From: Promineifilum sp.
GTDB lineage: Bacteria > Chloroflexota > Anaerolineae > Promineifilales > Promineifilaceae
Direction: 5' to 3'
DNA length: 64,000 nucleotides
Assembly (NCBI GenBank): GCA_017983515.1
Contig: JAGOBF010000001.1
Span: forward strand, 121,192-185,191
The notes under the pieces were generated by a model. It did not search any database. It saw only the letters and a program-made list of their open reading frames with translations, and was not told where the DNA came from. The position numbers and the translations under genes are program-made. Positions 1-64,000 of the stretch are shown piece after piece; the stretch's first letter is position 1; each line of letters starts with the position of its first letter.

Positions 1-1
1 G

Positions 2-164
2 CGACTACTGTCGTGCCACGCCGCGACTACTGTCGTGCCACGACTACTGTCGTGCCACGACTACTGTCGTGCCACGACTACTGTCGTGCCACGACTACTG
101 TCGTGCCACGACTACTGTCGTGCCACGCCGCGACTACTGTCGCGCCACGACTACTGTCGTGCCA
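2..164. repeat. 17-bp tandem repeat array (nine copies visible, probably continues off the left edge)
   Basis: Nine copies of the unit CGACTACTGTCGTGCCA start at 2, 24, 41, 58, 75, 92, 109, 131 and 148. They are head to tail except for two CGCCG spacers at 19-23 and 126-130. The copy at 131 has one substitution (CGCGCCA). Each unit contains the small inverted repeat CGAC-TACT-GTCG. The last unit overlaps the 3' end of the ABC permease gene and supplies its final codons and stop. No function is known to me. Confidence 0.95.
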
Positions 165-1650
165 TGACCCGGCTCAGCCGCCACCAGCTGATCAGGAACA
201 GCACCAGAGCATAAAGGATCAGCGCGCCCAACAAGAGAACATTCGGCGACTGTCCGCGCAGCATCACCGATTGTAGCAAGTTGATGCCGTATGTCACTGG
301 TAAAGCCCAGGAAACCACCTGCACCGGTGCCCACAGCCGGTAGAGCGCCAGAAAGAAGCCGCTGAAGAAGATGCTCGCCAGCAGGATAACCATAGCCGAC
401 TGAATGGCCTGGCTATCGGTCTTGGCCGAGAGCGAGACGAAAAAGCCCAGACTGAGCGAAGCACACAGCAACACCAACACCACCAGCGCATAATTGCCCC
501 AGTTGCCCAACATCGGCACGCCCAGCAGGAACACAACCAGGGCGGTCAGGATCGCCCCCAGGCCAAGCGTCAGGATCAGGTAACTGATGAACTTGCCCAC
601 AAGCGTCTGGAAAGCGGAGACGGGCGAGGCCCGGAACAGCTCGATTGGGCCATCCTGTCGCTCGCGCACGATGGACAGGCCGGCCAATGTGACGGCGATA
701 TGCTGCAGCAACAAGGCGATGACCGCGGGCACGAAAAAGTCGGTTGGGCTAAGGCTCGTATCGGTAATGCTGAGCGTGTTGACCCCAAAGGGCGAGATGA
801 GCACTTGGGAATCAAGCCCCTCATACTCCGACAGCAGATCGTCGATGGTGGTCAGCTCGCTCTCGACATCCGCGGCCGTTTTGGCGCGCTCGGCCGTCGC
901 CGCGTCGGAATTCACCGTGGCCGCCATCTGCTCCACGGCCTCCATCCGCGCCTGAATCGTCTCCGCGCCGACCGTCGTATCGACCCCCGACAGCAGCGCC
1001 AGTCCTGAGCCGGCGGCCACCGCCAGCAGGCCGATATCCTCCGTCAGCTGCTCGGAAGCGGCTCTGGCCTCTTCCTCGTTCCCGGCTTCCAACGCGATGC
1101 GCGCCGCCGTAGCCAGTTCGCGTGCCTTGCCGATCTGCTCCTGGATCGAGCGCGCCTCCACCTTGCCTTGTTCGGCGGCGTTTAGCAGCACCAGGCGATT
1201 GATCTCCTCGGTATAATTGCGGCCGAGGATCTCGATGTAGGCTCGCTCGTAGGGGTCGATCTCGTAATGATACAGGTTGAACATCGCTTGCTCGTTGTTG
1301 CGCACCGCGGCCGACGGATCGGGCGGCACCACGACCACCAGATCGACTTCCCCGTCGCGCAGCCGGCGGTCGGCCTCGGCAGGATCGCTGATAATCCCCT
1401 GTGAGCTGATTTGCTCGCCCAACTGGGTCGCATATTGCTCGACGACCGGCAGCATCGGGCTGTCTTCAGGGACGACGAACAGCGTGCGCATCGTGCGCGG
1501 CGTCTCGCGATACCCGATGCCGAAGAGCAACAGGATCAGGAACGGACCGAGAATGAGCGAAAAGACCAGTCGCGGCTGGCGCAAAATGACGATAATCTCT
1601 TTGCGCACGAAGGCGAAGATGCGGATGAAAAATTGGAAGATATTACGCAT
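151..1650 (-). CDS. ABC-2 type transporter permease (YhgE/YbhR-like, large external loop)
   Basis: Membrane subunit of an ABC exporter, 499 aa. A first transmembrane helix lies at about residues 27-45. It is followed by a long non-membrane region (about 50-290) rich in Ala/Glu helices, and then a cluster of five or six hydrophobic helices to the C-terminus, the ABC2_membrane arrangement. I placed the start at the ATG at 1650, which overlaps the stop of the upstream ATPase by 8 bp and implies translational coupling. The longer open frame upstream is merely antisense to nothing and overlaps the ATPase. The last codons (Ala-Arg-Gln-stop) lie in a 17-bp tandem repeat, so the C-terminus is repeat-derived. 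The substrate cannot be told from sequence; drug or polysaccharide export is typical of the family. Confidence 0.88.
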   Translation of the reverse strand: MRNIFQFFIRIFAFVRKEIIVILRQPRLVFSLILGPFLILLLFGIGYRETPRTMRTLFVVPEDSPMLPVVEQYATQLGEQISSQGIISDPAEADRRLRDGEVDLVVVVPPDPSAAVRNNEQAMFNLYHYEIDPYERAYIEILGRNYTEEINRLVLLNAAEQGKVEARSIQEQIGKARELATAARIALEAGNEEEARAASEQLTEDIGLLAVAAGSGLALLSGVDTTVGAETIQARMEAVEQMAATVNSDAATAERAKTAADVESELTTIDDLLSEYEGLDSQVLISPFGVNTLSITDTSLSPTDFFVPAVIALLLQHIAVTLAGLSIVRERQDGPIELFRASPVSAFQTLVGKFISYLILTLGLGAILTALVVFLLGVPMLGNWGNYALVVLVLLCASLSLGFFVSLSAKTDSQAIQSAMVILLASIFFSGFFLALYRLWAPVQVVSWALPVTYGINLLQSVMLRGQSPNVLLLGALILYALVLFLISWWRLSRVMARQ

Positions 1651-2635
1651 GGCTCTCCTCGCGCGCGCGCTCCTGCTCCAGTAACATGACGAACACGTCG
1701 TCGAACGGCGGATTATATTCACCGGCCGATTCAACGCCGATGTCATGCTCGTCCATCCAGGCGAAGACGGCCGGGAGGGCTGTGCCGGTGTCGTCCACGA
1801 CCAGTTGCAGCGACAGGTCGGAGTTGATGGTCACCTTACCTTCGCGCACGAAGGATTGGCCGCGCAGGTCGCGCAACTCCGAGAAATTGAGCATCTGGGC
1901 CGGCTTGACGTTGATGACGTCACCGCCCAATGCCCGCCGGCGCAGCTCTTCCGGCTTGGCTACCATAAGCAGCCGGCCGCCGCTCATCACGCCGACGTAA
2001 TCACAATAGGCCGCCTCGCCGACGTATTGGGTCGTGATGAACATCGTCCGCCCCTCGGACTGAAGGTGCTTGAAATGTTCCCAGAATTTATTGCGCAACA
2101 CGGGGTCAATACCCGCCGTCGGCTCATCGAGGAAGATGAGTTCGGGATCGTGAACAAGGGCGGCCGCCAGACTGAGCCGTTGCAGCATGCCGCCGGAGAT
2201 GTTGCGGGCCAACTTGTGCTCGTGGCCGTCTAGCTCGACCAGTTCAAGCATCGCCTGCAGCCGTTGGTGGCGGCGCAGCGACATCCCGTAGAGCGAGGCC
2301 GCGAAGTTGAGGTTTTCCCGGATGGTCAGATCGCGGTACATGACGAACAGTTGCGGCATATAGCCGATGCGCTGGCGGTCGTCGCTCGTGAAATGGTCGG
2401 GCGAACGACCCAGCACCTCGACCACGCCGCCCGTCGCCTGATAGATGCCCAGCAGCAGCCGCATTGTTGTTGTCTTGCCGCAGCCGCTGGGGCCGATGAA
2501 GCCAAAAATCGACCCGCGCGGGATGGTCATCGTCACCTGGTCGACAGCCACAGTGTCGCCAAATTTCTTCGATAGTTCATGGGTACGGATCGCTTCGCCC
2601 CGCTTTGTTGCCGGGGTATCGCCGGGTGATGTCAT
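1643..2635 (-). CDS. ABC transporter ATP-binding protein (DrrA/CcmA-like)
   Basis: ATPase partner of the adjoining ABC-2 permease, 330 aa. Walker A GPSGCGKTT is at residues 48-56, the signature ISGGM at 146-150 and Walker B LIFLDEPTAG at about 166-175, followed by the switch region. A C-terminal extension of about 90 residues after the ATPase core is usual for DrrA-type proteins. The start at 2635 is chosen because AGGAG lies 7 nt upstream; a longer frame to 2719 has no ribosome site and runs into a hairpin. It forms a two-gene operon with the permease (8-bp overlap). Substrate unknown. Confidence 0.92.
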   Translation of the reverse strand: MTSPGDTPATKRGEAIRTHELSKKFGDTVAVDQVTMTIPRGSIFGFIGPSGCGKTTTMRLLLGIYQATGGVVEVLGRSPDHFTSDDRQRIGYMPQLFVMYRDLTIRENLNFAASLYGMSLRRHQRLQAMLELVELDGHEHKLARNISGGMLQRLSLAAALVHDPELIFLDEPTAGIDPVLRNKFWEHFKHLQSEGRTMFITTQYVGEAAYCDYVGVMSGGRLLMVAKPEELRRRALGGDVINVKPAQMLNFSELRDLRGQSFVREGKVTINSDLSLQLVVDDTGTALPAVFAWMDEHDIGVESAGEYNPPFDDVFVMLLEQERAREESHA

Positions 2636-2701
2636 TCGGATTCTCCTGTCGGCCGATGAGATGACGCGGCGGCCGCGGCCTGGCCGCCGGCAACCGCCTA
2701 C

Positions 2702-2746
2702 AAACGGAAACCCCTCCACGGTTCGACCGTAGAAGGGTTTCCGTTT
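2702..2746 (-). terminator. long hairpin terminator downstream of csbD-like gene
   Basis: A near-perfect inverted repeat (arms AAACGGAAACCC..CACGGT and ACCGT..GGGTTTCCGTTT, loop TCG) lies between the CsbD-like gene and the start of the ABC operon. It ends in a short T-run on the minus strand, so it should stop csbD transcription. Because it also lies ahead of the ABC operon it would insulate it. Confidence 0.75.
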
Positions 2747-2767
2747 ATGAATTGGGCTGAGAGGACT

Positions 2768-2971
2768 CTACCAGTCCTGACCCTTTAGATAGTCGTCGAA
2801 CTCCGTCTCGGCGCGCGCGCGCTCCCAGCCGTAGCGTTCCTGCATCAGACCGACGATCTCTTCGCGTTTGCCGCTGATGCGGTCGAGGTCATCGTCGGTA
2901 AGCTCGGCCCATTGTTGCTTGACCTTGCCCTTCAACTGGGCCCATTTACCCTGCAAAATATCGTCGTTCAT
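2768..2971 (-). CDS. CsbD family stress protein
   Basis: Small hydrophilic protein of 67 aa with the CsbD pattern: N-terminal ILQGKWAQLKGKVKQQWAELTDDD, a central ISGKREEIVGLMQERYGW, and an acidic C-terminus. CsbD-like proteins are general-stress proteins of unknown molecular role, typically 60-70 aa, so the gene looks complete. Two ATGs are possible (2977 and 2971). AAGGAG lies 7 nt before the one at 2971 and too close to the other, so 2971 is used. It is a single gene with its own hairpin terminator. The 217 bp between it and the next gene to the right show nothing I can name. Confidence 0.9.
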   Translation of the reverse strand: MNDDILQGKWAQLKGKVKQQWAELTDDDLDRISGKREEIVGLMQERYGWERARAETEFDDYLKGQDW

Positions 2972-3188
2972 GCACATTCTCCTTACTAAATTCAGCTTCG
3001 ATTATGAGGTCATGATACGCGACACGCCGGCCGCCAACAATATGCATCAGATATAGACCCGGATATAAACCGGACAGGGAGACGAGCTTATGATCGTTCG
3101 TCGCCACGCGCTCCAGAGCCGGCAGCGAACATCGAGCCACCTTCCAAAGGCAGCTGAAGTCGCTAACCACAAACCGTGAAACTTGGAT

Positions 3189-3953
3189 TTAGCCGCGGAT
3201 GAAGTAGACGATAGCGATGGCGACGCCGATGATCACCACCACCCGGCGCAGTGTGGCCGGCTGGATGCGGCCCGCCAGACGGCCGCCCAGCGCGCCGCCG
3301 ATCAGCGCCCCCACAGCCATGACCACCGCCGCCAGCCAGACGACTTGCCCCGAAAAAAGAAACAGGGCCGCGGCCGTCATATTGGTGACAAAGGCGACGG
3401 CCTGCTTGAGAGCGTTCAGGCGCGTCAGGGAGTCGTCGAGGGTCAGCCCCAGCACGGCCAGGATGATGACGCTAAGCCCGGCCCCAAAATAGCCACCGTA
3501 GATGGCCGCCAGGAAGATAGGCACAGCCGCCCAGCGCTCATGTCCCGCTCGCCCGGCGCGCTCGTTGCGGGCCACCAGACGGCGGCGCAATGGCTCCTGG
3601 ACGGCCAGCAACAAGGAGGCCAGCAAGATCAGAAACGGGACCAGTTCGCGGAAAAGCTTCTCGCTGGTATTCAGAAGCAGCAGCCCGCCTATCAGCCCCC
3701 CCAGCGCCGCCGGCAGCAGCAGCCACAGCCGCCCCCGTTGATCGAGGATGTCAGCTCTCTGGGCCAGGGTCGCGCCCAGATAGCCCGGGCTGAGGGCAAC
3801 GGTATTGGTGACGTTGGCGGCCACAATGGGAACGCCGATGGCCGTCAGGGCCGGAAAGGTGATCAGCGTGCCGCCCCCGGCCAGCGCATTGATGGCCCCC
3901 GCGGCGACGGCCGCCAGGGCGATCAGAATCAATTGCAATGGCTCGAACGGCAT
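3189..3953 (-). CDS. TSUP family membrane transporter (TauE/SafE sulfite exporter-like)
   Basis: Integral membrane protein of 254 aa with about eight helices arranged as two similar halves. Each half has a Gly-rich first helix ([17 protein letters not shown] near residue 20, and [18 protein letters not shown] near 145), as in the TSUP/TauE family, which moves sulfite, sulfoacetate or other organosulfur anions. The start at 3953 has GGAG about 7 nt upstream. The longer frame to 4031 reads through the inverted repeat at 4001-4058 and is not believed. It is transcribed away from the glycerol island but on the same strand, separated by that hairpin. The real substrate is open. Confidence 0.85.
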
Positions 3954-4000
3954 GGGCAAACTCCGATTGGGGCGACGGGAATAAGATTCGACTTTCCCCT

Positions 4001-4058
4001 GAATTGTAGCGCTCCGCCCGGGCCACGCCACTTGTCGCCCCGCGAAGCGCTACAATTC
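4001..4058. repeat. 17-bp-arm inverted repeat after the dhaM gene (probable terminator / REP-like element)
   Basis: Arms GAATTGTAGCGCTCCGC (4001-4017) and GCGAAGCGCTACAATTC (4042-4058) pair with one mismatch. The element lies 30 bp past the dhaM stop. It shares the GTAGCGC core with the hairpin at 30001-30025, so it is probably a member of a dispersed palindrome family reused as an operon-end terminator. Confidence 0.8.
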
Positions 4059-4087
4059 GGTGAGCGGTCGTTATGGGCAGGCCGGCT

Positions 4088-6592
4088 TTATGGCGATTCG
4101 ATCAGATAGCGCTGCACCGCATCAGCCGTCTCCAGCGCCAGCACATCCCCGGCCATCCGGCGCGCCTCGTCCATCGTCAGGCCGCGCACGCGCTCCTTGA
4201 CCGCTGGGATCGACGGCGCGCTCATGCTCAACTCGTCTAGCCCCAAACCCAGCAGCACGGCCGTCGCCGTCGGGTTGCCGGCCAGCTCACCGCACATGCC
4301 AATGCGAATGCCCGCCGCGTGGGCCGCCGCGGCCGCGTCGCGCACCATGCGCAAGACCGCCGGCTGTAGCGCCGAGGCCAGCCCGGCCACGCGGGCGTTG
4401 CCCCGGTCGGCGGCCATAACGTACTGGGTCAGGTCGTTGGTGCCCACGCTGAAGAAGTCTACCTCACCCGCCAACTGGTCGGCGATAGCCACGGCCGACG
4501 GCACCTCGATCATAATGCCGACTTCCATCGCCTCAGCGAACCCCTGACCCTCATCGCTCAATTCCCGCCGCGCCGCGTCCAGCATGGCCTTCGCCGCGCG
4601 CACTTCAGTCAGCGTGCCGATCATGGGGAACATAATTTTCACGTTGAGCGCCCGGCCGTTGTGGATGCCGGCCCGCAGGATAGCCCGCAACTGGGGCATG
4701 AAGATGTCCGGCCGTTGCAGGCAAAAGCGAATGGCCCGCCAGCCCAGGAACGGATTGGCTTCGTCGCCCAGGTCGAGATAAGGCAGCGGCTTGTCGCCGC
4801 CCACGTCCAGCGTGCGAATGATGAGCGGCCGTTGGCCAAGTAGGCGCGCGGCGCGGCTATAAGCCTCGTACTGTTCGTCTTCCGACGGCGCGTCCAGCCG
4901 GTCCATGAACAGAAATTCGGTGCGAAACAGGCCCACGCCCTCCGCGCCATACGCCAGTGCCGCGCCAACGTCGTTGGGACTGCCGATATTGGCCCCGATC
5001 TCCACCGCGAACCCGTCTTGCGTGACGGCCGCTATCTGCCCGGCCGCTTTCGCGCGTCGTTGGGTTGTTTGCCACGCCGCGCGCCTGGCGGCGAACGCTT
5101 CCAGTTGGGCATCATTCGGCGCCGGCCAAATCACGCCAGCGTCCCCATCGACGGCCACCTGCTGGCCCTCGGCCACCTGCCGGATGTCGCGCCCCAGCCC
5201 CACCACGGCCGGGATGCCCAGAGCGCGGGCCAGAATGGCGCTGTGCGCGGTCGCGCCGCCCAGCTCGGTGCAGATAGCAAGCACGCGCTCCGGGTCCAGC
5301 CGGGCCGTGTCGGATGGAGTCAGATCGGCAGCAATGAGGATCGATGGCTCGGCGAAATCGAGCGAGGGCGGTTCAACGCCCATCAGCCGGCGCAGCACGC
5401 GCCGCCCCACGTCCTCGATGTCGGCCGTGCGCGCCCGCAGATATTCGTCATCCAGGTCGGCGAAGGCAGCGGCCAGGGCGACCGTCTGGCGTTGCCAGGC
5501 AGCCTCGGCGTTGAGCGACTCGCGAAGTATCAGATCGCGCGTGGCCTCCAGCGTGTCGGGGTCTTCCAGGAAGAGCAAATGGGCCTCAAAAATGGCCGCT
5601 TCCTCCTGGCCCACCTGCTCCTGGGCCTTCCGGTAGAGCGCTTCGATCTCCCCGCGCGCCTCATCCACCGCCGCCATCAGGCGCGACCACTCGTCGGCTG
5701 GGGATTCCACGCGGCGGGCGACGACCTCGGGCAGGCGTGGGCGATAGAGGGCCGCCGGCCCCACGGCGACGCCGGGCGAGGCGGGGATGCCGGTCAGTTC
5801 GTCCGTTCCGGAGGGCACGTCTGAAATGGCCGGGGAACGGGGCGGCGGCGGGGCAGGTGGCGTCTCGTCCCGATCGCCGAAGTTATCGTCGGCTAGCTCT
5901 CGCAAAGCGGCCAGCGCGGCCGTGGCGTCGGGGCCGTCGGCCGTCACGATGATCTCGTCTCCCTGCCGTACGCCCAAAACGGCGACCTGATTGATGCTCT
6001 TGCCGTTGGCCGACTTGGCGCCCTTGGCGACGCGAACGTCGGCCGCGTAGCGCCCGGCCGTCGTGACGAACCGGGCCGCCGGGCGGGCGTGGAGTCCCAG
6101 CTTGTTGCGGACGGTCAACGTCACCGTCTGGCCGCCATTCGACGCGACCGGCAAAGCGGGTTCGGGGGCGAATGGTTCCGGCGCGCCGCCCAATTGCTCG
6201 CGCTTCACGCCCAGAGCGCTCTCGGCTTCGGCCAATATCTGGGCAATCGGCGCGCCGACCATCGCCTGCACCGCGGCTGCCATCGCACCCTCCACCAGAG
6301 GAGCCTGACTCAGGAAAACGTGTGCGCGCTGTTCGTCGGGCAAGAAATCCAGCGCCGTCTCCGCGCTCAGCAGGGCGCTGCCCAGGTCCATGAGTACCAC
6401 GACGCCATCGTCGCTGTAGACAGCTTCGATGGCCGCCAACACCTTCATGGCGTCGGTGCCGATGGGATTGTCGGGATCGTCGATTCCCCCGGCCACGGCC
6501 AGCGGCACACGCCCCTGGGTCATCTGCCGGGCCAGTTCCCCAACGCCTTCGGCCAGTTGGGCGCTATGCGATACGATGACTAATCCGACCAT
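4088..6592 (-). CDS. dhaM: Multiphosphoryl transfer protein: DhaM (EIIA) - HPr - complete Enzyme I
   Basis: Supplies phosphate from PEP to dihydroxyacetone kinase (DhaL-ADP). It has 834 aa and three modules. The DhaM EIIA domain spans residues 1-130, with active His9 in IVSHS. HPr spans about 155-240, with phospho-His168 in GLHARPAAR. Enzyme I spans about 265-834, with phospho-His450 in GGATAHSAIL, followed by the PEP-binding barrel (GLFRTEFLF, RTLDVGGDKPLPY, SVGTNDLTQY, and the acid Cys in GMCGELAGNP). The Escherichia coli DhaM carries only a truncated Enzyme I, whereas this one is complete, so it should autophosphorylate from PEP without a general PTS. Pro-rich linkers separate the modules. 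It overlaps the methyltransferase gene by 29 bp and is the last gene of the glycerol operon. Confidence 0.95.
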   Translation of the reverse strand: MVGLVIVSHSAQLAEGVGELARQMTQGRVPLAVAGGIDDPDNPIGTDAMKVLAAIEAVYSDDGVVVLMDLGSALLSAETALDFLPDEQRAHVFLSQAPLVEGAMAAAVQAMVGAPIAQILAEAESALGVKREQLGGAPEPFAPEPALPVASNGGQTVTLTVRNKLGLHARPAARFVTTAGRYAADVRVAKGAKSANGKSINQVAVLGVRQGDEIIVTADGPDATAALAALRELADDNFGDRDETPPAPPPPRSPAISDVPSGTDELTGIPASPGVAVGPAALYRPRLPEVVARRVESPADEWSRLMAAVDEARGEIEALYRKAQEQVGQEEAAIFEAHLLFLEDPDTLEATRDLILRESLNAEAAWQRQTVALAAAFADLDDEYLRARTADIEDVGRRVLRRLMGVEPPSLDFAEPSILIAADLTPSDTARLDPERVLAICTELGGATAHSAILARALGIPAVVGLGRDIRQVAEGQQVAVDGDAGVIWPAPNDAQLEAFAARRAAWQTTQRRAKAAGQIAAVTQDGFAVEIGANIGSPNDVGAALAYGAEGVGLFRTEFLFMDRLDAPSEDEQYEAYSRAARLLGQRPLIIRTLDVGGDKPLPYLDLGDEANPFLGWRAIRFCLQRPDIFMPQLRAILRAGIHNGRALNVKIMFPMIGTLTEVRAAKAMLDAARRELSDEGQGFAEAMEVGIMIEVPSAVAIADQLAGEVDFFSVGTNDLTQYVMAADRGNARVAGLASALQPAVLRMVRDAAAAAHAAGIRIGMCGELAGNPTATAVLLGLGLDELSMSAPSIPAVKERVRGLTMDEARRMAGDVLALETADAVQRYLIESP

Positions 6593-7151
6593 AATGATTG
6601 CACTCGGGGCAATGTTCCACTTCGGTGATGTGTTCGGCCGTGCTCGGCGTTAATTGTTCGGGCGGGCCTGCTATGAATCCGGTCGCTCCGCATCGGCACG
6701 CATACCAGCCCAGCGCCACTTCATCGTAGGGACGCGGCGAGGCCGATAAATCGATGCACTCGATATCCATCCTGAAGCGCGCATTGGTGATAAGGCGCGC
6801 ACAGCCGGCCGCTTCCAGCTTGGCCCGATAGAGCGCGAAATGGCGGCAGTGGCGCATCAACAGGACGGCCGTATCGATCCGCGCCGGAAAAGGCAGCGCC
6901 CGCGCGTCGGCGCAAACGACGATCAGATTGGGGGGCAGCGGCTCGGCCGACAGCAGTTCCGGGCGGCACTCGATGGCGTAAACCAGGCGCGCCCTCTCGG
7001 CCAGCCGTCGCGACAGGCGCAAATCGCCCGCGCCGATGTCGAGTACGGTCGCGCCCCGCGGCACAAAACCGAGGGCCCGCGCATACGTCTCGTCATCATA
7101 TGGCGCCCACATGGCTTCCCACTCCACGTCGTCCCCCACCCTCATGACCAT
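6564..7151 (-). CDS. SAM-dependent methyltransferase-like protein with C-terminal Cys-rich tail
   Basis: A 195-aa protein with a class I methyltransferase core. Motif I VLDIGAGDLRLSRRLAE is near residue 35, an acidic residue at the end of strand 2 (YAIECRPE) follows, and CADARALPFP follows that. The C-terminal third is not methyltransferase-like. It has CRCG near residue 150 and CPECNHYG near 185, a likely zinc-ribbon pair. The gene starts 1 nt after the small membrane-protein gene (a second ATG at 7145 is possible) and overlaps dhaM by 29 bp, so it is inside the operon. Its link to glycerol metabolism is not evident; modification of an operon product is conceivable but is inference. Confidence 0.7.
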   Translation of the reverse strand: MVMRVGDDVEWEAMWAPYDDETYARALGFVPRGATVLDIGAGDLRLSRRLAERARLVYAIECRPELLSAEPLPPNLIVVCADARALPFPARIDTAVLLMRHCRHFALYRAKLEAAGCARLITNARFRMDIECIDLSASPRPYDEVALGWYACRCGATGFIAGPPEQLTPSTAEHITEVEHCPECNHYGRISHRIA

Positions 7152-7152
7152 G

Positions 7153-7395
7153 CTAGCGATAAAGTCGATAATAGCTCATGACAAAATAGCCCAGGACGGC
7201 CGCGGCCAATCCGGCCGACCACAGGATGGCGATGTTGCCGTTGGCCGGATAGGTGTACCACATAACGAAGATGAAAATCAGGATGGTCAGCAGTGTCGTC
7301 CGTATCCAGAACCAGCGTTTTTGCATGGTCGAGGGTTGCGTATCGTTTGGCTCCGGCTCCACAGGTACAGGCGGGCGTTTCTTCTTGTTGCTCAT
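7153..7395 (-). CDS. small two-helix membrane protein in the respiratory part of the operon
   Basis: Encodes 80 aa. A Lys/Pro-rich cytosolic N-terminus (about 30 residues, starting MSNKKKRPP) is followed by two hydrophobic helices at about residues 30-48 and 55-72 with a short loop containing YPANGN, and a C-terminus ending YYRLYR. I do not recognise a family. It lies 7 nt after the SdhD-like subunit with a weak AGG ribosome site and 1 nt before the methyltransferase. This suggests an accessory subunit or assembly helper of the adjacent membrane complex, but only from position. Confidence 0.7.
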   Translation of the reverse strand: MSNKKKRPPVPVEPEPNDTQPSTMQKRWFWIRTTLLTILIFIFVMWYTYPANGNIAILWSAGLAAAVLGYFVMSYYRLYR

Positions 7396-7402
7396 GAGGA
7401 AC

Positions 7403-7798
7403 CTAACCCGCCAGCCGCTGCAAGGCCACGGCCAGATAGATGCCCCAGGCAATGACGAGCGCACCAAAGATGCCCAGCGCCCAGTTGATCGCCCGGAACG
7501 CGCTCGCGCTCGGCCGCAGGTCGTTGATGATGGCTCGCACCCCCAGCAGCGCGTGGATGACGGCGACAACGACGAACAAGACTTCCACCGTGAAGACGAT
7601 GGGGTTATTGACGTAGTCCAGCACTTGCTGGTAATCGCGCAAGCCGCCTTCGACGATGAAGTGATGGGCGATCATGTGGACGCCCAGAATAATGACCAGC
7701 AGCAGGCCCGAAAAAGCCTGGATCAGCCACAACGAGCCGGAGCGGTCGCGCCGGGCGGCCATTTGTTCCAGCGAGCGACCGGACATCGTGCTATTCAT
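7403..7798 (-). CDS. succinate dehydrogenase SdhD-like membrane anchor subunit
   Basis: A hydrophobic 131-aa protein with three helices, resembling the second membrane anchor of Complex II. Haem or quinone ligand candidates are in VHMIAHHF (helix 1) and VIHALLGVRAIINDL (helix 2), the His-x3-Gly-x-Arg-type signature of Sdh anchors. The start at 7798 has AGGAG 8 nt upstream; longer frames lack a site. It is 29 bp downstream of the SdhC-like gene and inside the glycerol operon. No SdhA is encoded nearby, so the usual role in succinate oxidation is doubtful. The partner is more likely GlpA (inference). Confidence 0.85.
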   Translation of the reverse strand: MNSTMSGRSLEQMAARRDRSGSLWLIQAFSGLLLVIILGVHMIAHHFIVEGGLRDYQQVLDYVNNPIVFTVEVLFVVVAVIHALLGVRAIINDLRPSASAFRAINWALGIFGALVIAWGIYLAVALQRLAG

Positions 7799-7827
7799 AC
7801 GAATGACTCCTATATCGTGACCGATTG

Positions 7828-8235
7828 TCACTTGGTGTAAATCAGCACCGCGCCGACGACGAAAAGCACCATCGCCAGGCCCACCAGGCCGTAGAACAGC
7901 CCTTTCTGTTGCCGGTTGGCGACGCCCATGCCCACCAGCGCCACGCGGATGCCGTTAAACATATGGAAGACCACGCCGAACAGCAGCACGACATCGAGCG
8001 TCAGAAAGAGCGGCGAACGGGCGATGCGGACGAAGCTGTCCCACCCTTCGGGGCCGCGCAGCAACAGGCTGAGGACAGCCAGATGCAGGAACAGGTAGAT
8101 CGTCAGACCAATGGCTGTCAGTCGATTGAAGGCAAAGGCCAGCGTGCCGACGCTGCGGCCGCGCAAGTCGAACCACGCGCGCAGCGGCTTCTTCGGCCGC
8201 GCCGGGTCGGTGGTCGGTTGAATGTCGTCCATCAT
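7828..8235 (-). CDS. succinate dehydrogenase SdhC-like cytochrome b subunit
   Basis: A 135-aa protein with three transmembrane helices. Residues near the N-terminus read as in SdhC (AFAFNRLTAIGLTIYLFLHL), with a conserved Ser/Arg region before helix 1 and a haem-ligand type motif VVFHMFNGIRVAL in helix 2. AGGAG lies 5 nt before the first ATG and 8 nt before the second (8232). It sits between the SdhB-like and SdhD-like genes. With these it would form a membrane-embedded quinone-reducing module, here in a glycerol catabolic operon rather than beside sdhA. Confidence 0.88.
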   Translation of the reverse strand: MMDDIQPTTDPARPKKPLRAWFDLRGRSVGTLAFAFNRLTAIGLTIYLFLHLAVLSLLLRGPEGWDSFVRIARSPLFLTLDVVLLFGVVFHMFNGIRVALVGMGVANRQQKGLFYGLVGLAMVLFVVGAVLIYTK

Positions 8236-8260
8236 TGCTTCTCCTTTTCAGTGCCCGAAG

Positions 8261-8346
8261 AATTAAACACGGATGCGACCGATTGAACGGACTGAGACGA
8301 ACGGGTGCTTCCAATCCGTCTAATCCGTGACGATCCGTGTCTAATT
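8261..8346. repeat. 86-bp dispersed palindromic element (copy 1)
   Basis: Bounded by AATTAAACACGGAT and ATCCGTGTCTAATT, an imperfect terminal inverted repeat, with internal AATCCGTCTAATCCGT. A homologous element of the same length is at 48328-48413. This copy supplies the TAG stop (8341-8343) of the SdhB-like gene and fills the gap to the SdhC-like gene. Confidence 0.8.
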
Positions 8347-9072
8347 CCTTTTTCCTTGGCCGAAGAGGCCGCGGAATTTGCGTTTGGTCAGATCGCGCCT
8401 CAGCGCCATGATCTTGTCGCCGGGGTAGACCTCCGATGGGCAGGCGGCATTGCACTCGTAGGCCACGTGGCAGCGCCAGCAGCCGTTTTCGCTATTGACC
8501 CAATCGAGCAGCGGCTGGGTACGCAGCCCGCGCGGCTCCTCCACCACGCGCCAGACCGCGGCCAGCGCCGCCGGCCCCAGATAAAGTTCGTCGCTGCCCA
8601 TAATGGGGCAGGCGGAGACGCACAGGTTGCATTCGATGCAGTTCTCGCAACGGGAATAGGTCTCCAGCCCCTCGGCGATCTCGGCCTCGTCCAGAAATTC
8701 GCTCTGGCGAATGAACGGCATCCCGGCCGCGTTGAAGCGATCATAGAATGGCTCCATATTGACCACCAGATCGCTGATGATCGGCATGTTGCGCATCGGT
8801 TCCACCGTGACGGTAGTCGTCCCCAGTTCGAGCACCTTAACCACGCACCCCAACTCTTCCTTGTCGTTGATGCGCAGCCCGCACGTGCCGCAGCTGGCAT
8901 GGTGGCAGGAGTGACGCAGAATCAGCGTCCCGTCCTGGTCGTGCCGGATGTCCTGGAGAGCGACGAGGACCGTCGTGTTTTCGTCGCAAAGCGTCTGGAA
9001 GGTCTCATAGGTGGGCGCGGCCTGACCCTGCTTGTAGCGCAGGATCTTGAAATCGATCATCTTTTCGGTCAT
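8341..9072 (-). CDS. succinate dehydrogenase/fumarate reductase SdhB-like iron-sulfur subunit
   Basis: A 243-aa electron-transfer subunit with all three cluster motifs of SdhB/FrdB. [2Fe-2S] is in CHHASCGTC followed by a lone Cys (LGC) about 15 residues later. [4Fe-4S] is in CIECNLCVSACP. [3Fe-4S] is in CHVAYECNAACP, with paired outer Cys residues. Length matches SdhB (about 240 aa). ATG at 9072, with a second Met four residues on. It lies 64 bp downstream of glpA in the same operon and before SdhC/SdhD-like anchors, with no flavoprotein SdhA. It probably takes electrons from GlpA FAD and passes them to the anchors; this is inference from position and from the missing Fe-S domain of GlpA. Confidence 0.92.
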   Translation of the reverse strand: MTEKMIDFKILRYKQGQAAPTYETFQTLCDENTTVLVALQDIRHDQDGTLILRHSCHHASCGTCGLRINDKEELGCVVKVLELGTTTVTVEPMRNMPIISDLVVNMEPFYDRFNAAGMPFIRQSEFLDEAEIAEGLETYSRCENCIECNLCVSACPIMGSDELYLGPAALAAVWRVVEEPRGLRTQPLLDWVNSENGCWRCHVAYECNAACPSEVYPGDKIMALRRDLTKRKFRGLFGQGKRN

Positions 9073-9095
9073 GAATGATACCTCTCATCCGCACT

Positions 9096-9131
9096 CAGAC
9101 CTGACGGAGCGTCCGGGCCCTGTCAGGTCTG
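9096..9131. repeat. hairpin between glpA and the sdhB-like gene
   Basis: CAGACCTGAC (9096-9105) pairs with GTCAGGTCTG (9122-9131) around a GC-rich loop. There is no T-run, so it is more likely an mRNA-stabilising or attenuating hairpin, or a REP-like palindrome, than a full terminator. Confidence 0.75.
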
Positions 9132-9136
9132 GGTGA

Positions 9137-10297
9137 CTACGCATAATAGGCCGTGTGCGGCAACAGCACGGACTGGCGTGTGTGGCAGGGGATTTCCAGC
9201 CCCATCTTTTGGCAAACCACGTTGGCCGTGGCTTCGGCCATGCCCCGCAGCGTCGTCGCCTTGCCGCCGGTGATGGTGACGAATCCTTCGACGCCCTCGT
9301 CGGCGTGGTCGAAGCATTTGAACGTCCGGCTAAGTTCACGGCCGGTGTCGGCCCCGCGCGGGCCGATGAGCGGTCGCGCTGCCGACCACGCCGCACGAAA
9401 TGGCGCGGTGCGAACGCCGGGCACCAGCTCGGAGCCGTATTTGACCATCATATCGATATGGTCTTGTGGCAGGCCCAGTTTGTCGGGATTCTCCACGACC
9501 CACGAACTGGTGCCGATGACCGACAAGGCCCGCTGCGGTACGATGATGTCTCCGTCGCCCGAAGCGTGGAGGCGATTAATGACCATATTGCACAATCGGC
9601 CGCGCACGGCCAGCATGACGCCCGGCGACGGCCGGATAGGCACGTCGACGCCGACCATGTTGCCGATCTTCCCGCTCCAGGCCCCGGTGGCGCTGATGAA
9701 GATGTCGCCGCCGATTTCGTATTCCTTATTTGTCGTGTGGTCGCGCACGCGAACAGCGCTGACCACGTTGCCGCGCTTCACGAAGCCGACCACTTCGGTA
9801 TAGGTCTTGATGACTGCGCCGCTGTGTTTGGCTGTGGCGAAGAAGCGCAGAGGCATCCGCATGGCGTCCATCGTGGCGTCGGGCACCTGGACGCCCATGA
9901 TGACGTTGGGGTTGACGTTCGGCTCGCGCGCCAGCACCTCTTGCTGCGTCAGCCGTCGCGCCGGGATGCCGCACTCGTGGCAGGCCTCGATGAATTCATG
10001 ACTGTAGGCCGCTTCTTCTTCGGTCAGGGCGATGAATAAGCCATCGTTCAACTCGAAAGAGCCGGGGGCGATCCGCCGCAGGATCATGTTCTCTTCGATG
10101 CATTCCACGGCCGATTCCTTGTCCTTCACCGCATAGCGCGCGCCGCTGTGCAGCAGGCCGTGGTGGCGGCCGGTGGTGCCCGACGTAACCTCGCCGCGTT
10201 CCAGCAGCGTGACTTTATACCCCCGCAGCGTCAGGTCGTGGGCGACGGCCGCTCCCGTTCCGCCCCCGCCAATGATGACCGCATGAAATGATGCCAT
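9137..10297 (-). CDS. glpA: FAD-dependent glycerol-3-phosphate dehydrogenase, GlpA type, short form
   Basis: Oxidises glycerol-3-phosphate to DHAP with FAD. It has 386 aa. The dinucleotide-binding motif VIIGGGGTGAAVAHDLTLRG is at the N-terminus, then GTTGRHHGLLHSGARY typical of GlpA/GlpO, a substrate-domain region, and TITGGKATTLRGMAEA near the end, the usual GlpA/GlpD FAD-closing motif. E. coli GlpA is about 540 aa because of a C-terminal BFD-like [2Fe-2S] domain; that domain is absent here. The start at 10297 has GAGG 5-6 nt upstream. It lies between glpK and the SdhB/C/D-like genes. No glpB or glpC is visible. It likely donates electrons to the SdhB-like subunit (inference). Confidence 0.92.
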   Translation of the reverse strand: MASFHAVIIGGGGTGAAVAHDLTLRGYKVTLLERGEVTSGTTGRHHGLLHSGARYAVKDKESAVECIEENMILRRIAPGSFELNDGLFIALTEEEAAYSHEFIEACHECGIPARRLTQQEVLAREPNVNPNVIMGVQVPDATMDAMRMPLRFFATAKHSGAVIKTYTEVVGFVKRGNVVSAVRVRDHTTNKEYEIGGDIFISATGAWSGKIGNMVGVDVPIRPSPGVMLAVRGRLCNMVINRLHASGDGDIIVPQRALSVIGTSSWVVENPDKLGLPQDHIDMMVKYGSELVPGVRTAPFRAAWSAARPLIGPRGADTGRELSRTFKCFDHADEGVEGFVTITGGKATTLRGMAEATANVVCQKMGLEIPCHTRQSVLLPHTAYYA

Positions 10298-10347
10298 CGT
10301 GTCCTCGCTGATGGGCGCAATCTCAGACGGATGCGCCACATATCGAT

Positions 10348-10371
10348 GATCCCTGCATGCAATCAGGGATC
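10348..10371. repeat. palindromic hairpin in the glpK-glpA gap
   Basis: GATCCCTG (10348-10355) pairs with CAGGGATC (10364-10371). A third copy of the half-site, GATCCCTGAT, follows at about 10394. An imperfect hairpin CGGCAGGTAAG..CTTGCTGCCG is at about 10412-10438. The 176-bp glpK-glpA gap thus holds two palindromes that could lower read-through or protect mRNA ends. Confidence 0.6.
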
Positions 10372-10473
10372 GAGCCGTGGCCGCCCACTGCCCGATCCCT
10401 GATACGCTAAGTCGGCAGGTAAGCAGCGCCTTGCTGCCGTCTAACTACCCGGCCGTGGCCGGAACGAATCGAT

Positions 10474-11979
10474 TTACTCCACCCAGTCGAAGGTACGCGT
10501 GACGGCCTTCTTCCACATCCGGTAATTCTCGGTTGCTGCCTTGCTTTCCGGGTCCGGTTCCCAGGTCTTGTCCACGGCCCAGTTCTCGCGGATGTCGTCT
10601 TCGGTCTTCCAGAAGCCGACCGCCAGACCGGCGGCATAGGCCGCGCCGAGGGCCGTCGTCTCCGCAACCTGCGGCCGGATAACCGGCACGCCGAGGACGT
10701 CAGCCTGGAACTGCATCAAAGTATCGTTGTAGACCATGCCGCCATCGACCTTGAGGGCCGTCAGCGGCACGCCGGAGTCGGCGTTCATGGCATCCAGCAC
10801 TTCACGGGTCTGATAGGCGGTGGCTTCCAGCGCGGCGCGGGCGATGTGGCCCTTGTTGACGTAGCGCGTCAGGCCGACGATGGCCCCGCGCGCGTCAGAC
10901 TTCCAGTAGGGCGCGAACAGGCCGGAGAAAGCGGGCACGAAGTAGACGCCGCCGTTGTCGTCAACGGACTTGGCATAGTCTTCAATGTGCGGGCTGTAGT
11001 CGAAAAAGTTCAGGTTGTCGCGCAACCATTGCACCAGCGCGCCGGTGATGGCGATAGAGCCTTCCAGGGCGTAGACGGCCGGTTTGTCGCCGAACTTGTA
11101 GCACAGGGTCGTCAGCAGGCCGTTCTTGGACGGAACGATCTCGGTGCCGGTGTTCATGATCATGAAGCAGCCGGTGCCGTAGGTATTCTTGGCCTCGCCG
11201 GGGCTAAGAGCCGCCTGGCCGACGGTAGCCGCCTGCTGGTCGCCCAGGTCGCCGGCCACGGGGATGCGCCCGCCGAACGGCCCCTCTTGCAGGGTATGGC
11301 CGTAGACGGCCGACGACGACATGATCTTGGGCAACATGCTCAGCGGCACGCCCATCGTCTCGGCGATGTCCTTGTCCCAATCCAGCGTCTTGAGGTTCAT
11401 CAGCATCGTGCGGCTGGCGTTGGTCACGTCGGTCACGTGTGCGCCGCCGTTCGAGCCGCCAGTCAGGTTCCAGATGATCCAGGTATCCATGTTGCCGAAA
11501 ATGGCGTCGCCACGCTGGGCGGCCGCCTTAGCCTCGGGCACGTTGTCCAAAACCCAGCGAACCTTGGGGCCGGAGAAGTAGGTCGCCAACGGCAGACCAA
11601 CCTTATCGCGGAAACGATTCTGACCCACGTTGCCCTCGAACTCCTTGATGAGTTTGTCGGTGCGCGTGTCCTGCCAGACGATGGCATTGTAATACGGTTT
11701 GCCGGTGTTCTTGTCCCACACCAGCGTGGTCTCGCGCTGGTTGGTCACGCCGACGGCGGCAATGTCGTTGGCCTTGAGGCCGGCCTTCTTCAGCGCGCCC
11801 TTGATGACGTCCTGGGTACGAGCCCAGATCTCCATCGCATCATGCTCGACCCAACCGGCCTGGGGATAAATCTGCTTGTGCTCCATCTGGTGCATACCGA
11901 CGGGCAGTCCCTGATGGTTGAAAATCATGCATCGGGTACTGGTCGTACCCTGATCGACTGCTGCAACGTAATCTGCCAT
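10474..11979 (-). CDS. glpK: glycerol kinase
   Basis: Phosphorylates glycerol to sn-glycerol-3-phosphate with ATP. It has 501 aa, the standard length for GlpK. The FGGY-family N-terminal phosphate motif [15 protein letters not shown] is at residues 6-20. Substrate-site stretches include [11 protein letters not shown] and [11 protein letters not shown], and the C-terminal ATP site is [17 protein letters not shown] lies 9 nt before the ATG at 11979; the frame upstream to 12018 has no site. It is the fourth gene of the glpF-dhaK-dhaL-glpK-glpA run. I see no PTS His-phosphorylation site that I can identify with certainty. Confidence 0.97.
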
Positions 11980-12039
11980 TGTTCCGTTCTCCTTTGTAAG
12001 AAAATGCTCGCTTATCAATAGGTTGGTAGGAGTGATGAG

Positions 12040-12120
12040 TAACCAGTCGGCTGTAAATAGTTGACAGTTAGAAGTGACAGAGCATGAAACTGCTTACTGT
12101 CCAATGTTTACTGCCCACGG
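12040..12120. repeat. dispersed AGTAAAC/GACAGT-word repeat (family C, copy 1)
   Basis: The dhaL-glpK gap holds words such as GTTGACAGTTAG, CTTACTGTCC and TGTTTACTG that recur, on the opposite strand, at about 50500-50540. It is a low-complexity intergenic repeat of unknown role. Confidence 0.45.
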
Positions 12121-12129
12121 TTCTACGTC

Positions 12130-12765
12130 TCATTCCTTCAGCGCTGTGAGTAGCGCGTTTAGAATCATATGGGAGGAAGTAGCGCCGGGGTCCTGATGAC
12201 CGATGCTGCGTTCGCCCAGATAGCTGGCCCGACCCTTGCGGGCCTGCAGGGGAATCGTGTCTTTCATCCCTTGCTCGGCCGCGGCGACGGCGCTTTCCAT
12301 CGCGCCGAGCGATCCTTTGCCGTCGGCCACACCGGCTTTCAGCGCGGCCATCGCCGGTAGCAGTGCGTCCATCATCGTCTTGTCGCCCGGCTGGGCGCGG
12401 CCGCGCGCCTGCACACCGTCGACAGCGCCCTGGAGCATGACGACCAGGTCCTCGTCGCTCAACTCTTCCTTGGCGTCGGCGGCCATCCCCCCGCGTTGAA
12501 AGAACGTGCCGTAGAGCGGCCCGCTGGCTCCGCCCACGCTGGAGATTAGGGTCATGCCCACGGTTTTCAGGATGTTGCCGACGTCCTTGTCGGCCACCGT
12601 GGGCAGTTTCTCGGCCACCTTGCGGAAGCCGCGATCCATATTCGTGCCGTGGTCAGCGTCGCCGATGTCCGCGTCCAGTTGAGTCAGATATTCCTTATTC
12701 TGCTCCAGGACTTCGGCCGTCAACTCCAGCCAGCGAACGATTTGCTCTTTGGTTACGATAGTCAT
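12130..12765 (-). CDS. dhaL: dihydroxyacetone kinase subunit DhaL (ADP-binding)
   Basis: Nucleotide-binding subunit of the PEP-dependent dihydroxyacetone kinase. Its tightly bound ADP is rephosphorylated by DhaM and passes the phosphate to DHA on DhaK. It has 211 aa, as in E. coli DhaL. The Mg-ADP-binding segment DADIGDADHGTNMDRG is at residues 31-46, with the Asp residues that hold two Mg ions. A helical-barrel pattern follows, with SSVGGASGPLYGTFF near residue 75 and the nucleotide-lid region PGDKTMMDAL. ATG at 12765. It sits between dhaK and glpK. Confidence 0.96.
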   Translation of the reverse strand: MTIVTKEQIVRWLELTAEVLEQNKEYLTQLDADIGDADHGTNMDRGFRKVAEKLPTVADKDVGNILKTVGMTLISSVGGASGPLYGTFFQRGGMAADAKEELSDEDLVVMLQGAVDGVQARGRAQPGDKTMMDALLPAMAALKAGVADGKGSLGAMESAVAAAEQGMKDTIPLQARKGRASYLGERSIGHQDPGATSSHMILNALLTALKE

Positions 12766-12785
12766 GCCGGACCTTATTAAAATCA

Positions 12786-12839
12786 GGAATTAAGAATTAG
12801 GAAGGTTGCCGTAATTCGTAATTCGCACTTCGTAATTAT
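12786..12839. repeat. TTCGTAATT-word intergenic repeat (family B, copy 1)
   Basis: AATTAAGAATTAGG is followed by GTAATTCGTAATTCGCACTTCG, close head-to-tail copies of a 9-11 bp AT-rich word, filling the dhaK-dhaL gap right up to the dhaK stop. Related words occur at 47828-47860. The AT content stands out from the GC-rich surroundings. Confidence 0.5.
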
Positions 12840-13913
<1,074 letters not shown>

Positions 13914-13947
13914 GGATCTCCTCGTGGATTCTATACGGTTGGGAATT

Positions 13948-13983
13948 GGCTCCCCGCCAGCTTGGTTAAAGAGGCGGGGAGCC
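13948..13983. repeat. strong hairpin between glpF and dhaK
   Basis: GGCTCCCCGCC (13948-13958) pairs perfectly with GGCGGGGAGCC (13973-13983) over a 14-nt loop. No T-run follows, so it probably causes partial termination or protects the processed 3' end of glpF mRNA, giving glpF and dhaK different levels. Confidence 0.8.
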
Positions 13984-14007
13984 GATTGATGAAGGATTAG
14001 AGAAAAA

Positions 14008-14733
14008 CTACCAGCCCAAAGCGCCCCACACCAGGGCCCCGATGATGCCGCCGATAATCGGGCCGACCACCGGAATCCAGGAGTAACCCCAATCGGAGCT
14101 GCCCTTGCCGGGGATGGGTAGGATGGCATGAGCGATGCGCGGCCCAAGGTCGCGGGCCGGGTTGATCGCGTAGCCCGTGGGGCCGCCCAGCGACAGGCCG
14201 ATGGCCCACACCAGGAAAGCGACCGGGATTGCGCCCAGAGCGCCCAGGTCGATCGCGTCGGTGCCCATGACCGCCCCGCGGATGCCCAGAACGCCGAAGA
14301 CCAGCATGAACGTGCCCACGATTTCCGTAACCAGGTTCCAGACCGTGTTGCGGATGGCCGGGCCGGTCGAGAAGACGGCCAGCTTGGAAGCAGGATCGGG
14401 CGTGGCCGCCCAATGGTTGTAATAGCTCAGCCAGACCAGGACAGCGCCGAGGAAGGCGCCGACCATCTGGGCGATGATGTAACCGGGAACGAGACCCCAG
14501 TCGAAGTTGCCGGCCACGGCCAGGCCGATGGTCACGGCCGGGTTCAGATGCGCGCCGCTGATGGTGCCGGTGATGAAAACGCCGGTAAACACAGCCAGGG
14601 CCCAACCCGTGGTGATGACGATCCAGCCGGCAGAATTGCCCTTGGTCTTGCCCAGGACAACGTTCGCCACCACGCCGTCGCCCAATAGCAGCAGGATCAT
14701 GGTGCCAATTACTTCGCCGATATATGCATTCAT
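14008..14733 (-). CDS. glpF: glycerol uptake facilitator (aquaglyceroporin)
   Basis: Channel for passive glycerol entry, 241 aa, six transmembrane helices. Both NPA boxes are present: HLNPAVTIG with NPA at residues 64-66, and [12 protein letters not shown] with NPA at 191-193. The Asp after NPAR is the usual mark of glycerol facilitators as opposed to water channels. AGGAGAG lies just before the ATG at 14733. It is the first gene after the regulator and the 417-bp promoter region, and is followed by the hairpin at 13948-13983. Confidence 0.96.
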
Positions 14734-15033
14734 TTTTCTCTCCTAAAATTCCAATTGCTTGTTGAAACGTCGCAGCCCAATGATTGCCGCGCCGCTTCCG
14801 TTAGAAGTCGCAGAGTGGGGGTGATCGATTAGCTTCCTGTCGATAGGGGACGGCTCCTTGTCCGGGCAGAAAATAATCGCCGATGAAACGAGCGGGCCAC
14901 GCCAAGCCAAGAATAACGAGGGTGAAAGAGACAAACCACCCTACCCGCAATGCATCATGGCCGATACCGGGACGCTGTGACAGACTTTGTTACGATGTGG
15001 GCTGGGCACAGTGGCTAGTTTCAGGCAGCCGCG

Positions 15034-15052
15034 CTTGTGCGAAACACACAAG
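15034..15052 (-). promoter_or_regulatory. inverted-repeat operator candidate at the glpF transcription start
   Basis: CTTGTG (15034-15039) and CACAAG (15047-15052) are perfect half-sites spaced by 7 bp. The element begins 4 bp downstream of the -10 box of the glpF promoter, covering the expected start point, the position of a repressor site. The layout resembles LacI- or CRP-type half-sites. The bound protein is unknown. Confidence 0.5.
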
Positions 15053-15056
15053 ATTC

Positions 15057-15086
15057 ATCATAAGGGAAGGTAGCGGCTCAGGTCAA
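15057..15086 (-). promoter_or_regulatory. sigma-70-type promoter of the glpF-dha-glp operon
   Basis: On the minus strand TTGACC (15086-15081) and TATGAT (15062-15057) are spaced by 18 bp, reading toward glpF. The rest of the 417-bp gap between glpF and the dhaR-like gene (14734-15150) shows no gene; I see only this promoter, the operator candidate, and short AT-rich stretches near 15110-15145. Confidence 0.65.
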
Positions 15087-15150
15087 GCACTTGCTCAAAA
15101 ACGTTCCATTAAGAAACGAATGAGCAGAATTAATGATTCAAAATGAGACA

Positions 15151-17139
15151 CTACTGGTTCTTGAAGATCGCGGAGGAAATTTTCAGGCGCTTCATCTTCC
15201 GCCACAGGGTAGACCGCCCGATGCCTAAGAGGCGCGCCATCTCTGTCACCCGCCCCTCGCAGGCCCATCCGGCGCGCAGAATCGCCTCGCGCTCCGCCTC
15301 ATCGACAGAAAGAACCGGCTGGGCCAGGGGATGTCGGGCCACGAGCACGCGGCCGGTGCGCACCATCTCCGGCAAATCGCCCGGCCGGATCACATTATCG
15401 CGACTCTGATTCATGGCCTGCTCCAGCGCACTTTCCAGCTCGCGCACGTTGCCCGGCCACGGATAGCGCCGCAAAAAGCCGACGGTTTCGTCCTCGATCC
15501 ACACCGCCCGGCTGCCGCTGGCGGTGTGGCGCGCCAGAAAGTGCTCGGCCAGCAGGGGAATATCTTCGACGCGCTCGCGCAGCGGCGGCACTTCGATCTT
15601 GAAGACGCCAAACCGGTAATAAAGGTGCGACATGAAACTGCCCTGGGCCACTAATTCTTCCAGATGGGCCGTCGTGGCGGCGATGATGCGCACGTCAACC
15701 GGGATCGGGACAGAGCTTCCCAAACGGGTGACATGGCGCGTCTCGATCACGTGCAGCAGTGCCGCCTGTATCTCCAGCGACAGGTTTTCGATTTGGTCGA
15801 GCAGCAGCGTCCCGCCGTCGGCCAGCTCGAACTTGCTGGGTTGGCCGCGGGTGTGGGTGTCCTGCTCGTGCCCCAATATCTCCCGCGTCATCAGTTCGTG
15901 GGGAATGGCCTGGCAATTGATATCGATGAAGGGTTTGTCCGCCCGCGGGCCTTCGTTGTGGATGGCGCGCGCCAACAGATTCTTGCCCACGCCGCCCTCG
16001 CCCAAAACAAGCACGGGGGCCAGACCACGAGCGGCCGTCCGCGCTTGCCGCACCACGCGCCTCATCCCCGGCGACTCGGCCTGCACGCTTTCGATGCTCA
16101 GCCCCGTTTGCGCGCCATATTGCCGTTGGGCGATCTGCCGCACGTGCTCCACCGGATTGATGAGCGCCACGTAGCTCAACGGGACTGTGCCGGCCTCCAG
16201 GATGGGACGCAATGTCATCACCACGCGAATATCCTGGTCGTTGGCCTGAATGCTCAACTCTACGTCCTGAAGTTCGCTGCCCTCTTCGATGGCGGCCATT
16301 AATTCCGACGGAAGGCGAAACACATCCGCCAGCGGCCGCCCAACGACCGTCCGCGGGTTGATGCCCAACATACGAGCTGCCTGCTCATTGACGTGACGGA
16401 TCTCCCCTTCCTGGTTCCAGACGATCACCCCCTCGGTGATCGCGCCCAGAATCGTGTTGACCTGGCTCAGATGCTGATTGGCTTCTTCGAGAAACCAATT
16501 GGCCTGTAACTGATTGCCGATGGCCCGCGCGGCCGACATCACCAGGCCCAGCGTGTGTGATGTCGGCCTGTCCAGCGGGCCGGTCATGCCCAGCAAGCCG
16601 ATGATGCGCCCGCGCACGTCGTGGATGGGGGCGGCGGCGGTGATCACCCCGTGGAGGAAGTTGAAATAATGCTCCGCGCCCACCACCTGCTTCGGCATGG
16701 CCTCCATCAGTACCAAACCCAGAGCATTCGTCCCGGCATTGTTCTCCGACCAGTAAGTCCCCTGCTGGAACCCCGCCGCATTGGCCCGCTCGACGGCCGC
16801 GGGGTCGCCGCCAATGAGCAACAGGCAGCCCGCTCCGTCGGTCAATACCACGGCGTAGTTTGAGCCCTCGGTGAATTGGTGAATATCCTCGACAAACGGC
16901 GTGGCGATGGTGATAAGCTCATGTTGCGCCCTGACGATCGAGTAGAGGGCGCTGCGTCCAATGGGCATCAGCCGCGGCCGCACCAGTGGGTTGAAGCGGT
17001 AGACGCAGCGCTGCCACGACCGGACGACGGCCGGATCCATCCGCGCCGCCGCGCTCGCGTCCAATCGGCCGGTCTCGATGAATGAGCGCCAGGCCGCGGC
17101 GATGGCTTCGTTTCGGACGCCGACATCCACCGGGATCAT
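15151..17139 (-). CDS. dhaR: DhaR-like transcriptional activator (GAF-PAS-AAA+-Fis HTH)
   Basis: Regulator of dihydroxyacetone/glycerol genes, 662 aa. A GAF-type sensor spans about residues 60-215, a PAS domain 225-330 ([18 protein letters not shown]), an AAA+ domain 350-580 with Walker A GEGGVGKN (380-387) and Walker [13 protein letters not shown], and a Fis-type helix-turn-helix at the end ([21 protein letters not shown]). The GAFTGA loop needed to contact sigma-54 is absent: the expected place reads [21 protein letters not shown]. coli DhaR also lacks it and works with sigma-70. It lies immediately upstream of glpF, so it is the likely regulator of the island. Confidence 0.9.
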
Positions 17140-17145
17140 GAGGGT

Positions 17146-17994
17146 TTAGTCGACAGGGGCCGCCGGCCGGCTTGCTTTCGCCTCGCCGATGACCGCCAAC
17201 ATGGCTGGGTGGAGATGGCCGTTGCTGGCTAACACGTTAAATTGTCGCTCCAGCGTAATCGGTTGTCCATCCAGAAAGGTGACTTGGCCGCCGGCTTCCA
17301 TCACCATTAGGATGGCCGCCGACACGTCCCAGCAGAAGACTTTAAACTCCCAATAGCCGTCGAGCCGGCCGGCAGCCACGTAAGCCATATCGAGCGCCGC
17401 CGAGCCGGCCCGGCGAATGCCCTGCGCGCGCAGCACGAAGGCGCGGAAATAATCGAGGTTGTTTTCGGCGCTGGTATGGACGTCATAGGGGAAGCCCGTA
17501 GCCAGCAGTGCACCCACGAAGTCCGTCTCTTTGCTGACCCGCATTGTCTGGCGACCCTTGGCCGTCTCCAGCCACGCGCCTTCCCCGGCGATGGCCGTAA
17601 AACATTCGTTGAGCACCGGATCAAAGATGACACCCAGAACTGGAGCACCATCATAATAGAGGCTCATGGACACGCAAAAGACGGGAAACTCATGGGCGTA
17701 GTTGGTTGTGCCGTCCAGAGGATCGACGTACCAACGGTAGCCTTGCCCATCGCCGATATCCGTGCCTTCCTCGCCCACCAGGCCATGATCCGGGAATGCT
17801 TCGCGCAGCCGGCCGACGATCAACTCCTCCGAAGCCTTGTCGAATTGGGTGACCCAATCCAACGCCGAGCTTTTGCGCTCGATCCGCTTCTCCCGGCCGA
17901 AGCCGTCCATCAGCAGCGCGCCCGCCTCGCGGGCGATGGCGACGGCCACAGCCAGCGCTTGTCCACGGTCGAATAGGTCGCTTGTTTCGTTCAT
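17146..17994 (-). CDS. inositol monophosphatase family protein
   Basis: Mg-dependent sugar/polyol phosphatase of 282 aa. Motifs in order are a metal-binding Glu pair in VGEEGTD (near residue 80), WYVDPLDGTTNYAHEFP (near 95), and the C-terminal metal Asp in FKVFCWDVSAAILMVMEAGG. The start at 17994 is the first Met in the family-homologous part and lies 15 bp downstream of a -10 box. The frame continues 61 codons upstream, but that part holds an Enzyme I vestige and the promoter. Possible substrates include inositol phosphate, fructose-1,6-bisphosphate and glycerol phosphates. It ends 7 bp before the dhaR start, so the two are probably co-transcribed. Confidence 0.88.
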   Translation of the reverse strand: MNETSDLFDRGQALAVAVAIAREAGALLMDGFGREKRIERKSSALDWVTQFDKASEELIVGRLREAFPDHGLVGEEGTDIGDGQGYRWYVDPLDGTTNYAHEFPVFCVSMSLYYDGAPVLGVIFDPVLNECFTAIAGEGAWLETAKGRQTMRVSKETDFVGALLATGFPYDVHTSAENNLDYFRAFVLRAQGIRRAGSAALDMAYVAAGRLDGYWEFKVFCWDVSAAILMVMEAGGQVTFLDGQPITLERQFNVLASNGHLHPAMLAVIGEAKASRPAAPVD

Positions 17995-18057
17995 AAGATC
18001 CACGGCCCGAGTATACTGTGTTAGATCATTCGTACCAACGCCGGAGAAAGCCCCCAC
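17995..18057 (-). pseudogene. vestige of a PEP-utilising enzyme (Enzyme I/PEP synthase signature)
   Basis: In frame with, and directly upstream of, the phosphatase start the DNA translates to FSGVGTNDLTQYTRAVD. This nearly matches the conserved Enzyme I barrel motif (SVGTNDLTQYVMAADR in the DhaM-HPr-EI protein of this same window). No flanking Enzyme I sequence is recognisable. Codons here (AAT, GAT, CTA, ACA, TAT, ACT) are AT-rich and unlike neighbouring genes. It is best read as a short relic; it also carries a promoter. Confidence 0.5.
18010..18038 (-). promoter_or_regulatory. sigma-70-type promoter of the phosphatase-dhaR transcript
   Basis: On the minus strand TTGGTA (18038-18033) and TATACT (18015-18010) are 17 bp apart. 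The expected start point is about 9 nt before the phosphatase ATG, giving an almost leaderless message. The promoter lies inside the Enzyme I vestige. The rest of the gap to ftsH (18058-18368) shows no gene; a TACAAT box at about 18326 could serve ftsH. Confidence 0.6.
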
Positions 18058-18368
18058 GCCGGCCGGCCGCCCCAACTGCCTGAGCATCCCCTCTCCGGTC
18101 AGATTGCTCCGCTGCGCCCCGTAGACGGCAGCCAATAAATTAATATAATCAATTGCTGAATACTTATGGGTATCCAATAGAAAGTTGGTAAGCTTCGATC
18201 ATATAATAATGAGATGACCCTCTGACGGATGTCAGTGACTCGGATGGCCGGTCGCCCCTGCGGCCGGTTTGTCCGCCTTGCTCATCAATGGGAAATGCGT
18301 CGTCGTGACCGACGTCAGGGATGCTTTACAATAGACAGATAGACGGCTGCTTGTGGGAGTTTTTTAAT

Positions 18369-20273
<1,905 letters not shown>

Positions 20274-20306
20274 GCGACCGCTAGGCCCGCTATTTGCCGC
20301 TAAAGT

Positions 20307-20351
20307 GGGGCAGGTGCTGTAGTTCGACTACCGCCTGCCCCTTTATTTTTT
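20307..20351 (+). terminator. Rho-independent terminator of ftsH
   Basis: GGGGCAGG..TAG pairs with CTA..CCTGCCCC (20307-20341) and is followed by TTTATTTTTT. This is a textbook intrinsic terminator. Confidence 0.93.
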
Positions 20352-20402
20352 ATGGCAAACCTCGTGTCGCCTCATTCCCATGTTGTTTAGGAGGAACCCC
20401 CA

Positions 20403-21206
20403 ATGAGCGAAGCCAACCAGGCCATTACCCAGTCCCTCGCCGGCGGCGTACTGACCGTCGCCCTCAATCGGCCCGACCAGCACAACGCCATGAACCCCGA
20501 CATCATGACCGGCCTGACGACGATCTTCGACCAAATCCCGGCCCGCCACGACGTGCGCGTGGTGGTGCTGACCGGTCACGGCCGCTCCTTCTGTGCCGGG
20601 GCCGACGTCGGCTTCATGCGCGCCGCGGCCGACTACACCTCCGAGCAAAATGTGGCCGACGGGCAGGCCATTTTCGACCTGATGCTGGCTATCGACCGCT
20701 GTCCCCGACCCGTCATCGGCCGCGTCAACGGCGCGGCCATCGGCGGCGGGGCCGGTTTGGTCAGCTGTTGCGACGTCGTCGTCGCCGTCGAGCGGGCCAC
20801 ATTCGCCTTCAGTGAGGCGCGGCTGGGCATCGTGCCCGCGGTCATCTCGCCTTTTGTCCTGTCGCGCATCGGCCCCGGTCACGCCCGCGAACTCTTTCTG
20901 ACCGGCGAACGGTTCGACGCCCGGCGTGCCCAGGCCATTGGCCTTGTCCACCACGTCGTGCCCGAGAGCGAACTCGATACCGCCGTGGCCGACCGCGTGG
21001 CCCAGCTGCTGCAAGCTGCTCCCGGCGCACAAGCCACGATCAAGGAACTGATTCGGGCCGTGGCCTACGTGCCCAAGGCAGACGTCCGCGACTACACGGC
21101 CGAAACCATCGCCCGTCGCCGCGCCTCCGACGAGGGGCGCGAAGGCATGAGCGCCTTCCTGGAGAAGCGCAGCCCCTGGTGGCAAGAAGAGCGATCCCCA
21201 GATTGA
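20403..21206 (+). CDS. enoyl-CoA hydratase/isomerase family protein
   Basis: Crotonase-fold enzyme of 267 aa acting on acyl-CoA thioesters. Oxyanion-hole segments are HGRSFCAGADVGFM (near residue 60) and NGAAIGGGAGLVSCCDVVVA (about 110-130). The catalytic-Glu region of hydratases is EARLGIVPAVISPFVL, where Glu is followed by the expected GxxP-type turn. AGGAGG lies 10 nt before the ATG. It is isolated between the ftsH terminator and a phosphoesterase. The family covers hydratase, isomerase and methylglutaconyl-CoA hydratase, and the substrate cannot be fixed from sequence. Its final codons and stop are in a dispersed repeat (21198-21248). Confidence 0.88.
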   Translation: MSEANQAITQSLAGGVLTVALNRPDQHNAMNPDIMTGLTTIFDQIPARHDVRVVVLTGHGRSFCAGADVGFMRAAADYTSEQNVADGQAIFDLMLAIDRCPRPVIGRVNGAAIGGGAGLVSCCDVVVAVERATFAFSEARLGIVPAVISPFVLSRIGPGHARELFLTGERFDARRAQAIGLVHHVVPESELDTAVADRVAQLLQAAPGAQATIKELIRAVAYVPKADVRDYTAETIARRRASDEGREGMSAFLEKRSPWWQEERSPD

Positions 21207-21248
21207 CGCAGATTTTTCTTCGATCTGCCCAATCCGCATCATCTACGC
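21198..21248. repeat. AATCTGC-word palindromic repeat (family A) over the crotonase 3' end
   Basis: CAGATTGACGCAGATTTTT pairs in part with ATCTGCCCAATC. The same words recur in several intergenic regions (about 25350, 27341, 28505, 49586, 61145). This copy contains the TGA stop of the preceding gene. Confidence 0.6.
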
Positions 21249-21267
21249 CCAGGCCTTTACTTTCCTT

Positions 21268-22155
21268 ATGATCAAGCTGGCGGTCCTCTCCGACATTCAC
21301 GGCAATTGGCCCGCGCTGGAGGCCGTCGCCGCCGACATCGAAGCCTGGGGGCCGGATAGCGTGCTGGTCAATGGCGACGTGGTCAGCGACGGGCCGAGCA
21401 GCCTTGCCTGCTGGCGCTACGTTGCCCGGCGGCGAGCGGCCGACGGCTGGCATGTGCTGCGCGGTAACCACGAGGAGTACGTCGCCCAATGGCTCGACCC
21501 GGCCACCCCGCGCCACGGCCCGGGCTATGACCTCATCCGCGTCAGCCGCTGGACGTTCGACCAGTTCGGCGGCCGGGTCGACGACTTGGCCGCGCTGCCC
21601 GAACGCTGGGACTATGCCGCCCCGGATGGCTCAACCCTGGTCGCCATGCACGGTACGCTGCACGGCAATCGCGCCGGCATCTACCCTTTCACAACCGATG
21701 ACGACGTCCGCGAGCGAATCATTCCCTCGGCCGCCGTTTTCGTGACCGCCCACACCCACGTGGCCCACATCCGCACAGTCGACGGCACGCGCGTGGTCAA
21801 CGTCGGCTCGGTCGGCATCCCCGGCGACGGCGACGGACGCGCCGCCTATGGCCGGTTGACGTGGACGCCGGCCGCCGGCTGGGACGCGCAAATCACGCGC
21901 GTTGCCTATGATCGGGCGGCCGCCGAGCGCGACTATTTCACATCGGGCTTCATTGACGGGGTGGGGCCGGAGGGGGAGCTTTCCCTGGTGCAGTTCCGCA
22001 TGGCCGCCGACGTGCGCACCCGCTGGTCGGCCGTTTACCGGGAACGTATTCTGCGCGGTGAGCTGTCTGTGGCCGACTCGGTTCGCCTGTGGCTGGCCCG
22101 CGACGAGTTTCGGCCTTATCGGCTGGCGGCTGTGCACGACCGCCATAATAGTTGA
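21268..22155 (+). CDS. metallophosphoesterase (calcineurin-like)
   Basis: A 295-aa phosphoesterase. Dimetal-site motifs in order are LSDIHGNWPALEAV (residues 7-20), LVNGDVVSDGPSS (about 33-45), LRGNHEEYV (about 66), AMHGTLHGN (about 129) and VTAHTHVAHI (about 157), so all blocks of the family are present. The C-terminal 100 residues are an extension without recognised motif. The YfcE/DUF2436-like family acts on phosphodiesters or nucleotides; the substrate is unknown. It begins 61 bp after the crotonase gene, with a weak ribosome site. Confidence 0.88.
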   Translation: MIKLAVLSDIHGNWPALEAVAADIEAWGPDSVLVNGDVVSDGPSSLACWRYVARRRAADGWHVLRGNHEEYVAQWLDPATPRHGPGYDLIRVSRWTFDQFGGRVDDLAALPERWDYAAPDGSTLVAMHGTLHGNRAGIYPFTTDDDVRERIIPSAAVFVTAHTHVAHIRTVDGTRVVNVGSVGIPGDGDGRAAYGRLTWTPAAGWDAQITRVAYDRAAAERDYFTSGFIDGVGPEGELSLVQFRMAADVRTRWSAVYRERILRGELSVADSVRLWLARDEFRPYRLAAVHDRHNS

Positions 22156-22308
22156 TTCATTAATCTGTGGCTCATAATTGGGCCAACAAGAGTCAAAATC
22201 GCGGCATTTAGGGGGCATTTCCTGCTTCGCACACGCCGGCGGCCGCTCCCCACTTGCCGACTGGCAATTGAATATCTATAATGTGAACGAATTTGGAAGA
22301 GGAACTGT

Positions 22309-23133
22309 TTGAGTAGTCTCAACTTATTGCTGTCCGGAACGATATTGCCCTGGCTGTTAGGGTTGCTGCTGGTGCTGGGCTTTGCGGCATTACTGATGTC
22401 GATAAAGCTTTGGCGTGATACCAAGCGGTCGCCCTACTTTTTTATGCGCCAGCAGGCCGCCAAGCGGATGCAGTCGTATCTGACGGTCTTTACCGTCATG
22501 ATCCTGCTGTCCGTCGGCATTGGCGTCTACGGCTGGCGCACGCCTGAGGACGCCACTGTTCGCATGGCCATCCTGACCCGAGCCAAGCCGGCGATCAAGG
22601 AAATCCAGGAGTTGATGGACCAGCCGACCGTGTCCGAGCGTGCCACGGCCGATGCGCCCCAGGTCACGACCCGCAGCGGCGGCGTGGCCAACGTCCTGCT
22701 CAATGCCGATGACGCCATTGCCCTTAACCCCCAACTCCCCGCCGCCTACGATCAAGTTGAGCCCCTCGTCGATCTGAACCCGGGCACTGAACTGGGCACG
22801 GTCGTGCTGTCCAGCACTGTCACGGACGAGTACAAAGCCATCAACCCCGTCAATGTCTTCGGTGAAGGCTTCTACACCCTATATGCCACTTTTGACTACA
22901 AAGAAATGGCCGATGGCATGGCCTGGGCCTGGGTATGGCGCTACAACGGCCAGGTGATCGACGGCGGCAACGAACTGTGGGCCTATGGTGATGAAGGCCC
23001 CGGCTACATCTACCTCAGCCCCGAAGAGGGCTTTGGCGAAGGCCGCTACACGCTTGAGGTTTGGGTCAACGGCGAATTGCTGGGCCAGGCTTCAGCGACG
23101 ATGAACGACGCAGCCGTCTCGGCTGGCAATTAA
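22309..23133 (+). CDS. membrane-anchored protein of unknown function, TTG start
   Basis: A 274-aa protein. Two hydrophobic helices are at about residues 9-30 and 58-75, joined by a basic cytosolic stretch (KLWRDTKRSPYFFMRQQAAKRMQ). About 195 residues outside follow. The external part is acidic with WAWVWRYNGQVIDGGNELWAYGDEGPGYIYLSPEEGFGEG, a beta-rich Trp/Tyr/Gly pattern that suggests an immunoglobulin-like or carbohydrate-binding fold, though I do not recognise a family. TTG at 22309 is used because GAGGAAC lies 5-6 nt upstream and the first helix would otherwise be lost. A bidirectional terminator follows. Confidence 0.75.
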   Translation: MSSLNLLLSGTILPWLLGLLLVLGFAALLMSIKLWRDTKRSPYFFMRQQAAKRMQSYLTVFTVMILLSVGIGVYGWRTPEDATVRMAILTRAKPAIKEIQELMDQPTVSERATADAPQVTTRSGGVANVLLNADDAIALNPQLPAAYDQVEPLVDLNPGTELGTVVLSSTVTDEYKAINPVNVFGEGFYTLYATFDYKEMADGMAWAWVWRYNGQVIDGGNELWAYGDEGPGYIYLSPEEGFGEGRYTLEVWVNGELLGQASATMNDAAVSAGN

Positions 23134-23166
23134 ACGGCCGTCCCCGCCCAACGAGAACCGCGAACG

Positions 23167-23189
23167 AAAAGCCCTATAGGGCTTTTTTT
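23167..23189. terminator. bidirectional intrinsic terminator
   Basis: Perfect 20-nt palindrome AAAAGCCCTATAGGGCTTTT followed by three more T. It lies between convergent genes (membrane protein and murJ) and can serve both. Confidence 0.93.
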
Positions 23190-23218
23190 GTTGCTCGTTG
23201 GCCCGGGGCGGCTGCGGT

Positions 23219-24838
23219 CTAGCGGTTGGGCAGCCGGCGGCGCAGGATATCGACCAGGTGCTGCCACTCCTCAACCCGCAGCAGGCGACTCACCAGCAGA
23301 TAGACCAGACCTCCGCCGGCCGTGCCGATGACCGCCCGCGACCAGATAGCCTCGGCCGGCAACCATAGCAACACCCCGGCGATGACGCCGGCCATCGCCA
23401 GCGAGGCGGCCGCCATGCGCCACAGGCCCGACATCAACGAGCGGCCGTTCAACCCCCCCAGCTTGCCCCGCACCAGCCACAGCAACAGGCCTACTTCAAG
23501 CAGGTTAGACAGGCTGAAGCCCAGCGCCAACCCACCCAGCGGTAGCCAGCCCAGCGCCGGAAATACCACGTCGCGCAGCCACAGGCTGAGGCCCCACATG
23601 GCCAGGATTTGCAGGCCGCCGGACAGCACCGGCGTCAATGTGTCGCTGAGGGCATAGAAGGCGCGGGCGATGACCTCAATGGACGTCAAGGCGATCAGGC
23701 CCAGGGCATAGAAACGCAGGGCCGTGGCTACCAGGGTGGTCGCTTCCGCGTCGAACAGGCCGCGCATAAAGAGGATCGTGGTATACGGCTCGGCCAGCAG
23801 CATGAGCAGAACAGTGGCCGGCAGCCCCAAAAAAAGAATAAGGCGCAGAGAGTCGCTCAGGATGTGGCGCATGTCGCGGTGCGCCCCGCGTGCGGCCATC
23901 GCCGCCAGCGTGGGGAAGGCGGCAATGCCCAGCGCTTGCCCCAGGATTCCCTGCGGCATGATGAGGATGCGAAAGGCAGTATTGAGCGCCGGCAGCGTGC
24001 CCAGCATCATCGTCCCCGTTAGAAACAGGATGATGAACTTGTTGACCTCGCTGAACGACAGGCCCAGGACGCGCGGCCCCATCAGACGTAATACCTGGAC
24101 GACGCCCGGCTCGCGCAGGGTCAGTAGAGGCGTGTAGCGGGCCGCACGGCCGCGCAGCGCCGGAAGCTGCACCAGCAGATGCCCCAATGACCCGGCCACG
24201 GTCCCCCAGGCCAGACCGATGGTCGTCTGTCGCGGCTCGCCACCGCTGAGCGCGGCCCCGGCCAGACCCCCGATGATGATGCCAATGTTGTAGACCGACG
24301 GAGCCACCGCCGGCAGCAGGAAATGCTGTCGCGCGTTCAAAGCAGCCATGATGATGCCGCTCACCCCGAAGATGATCGGCGACAGGAGCATGATCCGCAT
24401 CAGATAGACCGTGACGGGCAGCAGGGCCGGCTCCAGGGCGATGTTATCGGCATAGAAGAAGGTGACGAAAGGCTTGGCAAAAATCATGGCCCCCACGGAG
24501 ATGACCGTCGTGAGGATCGTAAGCAGATTGATAACCGCCGAAAACAAGCGCCAGGCGCCCGGCTCGTCGTCACGGCTGAAATAAGCCGTGAACGTGGGAA
24601 TAAAGGCCGACCCGATCGCGCCGCCGGCGACGATTAGAAATATGGCTTCGGGGAACCGCCCGGCGATGTCGAAGGCCGTGGCTTCCAGCGTAATGACGCC
24701 GAGATATTGGCGCACGATGATGTCGCGAAACAGGCCCAGCACGCGGCTGAGGAGGGCCAGAGAGGCCACCAGTCCAGCGGCGCGGAAGACTTGACTACGA
24801 CCAAAGTCGCTAGGAGGAGGGTCTGAATGATCTGTCAT
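23219..24838 (-). CDS. murJ: lipid II flippase MurJ (MviN)
   Basis: Moves lipid-linked peptidoglycan precursor across the membrane. It has 539 aa with 13-14 predicted hydrophobic helices. The N-terminus has the MurJ pattern ASLALLSRVLGLFRDIIVRQYLG, followed by FRAIFLIV-type GRFPEAIFLIVAGGAIGSAFIPTF, and a later AFYALSDTLTPVLSGGLQI, which matches the conserved region of helix 10-11. The ATG at 24838 begins MTDHSDPPPSD; another at 24868 is possible, and neither has a good ribosome site. It is a single gene divergent from spoVS. Confidence 0.93.
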   Translation of the reverse strand: MTDHSDPPPSDFGRSQVFRAAGLVASLALLSRVLGLFRDIIVRQYLGVITLEATAFDIAGRFPEAIFLIVAGGAIGSAFIPTFTAYFSRDDEPGAWRLFSAVINLLTILTTVISVGAMIFAKPFVTFFYADNIALEPALLPVTVYLMRIMLLSPIIFGVSGIIMAALNARQHFLLPAVAPSVYNIGIIIGGLAGAALSGGEPRQTTIGLAWGTVAGSLGHLLVQLPALRGRAARYTPLLTLREPGVVQVLRLMGPRVLGLSFSEVNKFIILFLTGTMMLGTLPALNTAFRILIMPQGILGQALGIAAFPTLAAMAARGAHRDMRHILSDSLRLILFLGLPATVLLMLLAEPYTTILFMRGLFDAEATTLVATALRFYALGLIALTSIEVIARAFYALSDTLTPVLSGGLQILAMWGLSLWLRDVVFPALGWLPLGGLALGFSLSNLLEVGLLLWLVRGKLGGLNGRSLMSGLWRMAAASLAMAGVIAGVLLWLPAEAIWSRAVIGTAGGGLVYLLVSRLLRVEEWQHLVDILRRRLPNR

Positions 24839-24984
24839 GGCATGGCTAATCGTCCGATTATACCCCACGTCTTACCGACAATATACCGCTATCTATTTTA
24901 AGTCTTTAGGACCTAACGCCGAGCGGCTGCAAATGATATCCTGTTGTTCGAATTGCAAACTGTTCAACATGGAGTATAGGCAAC

Positions 24985-25308
24985 ATGACAGAGAACATTA
25001 CAATCCAGGAAGATGTTAGTATTCTGATCAATGAGTTGAAAACCTTGAATATCATCAAGGTGTCGGCCCGTTCGCGAACGGCGGCCGTGGCCGGCGCGAT
25101 TGCCGGCGTGATGCGCGAAAGCAACCATGCTGAAGTGCAGGCCATCGGGGCTGGGGCTGTCAATCAGGCCGTCAAAGCCATCGTCATCGCCAAAGGGTAT
25201 CTGGCCGAAGAGGACGTCCACATCATCTGCATCCCGTCTTTCGTCGAAGTCGATATCGACGACCAGGAACGCACGGCCGTCCGATTCGTGATCGAGCCGA
25301 AGTGTTAA
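24985..25308 (+). CDS. spoVS: stage V sporulation protein S (SpoVS) homologue
   Basis: Small Alba-fold DNA/RNA-binding-type protein, 107 aa. The SpoVS core is complete: IKVSARSRTAAVAGAIAGVMR, then AIGAGAVNQAVKAIVIAKGYL, then EEDVHIICIPSFVEVDIDDQERTAVRFVI. Bacillus SpoVS is 86 aa; this one has about 20 extra N-terminal residues. Homologues occur widely in non-spore-formers, where the role is unknown. GGAG lies 10 nt before the ATG. A weak promoter (TTGCAA, 16 bp, TATAGG at 24953-24980) would start the message at the ATG. It is terminated by the hairpin at 25418. Confidence 0.95.
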   Translation: MTENITIQEDVSILINELKTLNIIKVSARSRTAAVAGAIAGVMRESNHAEVQAIGAGAVNQAVKAIVIAKGYLAEEDVHIICIPSFVEVDIDDQERTAVRFVIEPKC

Positions 25309-25417
25309 CCGCTTGCTCAATGAGCTAACAGGCAAAGTGCCTGGAAATGCCACAAACTTCTCCGCAGGTCTCTAAAAATCTGCGCAATGGCTGAAATCTG
25401 TGGTTGCTTTTTCTCAT

Positions 25418-25446
25418 AAGGCGCAATCGAAAGATTGCGCCTTTTT
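25418..25446. terminator. bidirectional intrinsic terminator between spoVS and the glycosidase-like gene
   Basis: AAGGCGCAATC pairs with GATTGCGCCTT over a GAAA tetraloop, followed by TTT on the plus strand. Convergent genes flank it. Confidence 0.92.
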
Positions 25447-25450
25447 GCTT

Positions 25451-27229
25451 TCAGAAAGTCCCGTGTCGCCTCGCCAACCAGACGACCATCCCCGCCCCCA
25501 ACGCCAGCCCCAGTCCCAAAACGATCAGCCCCGAACTGTTCGACCCTCGCCCCAACGGCCGGTCCACCGCGGCCGGATTCTGCGCGGCAACCGTCGTGGG
25601 CGTCGCCAGGGGGCCTGTGGTTGGGGTCGGCGTCGTTGACGGCGGCGTGGGCGAGGGTTCCAGGGTGGCGGTGGCCGGTGGCATCGTGGTCGGTCGGCCG
25701 GCCCCGGTGGGCTGCGGCCGGGGCGTCCGGCTGGCCGTGGACGATACCACGGCCGATCCGGTTCCCTCGTCGATAGCTACGTCCCGTTCGTCCTGCTCCT
25801 GCCCGCCGTTCGCCTGGATCAGATAATAGGTTGTCCCGCCGATCATGCAGTAATCGGCGATCGTTTGCCGGCAGAGCGCGCCGGGTAAGTCGACCGCGAA
25901 CACCCCTCTCTCGGCCTCAATCGTCTCGCGCCTGCCCCACATATCCACCCACTCGGCCGTGGCCGCTGTGGCCGCCACCGTCGTCTCCTGCCGGCCGGGC
26001 AGCCGGGCAAACAGCACCGTCGTCGATTGCCCGGCTTGCTCCAGGCGAATCTGGCCGACCGCGTCCCAGCGCTCGCGTTCGGCGCGCCGGACGCCGCCCA
26101 GCAGCCGGATAGCCGTGCGATACGTGTCGAAGGCGGGGCGGCGGCTGTTGTCCCAGCGCACCAGGCCAAACGGTTCGGGGTTGGCCGCGCGGTCGCCTGC
26201 GGTATCCTTTAGCTTGTAGACGGACACGCGCTCCGCCCCCGCGGCCAGGGCGACGGCTACGGCCTGCGGCACGAAAGCCGCCTGTTCATTCAGCGAGACA
26301 GCCAGCGTCCAATTGTCCACCGTCCAGTAGGGGTCATCCATAGGTGGTGCATTGGTTTCCACCAGCCAGATGGGTTGCGCCAGCCCGTGAGCGTCCAGCA
26401 CCCGGCGAAAGGCATACAGAACGTTGAAGACGGCATTGGGCTGGAAATAGAGATGGGCTGTGGCGACGTCGAAATAGTAGTTGTGGGCCGCGGCTTCCGG
26501 GTCAGCGGCGACGACGTTGAGGAAACGGGAGAAGTAGCCGGGGTCCCAGAAGTAGGTGAAAGCGCCCAGATGAATGACGGCGTCGGGGTTGGCTGCCTTG
26601 GCCGCCAGATAGGCCGTGCGTTGTAGTTGAAAAAACTCTTCGATATCGCCGTCCCACGTGTGGCCCGGCGCATCAAGGTCGTCGATGTCGGGCTCATTCC
26701 AGATGATCCAGCGGTCGATCCGGCCGGCATAGCGCGCGACTACTTCGGCGACGAATACCCCCCAGGTGTTGTCAGGATCGTCATAAGGGAGGGCCAGCCC
26801 TCGCGGCAGGTTGCGCCGGTCGCGCGCCCAGTCGGGGATGCCGATGAGCAGGCCGACGACCTCGCGCCCGGCGTCCATCTCCACTGCCAGCGCCTCGTCG
26901 TCCAGCGGCGGCCGCCAGTCGTCGGGGCCATCGGGCTGCACGTCGGCCCACTGGAAGCGGGCGCGCGTCCAGGCCACGCCCAGGCGACCAGCCGCCTGCG
27001 GGTCCTCGAAGCTCTCAATAACGCCGAAGCGAATGTCGCCGGGCGGCGCGAAGGTCGCCGTGGCCGTCGGCTCCGCTGTGGCCGTCACCACGTCTTCGGC
27101 CGCGGATTCCGCGGTTGGGGAAGGCTCGGTCTGGGCGGCGCTCAGGCCGGCCGTCATCCCCCACACCCATAATGCCGCGATTGACAACAAGAAGGCCGGA
27201 CGGCGACTATCTTTCGTAAAAATATTCAT
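25451..27229 (-). CDS. secreted membrane-anchored glycoside hydrolase-like protein
   Basis: A 592-aa surface protein. A signal peptide is at residues 1-32 (LLSIAALWVWGMTAGLSAAQ), with a Ser/Thr/Ala/Pro linker to about 60. A TIM-barrel glycosidase-like domain (about 65-390) carries the acid/base candidate Glu in RWIIWNEPDIDD and a nucleophile candidate Glu in PIWLVETNAPP, the clan GH-A layout. A beta-domain follows to about 490. A Thr/Pro-rich stalk (TPRPQPTGAGRPTTMPPAT, then TPPSTTPTPTTG) and one C-terminal helix ending LARRHGTF follow. The start at 27229 precedes the signal peptide; the upstream frame is rejected. Substrate unknown. Cys residues pair near the end (LCRQTIADYCMIGG). Confidence 0.8.
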   Translation of the reverse strand: MNIFTKDSRRPAFLLSIAALWVWGMTAGLSAAQTEPSPTAESAAEDVVTATAEPTATATFAPPGDIRFGVIESFEDPQAAGRLGVAWTRARFQWADVQPDGPDDWRPPLDDEALAVEMDAGREVVGLLIGIPDWARDRRNLPRGLALPYDDPDNTWGVFVAEVVARYAGRIDRWIIWNEPDIDDLDAPGHTWDGDIEEFFQLQRTAYLAAKAANPDAVIHLGAFTYFWDPGYFSRFLNVVAADPEAAAHNYYFDVATAHLYFQPNAVFNVLYAFRRVLDAHGLAQPIWLVETNAPPMDDPYWTVDNWTLAVSLNEQAAFVPQAVAVALAAGAERVSVYKLKDTAGDRAANPEPFGLVRWDNSRRPAFDTYRTAIRLLGGVRRAERERWDAVGQIRLEQAGQSTTVLFARLPGRQETTVAATAATAEWVDMWGRRETIEAERGVFAVDLPGALCRQTIADYCMIGGTTYYLIQANGGQEQDERDVAIDEGTGSAVVSSTASRTPRPQPTGAGRPTTMPPATATLEPSPTPPSTTPTPTTGPLATPTTVAAQNPAAVDRPLGRGSNSSGLIVLGLGLALGAGMVVWLARRHGTF

Positions 27230-27407
27230 CCAGCCCTGTAGTGTATGGCGACAGGGGGCAGGACGGCAAGCGATTGTGTGATACAATCGGCCGGTATCCT
27301 GATAGACCCAGTGCTCGGAGATGCCCGGACTTCTTGGGTGTGTCTCTGAAAAATCTGCGCGATCTCTGGTTACTTTCTCTATTAAGGAAGGACGGACAAA
27401 CGGTCTT

Positions 27408-28442
27408 ATGCGCACTTATCGACTGGCACTCATCGGCTTCGGAAACGTCGGGCAGGGCCTGGCCACCATCCTGCGCGATCACAGCCAGATGATCGCCAGA
27501 CAGCATGACGTGGAATACCGTATCGTGGCCGTCAACACGGGGCGGCACGGCAGCATCTATAATCCCGAAGGGTTTGACCCCGGCATGTTGCTGGCGGCCT
27601 ATGAGCAGACGAATCGCATGGACAGCGTTCCCGCGCCCCACATCGGCTGGGACGTGCCGCGCATCATCTACGAGAGCAATGCCGACGTCATCGTCGAGTT
27701 GACGTCGAGCGATTTGCTCAGCGGCGAGCCGGCCGCGGGCTACATCCGCGCCGCCCTGCGTCAGGATCGGCACGTGGTGACCACCAACAAGGGGCCAATC
27801 GCCCTGTTCTACCCCGAACTGTCGGCCGCCGCCGCCGAGCGTGGCGTCATGTTGGGCGTCGAGGGCACGGTCATGGGTGGCACGCCCCTGCTGCGCGTCG
27901 GCCGCGATCTGCTGGCCACCGCCGGGGTCTCGCGCATCCAGGGTATCCTCAACGGCACAACCAACTACATCCTGTCGCGCATGGCCGACGGCGAGTCCTA
28001 CAAGTCGGCCCTGGAAGAGGCGCAGGAGAAGGGCTACGCCGAAGCCAACCCGACGGCCGATGTCGACGGCTACGACGCGGCCATCAAGCTGGTCATCCTG
28101 TCCAACCTGCTGCTGGGCGTGCCCCTCCAACTCGCCAACGTCGAGCGCCAAGGCATCCGCGAGCTGACGACGAAAGATGTCGTCCGGGCGCAGAAGGTGG
28201 GCGAGGTGTGGAAGCTGGTGGGTTGGGTGGAGCGCGCGCCGGACATGGTGAAGGCCTGTGTCAAGCCCATTCGTTTGCCGCAGAGCCATCCGCTGGCTTC
28301 CGTGTCGGGGGCGACCAATGCCGTCACCTTCGTCACCCAATTGCTGGGCGACGTCACCATCGTCGGCCCCGGTGCCGGCCGCGTCGAGACCGGTTACGCC
28401 GTCCTATCCGATCTGCTCGAAATCCACCGCCGCGCGCAGTAA
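27408..28442 (+). CDS. hom: homoserine dehydrogenase (short form without ACT domain)
   Basis: Reduces aspartate semialdehyde to homoserine with NAD(P)H in the threonine/methionine pathway. It has 344 aa. The Rossmann motif LALIGFGNVGQGLATIL is at residues 6-22, the conserved VVTTNKGPIA at about 122-131, GVEGTVMGGTPLL at about 148, and the catalytic block NPTADVDGYDAAIKLVIL with the essential Lys. It stops after the catalytic region, so the C-terminal ACT regulatory domain of the usual 430-aa enzyme is missing, which implies no threonine feedback through that domain. The ATG at 27408 is the first in the family-homologous region; GGAAGGAC about 18 nt upstream is a poor ribosome site. A family A repeat lies just upstream at 27341. 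Confidence 0.93.
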   Translation: MRTYRLALIGFGNVGQGLATILRDHSQMIARQHDVEYRIVAVNTGRHGSIYNPEGFDPGMLLAAYEQTNRMDSVPAPHIGWDVPRIIYESNADVIVELTSSDLLSGEPAAGYIRAALRQDRHVVTTNKGPIALFYPELSAAAAERGVMLGVEGTVMGGTPLLRVGRDLLATAGVSRIQGILNGTTNYILSRMADGESYKSALEEAQEKGYAEANPTADVDGYDAAIKLVILSNLLLGVPLQLANVERQGIRELTTKDVVRAQKVGEVWKLVGWVERAPDMVKACVKPIRLPQSHPLASVSGATNAVTFVTQLLGDVTIVGPGAGRVETGYAVLSDLLEIHRRAQ

Positions 28443-28599
28443 GAAAAGCATCCATAGAACTCACAGAGTTGTAAACCTATCCTGCCCCTCCGCTGGCACT
28501 CCGCTTGAATCTGCCTAATCTGCCCCGTCCGCAAAATACGTCGATTCCCCTTTCTGGCTCGTGGATATCAATGCCACCGGGCCGGTGAACATTTCCCTC

Positions 28600-28627
28600 T
28601 TGACACAGCAGCTTTCGGAAGTATAAT
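28600..28627 (+). promoter_or_regulatory. near-consensus sigma-70 promoter of arsR-arsM
   Basis: TTGACA (28600-28605) and TATAAT (28622-28627) are exact consensus boxes spaced by 16 bp. The expected start point is at about 28634, two bases before the arsR ATG, so the message would be leaderless. Confidence 0.88.
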
Positions 28628-28631
28628 ACGC

Positions 28632-28647
28632 ATTGATGGACATCAAT
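28632..28647. promoter_or_regulatory. ArsR-type operator overlapping the start codon
   Basis: ATTGATG-GA-CATCAAT is a perfect inverted repeat covering the transcription start and ATG. A third half-site TTGATG follows at about 28652. SmtB/ArsR proteins bind such A/T-rich dyads, so this is a likely autoregulatory site. Confidence 0.7.
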
Positions 28648-28983
28648 ATGTTTGATGAATCGGATGAATCGCTTTCGTTCGCCAAGGCCATGGCCGACGA
28701 GACACGCCAGCGCGTCATGAGCTTGCTCTGTTGTCGCTGGGTATGTGTCGGCGACATCGTCAGCGAGATGCGCGGCGTCACCCAACCCACCATTTCCCAT
28801 CATCTGGCCATCCTGCGCGAGGCGGGCTTGGTCCACGTGCGCCGGGAAGGCAAGCAGGTGTTCTACTCGCTGAATCAGGCCGAAGTTGTCACGTGTTGCG
28901 GCCGGATCATGCGCGCCTTCGCTCCGGAGCATGTGGACGCGCCAGAGACGGAAACCGAGCCGGCCGGCCCCCGGTCTGCGTGA
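28636..28983 (+). CDS. ArsR/SmtB family metalloregulator
   Basis: A 115-aa winged-helix repressor. The core helix-turn-helix is [37 protein letters not shown]. Candidate As(III)/metal ligands are the Cys pairs [11 protein letters not shown] (before the recognition helix) and VVTCCGRIM (after the wing). This differs from the classic ELCVCDL and allows thiol coordination. The ATG at 28636 agrees with a leaderless start; a second ATG at 28648 would remove the first four residues. It is upstream of arsM, so arsenite or a related metalloid is the likely inducer. The C-terminus is a short acidic tail. Confidence 0.9.
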
Positions 28984-29047
28984 CCCATCATATCGGCGAT
29001 TTTTTTTGCAACTATCCATCGAAGCTTATCTATATGAGGAACATTCA

Positions 29048-29881
29048 ATGAACCAGTCAAAGCAGCAGATTCACGAGGCGGTGCAGGAGCGCTACGGGCG
29101 ATTGGCGGTCGAATCGTCTGACGCCGGCTGTTGTTCGAGCGAAGGCGATTGCTGCGGAACGTCAACGGCCAGCGTCTTGCCGGCCGATGTGGCCGTGGCC
29201 GGCGCAGCGCTCGACACGCTCTATTCCGGCCTGTACACGGCCGACACCGGCTGGCTGCCCCCGGACGTAACCGGGTTGTCGCTGGGTTGTGGCGATCCCA
29301 TCACGCTGGCCGCCTTGCAACCGGGCCAAACCGTCCTCGATTTGGGCTCCGGCGGCGGCATCGACGCCTTCATGGCCGCGCGACAGGTCGGGCCGGCCGG
29401 GCACGTCATCGGCGTGGACATGACGCCGCAGATGCTGGCCAAGGCCGAGAGCAACAAGGCCAAGGTCGGGCTGGACAACGTGGAGTTCCGTCAGGGCTAC
29501 ATCGAAGCCTTGCCCGTCGCCGACAACACGGTGGACGTCATCCTGTCCAACTGCGTCATCAACCTTAGCCCAGACAAGGCCGCCGTCTTTCGCGAAGCCT
29601 ATCGGGTGCTGCGGCCGGGCGGCCGTCTGGCCGTGTCGGACATGATGACTCGGGGCCTGTTCACCGCCGAAGATCGGGCCGATATGTCGGCCTGGGCCGG
29701 CTGCATCACCGGCGCGGAAGATGTGGCCCACTATGCCGGGGCCATGCGCGCCGCCGGATTCATGGACATCTCGATTGTCGACAAGGCCCAGCCTGACGCC
29801 GAACTGGCGGAGCTGCCGTTGGAGAACGGCCCGGCGCAGCTGTTCAGCGCGCGGGTGACGGCGGTGAAAGGACAGGCTTAA
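29048..29881 (+). CDS. arsM: arsenite S-adenosylmethionine methyltransferase
   Basis: Methylates As(III) to volatile or less harmful methylarsenicals. It has 277 aa. The SAM-binding motif [20 protein letters not shown] is near residue 99. The conserved arsenic-binding Cys residues are visible in LSLGCGDP (about 79), [11 protein letters not shown] (about 163) and WAGCITGAE (about 218). An additional Cys-rich N-terminal stretch ([12 protein letters not shown]) is common in bacterial ArsM. GAGGAAC lies 6 nt before the ATG at 29048, so the longer frame is rejected. It is downstream of the ArsR regulator and likely in one transcript. Confidence 0.95.
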
Positions 29882-29889
29882 ACGTGAGA

Positions 29890-29996
29890 ACGCCTTGGCA
29901 TCATGTGACAGAATTCCACATGACGCCAAGGCGTCTTTGCCTTGCCGTCCGACGCCAAGGCGTCCGTGCCTTGCCGTCCGACGCCAAGGCGTCCGA
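29890..29996. repeat. hairpin plus 29-bp direct repeats built on GACGCCAAGGCGTC
   Basis: A 45-nt hairpin (29890-29934; arms ACGCCTTGGC-a-TCATGTG and CACATGA-c-GCCAAGGCGT) begins 9 bp after the arsM stop. Two exact head-to-tail 29-bp units follow (29939-29967 and 29968-29996, the last base differing), each carrying the dyad GACGCC-AA-GGCGTC, also present at the end of the first hairpin. It is a likely terminator region that has expanded. Confidence 0.9.
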
Positions 29997-30000
29997 GCCT

Positions 30001-30025
30001 CGCCGGTTAAGAAACCGGCGCTACG
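30001..30025. repeat. CGCCGGTT hairpin (REP-like)
   Basis: CGCCGGTT-aaga-AACCGGCG is a perfect 8-bp stem (30001-30020) followed by CTACG. It lies between the convergent arsM and ssb genes. The adjoining GTAGCGC core (minus strand) is shared with the inverted repeat at 4001-4058. Confidence 0.75.
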
Positions 30026-30031
30026 AGTATA

Positions 30032-30475
30032 CTAAAAGGGGATGTCGTCTTCTTCCTGGGCCGCCGGTTTGCCGCCGCCGCCGCCCTGTGAACTGTTGTC
30101 AAAGTTGCCCGAACCGCCGCCTTCGTCACGTCCGCTAAGAAAGCGCACGACTTCGGCCGTCATCTCGAAAGAAGTCCCCGCCGTGCCGTCCTGGCGCGTA
30201 TAGACGCGCGGGCTGCCCGTTTGCGGGTCTGGGCGCAAATGGCCTTCGATAAGAACCATCTGACCTTTAGTCAGGTACTGATTCGCCGTTTCAGCCTGGC
30301 GGCCCCACACGGAAACACGGAACCAGGTAGTTTCCGACACCGGTTGTCCAGTATTCTTGTCCGTCCAGCGCCGATCAGTAGCGACATTGATATTGGTCAC
30401 GGCCGTGCCATCCGGCATATACCGCATCTCCGGGTCCCGACCGAGACGTCCGACAATCACGAGTTTCTGATACAT
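30032..30475 (-). CDS. ssb: single-stranded DNA-binding protein
   Basis: Binds ssDNA in replication and repair. It has 147 aa. An OB-fold domain spans residues 1-110 (KLVIVGRLGRDPEMRYMPDG, WFRVSVWGRQAETANQYLTKGQ, VLIEGHL). A Gly/Ser/Asn-rich linker (110-135) follows, and the acidic tip EEDDIPF, the usual docking tail for partner proteins. TAAGGAG lies 8-9 nt before the ATG at 30475. It is a single gene with a divergent promoter region shared with the M20 peptidase. Confidence 0.97.
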   Translation of the reverse strand: MYQKLVIVGRLGRDPEMRYMPDGTAVTNINVATDRRWTDKNTGQPVSETTWFRVSVWGRQAETANQYLTKGQMVLIEGHLRPDPQTGSPRVYTRQDGTAGTSFEMTAEVVRFLSGRDEGGGSGNFDNSSQGGGGGKPAAQEEDDIPF

Positions 30476-30591
30476 TTGCGATTCTCCTTAAGTCGTGCCT
30501 TGCGCTATTCGGCCGAGTCTTCCTCTGAGCCGCCAAGGCAAATAATAACACGTTCTACGCAAACGTTCCATTTGATGCGTATCTACAACAT

Positions 30592-30620
30592 AGTATAGCA
30601 CATATGTTCTGAAATAGCAA
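30592..30620 (-). promoter_or_regulatory. sigma-70-type promoter of ssb
   Basis: On the minus strand TTGCTA (30620-30615) and TATACT (30597-30592) are separated by 17 bp. The leader of about 110 nt ends in the strong ssb ribosome site. Confidence 0.7.
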
Positions 30621-30641
30621 CTGTTTGCTCTCATCTTTCGC

Positions 30642-30670
30642 TTGAATCCCCCCTCCCACAGTGCTATAAC
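30642..30670 (+). promoter_or_regulatory. sigma-70-type promoter giving a leaderless M20 peptidase message
   Basis: TTGAAT (30642-30647) and TATAAC (30665-30670) are spaced by 17 bp. The expected start is at 30677, the A of the ATG. No ribosome site precedes the gene. Confidence 0.7.
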
Positions 30671-30676
30671 TGAGCC

Positions 30677-31951
30677 ATGATTCCCCATGCGTCGTACTCC
30701 GATCTTCGTGCCTTCTGGCAACATAATCAGTCTTTCTACCTCGATCTGTTGCGCCAGATGGTGGCGGTCAACAGCTTTTCGTTGAATCCGTCGGGCGTCA
30801 ACGCCCTCGGCCGCCTGACGGCCGAACTGTTCGCCCCGCTTGGCTTCCAGGCCGAGCGCATCCCCTCGTCCGACTACCGCTATGGACATCATCTGATCCT
30901 CACCCGCGCCGGCCGGGAGCGCGCCGCACGCCCCGCCCCGGCCATCGGTCTCATCTCCCATCTGGACACCGTATTTCCGGCGGCCGAGGAGCAGGCGAAC
31001 GATTTCCACTTTCGCATAGAGGGCGACCGCGTCTACGGCCCCGGCACAGTCGACATCAAGGGCGGCACGGTGATGATCTATATGATCCTCGACGGGCTGC
31101 GCCGCGCTTTTCCGCACGTCTATGAGGGAATCACCTGGCATATCTTGCTCAATGCCGCCGAGGAGGTCTTGGCCCCCGACTTCGGCCGGCTCGGCCGCGA
31201 GCGGCTGGATGGCGCGCTGGCCGCCCTGGTTTTCGAGGGCGGCGATGCGGCCGACGGTGGCTATAAACTGGTGACGGCGCGCAAGGGCATGGCTCGCTAC
31301 CGCGTCCGGGTCGACGGCCGCAGCGCTCATGCCGGCACCTCCCATCCCAAAGGGGCCAACGCCATCGTCCAGCTGGCCGACGTCATCCACGCCATCGCCG
31401 AGCTGACCGACCACAGCCGCGAATTGACCTTCAACGTGGGCACGGTGGCCGGCGGCACGGTGATGAATCGCGTCCCCCATCAGGCCGCGGCCAGCGTCGA
31501 GATGCGGGCCTATGACCAAAACGTGTTCGAGGAAGGCGTGGCCGGTATGTTGGCTCTCAACGATTACTGCTCCGTGCGCAGCCTCGATGACGGTTATCCC
31601 TGTCAGGTCGAAGTGGAACTGGAGGGGCGCTGGTCCCCCTGGCCGCCAAACGAGGCCACCAACCGGCTTGTTGACGTCTGGGCGGCCGCCGCCGCCGATC
31701 TGGGTCTGAAGATCGTCTCGCAGTCGCGCGGTGGCCTGAGCGACGGCAACTGGCTATGGGATTTGCTGCCCACCCTCGACGGCCTCGGCCCCCAGGGCGA
31801 TAACGCTCATTCGTCCGAGCGCAGCGACGACGGCAGCAAGGAGCCGGAGTACGTACTGGCCTCATCATTCATGCCCAAGGCGCTGCTGAACGTCGCCGCC
31901 ATCGTGCAGCTGGCGGAATCCGCCGGCCTGCTGCCGGGGAGTGAGCAATGA
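30677..31951 (+). CDS. M20 family metallopeptidase
   Basis: Zinc-dependent exopeptidase/amidohydrolase of 424 aa. Metal-binding blocks in order are LISHLDTVFP (His and Asp), GPGTVDIKGG (bridging Asp), the catalytic NAAEEV (Glu-Glu), FEGGDAADG, and a late His in GDNAHSSERS. The dimerisation domain between includes the conserved RSAHAGTSHPKGANAI. M20 members include glutamate carboxypeptidase, ArgE, DapE and dipeptidases; the exact substrate is not clear. The next gene is another M20 peptidase overlapping by 4 bp (ATGA), so the two are co-translated and probably act in one peptide-salvage or amino-acid route. Confidence 0.9.
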   Translation: MIPHASYSDLRAFWQHNQSFYLDLLRQMVAVNSFSLNPSGVNALGRLTAELFAPLGFQAERIPSSDYRYGHHLILTRAGRERAARPAPAIGLISHLDTVFPAAEEQANDFHFRIEGDRVYGPGTVDIKGGTVMIYMILDGLRRAFPHVYEGITWHILLNAAEEVLAPDFGRLGRERLDGALAALVFEGGDAADGGYKLVTARKGMARYRVRVDGRSAHAGTSHPKGANAIVQLADVIHAIAELTDHSRELTFNVGTVAGGTVMNRVPHQAAASVEMRAYDQNVFEEGVAGMLALNDYCSVRSLDDGYPCQVEVELEGRWSPWPPNEATNRLVDVWAAAAADLGLKIVSQSRGGLSDGNWLWDLLPTLDGLGPQGDNAHSSERSDDGSKEPEYVLASSFMPKALLNVAAIVQLAESAGLLPGSEQ

Positions 31952-33102
31952 CGGATTGGGATGCCCATCTGGGCGACTGTGTGGCCTTCGCCCAGCGTCT
32001 GATTCGCACGCCCAGTATGACCGGGGCCGAGGCGGCCGTTGCCGCTGTCGTCGCCGGGGAGCTGGAGCGCCTGGGCTATGACGACGTGTGGGGCGACGCG
32101 GCCGGCAACATCTTCGGCCGGTTATATGGCCGCGACCGCAGCTTGCCCGCGCTGGTGCTCAACACCCACCTCGACCACGTTGATCCCGGCGACCCTGCCC
32201 TGTGGCCCACGCCGCCGTTTGCGGCCGAGATTCGCGACGGACGATTGATCGGCCGCGGCGCCTGCGATATCAAGGGGCCTATGGCCGTGCAGGTTCATAG
32301 CGCGGCCGTGTTGCTGGCCGCCGGCGAACGGCCGCGGCGTGACATGGTGTTTTGCGGAGTGGTGCAGGAGGAGATCGGCGGCGCAGGGGCGATTCACTGG
32401 GTCGAGAACCTCGATTATCCGGTGGAACTGGTCATCCTGGGCGAGCCGTCGTCCAATGCGCTGGCGCTGGGCCATCGTGGCATCATCCAGTTCTGGCTCA
32501 CCTTCCACGGCCGCTCGGCCCACGCCAGCGCTCCGGAACGCGCCGACAACCCCAACTACGCCCTGGCAGCTTTTCTGTCACAGTTGGAGACGGCCGCCGC
32601 CGGTCTGCGCGTCCACCCGGTGCTCGGCCCCACGTCGGTTTCGCCGACCATCGTCCAGGTTGATACGACCAGCGGCAATGTCACCCCAGCCTGGACGCGC
32701 GTCTTGCTCGACTTCCGCACGTCGTCGGAGAGCGTCAACAGCCTGCGGGCGTTGATCGACCGTTTGGCCGGGCAGTATCCTCATACGCTGGCTTACGCCG
32801 AGGGAATGGCCTCTTCGCCCCTGACGGATTCCGACGAGCTGATTGCCGGATTCTTTATCCCGCCGGACAGCCCGCTGGTGGGGCGGGCGCGAGCGGCGCT
32901 GGAGCGAGGGATGGGGCGCGAACTGGTGCTGACTCATTACCGTTTTGCCACCGACGGCCGCCACATGGCCCCGCGCGGCATCCCCGTCCTTGGCTACGCG
33001 CCGGGCGACGAACAGATGGCCCACACCGCGGGAGAAAGCATCGCCATCGATCAGATGCTGGAAAGCCTGCGCGGACACGTACAACTCCTGCGTGAATTCT
33101 AA
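31948..33102 (+). CDS. M20 family peptidase (ArgE/DapE/YgeY-like)
   Basis: A 384-aa metallohydrolase. Zinc ligands are in VLNTHLDHVDPG (His, Asp), GRGACDIKGP (Asp), GVVQEEIGG (Glu-Glu), LGEPSSN (Glu) and GDEQMAHTAGES (His). The lid domain contains HGRSAHASAPERADN. It is closer to YgeY and LysK/ArgE-type deacylases than its upstream neighbour, but the substrate is uncertain. It starts within the stop of the first M20 gene (4-bp overlap). A second, dissimilar M20 enzyme in tandem suggests successive steps or a heterologous pair rather than a recent duplication. Confidence 0.9.
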   Translation: MTDWDAHLGDCVAFAQRLIRTPSMTGAEAAVAAVVAGELERLGYDDVWGDAAGNIFGRLYGRDRSLPALVLNTHLDHVDPGDPALWPTPPFAAEIRDGRLIGRGACDIKGPMAVQVHSAAVLLAAGERPRRDMVFCGVVQEEIGGAGAIHWVENLDYPVELVILGEPSSNALALGHRGIIQFWLTFHGRSAHASAPERADNPNYALAAFLSQLETAAAGLRVHPVLGPTSVSPTIVQVDTTSGNVTPAWTRVLLDFRTSSESVNSLRALIDRLAGQYPHTLAYAEGMASSPLTDSDELIAGFFIPPDSPLVGRARAALERGMGRELVLTHYRFATDGRHMAPRGIPVLGYAPGDEQMAHTAGESIAIDQMLESLRGHVQLLREF

Positions 33103-33130
33103 GTAGTGGGACATGGATCGCCACGGTCGC

Positions 33131-33159
33131 TTGACGCCCCTTGGCCCAATCGTTACCCT
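33131..33159 (+). promoter_or_regulatory. sigma-70-type promoter of the DtxR-family gene
   Basis: TTGACG (33131-33136) and TACCCT (33154-33159) are 17 bp apart. AGGAAG lies shortly before the ATG at 33177, so this gene has a short conventional leader. Confidence 0.6.
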
Positions 33160-33176
33160 AGAGTCAGGAAGCGCCT

Positions 33177-33908
33177 ATGCCGAAGATCGACCAACTGAAC
33201 CGCAGCCAATCGCAGCAACGCGATAGCCTGAGCCATCAGGCTATCGAAGATTATGTCAAGACTATTTACTCCCTGGCCCTGGAAGAAAGCCCGGTCTCGA
33301 CCTCGCGTATCGCCGCGGCACGCCGGGTGAAGCCCGCCTCGGCCACCAGTATGATCCAGCGTCTGGCCAAACTGCACCTGGTGAACTATGAGAAACACTA
33401 CGGCGTCACGTTGACCAAAACGGGCGAGAAGCTGGCTCTGGAGGTGATTCGTCACCACCGCCTGCTGGAACTGTATCTGATGGAAGCGCTCGGCTTCAGT
33501 TGGGACGAGGTTCACGAGCAGGCCGACATCCTGGAGCACGTCATCAGCGAGAAGCTGGAGGAGCGCATCGCCGCCGCGTTGAATCATCCCGAATTTGACC
33601 CCCACGGCGACCCCATTCCCGCGCTGGACGGCACGATGGCCATCATCGACACCACCGCGCTGGCCGATATGCCCGCCGGCGGCCGCGCGCGCGTATCGCG
33701 CATCCCCGACGACTCCAACAGCGAACTACTGCGCTATCTGGCTGGTCTAGGGTTGGTGCCGGGCGCGGAAGTGCGCATGATCACCGTCGCGCCGTTCCTC
33801 GGCCCGCTGACGATCGCGGTCGGTGGTGAGCACACGGTGATCGGCCGCAATCTGGCCGAACTGGTGCTCGTGGAGTACCCGGCCGGCGATGACGCCAAGC
33901 GTGTGTAA
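33177..33908 (+). CDS. DtxR/MntR family metal-dependent regulator with FeoA-like C-terminal domain
   Basis: A 243-aa regulator. The winged HTH is at about residues 20-85 (IEDYVKTIYSL, VSTSRIAAARRVKPASATSMIQRLAKLHLVNYEKHYGVTLTKTGEKLA). The metal-binding dimerisation domain is at about 85-150 with RHHRLLELYLMEALGFSWDEVHEQADILEHVISEKLEERI, the His/Glu/Asp pattern of DtxR. A C-terminal SH3/FeoA-like domain is at about 165-240. The full-length three-domain form is typical of IdeR/DtxR iron regulators rather than short MntR, but metal specificity is not certain. Adjacent transport genes are not visible, so its targets are elsewhere. Confidence 0.92.
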   Translation: MPKIDQLNRSQSQQRDSLSHQAIEDYVKTIYSLALEESPVSTSRIAAARRVKPASATSMIQRLAKLHLVNYEKHYGVTLTKTGEKLALEVIRHHRLLELYLMEALGFSWDEVHEQADILEHVISEKLEERIAAALNHPEFDPHGDPIPALDGTMAIIDTTALADMPAGGRARVSRIPDDSNSELLRYLAGLGLVPGAEVRMITVAPFLGPLTIAVGGEHTVIGRNLAELVLVEYPAGDDAKRV

Positions 33909-33915
33909 AGTCCTA

Positions 33916-33944
33916 TTGCCCCTTGTTGCGCTCTGTGTTACTAT
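33916..33944 (+). promoter_or_regulatory. promoter candidate for an intergenic transcript
   Basis: TTGCCC (33916-33921) and TACTAT (33939-33944) are 17 bp apart, immediately after the DtxR-type gene, with no protein gene downstream on this strand before 34303. Confidence 0.4.
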
Positions 33945-33950
33945 CTGCTC

Positions 33951-34201
33951 ACCCTGCTGTGTACGAGAGTGACTCTTGCGTTGAGCCACTTTGATTTCCC
34001 TGGGAATTGGGATACGTAAGAGGGGATGCAGTAGCCGCAAGGCAAGGCAGTAGACCTCGAGACAAAATTCCCACCTGCGATTGCAGGTTCAAACAATAGG
34101 GCATTCACGGCATGGCGGGGCGAATTCATTCAATCCCTCTATTGATCCAACCCACAGACCGTTTCACCGGACTGCCCGAACAGGCAGCACGACGTGAAAC
34201 G
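33951..34201 (+). ncRNA. possible structured RNA in a 394-bp gene-free interval
   Basis: No convincing ORF lies between 33909 and 34302. From the promoter candidate the sequence has several hairpins: GTGaCTC..GAGcCAC at about 33970-33990, GGGAATT pairing with AATTCCC (about 34004 and 34066), CCTGCGATTGCAGG at about 34074, and a terminal hairpin CGTTTCAC..CTGCC..GGCAG..GTGAAACG (34160-34201). It does not match tmRNA, RNase P, SRP RNA or a tRNA as I know them; 6S RNA is possible but not shown. A family A repeat word lies at about 34270. Confidence 0.35.
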
Positions 34202-34302
34202 CTGTCTGCTCCCCCATCGAGAACCTTGTCAAGCGCCTGAACGCGGCCCCATCCTGCCGCTAACGATCTGAAAATCCGCCAAATCTATGGATGCGCTCGC
34301 TG

Positions 34303-35190
34303 TCACGGCGTCAGTAGTCTGACCTTGCCGGGCAAGACGCGATAAGTCACCGTCGCCGCCGATTCGGTAAAAAGTTCGCCGTCGCTGTGCAGCGGCGTGC
34401 CGGGCGTGCTCGTCAGGTCAATAGCCGTGACGCGCTGGAATGTGACCGCCGGATGATGGATGTGCTCGCCTTTCATGAGTTTAAGCAGAATGGCGATGAC
34501 CGTGCCTTTCGACACCTGCGGCGCAAAGACCATATCCAGCAGGCCGTCGTCCAGTTCCGCACCGGGAGCCATCATGAAGCCGCCCGTGCGCGGGCTGTTG
34601 CAAACCGAGAGCAAATAGGCCGGGCCGTCATAGCCGTCGCCGTCCCAGGTCAGATTCATCTGCCACGGCTTGAGCTTCGTCAGCGCCCGCAGCAGGGCCA
34701 CGATGTAGCGAATCTCGCCCGACAAGCGCTTCATCTTGATGTTCTCCATCGTCACCATCGGTTCCATCGCCGCGGCGCTGTTGTTGATGAAGAAACGGTC
34801 ATTCACCTGTCCGGCGTCGATCCGCCGCGTCCGTCCGCCGGCGATGACCCCCACCGCGGCCGCGATGCCGTCCGGCAGTCCGGCCATCAGGTTGAAGTCG
34901 TTGGCCGTGCCCAACGGCACGATGCCGAACGGGACGGTCGGCCCGTCTCCGGCGGCGCGGATGAGGCCATTGATGACCTCATTGATCGTCCCGTCGCCTC
35001 CCGCGGCCACCACGGCATCGTAGCCTTCTCGCGCGGCGGCCGCGGCCAGCGGCGTGCCCTGCCCCGGCGATTCGGTGATGGCCAGGTCGCACTCGACCCC
35101 GACAGCGCGAAAGGCGTCGGCAACGGCCGACGCCTGCGCCCGCGCTCCCCAACGATTGGCGTATGGATTGAGAATGACTTTGACGCGCAT
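34303..35190 (-). CDS. diacylglycerol kinase family lipid kinase (YegS/DgkB-like)
   Basis: ATP-dependent lipid kinase of 295 aa. The nucleotide motif AAGGDGTINEVINGL is at about residues 61-75 and PLGTANDFN at about 92-100. The C-terminal beta-sandwich includes APGAELDDGLLD and HSDGEL, where the Asp/Glu residues bind Mg in DgkB. YegS/DgkB proteins phosphorylate diacylglycerol or other lipids. It starts at 35190, 29 bp after the glycerophosphodiesterase, in the same transcript direction as pyruvate kinase. The neighbourhood (phosphodiesterase plus lipid kinase) fits recycling of glycerolipid products. Confidence 0.92.
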   Translation of the reverse strand: MRVKVILNPYANRWGARAQASAVADAFRAVGVECDLAITESPGQGTPLAAAAAREGYDAVVAAGGDGTINEVINGLIRAAGDGPTVPFGIVPLGTANDFNLMAGLPDGIAAAVGVIAGGRTRRIDAGQVNDRFFINNSAAAMEPMVTMENIKMKRLSGEIRYIVALLRALTKLKPWQMNLTWDGDGYDGPAYLLSVCNSPRTGGFMMAPGAELDDGLLDMVFAPQVSKGTVIAILLKLMKGEHIHHPAVTFQRVTAIDLTSTPGTPLHSDGELFTESAATVTYRVLPGKVRLLTP

Positions 35191-35219
35191 GTCGATGACC
35201 TCCGTGCCGGTCTTGAATC

Positions 35220-35942
35220 TCAGGCCAGGGCCGCCCGCAGCGCACCCGGCCGGTTGGTGATGATGCCGTGGACGCCCAGACCCAGCAGACGCCGCGCCTC
35301 GGCCGGGTCGTCCACCGTCCAGACGTTGACCCGCAGCCCGCGCCGCCGCGCCCAGATCATCATCGCCTCATCGACCAGCTTGGCGTTGGGGTGATCGGCT
35401 TCGGCGGGCACAAAGGTGTGGAACAGCCGCGCCGCGCGGTGGTCACGCAGGTGGCCGACCGGGATGGCCCGCGGCAGTCGACGGCGGGCCGCGCGCACGG
35501 CGAGGGGGCTAAAAGATGAGACCAGCACCCGGTCGCCGACGCCGTGGCGTTCGATGCAATCGGCCACGGTCGTCGCCAATCTCTCCTGATCAGTTCCCGA
35601 CGCTTTCAGCTCGACGTTGTAGAGTGTGCGCCGGCCGAGCGCGGCGAAGAGTTCGTCCAGCGTGGGCACGCTGTGGTCGCCGGCGATGGACAGCATTTGC
35701 AGCTCGGCCCATGTCAGGTCCGACACCCGGCCGGTCCCGTTACACGTCCGATCCACCGTCTCGTCGTGGATGATGACCGCCACCCCGTCGGCACTCAACT
35801 GCACGTCCAGTTCAATGCCATCAGCGTCTTGCTCCAGAGCCAGGACGAAAGCGGCCAGCGTGTTCTCCGGAGCATCGGCCGCAGCCCCCCGGTGGCCGAT
35901 AATGAGGGGATGAGTGGCGGTGAGCCAGGGCGAGTCGGACAA
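35220..35942 (-). CDS. glycerophosphodiester phosphodiesterase
   Basis: Hydrolyses glycerophosphodiesters to glycerol-3-phosphate and alcohol. It has 240 aa. Catalytic and metal motifs are IIGHRGAAADAPENT (His17 and Arg18 from the chosen start), DGIELDVQLSADG and VIIHDETVDRT, and WTVDDPAEARRLLGLGVHGIITNRP at the C-terminus. There is no ATG near the start. The TTG at 35942 has GGGAG 7 nt upstream and a GTG at 35948 is the alternative; both lie after the pyruvate kinase stop at 35963. The longer frame reads antisense-like through pyk and is rejected. It is a cytosolic UgpQ-like form without signal peptide. Its product feeds the GlpA route. Confidence 0.9.
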   Translation of the reverse strand: MSDSPWLTATHPLIIGHRGAAADAPENTLAAFVLALEQDADGIELDVQLSADGVAVIIHDETVDRTCNGTGRVSDLTWAELQMLSIAGDHSVPTLDELFAALGRRTLYNVELKASGTDQERLATTVADCIERHGVGDRVLVSSFSPLAVRAARRRLPRAIPVGHLRDHRAARLFHTFVPAEADHPNAKLVDEAMMIWARRRGLRVNVWTVDDPAEARRLLGLGVHGIITNRPGALRAALA

Positions 35943-35962
35943 CGGCACGCTCCCGGCTGGCG

Positions 35963-37369
35963 TCAGATGGTATGAACCTTGATCAGATTGGTATGGCCCG
36001 ACACGCGGAAAGGCACGCCGGCCGTAATCACGACCCGCCGCCCGGCCTCCAGCCCATAGTTGCGCAAGACCCTGGCCGTTTCCTCCAGCATGGTATCCGT
36101 GTCCGTGAAGTCGGTTACCAGAAGCGTGTCCACGCCCCAGACCAGAGCCAGCCGCCGCTGGGTGTGCGCCGACGGCGAGACGGCCAGAATAGGGATGCGC
36201 GGCCGGAAGCGGGCGATCTGGCGCGCGGTGTGGCCGCTGAGCGTGGCGCTGGCGATGGCCGCCGCGTCGATCTCTTCGGCGATGGCGCAGCTGGCCCGAC
36301 CAATGGCCTCGGTCACCCCACCCGTCTGGCTGCTGCCCTCCAGCCGGGCGCGCCAAATGTCATAGGGCAGCGCGCGCTCCGTGATTTCGGCGATCTGCTT
36401 CATCATCAGTACCGACTCCACCGGATATTTCCCGGTAGCCGTCTCGCCGGAGAGCATGACCGCGTCGGTGCCGTCCAGGATGGCATTAGCGACGTCGCTG
36501 GCCTCGGCCCGCGTCGGTCGCGGGTGTTCCACCATCGACTGCAACATCTGGGTGGCGGTGATGACCGGCTTGCCCGCCTCGTTGCAGACGGCGATGATGC
36601 GCTTCTGCAACAGGGGCAGCTCTTGCGGCGCCATCTCGATGCCCAGATCGCCCCGCGCCACCATGATGCCATCGGCCGCGTCGCGGATCGCCAGGAGGTT
36701 GTCGATGGCCTCGCTCTTCTCTACTTTGGCGATAATCGGGATCTGGCGCGGCTTGTGCTCCATCAGATCGCGCAGTTCCTGAATATCATAGGCGGTGCGC
36801 ACGAAGGACAGCGCCACGTAATCGAAATCCAGTTCGCAGATGAGTTCCAGATCGTCCCGATCTTTGTCTGACAGGCAGGAAATGGGCAGGTCGACGCCCG
36901 GGGCATTCACCCCCTTGCGCGATTCGAGTAGCCCGGCGACGGTGACGATCACCCGCAGGGTATCGTCTCGTTTCTCGGCCACAGTAAACTCGACCTCGCC
37001 ATCGCCAATCACCAGGCGATCGCCCGGCTGAGCGGCGGCGATCAGGTCGGGATGGGGCAAGTGGATCATGGCCGGTTGGCCGGGATGGGGGGTCAGGACG
37101 ATCTCCTCACCGGGCGACAACATCATGCCGCCGGCCTTGACATGGCCCAGACGCAGCTTGGGGCCTTGCAGGTCGCCCAGAATGGCCAGCACCTTGCCTT
37201 CCTGGGCTGCCACCTCGCGTAACAGGGCCGCCGTTTTGGTGTGCGCCTCGTGATCCCCGTGGGAGAAATTGATCCGAGCAACGGTCATCCCCGCCTCCAG
37301 CATGCGCCGGATAGTCTCCGGGTTGGCCGAGCCGGGGCCGATAGTTGCGACGATCTTGGTGCGCGCCAT
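35963..37369 (-). CDS. pyk: pyruvate kinase
   Basis: Converts PEP and ADP to pyruvate and ATP, 468 aa. The N-terminal RTKIVATIGPGSANPETIRRML is followed by RINFSHGDHEAH with the nucleotide/K-binding residues, LGDLQGPKLRLG, KVEKSEAIDNL with the catalytic Lys, and MVARGDLGIEM with the Mg-binding Asp. The C-terminal alpha/beta regulatory domain is short. It has 27-bp spacing to the unknown upstream gene and about 20 bp to the phosphodiesterase gene, so pyk-glpQ-like-dgk-like probably form one operon. Confidence 0.97.
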   Translation of the reverse strand: MARTKIVATIGPGSANPETIRRMLEAGMTVARINFSHGDHEAHTKTAALLREVAAQEGKVLAILGDLQGPKLRLGHVKAGGMMLSPGEEIVLTPHPGQPAMIHLPHPDLIAAAQPGDRLVIGDGEVEFTVAEKRDDTLRVIVTVAGLLESRKGVNAPGVDLPISCLSDKDRDDLELICELDFDYVALSFVRTAYDIQELRDLMEHKPRQIPIIAKVEKSEAIDNLLAIRDAADGIMVARGDLGIEMAPQELPLLQKRIIAVCNEAGKPVITATQMLQSMVEHPRPTRAEASDVANAILDGTDAVMLSGETATGKYPVESVLMMKQIAEITERALPYDIWRARLEGSSQTGGVTEAIGRASCAIAEEIDAAAIASATLSGHTARQIARFRPRIPILAVSPSAHTQRRLALVWGVDTLLVTDFTDTDTMLEETARVLRNYGLEAGRRVVITAGVPFRVSGHTNLIKVHTI

Positions 37370-37396
37370 AGGGATTATCGAATGTCGACGGCAGGC

Positions 37397-38485
37397 TCAG
37401 GCTGCTGTGTCAAGGGTGATGCGGATTTCGTCGTTGTCGAGTCGTCGCGCGACGACCCGAATGCTGTCACTGTAGCCGAAGTTTTCCTCCAGCCACTCAT
37501 GGGCCTGTGGCCCCAACACCAGCCGGGCCTGGTCGCCGGGCTGCAACCGCCAGACACTGTTGTGGCGGTCCTGCCGTCCACCGAAGACGACGGTCACGTC
37601 GCGTGTTTCCATGCGGTTGCTGCTGGCGAAGAACGGCCAGTGGGCCGCGGTCATGTTGATGAATCCGCGCCGGATGTGCAGCGGTTTCAACTCGGCCACG
37701 TAAGTGAAGCTGTCGGCCATGGCCTTGATGCTGCCGGTGATGGCTTGCTCGCCGACCGGCGTCTCTTCGACATCGGTCGCCCGGCGTGTCCGGCCCGATG
37801 CCCGTGACGACCGGCCCTTTTTGGTCTTCTTGCCGGTGAAGAGGCGCAGCGTCGGCATCAGGGTGGCGATCAGATCGGCCGAGATGTCGATAACGGCCAG
37901 GCCCATGGCCGCCACGCGCTCCGAGGGAATGCGCAGACTCAGGTAGACCGGCGTCGTCCACTTGTCTTCTTCATTCAAATAAGCCGCGCGATTGAAGACC
38001 TCGGTAATTTGCTCTTCGGTCAGGTTGTTGATGCTGTCCTTGAACAGATCCAGATGGTGAGCGCCTTCGCCGCTTTCGGAATCTACCTGCATCTGCTGCA
38101 CGCGCAGGGTCCAGTTGGGATCGAGTTGGCTCAGGACATGATGGGCGGCGGCGGGGTCCTTGTTGACGGCCGCCAATCCCTTGGATAACAACGTTCGGCC
38201 CATAATCCCCATCTGTATTTCCAGACTCATCGGCCGCGCATTAAAGGCGATATAGGCATCCGCGTCATAGGTTTCGCCGGTCGCCAGATAGACGTTCTGG
38301 TTCTCCGGGCTGAGGCCGCGCAGCGGAAAGTCGGCCCGACTGTCGGGCGGCAAACGCAAATAGAGCGCGTCGATAAACAGCTGCAACTGGGCCAAGGCGT
38401 ATTTCAGGGCATTTTCTTCCCCCGCCCAGCCAAATGCCGAAAAGACAGGCATTGTCAGGCCGGAGAACTCTTTTGATGTTTGCAT
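37397..38485 (-). CDS. uncharacterised protein upstream of pyruvate kinase
   Basis: A 362-aa soluble protein with no signal peptide or membrane helix. The N-terminal half is alpha-rich (GEENALKYALAQLQLFIDALYLRLPPDSRADFPLRGL), with YDADAYIAFNARPMSLEIQMGIM suggesting a SUFU- or DUF-type alpha/beta fold. A basic linker KKTKKGRSSRASGRTRRATD is at about residues 220-240. The C-terminal part has YVAELKPLHIRRGFINMTAAHWPFFA. I do not recognise a family. It lies 27 bp before pyk with a good promoter at 38567-38594, so it is probably the first gene of that operon. Confidence 0.75.
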   Translation of the reverse strand: MQTSKEFSGLTMPVFSAFGWAGEENALKYALAQLQLFIDALYLRLPPDSRADFPLRGLSPENQNVYLATGETYDADAYIAFNARPMSLEIQMGIMGRTLLSKGLAAVNKDPAAAHHVLSQLDPNWTLRVQQMQVDSESGEGAHHLDLFKDSINNLTEEQITEVFNRAAYLNEEDKWTTPVYLSLRIPSERVAAMGLAVIDISADLIATLMPTLRLFTGKKTKKGRSSRASGRTRRATDVEETPVGEQAITGSIKAMADSFTYVAELKPLHIRRGFINMTAAHWPFFASSNRMETRDVTVVFGGRQDRHNSVWRLQPGDQARLVLGPQAHEWLEENFGYSDSIRVVARRLDNDEIRITLDTAA

Positions 38486-38566
38486 AAATTTACTCAGGTG
38501 GTTAGACCGCTAATCGGGGCGAATTAAGCGTCGCTCCAATGGAGGTGGTGTTCCCGTATTAAATTG

Positions 38567-38594
38567 ATACTAGCCCAGCTACGCCAATTGTCAA
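38567..38594 (-). promoter_or_regulatory. sigma-70-type promoter of the unknown gene-pyk operon
   Basis: On the minus strand the exact TTGACA (38594-38589) and TAGTAT (38572-38567) are 16 bp apart. It is about 80 bp upstream of the ATG at 38485. The rest of the 38486-38736 gap shows no gene. Confidence 0.65.
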
Positions 38595-38736
38595 GCTCAA
38601 ACACATGTCTATCAGGATTTTTCACGCTACGTACGTGCCGCGATGGAACCCCCGTATCGCCGCCCCGTACCCACATAACAGCGGCGCTGGGCCCTCCCCC
38701 GCCACCCAGGGCCATCGCGCGGCCGGAGTCGGTCGA

Positions 38737-40437
38737 TCATTTGATCCGGTAGCCCCCATCCTCATTGTTGAATATCCAGGCCACAATCGCACCGATCTCG
38801 ATGGTGTCCGGCAAATAGGTCTTCACCGTGACCGACGAAGTGCCGCGCGTGTGGAGCATGTGCTTGGTGCGCAACATGCGCTCAAAGCGATCGTGCCAGA
38901 CCCGGAAATTGCTCGGCCGCAGATCGACCCAGCCCTTGGCCGCCCAGGCCTCGATGTAGCCCGCATTGACCTCCACCTCGCGATAGATGCTCTCCGGAAT
39001 GTTGAGCCGCGGCCCGCGCAGCAGGCAGTCGCCGTCGGGCGTCAGGATGGGCAGGCCGATGGAGGTGATCGTCGTGCGCAAATTCTCCTCTCTCTGGATG
39101 AAGTCATAGAGTGTGCGCGAGATCTCGGCCGGCGGCGTTTCCAGCACCTGTTGCAGCGTGCCGTAGTTGAGCTTTAGCAGGTGAGACTCATAGAGCAGCT
39201 TGGATAGCTCCGGCGGGCCGAGCTGCCCCAGGGCAACGCTGTGGCTTTCGGTCTCTTCCTCGATCCGCGCCAGCTTGTCGAGTGCCGCCTGTCGCAAGAC
39301 GCCCGCGCGGTAGCTGGGGTTGAGGATGCTGCTGTCGATGCCGGCGATGACATCATAGCCGGTGTTGCTGCCCTTGATCTCCAGCACGGCCTGCTCGGCG
39401 ATCTCCTCCGGGGTAATGAATTCCATCTGATAGGGATGGGTGATGGTCTCGAACTCGCCGCGTGCGAAGAAGCCGTTCTCGCCGGTATCGACCCCGGCCA
39501 TGTGGAGCTTTTCCAGCCGTTCGTAAGTGTTCTCGTCACCGCGCACCAGCAGCCGCTCGCCAAGGGGCTGCGCCTGGCTCTGGTAGCGAAACAGCGGCCG
39601 CCCGCGCTGTTTGACCGTCTTGTAAGCCACGCGCCGGTAGCCTATCATCGCGCCCGGCTTCAGCTCCTTCACCAATGGGCCGTTGGGCGTGCGGGCCATC
39701 AGGAACATCAGGCCGGTGTGGGCAAAGGCCACCGCCGTCTTGCTCATCAGCTTGAAGCTGGGCCGATCCTCGCTATGCGTGTAGGGAATATTGAGGCCCA
39801 TGCCGCCCGTGCCCGTCGTGCCGACCTTCAGGTAGAGGCGTGTGCCGCTCTCCGACATGGCCCGGTGAATGATCTGCACGTGGCGAATGAGCTGCGGTAG
39901 CGATTGCGAGATCAGCAGCGCGCTGATGTTTTGCTCCAGATCGCGGCCGATGACGGGCAGCGCCTCCAGATCCTGGTGATCGACGATCTGGTTTAGCTGG
40001 CCCAGCAGGTCGTGGGCCTGCTTGCTCAGCGCCTCGATGTCCTGATAGCTGATGGCGGTGGCCGAGTTGATGCAATCGACGATGACGTTGGGCTTGTATT
40101 GGCGGATGAGTTGGGCCAGTCCGGCGTGTTCATAAGCCTCGTCGAGGCCGCCAAACAGGTCCTGGTAGAGCGTGTCGCGCCGGGCGCGCGTCTGCAGCAG
40201 GCGGCGGCGGTTTTCCCCCATGAACTCATTGCGCACGAATACGTCGCCCCACGCGCCTATGAACTCGACGTTGCAGAACTCGCGTCGCGCGTCGTGGAGA
40301 AACTCGCGCACTTCGCCGCGGTAGAGGCTGGCGACGATGATGCGCGCCGGCTCCATCTCGCGGGCGATCTCGCGCACGATCTGCGAGCCGACAAGACCCG
40401 CGCCGCCGAGGACGAGGATACAGCGGTCGCCGTTCAT
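38737..40437 (-). CDS. large NAD(P)-binding Rossmann-fold protein of unknown substrate
   Basis: A 566-aa protein. Residues 1-25 form an NAD(P) motif (CILVLGGAGLVGSQIVREI) of the extended-SDR or saccharopine-dehydrogenase type. Continuing sequence has VIVDCINSATAISYQDIEALS and LYLKVGTTGTGGMGLNIPYTHSEDRPS, with MSKTAVAFAHTGLMFLMAR later, a catalytic-Lys-like region. The last 250 residues form a separate helical domain. The ATG at 40437 follows GGGGGGC at a usable distance; an ATG at 40449 is the alternative. I cannot name the substrate. It is a single gene ahead of tRNA-Val. Confidence 0.7.
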   Translation of the reverse strand: MNGDRCILVLGGAGLVGSQIVREIAREMEPARIIVASLYRGEVREFLHDARREFCNVEFIGAWGDVFVRNEFMGENRRRLLQTRARRDTLYQDLFGGLDEAYEHAGLAQLIRQYKPNVIVDCINSATAISYQDIEALSKQAHDLLGQLNQIVDHQDLEALPVIGRDLEQNISALLISQSLPQLIRHVQIIHRAMSESGTRLYLKVGTTGTGGMGLNIPYTHSEDRPSFKLMSKTAVAFAHTGLMFLMARTPNGPLVKELKPGAMIGYRRVAYKTVKQRGRPLFRYQSQAQPLGERLLVRGDENTYERLEKLHMAGVDTGENGFFARGEFETITHPYQMEFITPEEIAEQAVLEIKGSNTGYDVIAGIDSSILNPSYRAGVLRQAALDKLARIEEETESHSVALGQLGPPELSKLLYESHLLKLNYGTLQQVLETPPAEISRTLYDFIQREENLRTTITSIGLPILTPDGDCLLRGPRLNIPESIYREVEVNAGYIEAWAAKGWVDLRPSNFRVWHDRFERMLRTKHMLHTRGTSSVTVKTYLPDTIEIGAIVAWIFNNEDGGYRIK

Positions 40438-40590
40438 CGTGCCCCCCATAACGTAACCAGCGAATGAGAAACGAGTGCGCTCATCTATGACCTCAAATGC
40501 CCGGCGGACAGTGGGGTTCCGCCGGTGACAAGTTGTAGGAGATGCGGGATTGTCCCTCGTCGGGCGGCCGCAGGCAACCCGACCGGGAAT

Positions 40591-40615
40591 AAAAACAGCC
40601 GCGCGTGGCGGCTGT
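40591..40615 (-). terminator. intrinsic terminator of the tRNA-Val transcript
   Basis: On the minus strand ACAGCCG pairs with CGGCTGT over a 7-nt loop and is followed by TTTTTA. It lies 2 bp past the tRNA 3' end. Confidence 0.85.
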
Positions 40616-40617
40616 AG

Positions 40618-40691
<74 letters not shown>

Positions 40692-40768
40692 AACTTCTCC
40701 TGCACCGTGTCGCCTCCCGACCCCAATGCAGATAGAAATTATAACAGCCTTCGGGTGCGCGTCAACTC

Positions 40769-42724
40769 TTAGGGCGTCGTCGTGATGCCCACATCGTCGA
40801 CGAACAGACTGCTAAGGACGTTGTCGTCGAACTCGCCCAGAAAGGTAATGGTGACGGTGTCCCCGACGTAATCGACCAAATCGATCGACGCCTTGCGCCA
40901 TTGGCTTGTTTCTTCCCCCTCGCAAAGGCCGTGCACCTTCACAAGGTCATTATCGATAAACACACCGGCCACGTCAAAACCGCAGCCGTTGGTTTCGCCG
41001 GAGCGAATCTGGTAGTAGTAGCGCAGGTAGAGCGGCCCCGGCCCACTCAGGGTGACCGCCTGCGAAAAGCCTTGAGTCTCGTCGTTGGCGCCGCCCAACC
41101 AGGCCACATACTGCCCGGAACGGGGGCTGATCGCGCCGCCTGGCTCCAGAATGATGGCTCCAGTGGCGGCCTGCTCATTCACCTTCTCCGTCCAGTCCCC
41201 GTTAGCTCCCTTGTCGAAGTTGCCGTTTTTCAATTGTGGCAAGCCAACCAGGGTGGCGGTAGGCGTCGGCAGGGGCGTATTGGTTGGCTTTGCGGTGTTG
41301 GTCGGCTTCGGCGTATTTGTCCTCTGCGGCGTGGCCGTTGCTCCCGGTGTGTTCGTCGGCCGCGGCGTGGCCGTGGCCCCACGCGTGGGCGAAGGTTGCG
41401 GCGGCGCGCCCTGAAAGCGGTTCAGGATGACCGGCAGCCGCGCCCGGTCGGTCAGATTCGCGCCGCCCGGCTTCCAGTCAGGATAGTTACCGATAACGCC
41501 CAGGGAGTGCATGCCCGTACCGTCCAGGCGCATGATCCTGATTTCGGCCGGGGCGGTCGAATTGGACGAATATTCAAAGGCGATGTACTGGCCATCCGGC
41601 GACACGCCCGGCGAGCCGACAAATTGGGTCGTGAAGTTGGTCAGCTTGGTCAGCTTGTCGCCGGCCATGACGTACTTATACAGGTTGCTGTTTTCCTGGC
41701 CGAAACTGCCGCCGGTGACGGCGAAGACGAAGCCCGAGCCGTCGGGCAGCCAGTCGATACCTAAAAACAGCTGACTGCCGTCTTTTGTCACCAATTGTTG
41801 GCCGGGGTTGTTGGCCCCCGGTTTCACCAGCCAGATTGCGTCGAAGCCGGTGTAGAGCACATCGTTGTTGACCGGCGACCAGGCCAGGGCCGTGCCCGTC
41901 GCGCCCGATCCCTGGGCCGTCAGAAACTCGCTCTCGCCGGCGACCGGCGGATTGGAGCTGATCTGCTCCAGGATACCCTCGTAGAAAACATAGCCGATCT
42001 TGCCCCCGTCGGCGCGCCAGGTGGGGTTGCGGTTGCCCACGTTCTCATAGGAGTTGCCACTGGCCGAAATGACGAACGTACCGGATGCCGAGACCGTCGC
42101 GCCGGCCTGAACGTTGGCGGTGACGGCCGGGGCGATCCAGCGCGTATTCCCGTAGATGACGGTCACTTTCTGCGGGAAGTTACCCAGATCGGCCACGTTG
42201 TTCACCGTGACCGCTTTCGTCTCTCCCCCTCCGATGGTAACCGGCACAGCCTCCGGTGCGCCCTCCACATAGAGATAGAACAGAGAGATATTGCTGACCT
42301 GATTCGTTAGAGTGACTTTCACTGCGCCGCTGGGGTAACCAGCCAACTGCGGGCAGGCCGGGGAATTGGTGATGCGCTTCAGCCCGGTTCCGTCGCTCAG
42401 GATGGTGAAAATATCCTCGTCATGAATGGAACAGGCGAACTCATGGTCGGAGCCGAAAGCGATGGCTCCGCCGTCCGGCCGCCAGTCCAGCCCCTGCACG
42501 CCGGTCAGGCCTTCCAGCTCCGCCTCGTGCCACAGACGTCGGTCGTTCTGGCCGTTGGCATCGATCAGCCTGATTTCGCTCCCTTTGGAGTAGGCGATCA
42601 CGCCCGAGGGCTCCCCCTGGGCCGAAATCACCGCCGCTCCCAGAAGGATCAGCACGAGCAACGCCGAGAAGGCGACCGCCCATCGAACGGCCAGCCGCGG
42701 ATGGAACAATCGGGTGGGGAACAT
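40769..42724 (-). CDS. secreted beta-propeller surface protein with Thr/Pro stalk and C-terminal Ig/CBM-like domain
   Basis: A 651-aa exported protein. A membrane/signal helix is at residues 15-35 (AVAFSALLVLILLGAAVISAQ). A TolB/WD40-like propeller at about 38-440 has repeats such as LDWRPDGGAIAFGSD, PTWRADGGKIGYVF, LDWLPDGSGFVFAV and PGVSPDGQYIAFEYSS, interrupted by an inserted beta domain. A linker of TPRPTNTPGATATP-type repeats (about 450-505) follows, then a terminal beta-sandwich (NGNFDKGANGDWTE, LYLRYYYQIRSGETNGCGFDV) resembling a carbohydrate-binding module. GAGGAGG lies 5 nt before the ATG. It is a cell-surface binding or scaffold protein; the ligand is unknown. Confidence 0.8.
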   Translation of the reverse strand: MFPTRLFHPRLAVRWAVAFSALLVLILLGAAVISAQGEPSGVIAYSKGSEIRLIDANGQNDRRLWHEAELEGLTGVQGLDWRPDGGAIAFGSDHEFACSIHDEDIFTILSDGTGLKRITNSPACPQLAGYPSGAVKVTLTNQVSNISLFYLYVEGAPEAVPVTIGGGETKAVTVNNVADLGNFPQKVTVIYGNTRWIAPAVTANVQAGATVSASGTFVISASGNSYENVGNRNPTWRADGGKIGYVFYEGILEQISSNPPVAGESEFLTAQGSGATGTALAWSPVNNDVLYTGFDAIWLVKPGANNPGQQLVTKDGSQLFLGIDWLPDGSGFVFAVTGGSFGQENSNLYKYVMAGDKLTKLTNFTTQFVGSPGVSPDGQYIAFEYSSNSTAPAEIRIMRLDGTGMHSLGVIGNYPDWKPGGANLTDRARLPVILNRFQGAPPQPSPTRGATATPRPTNTPGATATPQRTNTPKPTNTAKPTNTPLPTPTATLVGLPQLKNGNFDKGANGDWTEKVNEQAATGAIILEPGGAISPRSGQYVAWLGGANDETQGFSQAVTLSGPGPLYLRYYYQIRSGETNGCGFDVAGVFIDNDLVKVHGLCEGEETSQWRKASIDLVDYVGDTVTITFLGEFDDNVLSSLFVDDVGITTTP

Positions 42725-42899
42725 GCGAGCCTCCTCAATCTCAAAGTCTGTCGCCGTTTAGTGAAGGGCAGGATAGGCGTTGGAAACCGATCAGCATGCG
42801 AACATTAGCCCAAAATGAGCGCGGTGTCACGACGCACTGTGTCAGCAGCGGTTGTGAGAAGCTGGCGAGACAACGGGGAAAAGGTCTAGAAATAAGAGA

Positions 42900-45119
42900 T
42901 TAACCACCCCACGGAAACGGCGTCGGCTCAATCCCATAGTACAACTCAACCACCCGCCGGAACAGCGGCGCGGCCACGTCCGACCCCTCGCCGGCGTTCT
43001 CCAAAATGACGGCGATCGCCAGTTCCGGCCCCTCGACCACACGGCCGTCGCTCGTCGTGAACGGCTCGGCCGGCGCGTAGCCGACGAACCAGGCGTGGGG
43101 CAGCCCCGGCGGCGCTTCGGCCGTGCCCGTCTTGCCCGCCACAGGCACGGACAGACCGATGAAGCGATGGGTGGCCGTACCGTTGGGGGCGTGGGTGACG
43201 TTCCACAGGCTCTCGCGCACCTGCCCAAGCTGCTCGGCCGACAGCGGCAACGTTCCGTTGACCTGCGGCGGCGGCATTTCCGCGGCCGCCGTGGGCGATT
43301 CGCCAATGCGGTCGACCAGCGTCGGCCGGTAGAGCGTGCCGCCGTTGGCGATGGCCGCGGCGATGTTGGCCATCTGCAGCGGCGTCACCTGCACATAGCC
43401 CTGGCCGATGGCCATGTTGACCGCGTCGCCCGTGGCCCAGCCCTCGCCGATGGTGTTGATCTTCCATTCCGGGTCGGGAATCAGCCCGGCCGACTCAGCA
43501 ATGCCCTGAATGCCCGTCGGCTGCCCCAGGCCGAATTCACGCGCGATACGCGGCAGCAAAGTGTTGTCCAGGCCGTCGATGGTGTAGCCCACGTCGTAGA
43601 AACAGGAGTTGCACGAAACCACCAGCGCCGTGCGCAGGCTGACCGTGCCGTGGCCGCCGCTGAGCCAGTCGTATTTGGTGAATTCGTCGCCCAACCGGTT
43701 CCATGAGCCGGTGCTGGTGTAGCGCGAGTCGGGTGTGTAGAGGCCGCTGTTAAGCGCAGCGGCATAGGTCACCAGCTTGAACGTCGAGCCGGCCGGGTAA
43801 GCTCCCTGAGTAGCCCGGTTCAGCAGCGGTTGACTGGGATCATTCAGCAGCGCGCTGACGGCCTGAGCGGAGTCCGGCCGCAGCGGGTCGAAGGCCTTGG
43901 GATCATAGGTCGGATAGGTTGCCAGTGCCCGCACCGCGCCGGTGTTCGGGTCGAGCACCGCCACTGCGCCGTAGTTGGCCGCCGGATGTGTGGCGATGGC
44001 GTCGGCCAGCGCTTGCTCCACAGCTGCCTGAAAACCCAGGTTGAGCGTCGTGTAGAGGCTGCGCGCCGGCTGCGGATCGCGATCAGCCACCACGTCGAGC
44101 ACCTGGCCCGCCGGGTCAACAACGCTCAGGATGCCGCCGCGGTCGCCATTGAGGTAATCCTCACCCCATGCCTCCAGCCCGGCGATGCCGACCATCTCGT
44201 CGCCGGTGAAGCCCTGCGCCTGGTAGTCGGCCAGTTCTTCGGGCGAGATGGAACCCATGTAGCCGATGACGTGGGCGGCCGAATTGGTGTCGGAATAGAG
44301 GCGCATTGTGCGCCGCTTGGGCGTCGCCAGCCCCTTGTCGAGATACGGCTCCAACGTCAGCGCATACTGCTGCAACTCCTCTTCGGCCAACACGCCGACG
44401 GGCACGTACCACTCCGGCAGGGCCGAGGCGTACTTCTCCTTGATCTTGTCCGGCGTCTGGCCCAGCGCCTGGCTCAGCGCGGCCAACAAACCCGCCTCGT
44501 CCTCGATGCGGCCCGGGATGACGGCCAGTTCATAGGCAGTGCCCTGATAGGCCAACGCCTGGCCCTCTATGTCATAGATATTGCCCCGCGAGGGGACGCG
44601 CGCCTCCAGCGTAAGCCGGTTACCGCCGCCCAGTTCGGGCAGGATAAGTCCCTCGTCCCACACGATCCCCCAGCGGCCCCCCTCATAAGCCAGCCGCGTC
44701 GAGTAGTCGCGCACGAGATCGCCCACGACGTCGGACGTCAGCGTGACACGAACGCCGAAATCGGCCGTGTCACCTTCGCGTAGTATCCCCAACGGCTGGG
44801 CATGGATCTCGCTGACGGCCGCCGTCCGCATGGCCTCCTCATAGCGTTGGATGAACGCCGCGCTGTCGACCAACCCCTGACTGGTGGGCGTCAGCAAACT
44901 GTACATACCCAGGTAGTCGCCGGTCTCCCAGGCGCGGTAGAAGGCGCGGGCATAGCCGGCCGGGTCTTCGGTAATGGGCAAAGCGGTGGCGGTGGCCGTC
45001 GGTTCGGCCGTCGGCGGCGCGTCGACGCGCGAATCGCGCAGGGCGGCCGTGCTGCCGCAGGCGACGGCGGCGATGAGCATGACCGGGAAAAGAAGCAGAA
45101 AATAGATTCTTGGTTTCAT
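42900..45119 (-). CDS. lipoprotein class B penicillin-binding protein (PBP2a/PbpA-like)
   Basis: Peptidoglycan transpeptidase of 739 aa. The N-terminus is a lipoprotein signal with lipobox LIAAVAC (Cys21). An NTF2-like (MecA-N) domain is at about 50-160, the dimerisation domain at about 175-345, and the transpeptidase domain from about 350, with the catalytic STFK (Ser445, Lys448), SCN (502-504) and KTG (662-664) triads all intact. Most class B PBPs are anchored by a plain transmembrane helix, so lipid anchoring is notable. No division or elongation genes adjoin; the gene is divergent from the AraC-DinB gene. Confidence 0.93.
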   Translation of the reverse strand: MKPRIYFLLLFPVMLIAAVACGSTAALRDSRVDAPPTAEPTATATALPITEDPAGYARAFYRAWETGDYLGMYSLLTPTSQGLVDSAAFIQRYEEAMRTAAVSEIHAQPLGILREGDTADFGVRVTLTSDVVGDLVRDYSTRLAYEGGRWGIVWDEGLILPELGGGNRLTLEARVPSRGNIYDIEGQALAYQGTAYELAVIPGRIEDEAGLLAALSQALGQTPDKIKEKYASALPEWYVPVGVLAEEELQQYALTLEPYLDKGLATPKRRTMRLYSDTNSAAHVIGYMGSISPEELADYQAQGFTGDEMVGIAGLEAWGEDYLNGDRGGILSVVDPAGQVLDVVADRDPQPARSLYTTLNLGFQAAVEQALADAIATHPAANYGAVAVLDPNTGAVRALATYPTYDPKAFDPLRPDSAQAVSALLNDPSQPLLNRATQGAYPAGSTFKLVTYAAALNSGLYTPDSRYTSTGSWNRLGDEFTKYDWLSGGHGTVSLRTALVVSCNSCFYDVGYTIDGLDNTLLPRIAREFGLGQPTGIQGIAESAGLIPDPEWKINTIGEGWATGDAVNMAIGQGYVQVTPLQMANIAAAIANGGTLYRPTLVDRIGESPTAAAEMPPPQVNGTLPLSAEQLGQVRESLWNVTHAPNGTATHRFIGLSVPVAGKTGTAEAPPGLPHAWFVGYAPAEPFTTSDGRVVEGPELAIAVILENAGEGSDVAAPLFRRVVELYYGIEPTPFPWGG

Positions 45120-45296
45120 GAACCCCTGATATCTTTATGATAGGGTGCCTATTATAGCGCCCACAAAAGGGGATGGGCCGGGAATTATGTATAGTTAATG
45201 TTGGTGGCAGTATAACGCCGGCAAAAGCTGCAAAATTCCAAACGGGGCAACGACGGTCAAGCAGCGCGATGCCTGTCGCGTTAGAATGATTGGTGA

Positions 45297-46232
45297 ATGA
45301 ACAAACAAGGAATTCCCGACACACGTACCGAGGCGCTGCTGCGAATCATCTGCGAGAACTGGGATGATGAGCGCGCCGATAGCGAATGGGCTGAGACGGT
45401 GCACCTGAGCCGCTATTACTTTCAGCGGATGTTTCTGCACCTGATCGGCGAGACGCCGGGTGAATTGCGCCGCAGGTTAAAGCTGGAGCGCGCCGCCCAT
45501 TCGTTGTGTATCACGGGCAAAAGCATCACCGAAATCGCGTTTGATGCCGGTTATGAGAGCCTTGAGGGGTTTTCGCGCGCTTTCCATCACGCCTATGGCC
45601 TTTCGCCCAGTTATTACCGGCGCATTCCTTTTCCGCGAACGCACTTGCCCAACCCGGCCAATATCCACTTTGATCCGTCGGCCGCCCGACCGCGGCAATT
45701 TACCACCAAAGGAGTGATGAACATGGACATTATCGATCGTTTGATTGACCACGACACCTGGATGACGCGCCGGATGCTGGAACGCGCGAAACGTTTCACG
45801 GATGAACAACTGGATGCGCCGGTTGCCGTCCCGGAGAACCCCTTGCCGTTTGAATCAGAGGAAGGGACATTGCGGGAGGCCTTGAACCGCCTTGTCCATA
45901 CCAAAGAGATCTGGCTGGCGGCCGTTCGCAACCAGCCGATCCCCGAAGGACTGGACAAGTCGATCCCCGGCATGCTAAAGCGCCTGGATTCAAGCTTCAT
46001 CGAATTCGCCGAATTGGTGCGAAGGGTGCGCGATGAGAATCGTTGGGATGAGCAATTCGTGGACGAGACGTGCGAGCAGCCCGAGCGCTTCAGCTATGGC
46101 GGCATGATCGCCCACGTGGTCACGTTCTCCGCTTTTCGTCGCAGCGCGGCGCTGAAAATCCTGGAGAAGCTGGGCGTTGACGATCTGGGCTACGGCGACC
46201 CGATTGAGTGGGAGCGAGAGGTAGCCGGTTAA
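45297..46232 (+). CDS. AraC-type regulator fused to a DinB-like four-helix domain
   Basis: A 311-aa two-domain protein. The N-terminal AraC/XylS double helix-turn-helix is at about residues 10-105 (VHLSRYYFQRMFLHLIGETPGEL, ITEIAFDAGYESLEGFSRAFHHAYGLSPSYYR). The C-terminal DinB/YfiT-like bundle (about 142-305) reads MDIIDRLIDHDTWMTRRMLERAK, with possible metal ligands in NRLVHTKEIWLAAV and GGMIAHVVTFSAFRRS. Normal AraC proteins have the HTH at the C-terminus, so the order is reversed. TAGAAT 9 nt before the ATG suggests a very short leader. The DinB part may sense or detoxify electrophiles; this is inference. Confidence 0.85.
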   Translation: MNKQGIPDTRTEALLRIICENWDDERADSEWAETVHLSRYYFQRMFLHLIGETPGELRRRLKLERAAHSLCITGKSITEIAFDAGYESLEGFSRAFHHAYGLSPSYYRRIPFPRTHLPNPANIHFDPSAARPRQFTTKGVMNMDIIDRLIDHDTWMTRRMLERAKRFTDEQLDAPVAVPENPLPFESEEGTLREALNRLVHTKEIWLAAVRNQPIPEGLDKSIPGMLKRLDSSFIEFAELVRRVRDENRWDEQFVDETCEQPERFSYGGMIAHVVTFSAFRRSAALKILEKLGVDDLGYGDPIEWEREVAG

Positions 46233-46236
46233 CGAC

Positions 46237-46278
46237 AATACTGATCAGGTGAATCGAGGAACTCACCTGATCAGTATT
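46237..46278. terminator. perfect 16-bp-stem hairpin after the AraC-DinB gene
   Basis: AATACTGATCAGGTGA (46237-46252) is followed after 10 nt by its exact reverse complement (46263-46278). It begins 4 bp after the stop codon of a plus-strand gene and faces the convergent lpd gene. There is no long T-run. Nothing else is seen in the gap up to 46423. Confidence 0.75.
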
Positions 46279-46423
46279 GATGAATGATGTAGCCCTAATC
46301 CGATCGGCGCGCGCCGCTGATCGGACAAGGCTCGCCCGGCTCTACGATGGCAAAGACGCGCGTTTCCCGGCGAGAAGGCCGACTGGAAACCAGGGTTCCC
46401 GGAAGAAATCCGGTTTCGACACA

Positions 46424-47815
46424 CTAAACATGTATCGGCTGCCCTTCCACCCCATGAGCCGCTTCCATCAGCGCCTCGCTCAGCGTCGGGTGGGCATGGA
46501 CGTTACGGGCGATCTCCACCGCCGTCAGCTCATTGTTTTGCGCCAGCGTAAGTTCCGGCAATAGTTCGGTCACGTCCGGGCCGACCAGGTGCGCGCCCAG
46601 AATCTCGCCGTACTTGGCGTCGGCGATGATCTTCACAAAGCCATCGCGCTCGCCCAGCCCCAGCGCCTTGCCATTCACCTGGAAGGGGAACTGGCCCACG
46701 TTGACTTCGTACCCCGCCTCCCTGGCCGCCGCCTCGGTGTAGCCGAAGCTGGCCACCTGCGGCTGGCTGTAGGTGCAGCGCGGCAGCATCCGATAGTCGA
46801 GCGTCACCGTCGGATGGCCGGCGATGGTCTCGGCCGCCACCATGCCCATGGCCGAAGCGATGTGGGCCAGCCGGTAGTCGGTCGCCACGTCGCCGATGGC
46901 ATAGATGTGGGGCACATTGGTGCGCATATTGCCGTCGATGGCGATATTCTTGCGCTCGGTCAGCTCCACCCCGGCCGCCTCCAGGCCAATGCCCTCGGTG
47001 TTGGACATGAAGTTAATCGCCACCAGACAGACCTCGGCTTCCAACGGATCGCCACCTTCCACGCTGACCTTGACTCCCTTGTCCGTTTTCTCGATGCCGG
47101 TCACCTTGGCGCTCGTCTGGAACTTGACGCCCAGCTTCTTGTAAGCCTTCTCCAGCGTATCGCTGACCTCCGGCTCTTCGTTGGGCAGCAGGTGGGGCAT
47201 CATCTCCAGGATGGTCACGTCAACGCCGTAGTTCACCCACATGTAGGCGAACTCGACGCCGATGGCCCCGCCGCCGATGATGACAACCGACTTCGGCGGG
47301 TTCTCGGCCAGGATAGCCGGGATGTAGGAGATGACTTTCTCGTCGTCGAACTCGACGCCCGGGAACGGCCGCGGCCGCGCGCCGGTGGCGATGATGATAT
47401 TGGCCGCCTCCAGTGTCGCATCCTTGCCGTCGTTCAGCTTCACGGCCACCGTGTTCGGCCCGGTCAGCATGCCCGTGCCGTCGTAGACGTCGATCTTGTT
47501 CTTCTTCATCAGAAAGCCGACGCCCTTCACCAGCCGGTCGGATACCTGCCGGCTGCGCTTGAAAGCTACCCCGTAGTCGAGTTTCAAGTTGTCAAAGCTG
47601 AAGCCGAACTCTTTGGCCCGGTGTTGCAGCGTGTGGGCGACTTCGGCGTTCTTCAGCAAGGCTTTGGTGGGAATGCAGCCGATATTGAGGCATACGCCGC
47701 CCATATACTGCTTCTCGACGACGGCCGCCCTTAGCCCCAACTGCGCCGCGCGAATCGCGGCGACGTAGCCGCCCGGCCCGGCCCCCAGAACCACGACATC
47801 GTATTGATCTGCCAT
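46424..47815 (-). CDS. lpd: dihydrolipoyl dehydrogenase (E3)
   Basis: FAD flavoprotein that reoxidises dihydrolipoamide of 2-oxoacid dehydrogenases or the glycine system, 463 aa. The FAD motif VVVLGAGPGGYVAAIRAAQLG is at residues 7-27. The redox disulfide is in GVCLNIGCIPTK (Cys42, Cys47). The NAD motif VVIIGGGAIGVEFAYMW is at about 178-194. The active-site His-Glu is in the C-terminal HAHPTLSEAL. AAGGAG lies 5 nt before the ATG. No E1/E2 genes are adjacent. Downstream neighbours on the same strand are unrelated. Confidence 0.97.
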   Translation of the reverse strand: MADQYDVVVLGAGPGGYVAAIRAAQLGLRAAVVEKQYMGGVCLNIGCIPTKALLKNAEVAHTLQHRAKEFGFSFDNLKLDYGVAFKRSRQVSDRLVKGVGFLMKKNKIDVYDGTGMLTGPNTVAVKLNDGKDATLEAANIIIATGARPRPFPGVEFDDEKVISYIPAILAENPPKSVVIIGGGAIGVEFAYMWVNYGVDVTILEMMPHLLPNEEPEVSDTLEKAYKKLGVKFQTSAKVTGIEKTDKGVKVSVEGGDPLEAEVCLVAINFMSNTEGIGLEAAGVELTERKNIAIDGNMRTNVPHIYAIGDVATDYRLAHIASAMGMVAAETIAGHPTVTLDYRMLPRCTYSQPQVASFGYTEAAAREAGYEVNVGQFPFQVNGKALGLGERDGFVKIIADAKYGEILGAHLVGPDVTELLPELTLAQNNELTAVEIARNVHAHPTLSEALMEAAHGVEGQPIHV

Positions 47816-47827
47816 AATATCTCCTTG

Positions 47828-47910
47828 AAATTCGAGATACGAAATACGAGATATGAGCGAAGAACGCGCTCCGAACTCGTCACTCGTCGTTCATCACTCG
47901 TCACTCACTC
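47828..47910. repeat. TACGA/TCGTCACTC-word intergenic repeat (family B, copy 2)
   Basis: TTCGAGATACGAAATACGAG is followed by CACTCGTCGTTCATCACTCG and TCACTCACTC, short near-direct repeats that fill the gap between lpd and the epimerase gene and extend over the last two codons and stop of the latter. Confidence 0.5.
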
Positions 47911-48305
47911 AATTGATAGAGTTCCACCAGCACGCCGCCCGTGCTTTTGGGGTGGACGAAGGCGTATTTACGGCCGCCATGACCTTCCACGGCCGTCTCG
48001 TTGATAAGCTGGATGTCGTGCTCGCGCAAGCGCGCCATCATGGCGTCGATGTCCTCGACCTCCAGGCACATGTGGTGGATGCCCGGCCCGCGCTTCTCCA
48101 GAAAGCGGGCCACGCCGCTGTCGGCCACCGTCGGCTTCAGCAGTTCAACGTTGCTGCCCCCCACGGGCAGGAAAGCCACGTCGACGCCCTCGCTGGGTAC
48201 AGATTCCGTCCGGTCCAGCTTGAGCCCCAACGCCCCTTCCCAAAAGTTCAACGCCCCTTCCAGTTCCGGGACGATGATGGCAATGTGGTTGATGTTCTTA
48301 ATCAT
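47901..48305 (-). CDS. mce: methylmalonyl-CoA epimerase (VOC family)
   Basis: Interconverts (R)- and (S)-methylmalonyl-CoA, linking propionate or branched-chain breakdown to succinyl-CoA. It has 134 aa. Vicinal-oxygen-chelate pattern: INHIAIIVPEL with metal-binding His (N-terminal), VELLKPT with Glu, GIHHMCLEVEDIDAMMARL with His, and VLVELYQ with the last Glu. Length equals the family norm. No mutase is adjacent, but malate dehydrogenase follows upstream. The 3' end is in a dispersed repeat. Confidence 0.93.
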   Translation of the reverse strand: MIKNINHIAIIVPELEGALNFWEGALGLKLDRTESVPSEGVDVAFLPVGGSNVELLKPTVADSGVARFLEKRGPGIHHMCLEVEDIDAMMARLREHDIQLINETAVEGHGGRKYAFVHPKSTGGVLVELYQLSE

Positions 48306-48327
48306 AGTTCTCTTGTGAATCGGGCAG

Positions 48328-48413
48328 AATTAAACACGGATGGGACACGGATTAACCGGATAACTCCACTCAATCCGTTTAATCCGTTCGATCATCAAGA
48401 TCCGTGTTTAATT
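48328..48413. repeat. 86-bp dispersed palindromic element (copy 2)
   Basis: Bounded by AATTAAACACGGAT and ATCCGTGTTTAATT with internal AATCCGTTTAATCCGT. It has the same ends, length and internal words as the element at 8261-8346. It occupies the mce-mdh gap. Confidence 0.8.
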
Positions 48414-48428
48414 TTTGCTTCCCGCCTC

Positions 48429-49415
48429 TTACTTCAACAGGTCAGTGACGACGTCGCGCTCCTCGCGCAGTTCGTCCTGCGTGATGGCGATCTTCTCTTG
48501 GGCGAAGTCGCTCCACGGCAAGCCCTGCACGATGCTCCAGCCGCCGTCGCCATCGCTGACGATGGGGAAGGAGAACATCAGACCCTCATCGATGCCGTAG
48601 CTGCCGTCGGACGGCACCACGGCCGAGAACCAGTCGCCGTCGGGCGTCCGGTTCAGGAAGCTGCGCACGTGGTCGAGCGCGGCATTGGCGGCCGACATGG
48701 CCGAGGACAGACCCCGGGCGGCGATAATGGCCGCGCCGCGCTTCTGGACGGTCTCGATGAACGGCCCGCGCAACCAGTCATGGTCGGTAATGACCATCAT
48801 GGCCGAATGGCCGTTGATCTTGGCATTCTCGAAGTCGGGGTACTGCGTGGCGCTGTGGTTGCCCCAAATGGTGACGTTGCTGACGTCGGTGACGCGCACG
48901 CCGGCCTTCCGCGCCAGTTGGGCGTAGGCCCGGTTCTGGTCGAGGCGGGTGAGGGCGCTGAAGCGGTTGGCCGGGATGTCGCCGGCGTTATTCATGGCGA
49001 TCAGCGCGTTGGTGTTGGCCGGATTGCCGACGACGGCCACGCGCACGTTGTCAGCGGCGACCTCGCTCAGCGCCTGCCCCTGGCCGACGAAGATCGGGCC
49101 GTTGACCTTGATCAACTCGCCGCGCTCCATGCCTTTCGACCGCGGCCGCGAGCCGATCAGCAGCGCCCAGTTAACGCCGTCGAAGGCCACCTTGGGATCG
49201 TCGCTGATGACGACGTTTTCGAGCAGAGGAAAGGCGCAGTCGTCGAGTTCCATGACGACGCCTTCGAGCGCCTGCATCGCCGGGGTGATCTCCAGCAGAT
49301 GCAGCGCCACCCGCGTGTCGGGGCCGAAGACCTCACCGTTGGCGATGCGTGGCAGGATGGAGTAGCCGATCTGGCCGGCCGCTCCGGTGACAGCAACTTT
49401 GACGAGCTTGGACAT
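48429..49415 (-). CDS. mdh: malate dehydrogenase
   Basis: NAD-dependent malate/oxaloacetate interconversion in the TCA cycle, 328 aa. The NAD motif [14 protein letters not shown] is at residues 7-20. Substrate-Arg motifs are [26 protein letters not shown] and LTRLDQNRA, and the catalytic His is in [14 protein letters not shown]. This is the 325-330 aa cytosolic-type MDH rather than the LDH-like 310-aa type of many Chloroflexi. AAGGAG lies 8 nt before the ATG. Confidence 0.96.
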
Positions 49416-49585
49416 GGTAAATTCTCCTTGGACAAGGCCTGGGGATTTCCAGGCTGGGTTCTAAATGGTAAGTGCGCCCTGGCTTCCGGAAGTGGGGTGG
49501 GTCACGGTGGGCGACGCATCTATTATCGGACGTTTCCGGCCGGTCGGCAATTGAAGAGATGGAACGCGGTCGGAAAAGAGGGTTT

Positions 49586-49645
49586 ATCCGCAGATTATCG
49601 AGAGACATTTCTTAAATCTGCATCATCCCGGAAATCTGTCGATGA
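49586..49645. repeat. AATCTGC-word palindromic repeat (family A) near the SpoU gene
   Basis: TCCGCAGATTATC, TTAAATCTGCATCATCC and GAAATCTGTCGATG carry the same words as the repeats at 21198, 25350, 27341 and 61145. The 235-bp mdh-SpoU gap holds nothing else visible. Confidence 0.55.
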
Positions 49646-49650
49646 CTATC

Positions 49651-50496
49651 CTACCTGAGTTCCAGTCCCCTTTGCCGCACCACTTCATACATCAGCAGCG
49701 CCGCCGATGCCGACAAATTCAAACTGTCCACCACCCCGGCCATCGGGATACTCACGCGCCTGTCGGCCGCCGCCAGCCACATCTCGCTCAATCCCCACGC
49801 CTCGCTGCCCACGACCAGGGCCACCGGCCCGGTCAGGTCGGCCGCCGTGTAGAGCGTGGCCGCCGCCGGAGTAGCCGCCACGACGGCAATCCCCTGTTCG
49901 TGCAACCAGGCAATGGTTTCGTCGGTTGTCGCCGCAACGGCCGGCACGGTGAAATAGGCCCCCAGGCTGGCGCGGATGACGTTGGGGTTGTGGAGATCAG
50001 TGCCCCGACCTGTGACGGTTCCTTCCCGCTCCGGCAGCGTGGGCACGATCACGCCATCGACGCCGGCCGCATCGGCTGTACGCAGGATCGCCCCCAGATT
50101 GCCCGGCTTCTCGGCCTCTTCCACGACCAGCAAAAACGGCTTGCCGCGAAACGTAAGACGCTCCAGCCGGTTCTGAGGATAGGGGATGACCATCAACAGC
50201 CCGCCGCTCGTCCCCCGATACGCCATCCGGCCGAATACCTCCGGCGAGACAAGGTATAGCTCGCCCATGCCCGTCGCGGCGATGGCCCGCAGATGTTGCG
50301 CGACTCTCTCCCCTTCGTCGTCGATCAATTCCGGGCACAGGTACGCTTCGGCCGGCACGACGCCGTGGTCGAGCGCCCGCCGAATCTCGCGCACGCCTTC
50401 GACGACCGTCTGCTGCGCCTCATCGCGCGCTCGCCGATCATTCAACTTGATGATTCGTTTAACTCGCGGATTTTGGAGGCTGGTGATGGAGAGCAT
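49651..50496 (-). CDS. TrmH/SpoU family RNA 2'-O-methyltransferase
   Basis: Knotted (SPOUT) RNA methyltransferase, 281 aa. The N-terminal RNA-binding region (residues 1-100) is followed by the three SpoU motifs: EEAEKPGNLGAILRTADAAGVDGVI (about 127-150), VALVVGSEAWGLSE (about 228-241) and VSIPMAGVVDSLNLSASAALLMYEVVRQR at the end. The target is 23S rRNA or tRNA; RlmB-type cannot be separated from TrmH by inspection. The ATG is immediately followed on the plus side by a family C repeat. It is a single gene. Confidence 0.93.
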   Translation of the reverse strand: MLSITSLQNPRVKRIIKLNDRRARDEAQQTVVEGVREIRRALDHGVVPAEAYLCPELIDDEGERVAQHLRAIAATGMGELYLVSPEVFGRMAYRGTSGGLLMVIPYPQNRLERLTFRGKPFLLVVEEAEKPGNLGAILRTADAAGVDGVIVPTLPEREGTVTGRGTDLHNPNVIRASLGAYFTVPAVAATTDETIAWLHEQGIAVVAATPAAATLYTAADLTGPVALVVGSEAWGLSEMWLAAADRRVSIPMAGVVDSLNLSASAALLMYEVVRQRGLELR

Positions 50497-50540
50497 GGTC
50501 AGTAAACAGTGGACAGTGTCAGGATACAGTGAGCGGTAAC
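50497..50540. repeat. CAGTAAACAGTGGACAGTG repeat (family C, copy 2)
   Basis: CAGTAAACAGTGGACAGTG followed by CAGGATACAGTGAGC, close copies of a 7-9 bp word, directly upstream of the SpoU start. Reverse-strand counterparts are at about 12040-12120. Confidence 0.5.
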
Positions 50541-50627
50541 TAGTGATGCGTCGGGAGCCGCTGTCAGCCCAAAGCGGTTGGCCCGCAAGGCCTGCTCGGC
50601 CGTCGTTTCTTCATTCGTCACCGGCCA

Positions 50628-51131
50628 CTAAAGCTTCCCCTCTCGATAGGCTTCCTTGCGCGCCATATAGTTCCCCACGGCCCGCGGCCCGGCCGAGCGC
50701 TGGGCGTCCGTCAGCGGGCCGACGACTTTGGCCGGCACGCCGAGGGCCAGCATCCCCGGCGGCAGGTGCATCCCCGGCGGCACCACCGCCCCCGCGCCCA
50801 CCACCGCCCCCGCGCCGATGACCGCGCCGTCCAGCACCGCCGCCCGGATGCCGATCAGCGCGCCGTCTTCCACCGTGCAGCCGTGGACGACGGCCCCATG
50901 ACCAATGGTCACCTCGCGGCCAACGATGCACGGGAACCCGGCCGAGACGTGGAGGATGGCCCCGTCCTGGATGTTCGTCCGGTCGCCGACGATGATGGGC
51001 GCCTCATCGCCGCGCAGCACTGCCCCGAACCACACGCTGACGTCTTCGCCCAAGGTGACGTCGCCCCGCACTGTGGCCGTGGCGGCGATCCATACGCTGC
51101 GCGGAAGGGTCGGTTTGCCGGAAAGTTCCAT
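50628..51131 (-). CDS. gamma-carbonic-anhydrase-like left-handed beta-helix protein (PaaY/YrdA-like)
   Basis: A 167-aa hexapeptide-repeat protein. Repeats in ATVRGDVTLGEDVSVWFGAVLRGDEAPIIVGDRTNIQDGAILHV, then TIGHGAVVHGCTVEDGALIGIRAAVLDGAVIG. Three potential zinc His residues are His in ILHVS, and GHGAVVHG (two His), as in gamma carbonic anhydrases. The start at 51131 is the ATG within the family-homologous region, 4 nt after the ctaG stop. Many members are inactive or act on other substrates, so enzymatic activity is not assured. Confidence 0.88.
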   Translation of the reverse strand: MELSGKPTLPRSVWIAATATVRGDVTLGEDVSVWFGAVLRGDEAPIIVGDRTNIQDGAILHVSAGFPCIVGREVTIGHGAVVHGCTVEDGALIGIRAAVLDGAVIGAGAVVGAGAVVPPGMHLPPGMLALGVPAKVVGPLTDAQRSAGPRAVGNYMARKEAYREGKL

Positions 51132-51135
51132 CAGT

Positions 51136-52035
51136 TTATCGCTTGACACCTGGGGCCAGCATCGCCTCGTCTGTGGCCCAGTTCGATTCGGGCAGCGCCG
51201 GCTTATCGACCTCACGCGCCAGCAGCTCGTTGATCAGAGCGATGGCCGCCACGGCATAGGCCAGACCACTGACGATCCAGGCGATCATCGCGCCGAAGAT
51301 GTAATCGTTGATTTGTAATCCGCTAAACTGGAAGCTGGCCGGATAATCATAAATCGAGTTGGTAATGAACAGCAGGATGAGGCCAATGATCTTGATCGGC
51401 CAGATGCTGATGAACGTGTAGATCACGCGCACAATGGGCGTCATGCGGCCGTGGCTTTGCGGCCAGGCGGCGGTGATGTGCCACCAGTTCAGCAGAGAGA
51501 TGCCCAGCAGGCTCAGCAGTTCGACGGCATGGACGACACCATAGCGCAGCGTCGCCGCATGGCTGTGCGGATCGTACCAGAACCAGCAGATGGACAGGTA
51601 AGTCAACAGCGTGACGCTCGGCGCGGTGGCCCAACGCACAAAACGCTGCCCCACGCCAGGGCCGTCGCCGGATTGTCGCGCCGCCAGGATCATCGCCCGC
51701 CCGCGCTCCGGCAGGCCGTGGATCAGGGCCGGCACGGGGTTGGCGAACATCAGCAAGCTGGGAGTGGACGCGACCAGAAGCATATGCTGGATGATACGCG
51801 CGCTGAAGTATTGCGTCGACAGATAGCCCAGCGGCGAAATGAACGCCACGGCCAGCAGCGCCAGCCCGGCCATGAAAAACTTTAGCGAGCGGGCCGAGGC
51901 CGGGGCGTCTTTCGGCGGCGGCCCCTTGTGGAACGCCTGCAAGCGTCGCCAGCCGCGCACGTAGAGCAGTCCGACGAGGAAAATCCCCACGGTCGCCAAC
52001 AGACGCCAGAACGTCGCCTCAGACCACATATCCAT
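51136..52035 (-). CDS. ctaG: cytochrome c oxidase assembly protein CtaG (caa3 type)
   Basis: Membrane protein for Cu(B) delivery/assembly of heme-copper oxidase, 299 aa with about seven helices. The caa3_CtaG pattern includes FISPLGYLSTQYFSARIIQHMLLVASTPSLLMFANPV (with His) and WWHITAAWPQSHGRMTPI, plus VVHAVELLSLLG. The best start is the ATG at 52035 (or 52029); the TTG at 52068 has no ribosome site. Adjacent oxidase subunits are not present. It is followed by the carbonic-anhydrase-like gene in the same transcript. Confidence 0.9.
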   Translation of the reverse strand: MDMWSEATFWRLLATVGIFLVGLLYVRGWRRLQAFHKGPPPKDAPASARSLKFFMAGLALLAVAFISPLGYLSTQYFSARIIQHMLLVASTPSLLMFANPVPALIHGLPERGRAMILAARQSGDGPGVGQRFVRWATAPSVTLLTYLSICWFWYDPHSHAATLRYGVVHAVELLSLLGISLLNWWHITAAWPQSHGRMTPIVRVIYTFISIWPIKIIGLILLFITNSIYDYPASFQFSGLQINDYIFGAMIAWIVSGLAYAVAAIALINELLAREVDKPALPESNWATDEAMLAPGVKR

Positions 52036-52167
52036 CGCGCTGCTGATTTTAGCAGGCAGAGGGGACAAGGAGCAACGGCTTTAGGACGCTTTCACCTTCG
52101 CCCAGGGCGCGGACAAACCGGCCAGTGGTTAACAGGATCGTTTGTCCGTTCCTACAGATGCGATTTT

Positions 52168-54015
52168 CTAGGCATCGTCCGCGTCCTGATGTTCCATCAC
52201 TGGGGCGCTATCTCGCCGCCGGCGCAGCCAACCTTGCTCGCGGGTATCTTCTACGCTAATGCGATGTCGCCGCGCCCGCAGGATAGCCCCCCGGCTGAGG
52301 TAGCCGACGATTCGCCGTGAGTCCTCGCGGCTGACCACGGGCAAGCGGCCGATGTCGTTGTGAACCAGCTTGTTCAGCGCATCGTGGACCATTTCATCGG
52401 GATAGGCGACGACGAGCGAGGTCGTTCCGGCCTCCAACACCGTCAGCTCGCCGCCGGCCGGTTCCTCGAGCGCGACCAGTAGATCACCGCGCGTGATGAT
52501 CCCCGACAGGTGATCCTCGTCATCGACGATGAGAAAAGCCTGGTGGCGCACATAGTCCGGCTCGCCTTTCGCAATACGGTCAGCCAGATCTTTCACGCGC
52601 ATATTGCCGGGCAGATTGACTGTCGTCGCGACCATCATGTCGCCCACGGTAACCTGTTGCAAGGAGTCGGCTTCATATTCCGACGGGACGCGCAACCCGC
52701 GCCGGGCCAGCTTCTCGGTCATCACGGTGTTGCGCATGAAGACCAGGGCCACCGCGTCGGCGATGACACAGACCAGCATGAGCGGCAAGATAGCGTTGTA
52801 ATCCTGGGTGATCTCGAAGCCAAAGATGATGAAAGCGAAAGTGGAACGAGAAGCCGCGCCGAAGACGGCCACCATGGCGACCAGGGCAAACGCCCCCGGC
52901 TGTAATTGCAGACTCGGCATGGCCGAGTTCAGCAGAATAGCCAGCGCCCCGCCCATCGCCGCACTGGCCATGAACAGAGGCGCGAGCAGCCCGCCCGACG
53001 TGCCCGACCCCAACGACACCAACAGCGCCAGCAGCTTGAAGATCATCAGCGAGAGCAGCACGGTGAGCGTCAATTGATTGTTAAGGATATCGGAAATAGT
53101 GCCGTAGCCGACCCCCAGCACACGCGGCACGAAATAGCCGATTAGCCCCAGGCCAAAGCCGCCGATGACCGGCAGCCAAAACTCATCGACCGGCAAAAGG
53201 GCGAAGAGGTCTTCCGTCCAATACAGCGCCTTGGTAACCCCAATGGCCAACGCCCCACACAGCAGACCCAGCAAGATATAGAAAGGCAGCGCGCGGGGGA
53301 TTCCGAAATCGGGAATGGATACAGCGAACAGCGGCCCCTTACCCAGAAACGGCATGCGCACCGTCGTCGCCACGACCGTGGCGATAACCAGAGGGATGAA
53401 AGAGCGCGATTTAAACTCGAACAGGAGCAGTTCGATGGCAATGATCACCGCGGCAATGGGTGTATTAAAGGTGGCGGCCATGCCGGCCGCCGCGCCACAG
53501 GCCAGAAGGACTTTCCGCTCAACGGCCGTCGTCGGTATGATCTGCCCCAACAGCGACCCCATCGCGCCGCCGGTCTGGATGATGGGCCCCTCCGCACCGA
53601 ACGGCCCGCCGGTACCGATCGCTACCGCCGTGGCAATCGGCTTGAAGATGGCCACGCGCGGGCTGACCCGACTGCGGTTCTCCAGCACGGCCTCCATCGC
53701 TTCCGGAATGCCGTGACCCTTGATCTTCGATGTGCCGTATTTAGCCATCAGACTGACGATAAGCCCGCCGACGGCCGGGACGACCAGCATCCACAGCCCA
53801 ATAGGATTTGTCTGCAAATCGGTCAGCTCGGTCGCCACCTTCTGAAAGAAAACCATATTCCACAACAAACCAATCAGCGAAAAGAGGGCGTAGGCCAGCA
53901 CGCCGGCGATGGCACCGATGACCGCCGCCAGGATGCTGACGAAAAGTAAGCGAAATGACTTGGATGGTTGTACATCAGGCGATTGCAGTGGATCCAGCTC
54001 TGATATATTGATCAT
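52168..54015 (-). CDS. ClC family chloride channel/antiporter with CBS domains
   Basis: A 615-aa protein. The ClC membrane domain is at about residues 20-425 with GHGIPEAMEAVL (selectivity loop), GTGGPFGAEGPIIQTGGA with the gating Glu in place, GSGTSGGLLAPLF, and FGAASRSTFAFIIFGFEITQDY. A C-terminal pair of CBS domains is at about 455-590, suggesting adenine-nucleotide regulation. An Arg-rich tail (LRRRRD) follows. The start at 54015 has GAGG 5 nt upstream. It is divergent from the MarR-type regulator with a likely shared operator. Confidence 0.95.
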   Translation of the reverse strand: MINISELDPLQSPDVQPSKSFRLLFVSILAAVIGAIAGVLAYALFSLIGLLWNMVFFQKVATELTDLQTNPIGLWMLVVPAVGGLIVSLMAKYGTSKIKGHGIPEAMEAVLENRSRVSPRVAIFKPIATAVAIGTGGPFGAEGPIIQTGGAMGSLLGQIIPTTAVERKVLLACGAAAGMAATFNTPIAAVIIAIELLLFEFKSRSFIPLVIATVVATTVRMPFLGKGPLFAVSIPDFGIPRALPFYILLGLLCGALAIGVTKALYWTEDLFALLPVDEFWLPVIGGFGLGLIGYFVPRVLGVGYGTISDILNNQLTLTVLLSLMIFKLLALLVSLGSGTSGGLLAPLFMASAAMGGALAILLNSAMPSLQLQPGAFALVAMVAVFGAASRSTFAFIIFGFEITQDYNAILPLMLVCVIADAVALVFMRNTVMTEKLARRGLRVPSEYEADSLQQVTVGDMMVATTVNLPGNMRVKDLADRIAKGEPDYVRHQAFLIVDDEDHLSGIITRGDLLVALEEPAGGELTVLEAGTTSLVVAYPDEMVHDALNKLVHNDIGRLPVVSREDSRRIVGYLSRGAILRARRHRISVEDTREQGWLRRRRDSAPVMEHQDADDA

Positions 54016-54055
54016 AATTGCCTCGTGAATGAACAAAGATAAGCTAGCATTTTAT

Positions 54056-54068
54056 ATCGTAATACGAT
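54056..54068. promoter_or_regulatory. MarR-type operator candidate between clc and marR
   Basis: ATCGTA-A-TACGAT is a perfect dyad in the 124-bp divergent intergenic region, flanked by AT-rich -10-like words on both sides (TATAAA on the minus strand, TACAAT at 54073 on the plus). This is a typical site for a MarR protein controlling itself and its neighbour. Confidence 0.6.
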
Positions 54069-54139
54069 GTAATACAATAGGCGAACCCGTTATTCATCAA
54101 TTGGAGTAAAATCACGCCTATCAGCGGCTGGAGTTATGT

Positions 54140-54589
54140 ATGCAAAAGGAAACCGGCAAGCCACAAACCATCAGTAAGGCCGAATACGAAAAATTGGCCT
54201 CGTTTCGCTACGCCTTGCGCCAGTTCCTGCGCTTCAGCGAGACGGCCAGTCGCCAGGCGGGCATTGCCCCCCAACAACATCAGGCGCTCTTGGCCATGGC
54301 CGGCTACCCCGACCGCGCTCAAATCACCACGGGTGAACTGGCTGAACGATTGCAACTCCGGCATCATAGTACCGTGGAGCTGATTGACCGTCTGGCGGCC
54401 CAGGATTTAGTCGTTCGGGAATCCGGCGTGGAGGATCGGCGGCAGGTCTACGTGTCTCTGACGCCGAAGGGGCATGACGTGCTAGCCCGCCTCTCCATGA
54501 TTCATCGCCATGAATTGAAGCGAATCGGGCCTCAGCTAAATTTGCTGCTGGAGCAACTGTCTATCGACGACGCGACGGACTCCAGCTAG
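54140..54589 (+). CDS. MarR family transcriptional regulator
   Basis: A 149-aa winged-helix repressor. Dimerisation helix 1 (YEKLASFRYALRQFLRFSETASRQAG) is followed by AELTTGELAERLQLRHHSTVELIDRLAAQDLVVRESGVEDRRQVYVSLTPKGHDVL, the standard MarR DNA-binding region with its beta-wing (EDRRQVYVSLT), and then C-terminal helices. The ATG at 54140 is preceded by GGAG. The likely target is the dyad at 54056-54068, so it probably regulates itself and the divergent ClC gene. The effector is unknown. Confidence 0.92.
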   Translation: MQKETGKPQTISKAEYEKLASFRYALRQFLRFSETASRQAGIAPQQHQALLAMAGYPDRAQITTGELAERLQLRHHSTVELIDRLAAQDLVVRESGVEDRRQVYVSLTPKGHDVLARLSMIHRHELKRIGPQLNLLLEQLSIDDATDSS

Positions 54590-54611
54590 CCGGTAGTGCC
54601 GGAATGTCGGC

Positions 54612-55400
54612 TCATGAGAAAAGGTCGCGCCGCCTGAATGGGGCCATGGCGAAGCGCGTCAGGAGCTTGGTCGTCGTTAGCCAGTCGATAACTGCGCCCG
54701 ATTTGTCGTTGCTCAACACCTGGTCGACCAGCCAGGGCGTCACCGTCTCGACCTTGTCGCCGATAATGTTGAAGACCTTCTTGGCGCGTTCCAACTCTTC
54801 GACATCGTCCTCAAACTGATCGGTCAGCAAGTCGGTGATGACGAGGCCGGGGCTGAGGGTGCTGACTTTAACCGGCGTGCCCTTGGTCTCCTGGGTCAGC
54901 GAGCGCGACAGGAAGCGCACGGCCGCCTTGGTGCTGCCATAGAGCGACAGGCCCGGCCGCATTCGTCCATTACTGCCAAATCCCTCCATATTATAGAGAT
55001 GGCCGTCGCCCTGCTTCAGCATGCCTCGAATCGCCGTCTGCGCGCCGAAGGTCATTCCCTTCAGATTGATGTCCACCACCTGATGGACCGTCTCCACCGG
55101 CAGTTCCCAGATCATCAACATGGGATGGCCGATCCCGGCATTGTTGATCCAGATGTCCACCCGGCCGAAGGCGGCCACAGTCGCGTCCCACAGCGCCTGG
55201 TGGGTGTCTGGTTGGGAGATGTCGCCATGCTGCCCGGCCACACGGCCGGCGCCGTGCGCGTTCTCCAGGGCGCGCTGGGCTTCTGCCATGCTTCCCGGCG
55301 AGCGGCCGTTGAGCGTGACCGCGCACCCGCGCGCCAAAAATGCGTCGGCTAGCCCGTAGCCGATCCCCCGCGTGCTACCCGTGATAACAATGGCTTTCAT
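54612..55400 (-). CDS. short-chain dehydrogenase resembling plant NYC1/NOL chlorophyll(ide) b reductases
   Basis: A 262-aa SDR. The cofactor motif ITGSTRGIGYGLADAFL is at residues 5-21, DIWINNAGIGHP at about 82-93, and the active YGSTK at Tyr154-Lys158. The active-site stretch LYNMEGFGSNGRMRPG and the tail (FNIIGDKVETV, INWL-type AVIDWLTTTKLL, RRRDLF) resemble the NYC1/NOL group more than ordinary FabG-type SDRs. The start at 55400 is the first Met of the fold; there is no clear ribosome site, and a weak alternative at 55454 exists. The substrate is unknown and chlorophyll b is not expected here. Confidence 0.85.
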   Translation of the reverse strand: MKAIVITGSTRGIGYGLADAFLARGCAVTLNGRSPGSMAEAQRALENAHGAGRVAGQHGDISQPDTHQALWDATVAAFGRVDIWINNAGIGHPMLMIWELPVETVHQVVDINLKGMTFGAQTAIRGMLKQGDGHLYNMEGFGSNGRMRPGLSLYGSTKAAVRFLSRSLTQETKGTPVKVSTLSPGLVITDLLTDQFEDDVEELERAKKVFNIIGDKVETVTPWLVDQVLSNDKSGAVIDWLTTTKLLTRFAMAPFRRRDLFS

Positions 55401-55489
55401 TCTGGTTAATTCGTTCCGTAACGTCGGTACTCCGTGGTATGATGTTGCCGTCAACCGTTAGTTTTAGCACATAAAGGAGCATTTACGGA

Positions 55490-55972
55490 ATGCACGATTT
55501 CGCCCAGGTTGCCGCCGCGTTTGTGGAAATGGCCCATCGCATCGTCTGGGCCGGCGTGGCCACGGTTGACGAGCACGGCCGTCCGCGCTCGCGCATCCTC
55601 CACCCCATCTGGCAATGGGACGGCCGGCGGCTTATCGGCTGGGTCGCCACCAGCCCGTCGCCCACCAAGCGCGCCCATCTGGCCGCCCATCCCTATGCCT
55701 CGGTGAATTACTGGCAACCATCACATGACACCTGCGTGGCCGAGTGTCGCGCCGCTTTACTGATGGATGACGAGACGCGAACGGCCGTCTGGAATCTGTT
55801 CATCGGCGGCCAGCAGCCGGTGGGCTACGATCCAGGCATCGTCCCATCGTGGCGCGGCGGGCCGACGTCGGAAAACTTTGCCGCCATCAGGCTGGAGCCG
55901 TGGCGGCTGCGCGTCTTCCCCGGCAGCGTGTTGCTGGGCCAGGGCGGGGAGGTGCTAACATGGCGGGAGTGA
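55490..55972 (+). CDS. pyridoxamine 5'-phosphate oxidase-like (FMN-binding split barrel) protein
   Basis: A 160-aa protein with the split-barrel pattern IVWAGVATVDEHGRPRSRILHPIWQWDGRRLIGWVATSPSPTKRAHLAAHPYASVNYW, seen in F420/FMN-dependent reductase and PNPOx-like families. The later GIVPSWRGGPTSENFAAIRLEPWRLRVFP resembles the general stress protein 26 group. AAGGAG lies 10 nt before the ATG. It is divergent from the SDR. The cofactor (FMN or F420) and substrate are uncertain. Confidence 0.85.
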   Translation: MHDFAQVAAAFVEMAHRIVWAGVATVDEHGRPRSRILHPIWQWDGRRLIGWVATSPSPTKRAHLAAHPYASVNYWQPSHDTCVAECRAALLMDDETRTAVWNLFIGGQQPVGYDPGIVPSWRGGPTSENFAAIRLEPWRLRVFPGSVLLGQGGEVLTWRE

Positions 55973-56646
55973 GCAGAGTGAACACGGACGATCCTGTTTC
56001 CCCATCGTCGTTGATGCTTCAAACCCTGACCACCGAGCACTTCACCCTGCAGGGCGCACGCTCCGTCGTCATGTCCGAGATTACCGGCCGGGCGACCATC
56101 TATCTCAGTGCGGTATCCAGTTCAGTCGTGGCTCTGGCCTTCGTCACCTCGATTTCTCAGGACGATGACCTGGTGCGTGGCTTTGCGCTGGTTCTTCTGC
56201 CACTGTTAAGCTTCATGGGCTTTGTCACCAAGGAGCGCCTTAACCAGCTCAGCTACGCCGATTTTCAATATCATAAGGCTATCAACCGTATTCGCCACGC
56301 CTACGTGGACGTGGCCCCCGACGCGGCGCGATACCTCACCCTCTCCATCTACGATGATTTGAGCGGCGTGGCCCAATCCGCCGTCTACCGGCAAGGACGA
56401 CGCATGAGCGTTCTCACGGCGGCACAGATGATCGCCGTCGTCAATTACGTGATCATCGGGGTCAGCGGCGGCATTCTCTTCGACTGGGTCGCCGGCCTGC
56501 CTGTGCCCTATCCTATCCTCTTCGGACTGGGCATGGGCCTGGTCGTCGCCCTCTTGGACTTCCGGATAGCCCATTGGCGCTGGGCCAAATTTCTGGCCTC
56601 TTCCGAAACACGCTTTCCCTCGCCGGCCGATGAGGCAGCTCCCTGA
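55960..56646 (+). CDS. four-helix membrane protein of unknown function
   Basis: A 228-aa protein with four hydrophobic segments. Two are at about residues 45-65 (ATIYLSAVSSSVVALAFVTSI) and 73-92, then there is a helical soluble stretch (about 95-145), and two at about 152-172 (MIAVVNYVIIGVSGGILF) and 178-200. This 2+2 layout resembles small signal/effector membrane proteins, but I do not recognise the family. It starts at 55960, 13 bp inside the preceding gene, with GGGGAGG 7 nt upstream, so it is translationally coupled to the PNPOx-like gene. Confidence 0.7.
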   Translation: MAGVSRVNTDDPVSPSSLMLQTLTTEHFTLQGARSVVMSEITGRATIYLSAVSSSVVALAFVTSISQDDDLVRGFALVLLPLLSFMGFVTKERLNQLSYADFQYHKAINRIRHAYVDVAPDAARYLTLSIYDDLSGVAQSAVYRQGRRMSVLTAAQMIAVVNYVIIGVSGGILFDWVAGLPVPYPILFGLGMGLVVALLDFRIAHWRWAKFLASSETRFPSPADEAAP

Positions 56647-56701
56647 TCGGCAAGCCGGGATGCCGATCGGTGGCGAGCAGGCTCGACGGATTCACACAAC
56701 C

Positions 56702-57373
56702 ATGACTGCTGAAAGGCCTTTTATTTCGACAATTACCGGCGTGCGCGAGGTCGCGCTGACGGCCACCGCCGACCTGGCCTACTGGGCCGGCAAACTGCGG
56801 GCTGAAAGGCTGGTTCCCTATAACGACGACGGCCGGGCCTCATTACTGCTGACCGCCATCGAGTCCACATTTCGCGGCATCCCCTTTCGGGAAATGTCGA
56901 TCTCGGTCCTGGTCAGCGACGACGGAGCCACGCCCGCCGGCGCTTACCTGGCCCACGCCTACAACTCCTCGCGCCTGCTGACCTTCGCCGAGCGGGTCTT
57001 ATTGCATACACCTTATCACCTGGCGGACTTGATTGTCGACGAGCGCGTCCCGGCGCGGCTGGGCGTGTCGCGCGGGGATCGCGTCTCGTTCACTGCTCGC
57101 ATGAACGACACAGTCGCCTCCGGCCGCGCGGAAAACATGCTGTTCGACGGCCCTATCTATTTACCCGGCGGGCGGCAGGTTTTCTACGCCCGCCTCAGCG
57201 GCGCGGGCCACGCCTACCCCTTTGCGGCAGCGGATGAAATGAAAATCGAAAGCGATACCCCGGAGCACATCTTCGGCCAATTGCTCGAATCAGACGTCAA
57301 AGGCAAGGCGTGGCTGTTGCGTGCCGGGGCCGTTCATGCCCGGTCGAAGACGTACCGTCGTCAAGCCGAGTGA
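56702..57373 (+). CDS. uncharacterised protein (acetoacetate-decarboxylase-like beta fold possible)
   Basis: A 223-aa soluble protein with no signal or membrane segment. Beta-rich pattern: FRGIPFREMSISVLVSDDG, YLAHAYNSSRLLTFAERVLLHTPYHLADLIVDE, PIYLPGGRQVFYARLSGAGHAYPF. DNA/ligand motifs are not obvious. The LHTPYHLADLIV and FRGIPFREMSI blocks suggest an acetoacetate-decarboxylase-like lipocalin-type barrel, but this is a guess. It follows the four-helix gene by 55 bp in the same direction. The 97-bp gap to the convergent kinase gene holds nothing recognisable. Confidence 0.6.
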   Translation: MTAERPFISTITGVREVALTATADLAYWAGKLRAERLVPYNDDGRASLLLTAIESTFRGIPFREMSISVLVSDDGATPAGAYLAHAYNSSRLLTFAERVLLHTPYHLADLIVDERVPARLGVSRGDRVSFTARMNDTVASGRAENMLFDGPIYLPGGRQVFYARLSGAGHAYPFAAADEMKIESDTPEHIFGQLLESDVKGKAWLLRAGAVHARSKTYRRQAE

Positions 57374-57470
57374 CGCAAGATGCCCGGCCGCGCATCATCC
57401 AGGGCCTGATCACCTTTCTGATGTTGCGCCGCTGATCCAAACCGCGCGATCCGACCGAGTTTCCAACGGG

Positions 57471-58388
57471 TCAACCACCGGGCGCTCTGCCCAAGGCCTC
57501 ATACATCGCCGCCAGGGCCATCGTCGGTTCCCAGCCCGCGCCGTGATCCTCATACCGCCACCACGCCGACAGCGTCGCGTGCGCCTCGGCCCAGGCCAAC
57601 AACTCGTCTCGCGGCGCGCCCAGCGCCCCGGCCAGCGCCGTCACCCGCCGCGCCTGCAGGCGCCGCAAACCGGCCGCCGACAAACCGTCCGGCGGGTCAT
57701 TCAGAAACGTCGCCACGTCGAAATACGGATGCCCGGCGTATCCCTTGGGATCGATAGCCAGCCACTCCTCGCGCTCCCCGCGCAGCACATTGCCCGGATT
57801 CATGTCGCCGTGGATGAGCGTCGTCCCGTCGCTAGCCAGCTCGCGCAACAGCGCCGTCGCGCGCTCGATTCGTTGCCCGGGGAACGGCCCATAGCCGCCG
57901 TCGAATGTCGCCCGCAGCCGGTCGAAGCCGTGGGCCAGATCATCGATCGTCCTGAACGGGTGCTCGCCCGGCAGCGGCCGCCACAGCTGGCGCAGGACGC
58001 CGGCCAGCGCGGCGATCTGCGCCTCGACATCGACCACCTCGCGCAGCGACCGGCCGGGCAACACGCGCTCCAGCAGCAGCACACCCCGCTCCCGGTCGGC
58101 GGCCAGCAAGCGGGCGATCCCGCGGCCGTCGAACACCCGCAGCGCCTCGATCTCGCTCCACAACTCGCCGTGGGGCACGCCCGCCTTCAGCACCAGCGAC
58201 GTATCTCCTGGCCCGCTGACCGGAGCAACGTAGTTATAAGACAGCACGGGGAAGGGCGGCCCGATGGTCAGCGACCAGCGGCCGGCGAATTCGTCGAGCA
58301 AGGCCGGCAACGCGGCCAACCAGGCCGCGCCGCGTAAGCCGTGGACGTCACGGATATTGCGGGCACAGTAGGCAACGTCAACAATCAT
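57471..58388 (-). CDS. aminoglycoside/streptomycin 6-phosphotransferase-like kinase
   Basis: A 305-aa APH(6)-like kinase. The N-lobe has TSLVLKAGVPHGELWSEIEALRVFDG, where Lys and Glu position ATP. The catalytic loop is TTLIHGDMNPGNVLRG (catalytic Asp) and the metal-binding Asp is in LAIDPKGYAGHPYFDVATFLND. The DPKGYxGxPxxDxA block is typical of streptomycin phosphotransferases and small-molecule kinases. The start at 58388 is chosen as the first Met before the fold. A resistance role cannot be asserted, since many such kinases are housekeeping. It is divergent from the MOSC gene. Confidence 0.87.
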   Translation of the reverse strand: MIVDVAYCARNIRDVHGLRGAAWLAALPALLDEFAGRWSLTIGPPFPVLSYNYVAPVSGPGDTSLVLKAGVPHGELWSEIEALRVFDGRGIARLLAADRERGVLLLERVLPGRSLREVVDVEAQIAALAGVLRQLWRPLPGEHPFRTIDDLAHGFDRLRATFDGGYGPFPGQRIERATALLRELASDGTTLIHGDMNPGNVLRGEREEWLAIDPKGYAGHPYFDVATFLNDPPDGLSAAGLRRLQARRVTALAGALGAPRDELLAWAEAHATLSAWWRYEDHGAGWEPTMALAAMYEALGRAPGG

Positions 58389-58500
58389 CCTGTTTATCCG
58401 GCCGCAGATTATAGCCCATCCTTCCTTTTGGCGGCCCATGCCGGTACAATTTCGGTCCGGCGCTACCCGATCCAGCACACTCGCCGCCCGGAGGCAACAC

Positions 58501-59145
58501 GTGAACGTCATCAGCGTGAACATTGGCCGCGCTCAACCCATTGAGAACGCCAAGTCTATTGGTATGACAGGCATCTACAAGACGCCGGCCGCCGCGCCGG
58601 TGCGCGTCACCGCACTGGGACTGGCGGACGACGCCATCTGTGACGTCAAGCATCACGGCGGCATCGATCAGGCGGTCTACGTCTTTGGACAGGTAGATTA
58701 CGACTGGTGGTCGGCCGAGCTGGCGCGCCCTTTGGCCCCCGGCACGTTCGGCGAAAATCTGACCGTCAGCGAACTGGAGAGCACAACGCTGGCCATTGGC
58801 GACCGGCTGCATCTGGCCGAAGTGGTGCTCGAGGTCACGTCGCCGCGCATCCCGTGCGTCACGCTGGCGGTACGAATGGGCGACCCGACCTTCGCCAAAC
58901 GCTTTCGCCGGGCCGAGCGACCCGGCGTCTATTGCCGCGTCCTCCGCGAGGGCGACGTGCGCGTCGGGGAGCCGGTTCGCCTGGAGCCGTACACCGGCCC
59001 GACGCTCTCCATCATGGAAAATTTCCGCGACTTCTACGTCCGCGAATGGGATGAGGCCATGCTGCGCCGCCATCTGGCCGCGCCCATCTCCGTGCGCGAG
59101 CGTGTGGAACTACAAGAGCGCCTGGCCGCGCTACTGGCCGCCTAG
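58501..59145 (+). CDS. MOSC domain-containing protein (YiiM-like), GTG start
   Basis: A 214-aa MOSC-fold protein. Typical blocks are DDAICDVKHHGGIDQAVYVFGQVDYDWW, PGTFGENLTVSELE, IGDRLHLAEVVLEVTSPRIPC with the conserved Cys, then GVYCRVLREGDVRVGEPVRL. MOSC proteins bind sulfur or molybdenum-cofactor sulfur; YiiM-like members reduce N-hydroxylated bases with a molybdenum cofactor. The GTG at 58501 has GGAGG 7 nt upstream, so it beats upstream ATGs in the frame. The C-terminus is an extra helical tail. Confidence 0.92.
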   Translation: MNVISVNIGRAQPIENAKSIGMTGIYKTPAAAPVRVTALGLADDAICDVKHHGGIDQAVYVFGQVDYDWWSAELARPLAPGTFGENLTVSELESTTLAIGDRLHLAEVVLEVTSPRIPCVTLAVRMGDPTFAKRFRRAERPGVYCRVLREGDVRVGEPVRLEPYTGPTLSIMENFRDFYVREWDEAMLRRHLAAPISVRERVELQERLAALLAA

Positions 59146-59192
59146 CGGGCCGTATCACCATCATACAACGGGTTGCGCCCGGTCGGCGCTCC

Positions 59193-61097
59193 CTACACGA
59201 TTTCTCCCTGCCAGATGCGCCGCATCTCGGCCGATGTATCCAGCAGCTGGCTCAAAGTCCCCTGCGCGACGATTCGGCCGCCTTCGAGCACGATGATCTG
59301 ATCGGCGCGGCGCAGCGCCGGACGGCGATGGCTAACGACCAGGCAAGTTGGACGTGCCCCGCCCGCCTCGTCGACCAGCCGTTCCCACAGCAATTGTTCC
59401 GTCTCCACATCCAGCGCGCTGGAGAGATCGTCGAACACCAGTAGCTCAGCGCCACGGACGAGCATCCGCGCCGCCGACGCCCGCTGCACCTGCCCGCCCG
59501 ACAACCGGACGCCGCGCGGCCCGACCACCGTATCCAGCCCGGCCTCCAGCACGGCGACGTCCGGTTCCAGCACGGCCGCCCGCAGCGCTCCGGCCAGGTC
59601 GGCCTCGCCCTCCGGTAGTCCCATGAGGATATTGTCTCGCAGGGAGTCGCTGAACAGGCGCGGCACTTGCGGCGTGTAAGCCGAGCGCGGCGGCCTGAAG
59701 AACGTCGCCGGTTCAGCCACGGCCGCGCCATTCCAGCGCACCTCGCCGCCGTCCGGCGGCAGCAGCCCCAGCATCGCCCGCAGCAGCGTCGTCTTGCCGC
59801 TGCCCACGCGGCCGGTGACCACGGTGAACGAGCCGCGCGGCAGGGTGAACGTCACATCGGCAATGCCGGCGACGAGTTCAGATCGCTCCTCGTCCGTTAT
59901 GCGCCGTTCGTCGCCTCCCACGCTATCTCCCTGTCCTCCGTCTTCCCCGCGCCCCTGCGGGGGATGAAGATACGTCAGGCTGACCACCTTCACCTCTTCC
60001 AGCCGGTCGGCGGCCGTTCTCCCCGGCATGGTCAATGCCGGGATGCCGCCGTTCTCATAGATCGGCCGGTGGGCGACGATGCTTGCCGGCGGCGCGTCGG
60101 GGTGCATCTCCTGCAGCCGGTCGAGCACCACCCGCTGCTGGGCGATCTCCGACATATAGCTGCCCAGATTGGCCGGGAAGTTGACGGCGATAGTCAGATA
60201 GGTGACGAACAGGGTGAAGTCGCCGACGGTCATCGCGCCCGACTGGAGCGTCTGCCCGGCCAGCAGCACGACCACGGCCACGGCGATGTCGCCCATGCTC
60301 TGCCCGGCCGAGAAGGACAAATTCAGGAAAGTGCTTTGCCGCACCCCTGCTTGGCGTCGCGTTTCGCTCAATAGGGAGAAGTAGCGCAGTGCACCCCTCT
60401 CGGCATCAGCCACTTTGACTGCCTGCACGCCTCCCAGAATCTCGCCCAGGAAACCGGTGACGCGGCTCGACGCCACGCGAGTGGCCCGATCGTAGAGCAG
60501 GAAACGTTTCCAGGCGACACGATTGATGAAGAACACGGCCAGCAGCGGCACAACGGCGACCAGCGTGATCCACGGATTGACGCGGGCCATGATGATGACC
60601 GCGAACAGGAAGAAGATCGCCTCGCCAACCTCCTGCGGGATCCAGGTGGGGAAGTCGGCGAAGTCGCCCACGTCCCGCCCCAGCCGGTGGATGGCGTCGC
60701 CGGACTCGACCGGCATCGGCCGCGCGGCGGGCTTGGCCAGGATGTTACCCATGAAGTTGACCCGCATAAGCACCTGATTGACGGTGCGCACGGCCAGGCC
60801 GCCCCATTCATAGCCGACGTTGGCGACCATGCGGCCGAATTGTACCGCCACCAGCAACCCCAGCAGCGTCACGATGTTGAAGGTCGCTGCCCCTTCGCCG
60901 GTCAATGTATCGAAGAAGCTGCGCGTGATCAGGCCGGGGATCAATTGGGTGACGATGAAGATGACGCCGAAGACCAGGTTGGCCGCAAAATACCACGGCC
61001 GATAGCGGATCAGCGCCCATGTCCCCTTGAAAACCGGGAGCCTATCGGCTGATTTCGCCGATTTGGCAGATTGGATGTTGGTCGTAACTGGTGTCAT
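59193..61097 (-). CDS. ABC exporter half-transporter A (degenerate ATPase site)
   Basis: A 634-aa TMD-NBD fusion. Six membrane helices are at about residues 30-320. The NBD at about 365-630 has Walker [10 protein letters not shown] (429-437), a perfect LSGGQ (532-536) and Walker B LLVFDD (552-557), where the catalytic Glu is replaced by Asp557. Its N-terminus ([13 protein letters not shown]) is encoded by a family A repeat. It pairs with the next gene as a heterodimer: this Asp variant and the neighbour's divergent signature fall in the same composite site, as in TM287/288 and BmrCD. Substrate unknown. Confidence 0.92.
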
Positions 61098-61191
61098 TGT
61101 GATAGCCCATTACCTGTATCCGACGAAAGAATCAGACGATGATCGATCTTCTTAAAGATCTGCCCGATCTGTGGATGATTCCTCTTTTCTT

Positions 61192-63060
61192 TCATGCCAG
61201 CACCTCCTCTAGTCCCGTCTGCAGCAGCCGATAGAAGCGCGAATCGGGGTCGGCGGCCAGCGCGGCGCGAGGGCCGAACTCGACCACACGGCCGTTCTCC
61301 AGGATCAGGATGTCGTCGGCGCGCCCCACCGTGCGCAGGCGGTGGGCGATGATAATGCCCGTGCGTCCGTCCAGCAGCCGGTCGATGGCTCGCTCCAGCA
61401 GCGCCTCCGTGCCGGGATCGAGCCGCGACGACGCTTCATCGAGCACCACCAGCCGCGGATCGCGCAGGAACACGCGCGTGAAGGCCAATAGCTGCCCCTC
61501 CCCGGCCGATAGACCCTTGCCGCCGCTCTCCAGCACCGTGTCCAGGCCATCGGGCAGCCCGCGATACCAATCGCCCAGGCCGAGCGTTTGCAGCGCGGCA
61601 ACGATGCGGCCGTCATCGTTGGCCGGCCGCGTGGGGTCGTAGTTGCTGAACAGCGTCAGATTGTCGCGCACGGTGGCGGCGAAGAGTTGCACATCCTGCG
61701 TCACCAACCCAACGTGGCGGCGCAGTTCGCTCAGTGCCACGTCGCGCAGATCGACGCCGCCATTTTGCCCGATGCGGATGCTGCCGGCGTCGACGTCGTA
61801 GAGCCGGAAGAGCAGGCGGGTCAACGTCGTCTTGCCGCTGCCCGTACGCCCCAGGACGCCCAGCACGCGGCCGGGAGCGACGGCAAAGGAGACCTCGTGC
61901 AGAACGGTAGGCGTATCGCCTGACGCATCAGGCGTCGATTCGCCCTCTTCATCCGTCATTCCTGATCCGTCATTCGCCATTTGACGCCTGTCCTTATAGG
62001 CGAACGACACGGCGTCAAACGCCACGCCCGGCGCGTCCGACGACAGGGTACTCCTGTCCGCGCCGGCCGTCGCTTCGGCCACCTCCGGCCGCAGATCGAA
62101 AAACTCGCGCGTGCGGTTCACGCCGGCCAGCGCCCGCTGAATGTAGCTCAGGTGGCGGCGCACCGAGTCGAGCGGCGACTCCAGCAGGCCGACGTAGTAG
62201 ACCAGCGTGAAAACCGTGCCGATGGTCATGGCCCCGGCGCGAAACGACAAGGCGGCCAGGCCCATCGAACCGGCCAGCGCCAGGACGAACAACAGCGTAC
62301 TCGTCGCGCCGACGATGGTGCTCAGGGTGTAGGTGCGCCGAGTGAGGCGCGCGTGGGTGTTCAGCAGGGGGTAGAGGCGAGCCATGACGTAAGGCGCGCC
62401 GCCGTTGGGGATGACGTCCTCTGTGCCGGTGATATGTTCTTCCAAAAAACCGAACAGCTCAGCGACGGCCCGGCTGATGCTCGTGAAAAGCTTCACCATG
62501 CGCTCCTGGATGACCCGCAGCAGCGTGACCATGATAATGGCATAGCCCAGCGCCACCAGCCCGATGCGCCAGTCCTTCAGAAATATCAGGGCAATGATGC
62601 CCGCCACCAGCAGGCCGTTGCCGATGAGACTAACGACGATCTCCGAAAAGTACTCGGCCAGTTCGCCGACGTCGCCGTCGATGCGCTCGATCAGTTCGCC
62701 GGGCGTGCGCAGCTTATGAAAGCCCATATCCAGCCGCAGGACGTGGGCGGTCAGGTCGGCGCGCAGGGCGTTGGTCGTTGCCCAGCCCAGGTCTTCGGTG
62801 AAGTAGACGGTGATGAGAAACAGCGCCTTCTGAGCCAGCACGGCGGCGAAAAACAGCGCGGCGAGGAGGGTGAGACGGTTCGCCAAACCGTCCCCCTGAC
62901 CGGTCGCCGCATCAACAAAACGGCCGAGTAACTGCGGCGCGAGCAATTGCAGGCCGATGCTCGTCAAGAGCAGGAGGGTCAACAGCGCCACCCGGCCGCG
63001 AAACGGCCGCAGGTAGTGCCCTAACATACGAACAGGTTGAGTGGGAACTGATTGATCCAT
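61192..63060 (-). CDS. ABC exporter half-transporter B (catalytic partner)
   Basis: A 622-aa TMD-NBD fusion, six helices at about residues 20-310. The NBD is at about 340-620, with Walker A GRTGSGKTT (404-412), signature LSAGEG (517-522, in place of LSGGQ) and Walker B LVVLDE with the catalytic Glu542. The Met at 63060 begins the homologous region (MDQSVPTQPVRML); a longer frame to 63111 lacks a site. It lies 94 bp upstream of half-transporter A on the same strand. A small ORF with a strong ribosome site lies about 230 nt before it. Confidence 0.92.
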   Translation of the reverse strand: MDQSVPTQPVRMLGHYLRPFRGRVALLTLLLLTSIGLQLLAPQLLGRFVDAATGQGDGLANRLTLLAALFFAAVLAQKALFLITVYFTEDLGWATTNALRADLTAHVLRLDMGFHKLRTPGELIERIDGDVGELAEYFSEIVVSLIGNGLLVAGIIALIFLKDWRIGLVALGYAIIMVTLLRVIQERMVKLFTSISRAVAELFGFLEEHITGTEDVIPNGGAPYVMARLYPLLNTHARLTRRTYTLSTIVGATSTLLFVLALAGSMGLAALSFRAGAMTIGTVFTLVYYVGLLESPLDSVRRHLSYIQRALAGVNRTREFFDLRPEVAEATAGADRSTLSSDAPGVAFDAVSFAYKDRRQMANDGSGMTDEEGESTPDASGDTPTVLHEVSFAVAPGRVLGVLGRTGSGKTTLTRLLFRLYDVDAGSIRIGQNGGVDLRDVALSELRRHVGLVTQDVQLFAATVRDNLTLFSNYDPTRPANDDGRIVAALQTLGLGDWYRGLPDGLDTVLESGGKGLSAGEGQLLAFTRVFLRDPRLVVLDEASSRLDPGTEALLERAIDRLLDGRTGIIIAHRLRTVGRADDILILENGRVVEFGPRAALAADPDSRFYRLLQTGLEEVLA

Positions 63061-63292
63061 ATTCAAGCGTTTTAACCGCAAATGACATAGATAATGCCGA
63101 ACAAGGTGCACGTCCGCAGGCGGCCGACAGGAATCACCACCCGGCAGGTCACCCCGTGAGTGTATTTAGTTGTGGTCGCTACGCTAATCGGGAAGGATGC
63201 GCGAAACCACAGGGCCGGCAACCCTGCGGCCGGGCAGATGCGGATGGGGCGGCCGCGCCATAGGCGGGCCGGAAATCAGCGGTTGGCCGAAT

Positions 63293-63361
63293 CTACCGGG
63301 CGGCGGTTGTGCTCACGGTGCGCCGGGCGGGCTGGAAGGCTGTAATGGATGATGTTTGCAT
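63293..63361 (-). CDS. possible 22-codon leader peptide upstream of the ABC exporter operon
   Basis: A short ORF (MQTSSITAFQPARRTVSTT, then AAR and stop) starts at 63361 with AGGAGG 7-9 nt upstream, the strongest ribosome site in this 490-bp gap. It is rich in Thr, Ser and Arg. The remaining DNA to the ABC start is very GC-rich and can form hairpins (for example CCGGCCGCAGG around 63220). Translation-dependent attenuation is possible, but the peptide could be non-functional. The rest of 63112-63600 shows no other gene. Confidence 0.35.
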   Translation of the reverse strand: MQTSSITAFQPARRTVSTTAAR

Positions 63362-63600
63362 TTTAATGACCTCCTCTCGCTAGCTCGAATTTGTTCAACG
63401 CGGGCAGTATAGCAAAATACCGCAGTCAGGCGCAATAGGGAGTGTTGAAGTCGTTATGGCCGGCCGATCTCCCTTGGCATGTGGCCTGGTTCTCAGGGCT
63501 CCCTATAATGATGGCACTTGGGTGCAGGGCGCAGAGCAGGCAACACAAGGAAACAAACGTCCTCAAAGAATATCTTCACACGCCTGAGTAAAGGTGTTGC

Positions 63601-64000
63601 ATGATTCTCGATACGTTTACCATTCCGGTTTCGCCCCCATTTAGACTGGATTTAACCGCCTGGGCCTTGCGCCGAAGAGCTAAAAACGCCATTGACCGAT
63701 GGGACGGAAGGCAATACGGCCGTGTGCTGATCGCCGGCAATACGGCCATCCATGTTCTGATGGAGCAAAACACGGAAGTAGAACTTTCGGTCACCCTCAG
63801 AAGCGAACGATCCGGCGATCCGGCGCGGCAAGAAGTGGAAACATCTCTGCAAAAAATGTTCTCGGTCGATACCGATCTGGCGGCATTCTATCAACTGGCC
63901 GAAGGAGATGCCCATCTACGCAGCCTGGCGCAGAGGTTTAAAGGGGTCAGGCCTCCTCGTTTCCCCACGATTTTCGAGGGCCTCGCCAACTCCATTGCCT
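63601..64000 (+). CDS. AlkA-type DNA-3-methyladenine glycosylase / HhH-GPD protein, 5' part (cut by window edge)
   Basis: Open to the right edge from the ATG at 63601, with 133 codons and no stop. The N-terminal domain (ILDTFTIPVSPPFRLDLTAWALRRRAKNAIDRW, with VEVELSV-type beta strands) and the arrival of RFPTIFEGLANSIA, the start of the AlkA helix leading to the HhH-GPD fold (normally followed by CQQ), match bacterial DNA glycosylases that remove alkylated purines. The catalytic Asp and HhH lie beyond the window. There is a weak AAAGG ribosome site about 8 nt upstream. Confidence 0.75.
   Translation, partial: MILDTFTIPVSPPFRLDLTAWALRRRAKNAIDRWDGRQYGRVLIAGNTAIHVLMEQNTEVELSVTLRSERSGDPARQEVETSLQKMFSVDTDLAAFYQLAEGDAHLRSLAQRFKGVRPPRFPTIFEGLANSIA

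Follow-up and report, generated by a model that had tools for sequence, protein, structure and literature searches.

The window analysed here, a stretch of 64,000 nucleotides from Promineifilum sp., contains a glycerol operon in which a gene for a glycerol-3-phosphate (G3P) dehydrogenase subunit, glpA, is followed by genes resembling sdhB, sdhC and sdhD of succinate dehydrogenase (SDH). This raises the question whether the products of these four genes form one enzyme or are neighbours by accident. The operon is located on the minus strand and has the order glpF-dhaK-dhaL-glpK-[glpA-sdhBCD]-dhaM. The genes for the glycerol facilitator glpF (14008..14733), dhaK (12840..13880) and dhaL (12130..12765) were assigned by ortholog position in relatives; they are followed by glpK (10474..12018; TIGR01311, E=2e-223), which codes for glycerol kinase, the maker of the substrate G3P. 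The short glpA (9137..10297; TIGR03377) encodes an FAD-dependent G3P dehydrogenase subunit of 386 aa that lacks the BFD [2Fe-2S] domain at its C-terminus, and the sdhB-like gene (8341..9072; TIGR00384) encodes an iron-sulfur subunit of 243 aa with intact ligands for a [2Fe-2S], a [4Fe-4S] and a [3Fe-4S] cluster. The sdhC-like (7828..8235, 135 aa) and sdhD-like (7403..7831, 142 aa) genes code for membrane anchors with three TM helices each (PF01127 and hydropathy). For sdhD the start at M12 (base 7798) is more likely, as this position is used by most orthologs in an alignment. From glpK to sdhD the genes are spaced, one after the other, by 176, 64, 105 and -4 bases. The downstream end of the operon is formed by the gene for a DhaM-HPr-EI fusion of 834 aa (4088..6592; TIGR02364, TIGR01417). 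Sigma-70 and terminator scans gave signals at chance level only.

GlpA of the window matches TIGR03377 with E=2e-130, covering positions 2-378 of 530 only and with a score under the cut-off. A Fer2_BFD domain (PF04324) was detected neither in this protein nor in the other short GlpAs checked; it is present in long GlpAs from other Chloroflexota. Across the loci the GlpA lengths are bimodal, with 384-419 aa for the sdhB-linked and 512-561 aa for the long kind. Because the length of 384-419 aa holds throughout the whole clade, a truncated or frameshifted glpA could be ruled out. The AF2 model of GlpA (pLDDT 93.5) has E. coli GlpD as best structural match (Z 42.0, rmsd 2.8, 374 aligned). In an alignment the residues RY 54-55, RP 308-309 and GGK 344-346 match solved G3P dehydrogenase and oxidases; we take them to be the counterparts of the GlpD substrate-binding residues. 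The GlpA tree explains the short form with no more than two changes, and the AU test is compatible with a single clade (p-AU 0.88). A stray GlpA of 399 aa, encoded without sdhB in L230, is located on a long branch of this tree.

The SdhB-like protein scores above the TIGR00384 cut-off (E=3e-52) and has all three cluster motifs (C56/C61/C64/C76; C145/C148/C151/C155; C201/C207/C211), the Cys ligands of which are invariant in an alignment of 21 SdhB orthologs. Both anchors match the Sdh_cyt family (PF01127), SdhC with E=1e-13 and SdhD with E=3e-8, and the hydropathy analysis shows three hydrophobic helices in each of them. Alignments of orthologs revealed invariant His residues in SdhC (H51 in TM1, H91 in TM2) and SdhD (H52/H57 in TM1, H93 in TM2). 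Together, SdhC H51/H91 and SdhD H52/H93 correspond to the pattern of the diheme class A enzymes, with putative hemes; the class A anchor type of complex II has been described previously (PMC10238741). The best match of the SdhD AF2 model is the anchor of M. smegmatis Sdh2 (6lum_H; rmsd 4.0, 117 aligned), with a Z of 12.2 that is modest for a helical bundle. Like this class A diheme complex II (6LUM), the window encodes a three-cluster SdhB and two anchors with three TM helices each and four His in TM1/TM2. The flavoprotein is different: complex II has SdhA, a member of the FAD_binding_2 family that uses succinate, whereas the window has GlpA from the DAO family (PF01266). The first-pass annotation had described the four genes between glpK and dhaM in an operon without sdhA, glpB or glpC, the end of GlpA before the C-terminal Fe-S domain, the three cluster motifs of SdhB and the His ligand motifs of SdhC and SdhD, all of which the profile matches and alignments bear out.

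The accidental explanation would be that sdhBCD are ordinary SDH parts, with an sdhA elsewhere. SdhB, SdhC and SdhD indeed match SDH family models, and a search of the draft genome that contains the window (G000) revealed neither SdhA nor a second SdhB. This draft is just 68.6% complete, however, and the absence of SdhA therefore means little by itself; moreover, genus mates hold a complete sdhCDAB elsewhere, and a genome of the same genus with 99% completeness contains the identical operon together with a separate ordinary sdhCDAB. Ordinary SdhA is present in 30 of the 31 carrier genomes, the exception being G000, where ordinary SdhB is missing too. Where inspected (including L035, L050 and L133), SdhA adjoins its own SdhB. 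An orphan sdhA without its own sdhBCD, which the first-pass annotation had named as speaking against its reading, is thus ruled out for the loci inspected. Since the carriers also hold ordinary sdhA with its own sdhB, the glpA-linked sdhBCD is not a displaced SDH.

The SdhB sequences and their distribution lead to the same answer. In a tree of 96 SdhB sequences, one fully supported branch splits the GlpA-linked from the SdhA-linked proteins, all of which are on their respective sides. Short GlpA (A1 score >530 bits) was found in 22 of 400 Chloroflexota genomes, and the dedicated SdhB clade (>240 bits, two G005 fragments included) in the same 22 and no others (Fisher p ~1e-36, with genomes counted as if unrelated). 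In most of these 22 carriers the two genes are adjacent; in G005 and G427 they are split at contig ends. With a separate SdhB clade that tracks short GlpA in 22/22 genomes, an ordinary SDH is extremely improbable as an explanation and for practical purposes refuted. Several positions in the vicinity of the [2Fe-2S] ligands, near-fixed in SdhA-linked SdhB, are changed in the GlpA-linked clade (R54->H, I/V60->S, N72->E, K100->S/A). Such changes are what an altered flavoprotein contact would predict, which is suggestive only. H58 beside the [2Fe-2S] cluster was dropped as a candidate signature of the GlpA-linked proteins, being found in SdhA-linked SdhBs of Chloroflexota as well.

A collection in which each species is represented by one genome yielded 251 stretches coding for a relative, and the best 80 of these were examined. 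Among these best 80 of 251 loci, GlpA is located directly upstream of SdhB in 67 of the 68 that have at least 1.1 kb of upstream sequence, and SdhC and SdhD are found downstream of SdhB in 66 of 76. The glpK gene is present in 52/59, and in most loci its position is upstream of glpA. SdhA was found in none of the 80, and GlpB/GlpC in a single one, there beside a separate long-GlpA operon. The order glpA-sdhB-sdhC-sdhD, the conservation of which had been proposed as a check on the first reading, is thus conserved across relatives and collection loci. Chance neighbourhood of glpA and sdhBCD is ruled out by the co-occurrence and the 67/68 adjacency. Named carriers belong to the Chloroflexota (Anaerolineae, Thermoflexia, Caldilineae and Ktedonobacteria), the Actinomycetota and, in one case, the Bacillota. 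Strong matches were obtained in 12 of 396 Actinomycetota genomes, with GlpA adjoining in all 12. Archaea were not found among the best 80 of the 251 relatives, and a plasmid search did not yield a close relative. The arrangement is more than chance, because it recurs in many Chloroflexota families and in two other phyla, and in bacteria it is common, being carried by many Chloroflexota, by some Actinomycetota and by a single genome of the Bacillota.

The role of SdhBCD is indicated by Chloroflexota that lack it in this position. There, a long glpA together with glpB and glpC occupies the identical slot, glpF-dhaK-dhaL-glpK-[ ]-dhaM (e.g., L229 and L218). L229 is from the same class as the window and has a regulator of the same type upstream; L219 and L220 have matching gene order as far as glpC. 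GlpB and GlpC of the long-GlpA loci score above the NCBIfam cut-offs. Both kinds of GlpA occur together in four genomes (G215, G341, G379 and G449). The swap of glpA-glpB-glpC versus short glpA-sdhBCD is a clean cassette exchange. Our strongest evidence that SdhBCD probably does the job of GlpBC is that both cassettes fill one operon slot; this exchange and the co-occurrence support the replacement of GlpB/C by SdhB/C/D that the first-pass annotation had suggested. The GlpABC enzymes of E. coli, Haloarchaea and other Chloroflexota have a homologous FAD subunit and share the reaction, which is predicted here. They differ in having a BFD domain on GlpA together with GlpB and GlpC (CCG domain), instead of which the window has SdhBCD. 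A sequence search found no solved GlpABC structure.

Very probably, glpA-sdhBCD encodes one membrane complex, a G3P:(mena)quinone oxidoreductase in which GlpA feeds SdhB/C/D. This proposal is based on sequence and gene order. GlpK would make G3P, and FAD-bound GlpA, taking the place of the SdhA flavoprotein of complex II, would oxidise it to DHAP. FADH2 would give its electrons not to GlpB, GlpC and a BFD [2Fe-2S] domain within GlpA but to an SdhB adapted to this partner, at its [2Fe-2S] cluster. From there they would move via the [4Fe-4S] and [3Fe-4S] clusters and reach, in SdhC/SdhD, the quinone and a pair of b hemes, as in class A enzymes. Assembly of the four proteins into one complex, the electron route, with the direct coupling to the quinone pool proposed in the first-pass annotation, the kind of quinone and the number of hemes are what we infer from the genes. 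The potential of DHAP/G3P is about -190 mV and that of menaquinone about -74 mV, and the reaction should therefore be downhill unaided. If the diheme anchor places the quinone outside, proton-motive force would be consumed by a reaction that can do without it.

It is conceivable that short GlpA reduces quinone alone, in the manner of the S. acidocaldarius G3PDH and of GlpD, and that SdhBCD is mainly a membrane anchor comparable to CoxG of Sulfolobus. The relatives of GlpA in Sulfolobus are reported to reduce Q1 in the absence of their anchor (PMC11962113), and GlpD has the closest fold to our GlpA model. As in the GlpA-CoxG G3PDH of S. acidocaldarius described there, GlpA of the window has a membrane partner other than GlpBC; CoxG is an anchor only, whereas the partner in the window has Fe-S clusters and probable hemes. 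All ligands of the three Fe-S clusters and the four His predicted to bind heme are kept across distant families and phyla, which is unexpected for a mere anchor, and we consider this explanation quite unlikely.

GlpA and SdhB might also constitute a G3P dehydrogenase that is soluble or loosely bound and has a non-quinone acceptor, SdhC and SdhD having been added to it in most lineages. Pairs of GlpA and SdhB without anchor, as seen in family f5 and some fen Chloroflexi, would fit such an enzyme. In f5 (G041, G314 and G401) short GlpA and GlpA-type SdhB are encoded at separate places, and dedicated SdhC/SdhD were not found. A GlpA-SdhB pair with no recognised anchor adjoining is encoded in seven Chloroflexi loci (L199, L200, L203, L205, L208, L209 and L213) and by the second copy in G309 (L117). 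The anchor is therefore not universal, and some GlpA-SdhB versions may reduce an acceptor other than quinone. For the arrangement in general, however, a soluble enzyme is at odds with the two anchors directly downstream in 66/76 of the best 80 loci and with the fusion of SdhB to SdhC in three loci (L150, L151 and L184), and we rate it as quite unlikely too, if anything slightly more so than quinone reduction by GlpA alone. A natural GlpA-SdhB fusion was not found among the loci retrieved.

The exchange of the flavoprotein had been put forward in the first-pass annotation as a new idea. In this respect it was anticipated, since a GlpA-SdhBCD complex has been drawn for Thermofilum pendens, and in Thermofilum-related archaea GlpA is followed by SdhB, C and D counterparts (PMC11962113, Commun Biol 2025). 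The proposal made there rests on synteny and GlpA phylogeny. As in the window, its relatives and the collection loci, glpA is followed there by sdhB, sdhC and sdhD, without glpBC. The Thermofilum case is archaeal and confined to a few related species; ours is bacterial, and in both the complex is proposed from genes. The concept is thus already published for archaea, and the present case is not the first. No paper besides PMC11962113 describing GlpA-SdhBCD was found in the literature searched. As far as this literature shows, the occurrence in three bacterial phyla, the exclusive association, the variants and the cassette exchange are new. The same paper states that canonical glpA of bacteria consistently co-occurs with glpB and glpC, a claim that the bacterial glpA-sdhBCD would correct, if our reading is true.

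Should GlpA bind to SdhB as proposed, SdhBCD would be a general electron-to-quinone module, able to accept a flavoprotein from a different family. The SdhA flavoprotein is what usually defines complex II. The classes of complex II are sorted by the membrane-spanning parts (PMC10238741). We tentatively suggest, with somewhat less than even confidence in the statement as a whole, that in bacteria a flavoprotein of the DAO family took the place of SdhA on a diheme chassis of class A. The product would be a further complex II-type enzyme, a G3P:menaquinone oxidoreductase found widely among Chloroflexota, in some Actinomycetota and in a single Bacillota genome; as a cassette it would trade places with GlpBC, and its origin is perhaps independent of the archaeal case. 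The same-slot operon pairs, with GlpBC in one version and SdhBCD in the other, are material for a direct comparison. The enzyme, if it functions as proposed, would also help to tell which uncultured Chloroflexota can respire glycerol.

A further gene, coding for a methyltransferase-like protein (6564..7151, minus strand; weak PF13649 match, orthologs in relatives), is located between sdhD and dhaM, and it is kept in this position in many loci.

The glpK operon of the window incorporates the genes of a PEP-dependent dihydroxyacetone kinase, dhaK and dhaL (12130-13880) and a dhaM-HPr-EI fusion (4088-6592), even though DHAP already arises from the oxidation of glycerol-3-phosphate (G3P). These genes are common to the SdhBCD version of the operon and the version with GlpB and GlpC. 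Between sdhD and dhaM lies a gene coding for a methyltransferase-like protein (window 6564-7151), which is kept at this place across many loci. The protein has Cys pairs close to its C-terminus and belongs to no clear family.

SdhB and SdhC are naturally fused in a single reading frame in three of the fetched loci (L150, 4992-6128; L151, 4629-5762; L184, 1383-2549; positions within each locus). In a second kind of locus, glpA-sdhB is followed by a PanE/ApbA-like reductase gene, and sdhC and sdhD are absent from that place (L199, 3532-7606; L208, 3412-7647; L117, 6170-9489). L199 and L208 also carry a PlsY-like (G3P acyltransferase) gene in place of sdhC/sdhD; the PanE/ApbA-like and PlsY-like labels come from sequence reading, not from a family search.

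In family f5, the short GlpA and the GlpA-type SdhB are each encoded by a lone gene, and the two are not linked (G041, L128 6057-7316 and L049 7374-8108; G314, L127 and L126; G401, L129 and L130). A search of these three genomes for dedicated SdhC/SdhD found none.

In G341, a glpA-sdhB-sdhC set is located a few kb from an SdhA-SdhB fusion of 869 aa (L121, 12310-14919). On a single contig of G449 (L120, 7213-12942), a long glpA lies approximately 3 kb from a short glpA-sdhB set, which looks as if an exchange had been caught midway.
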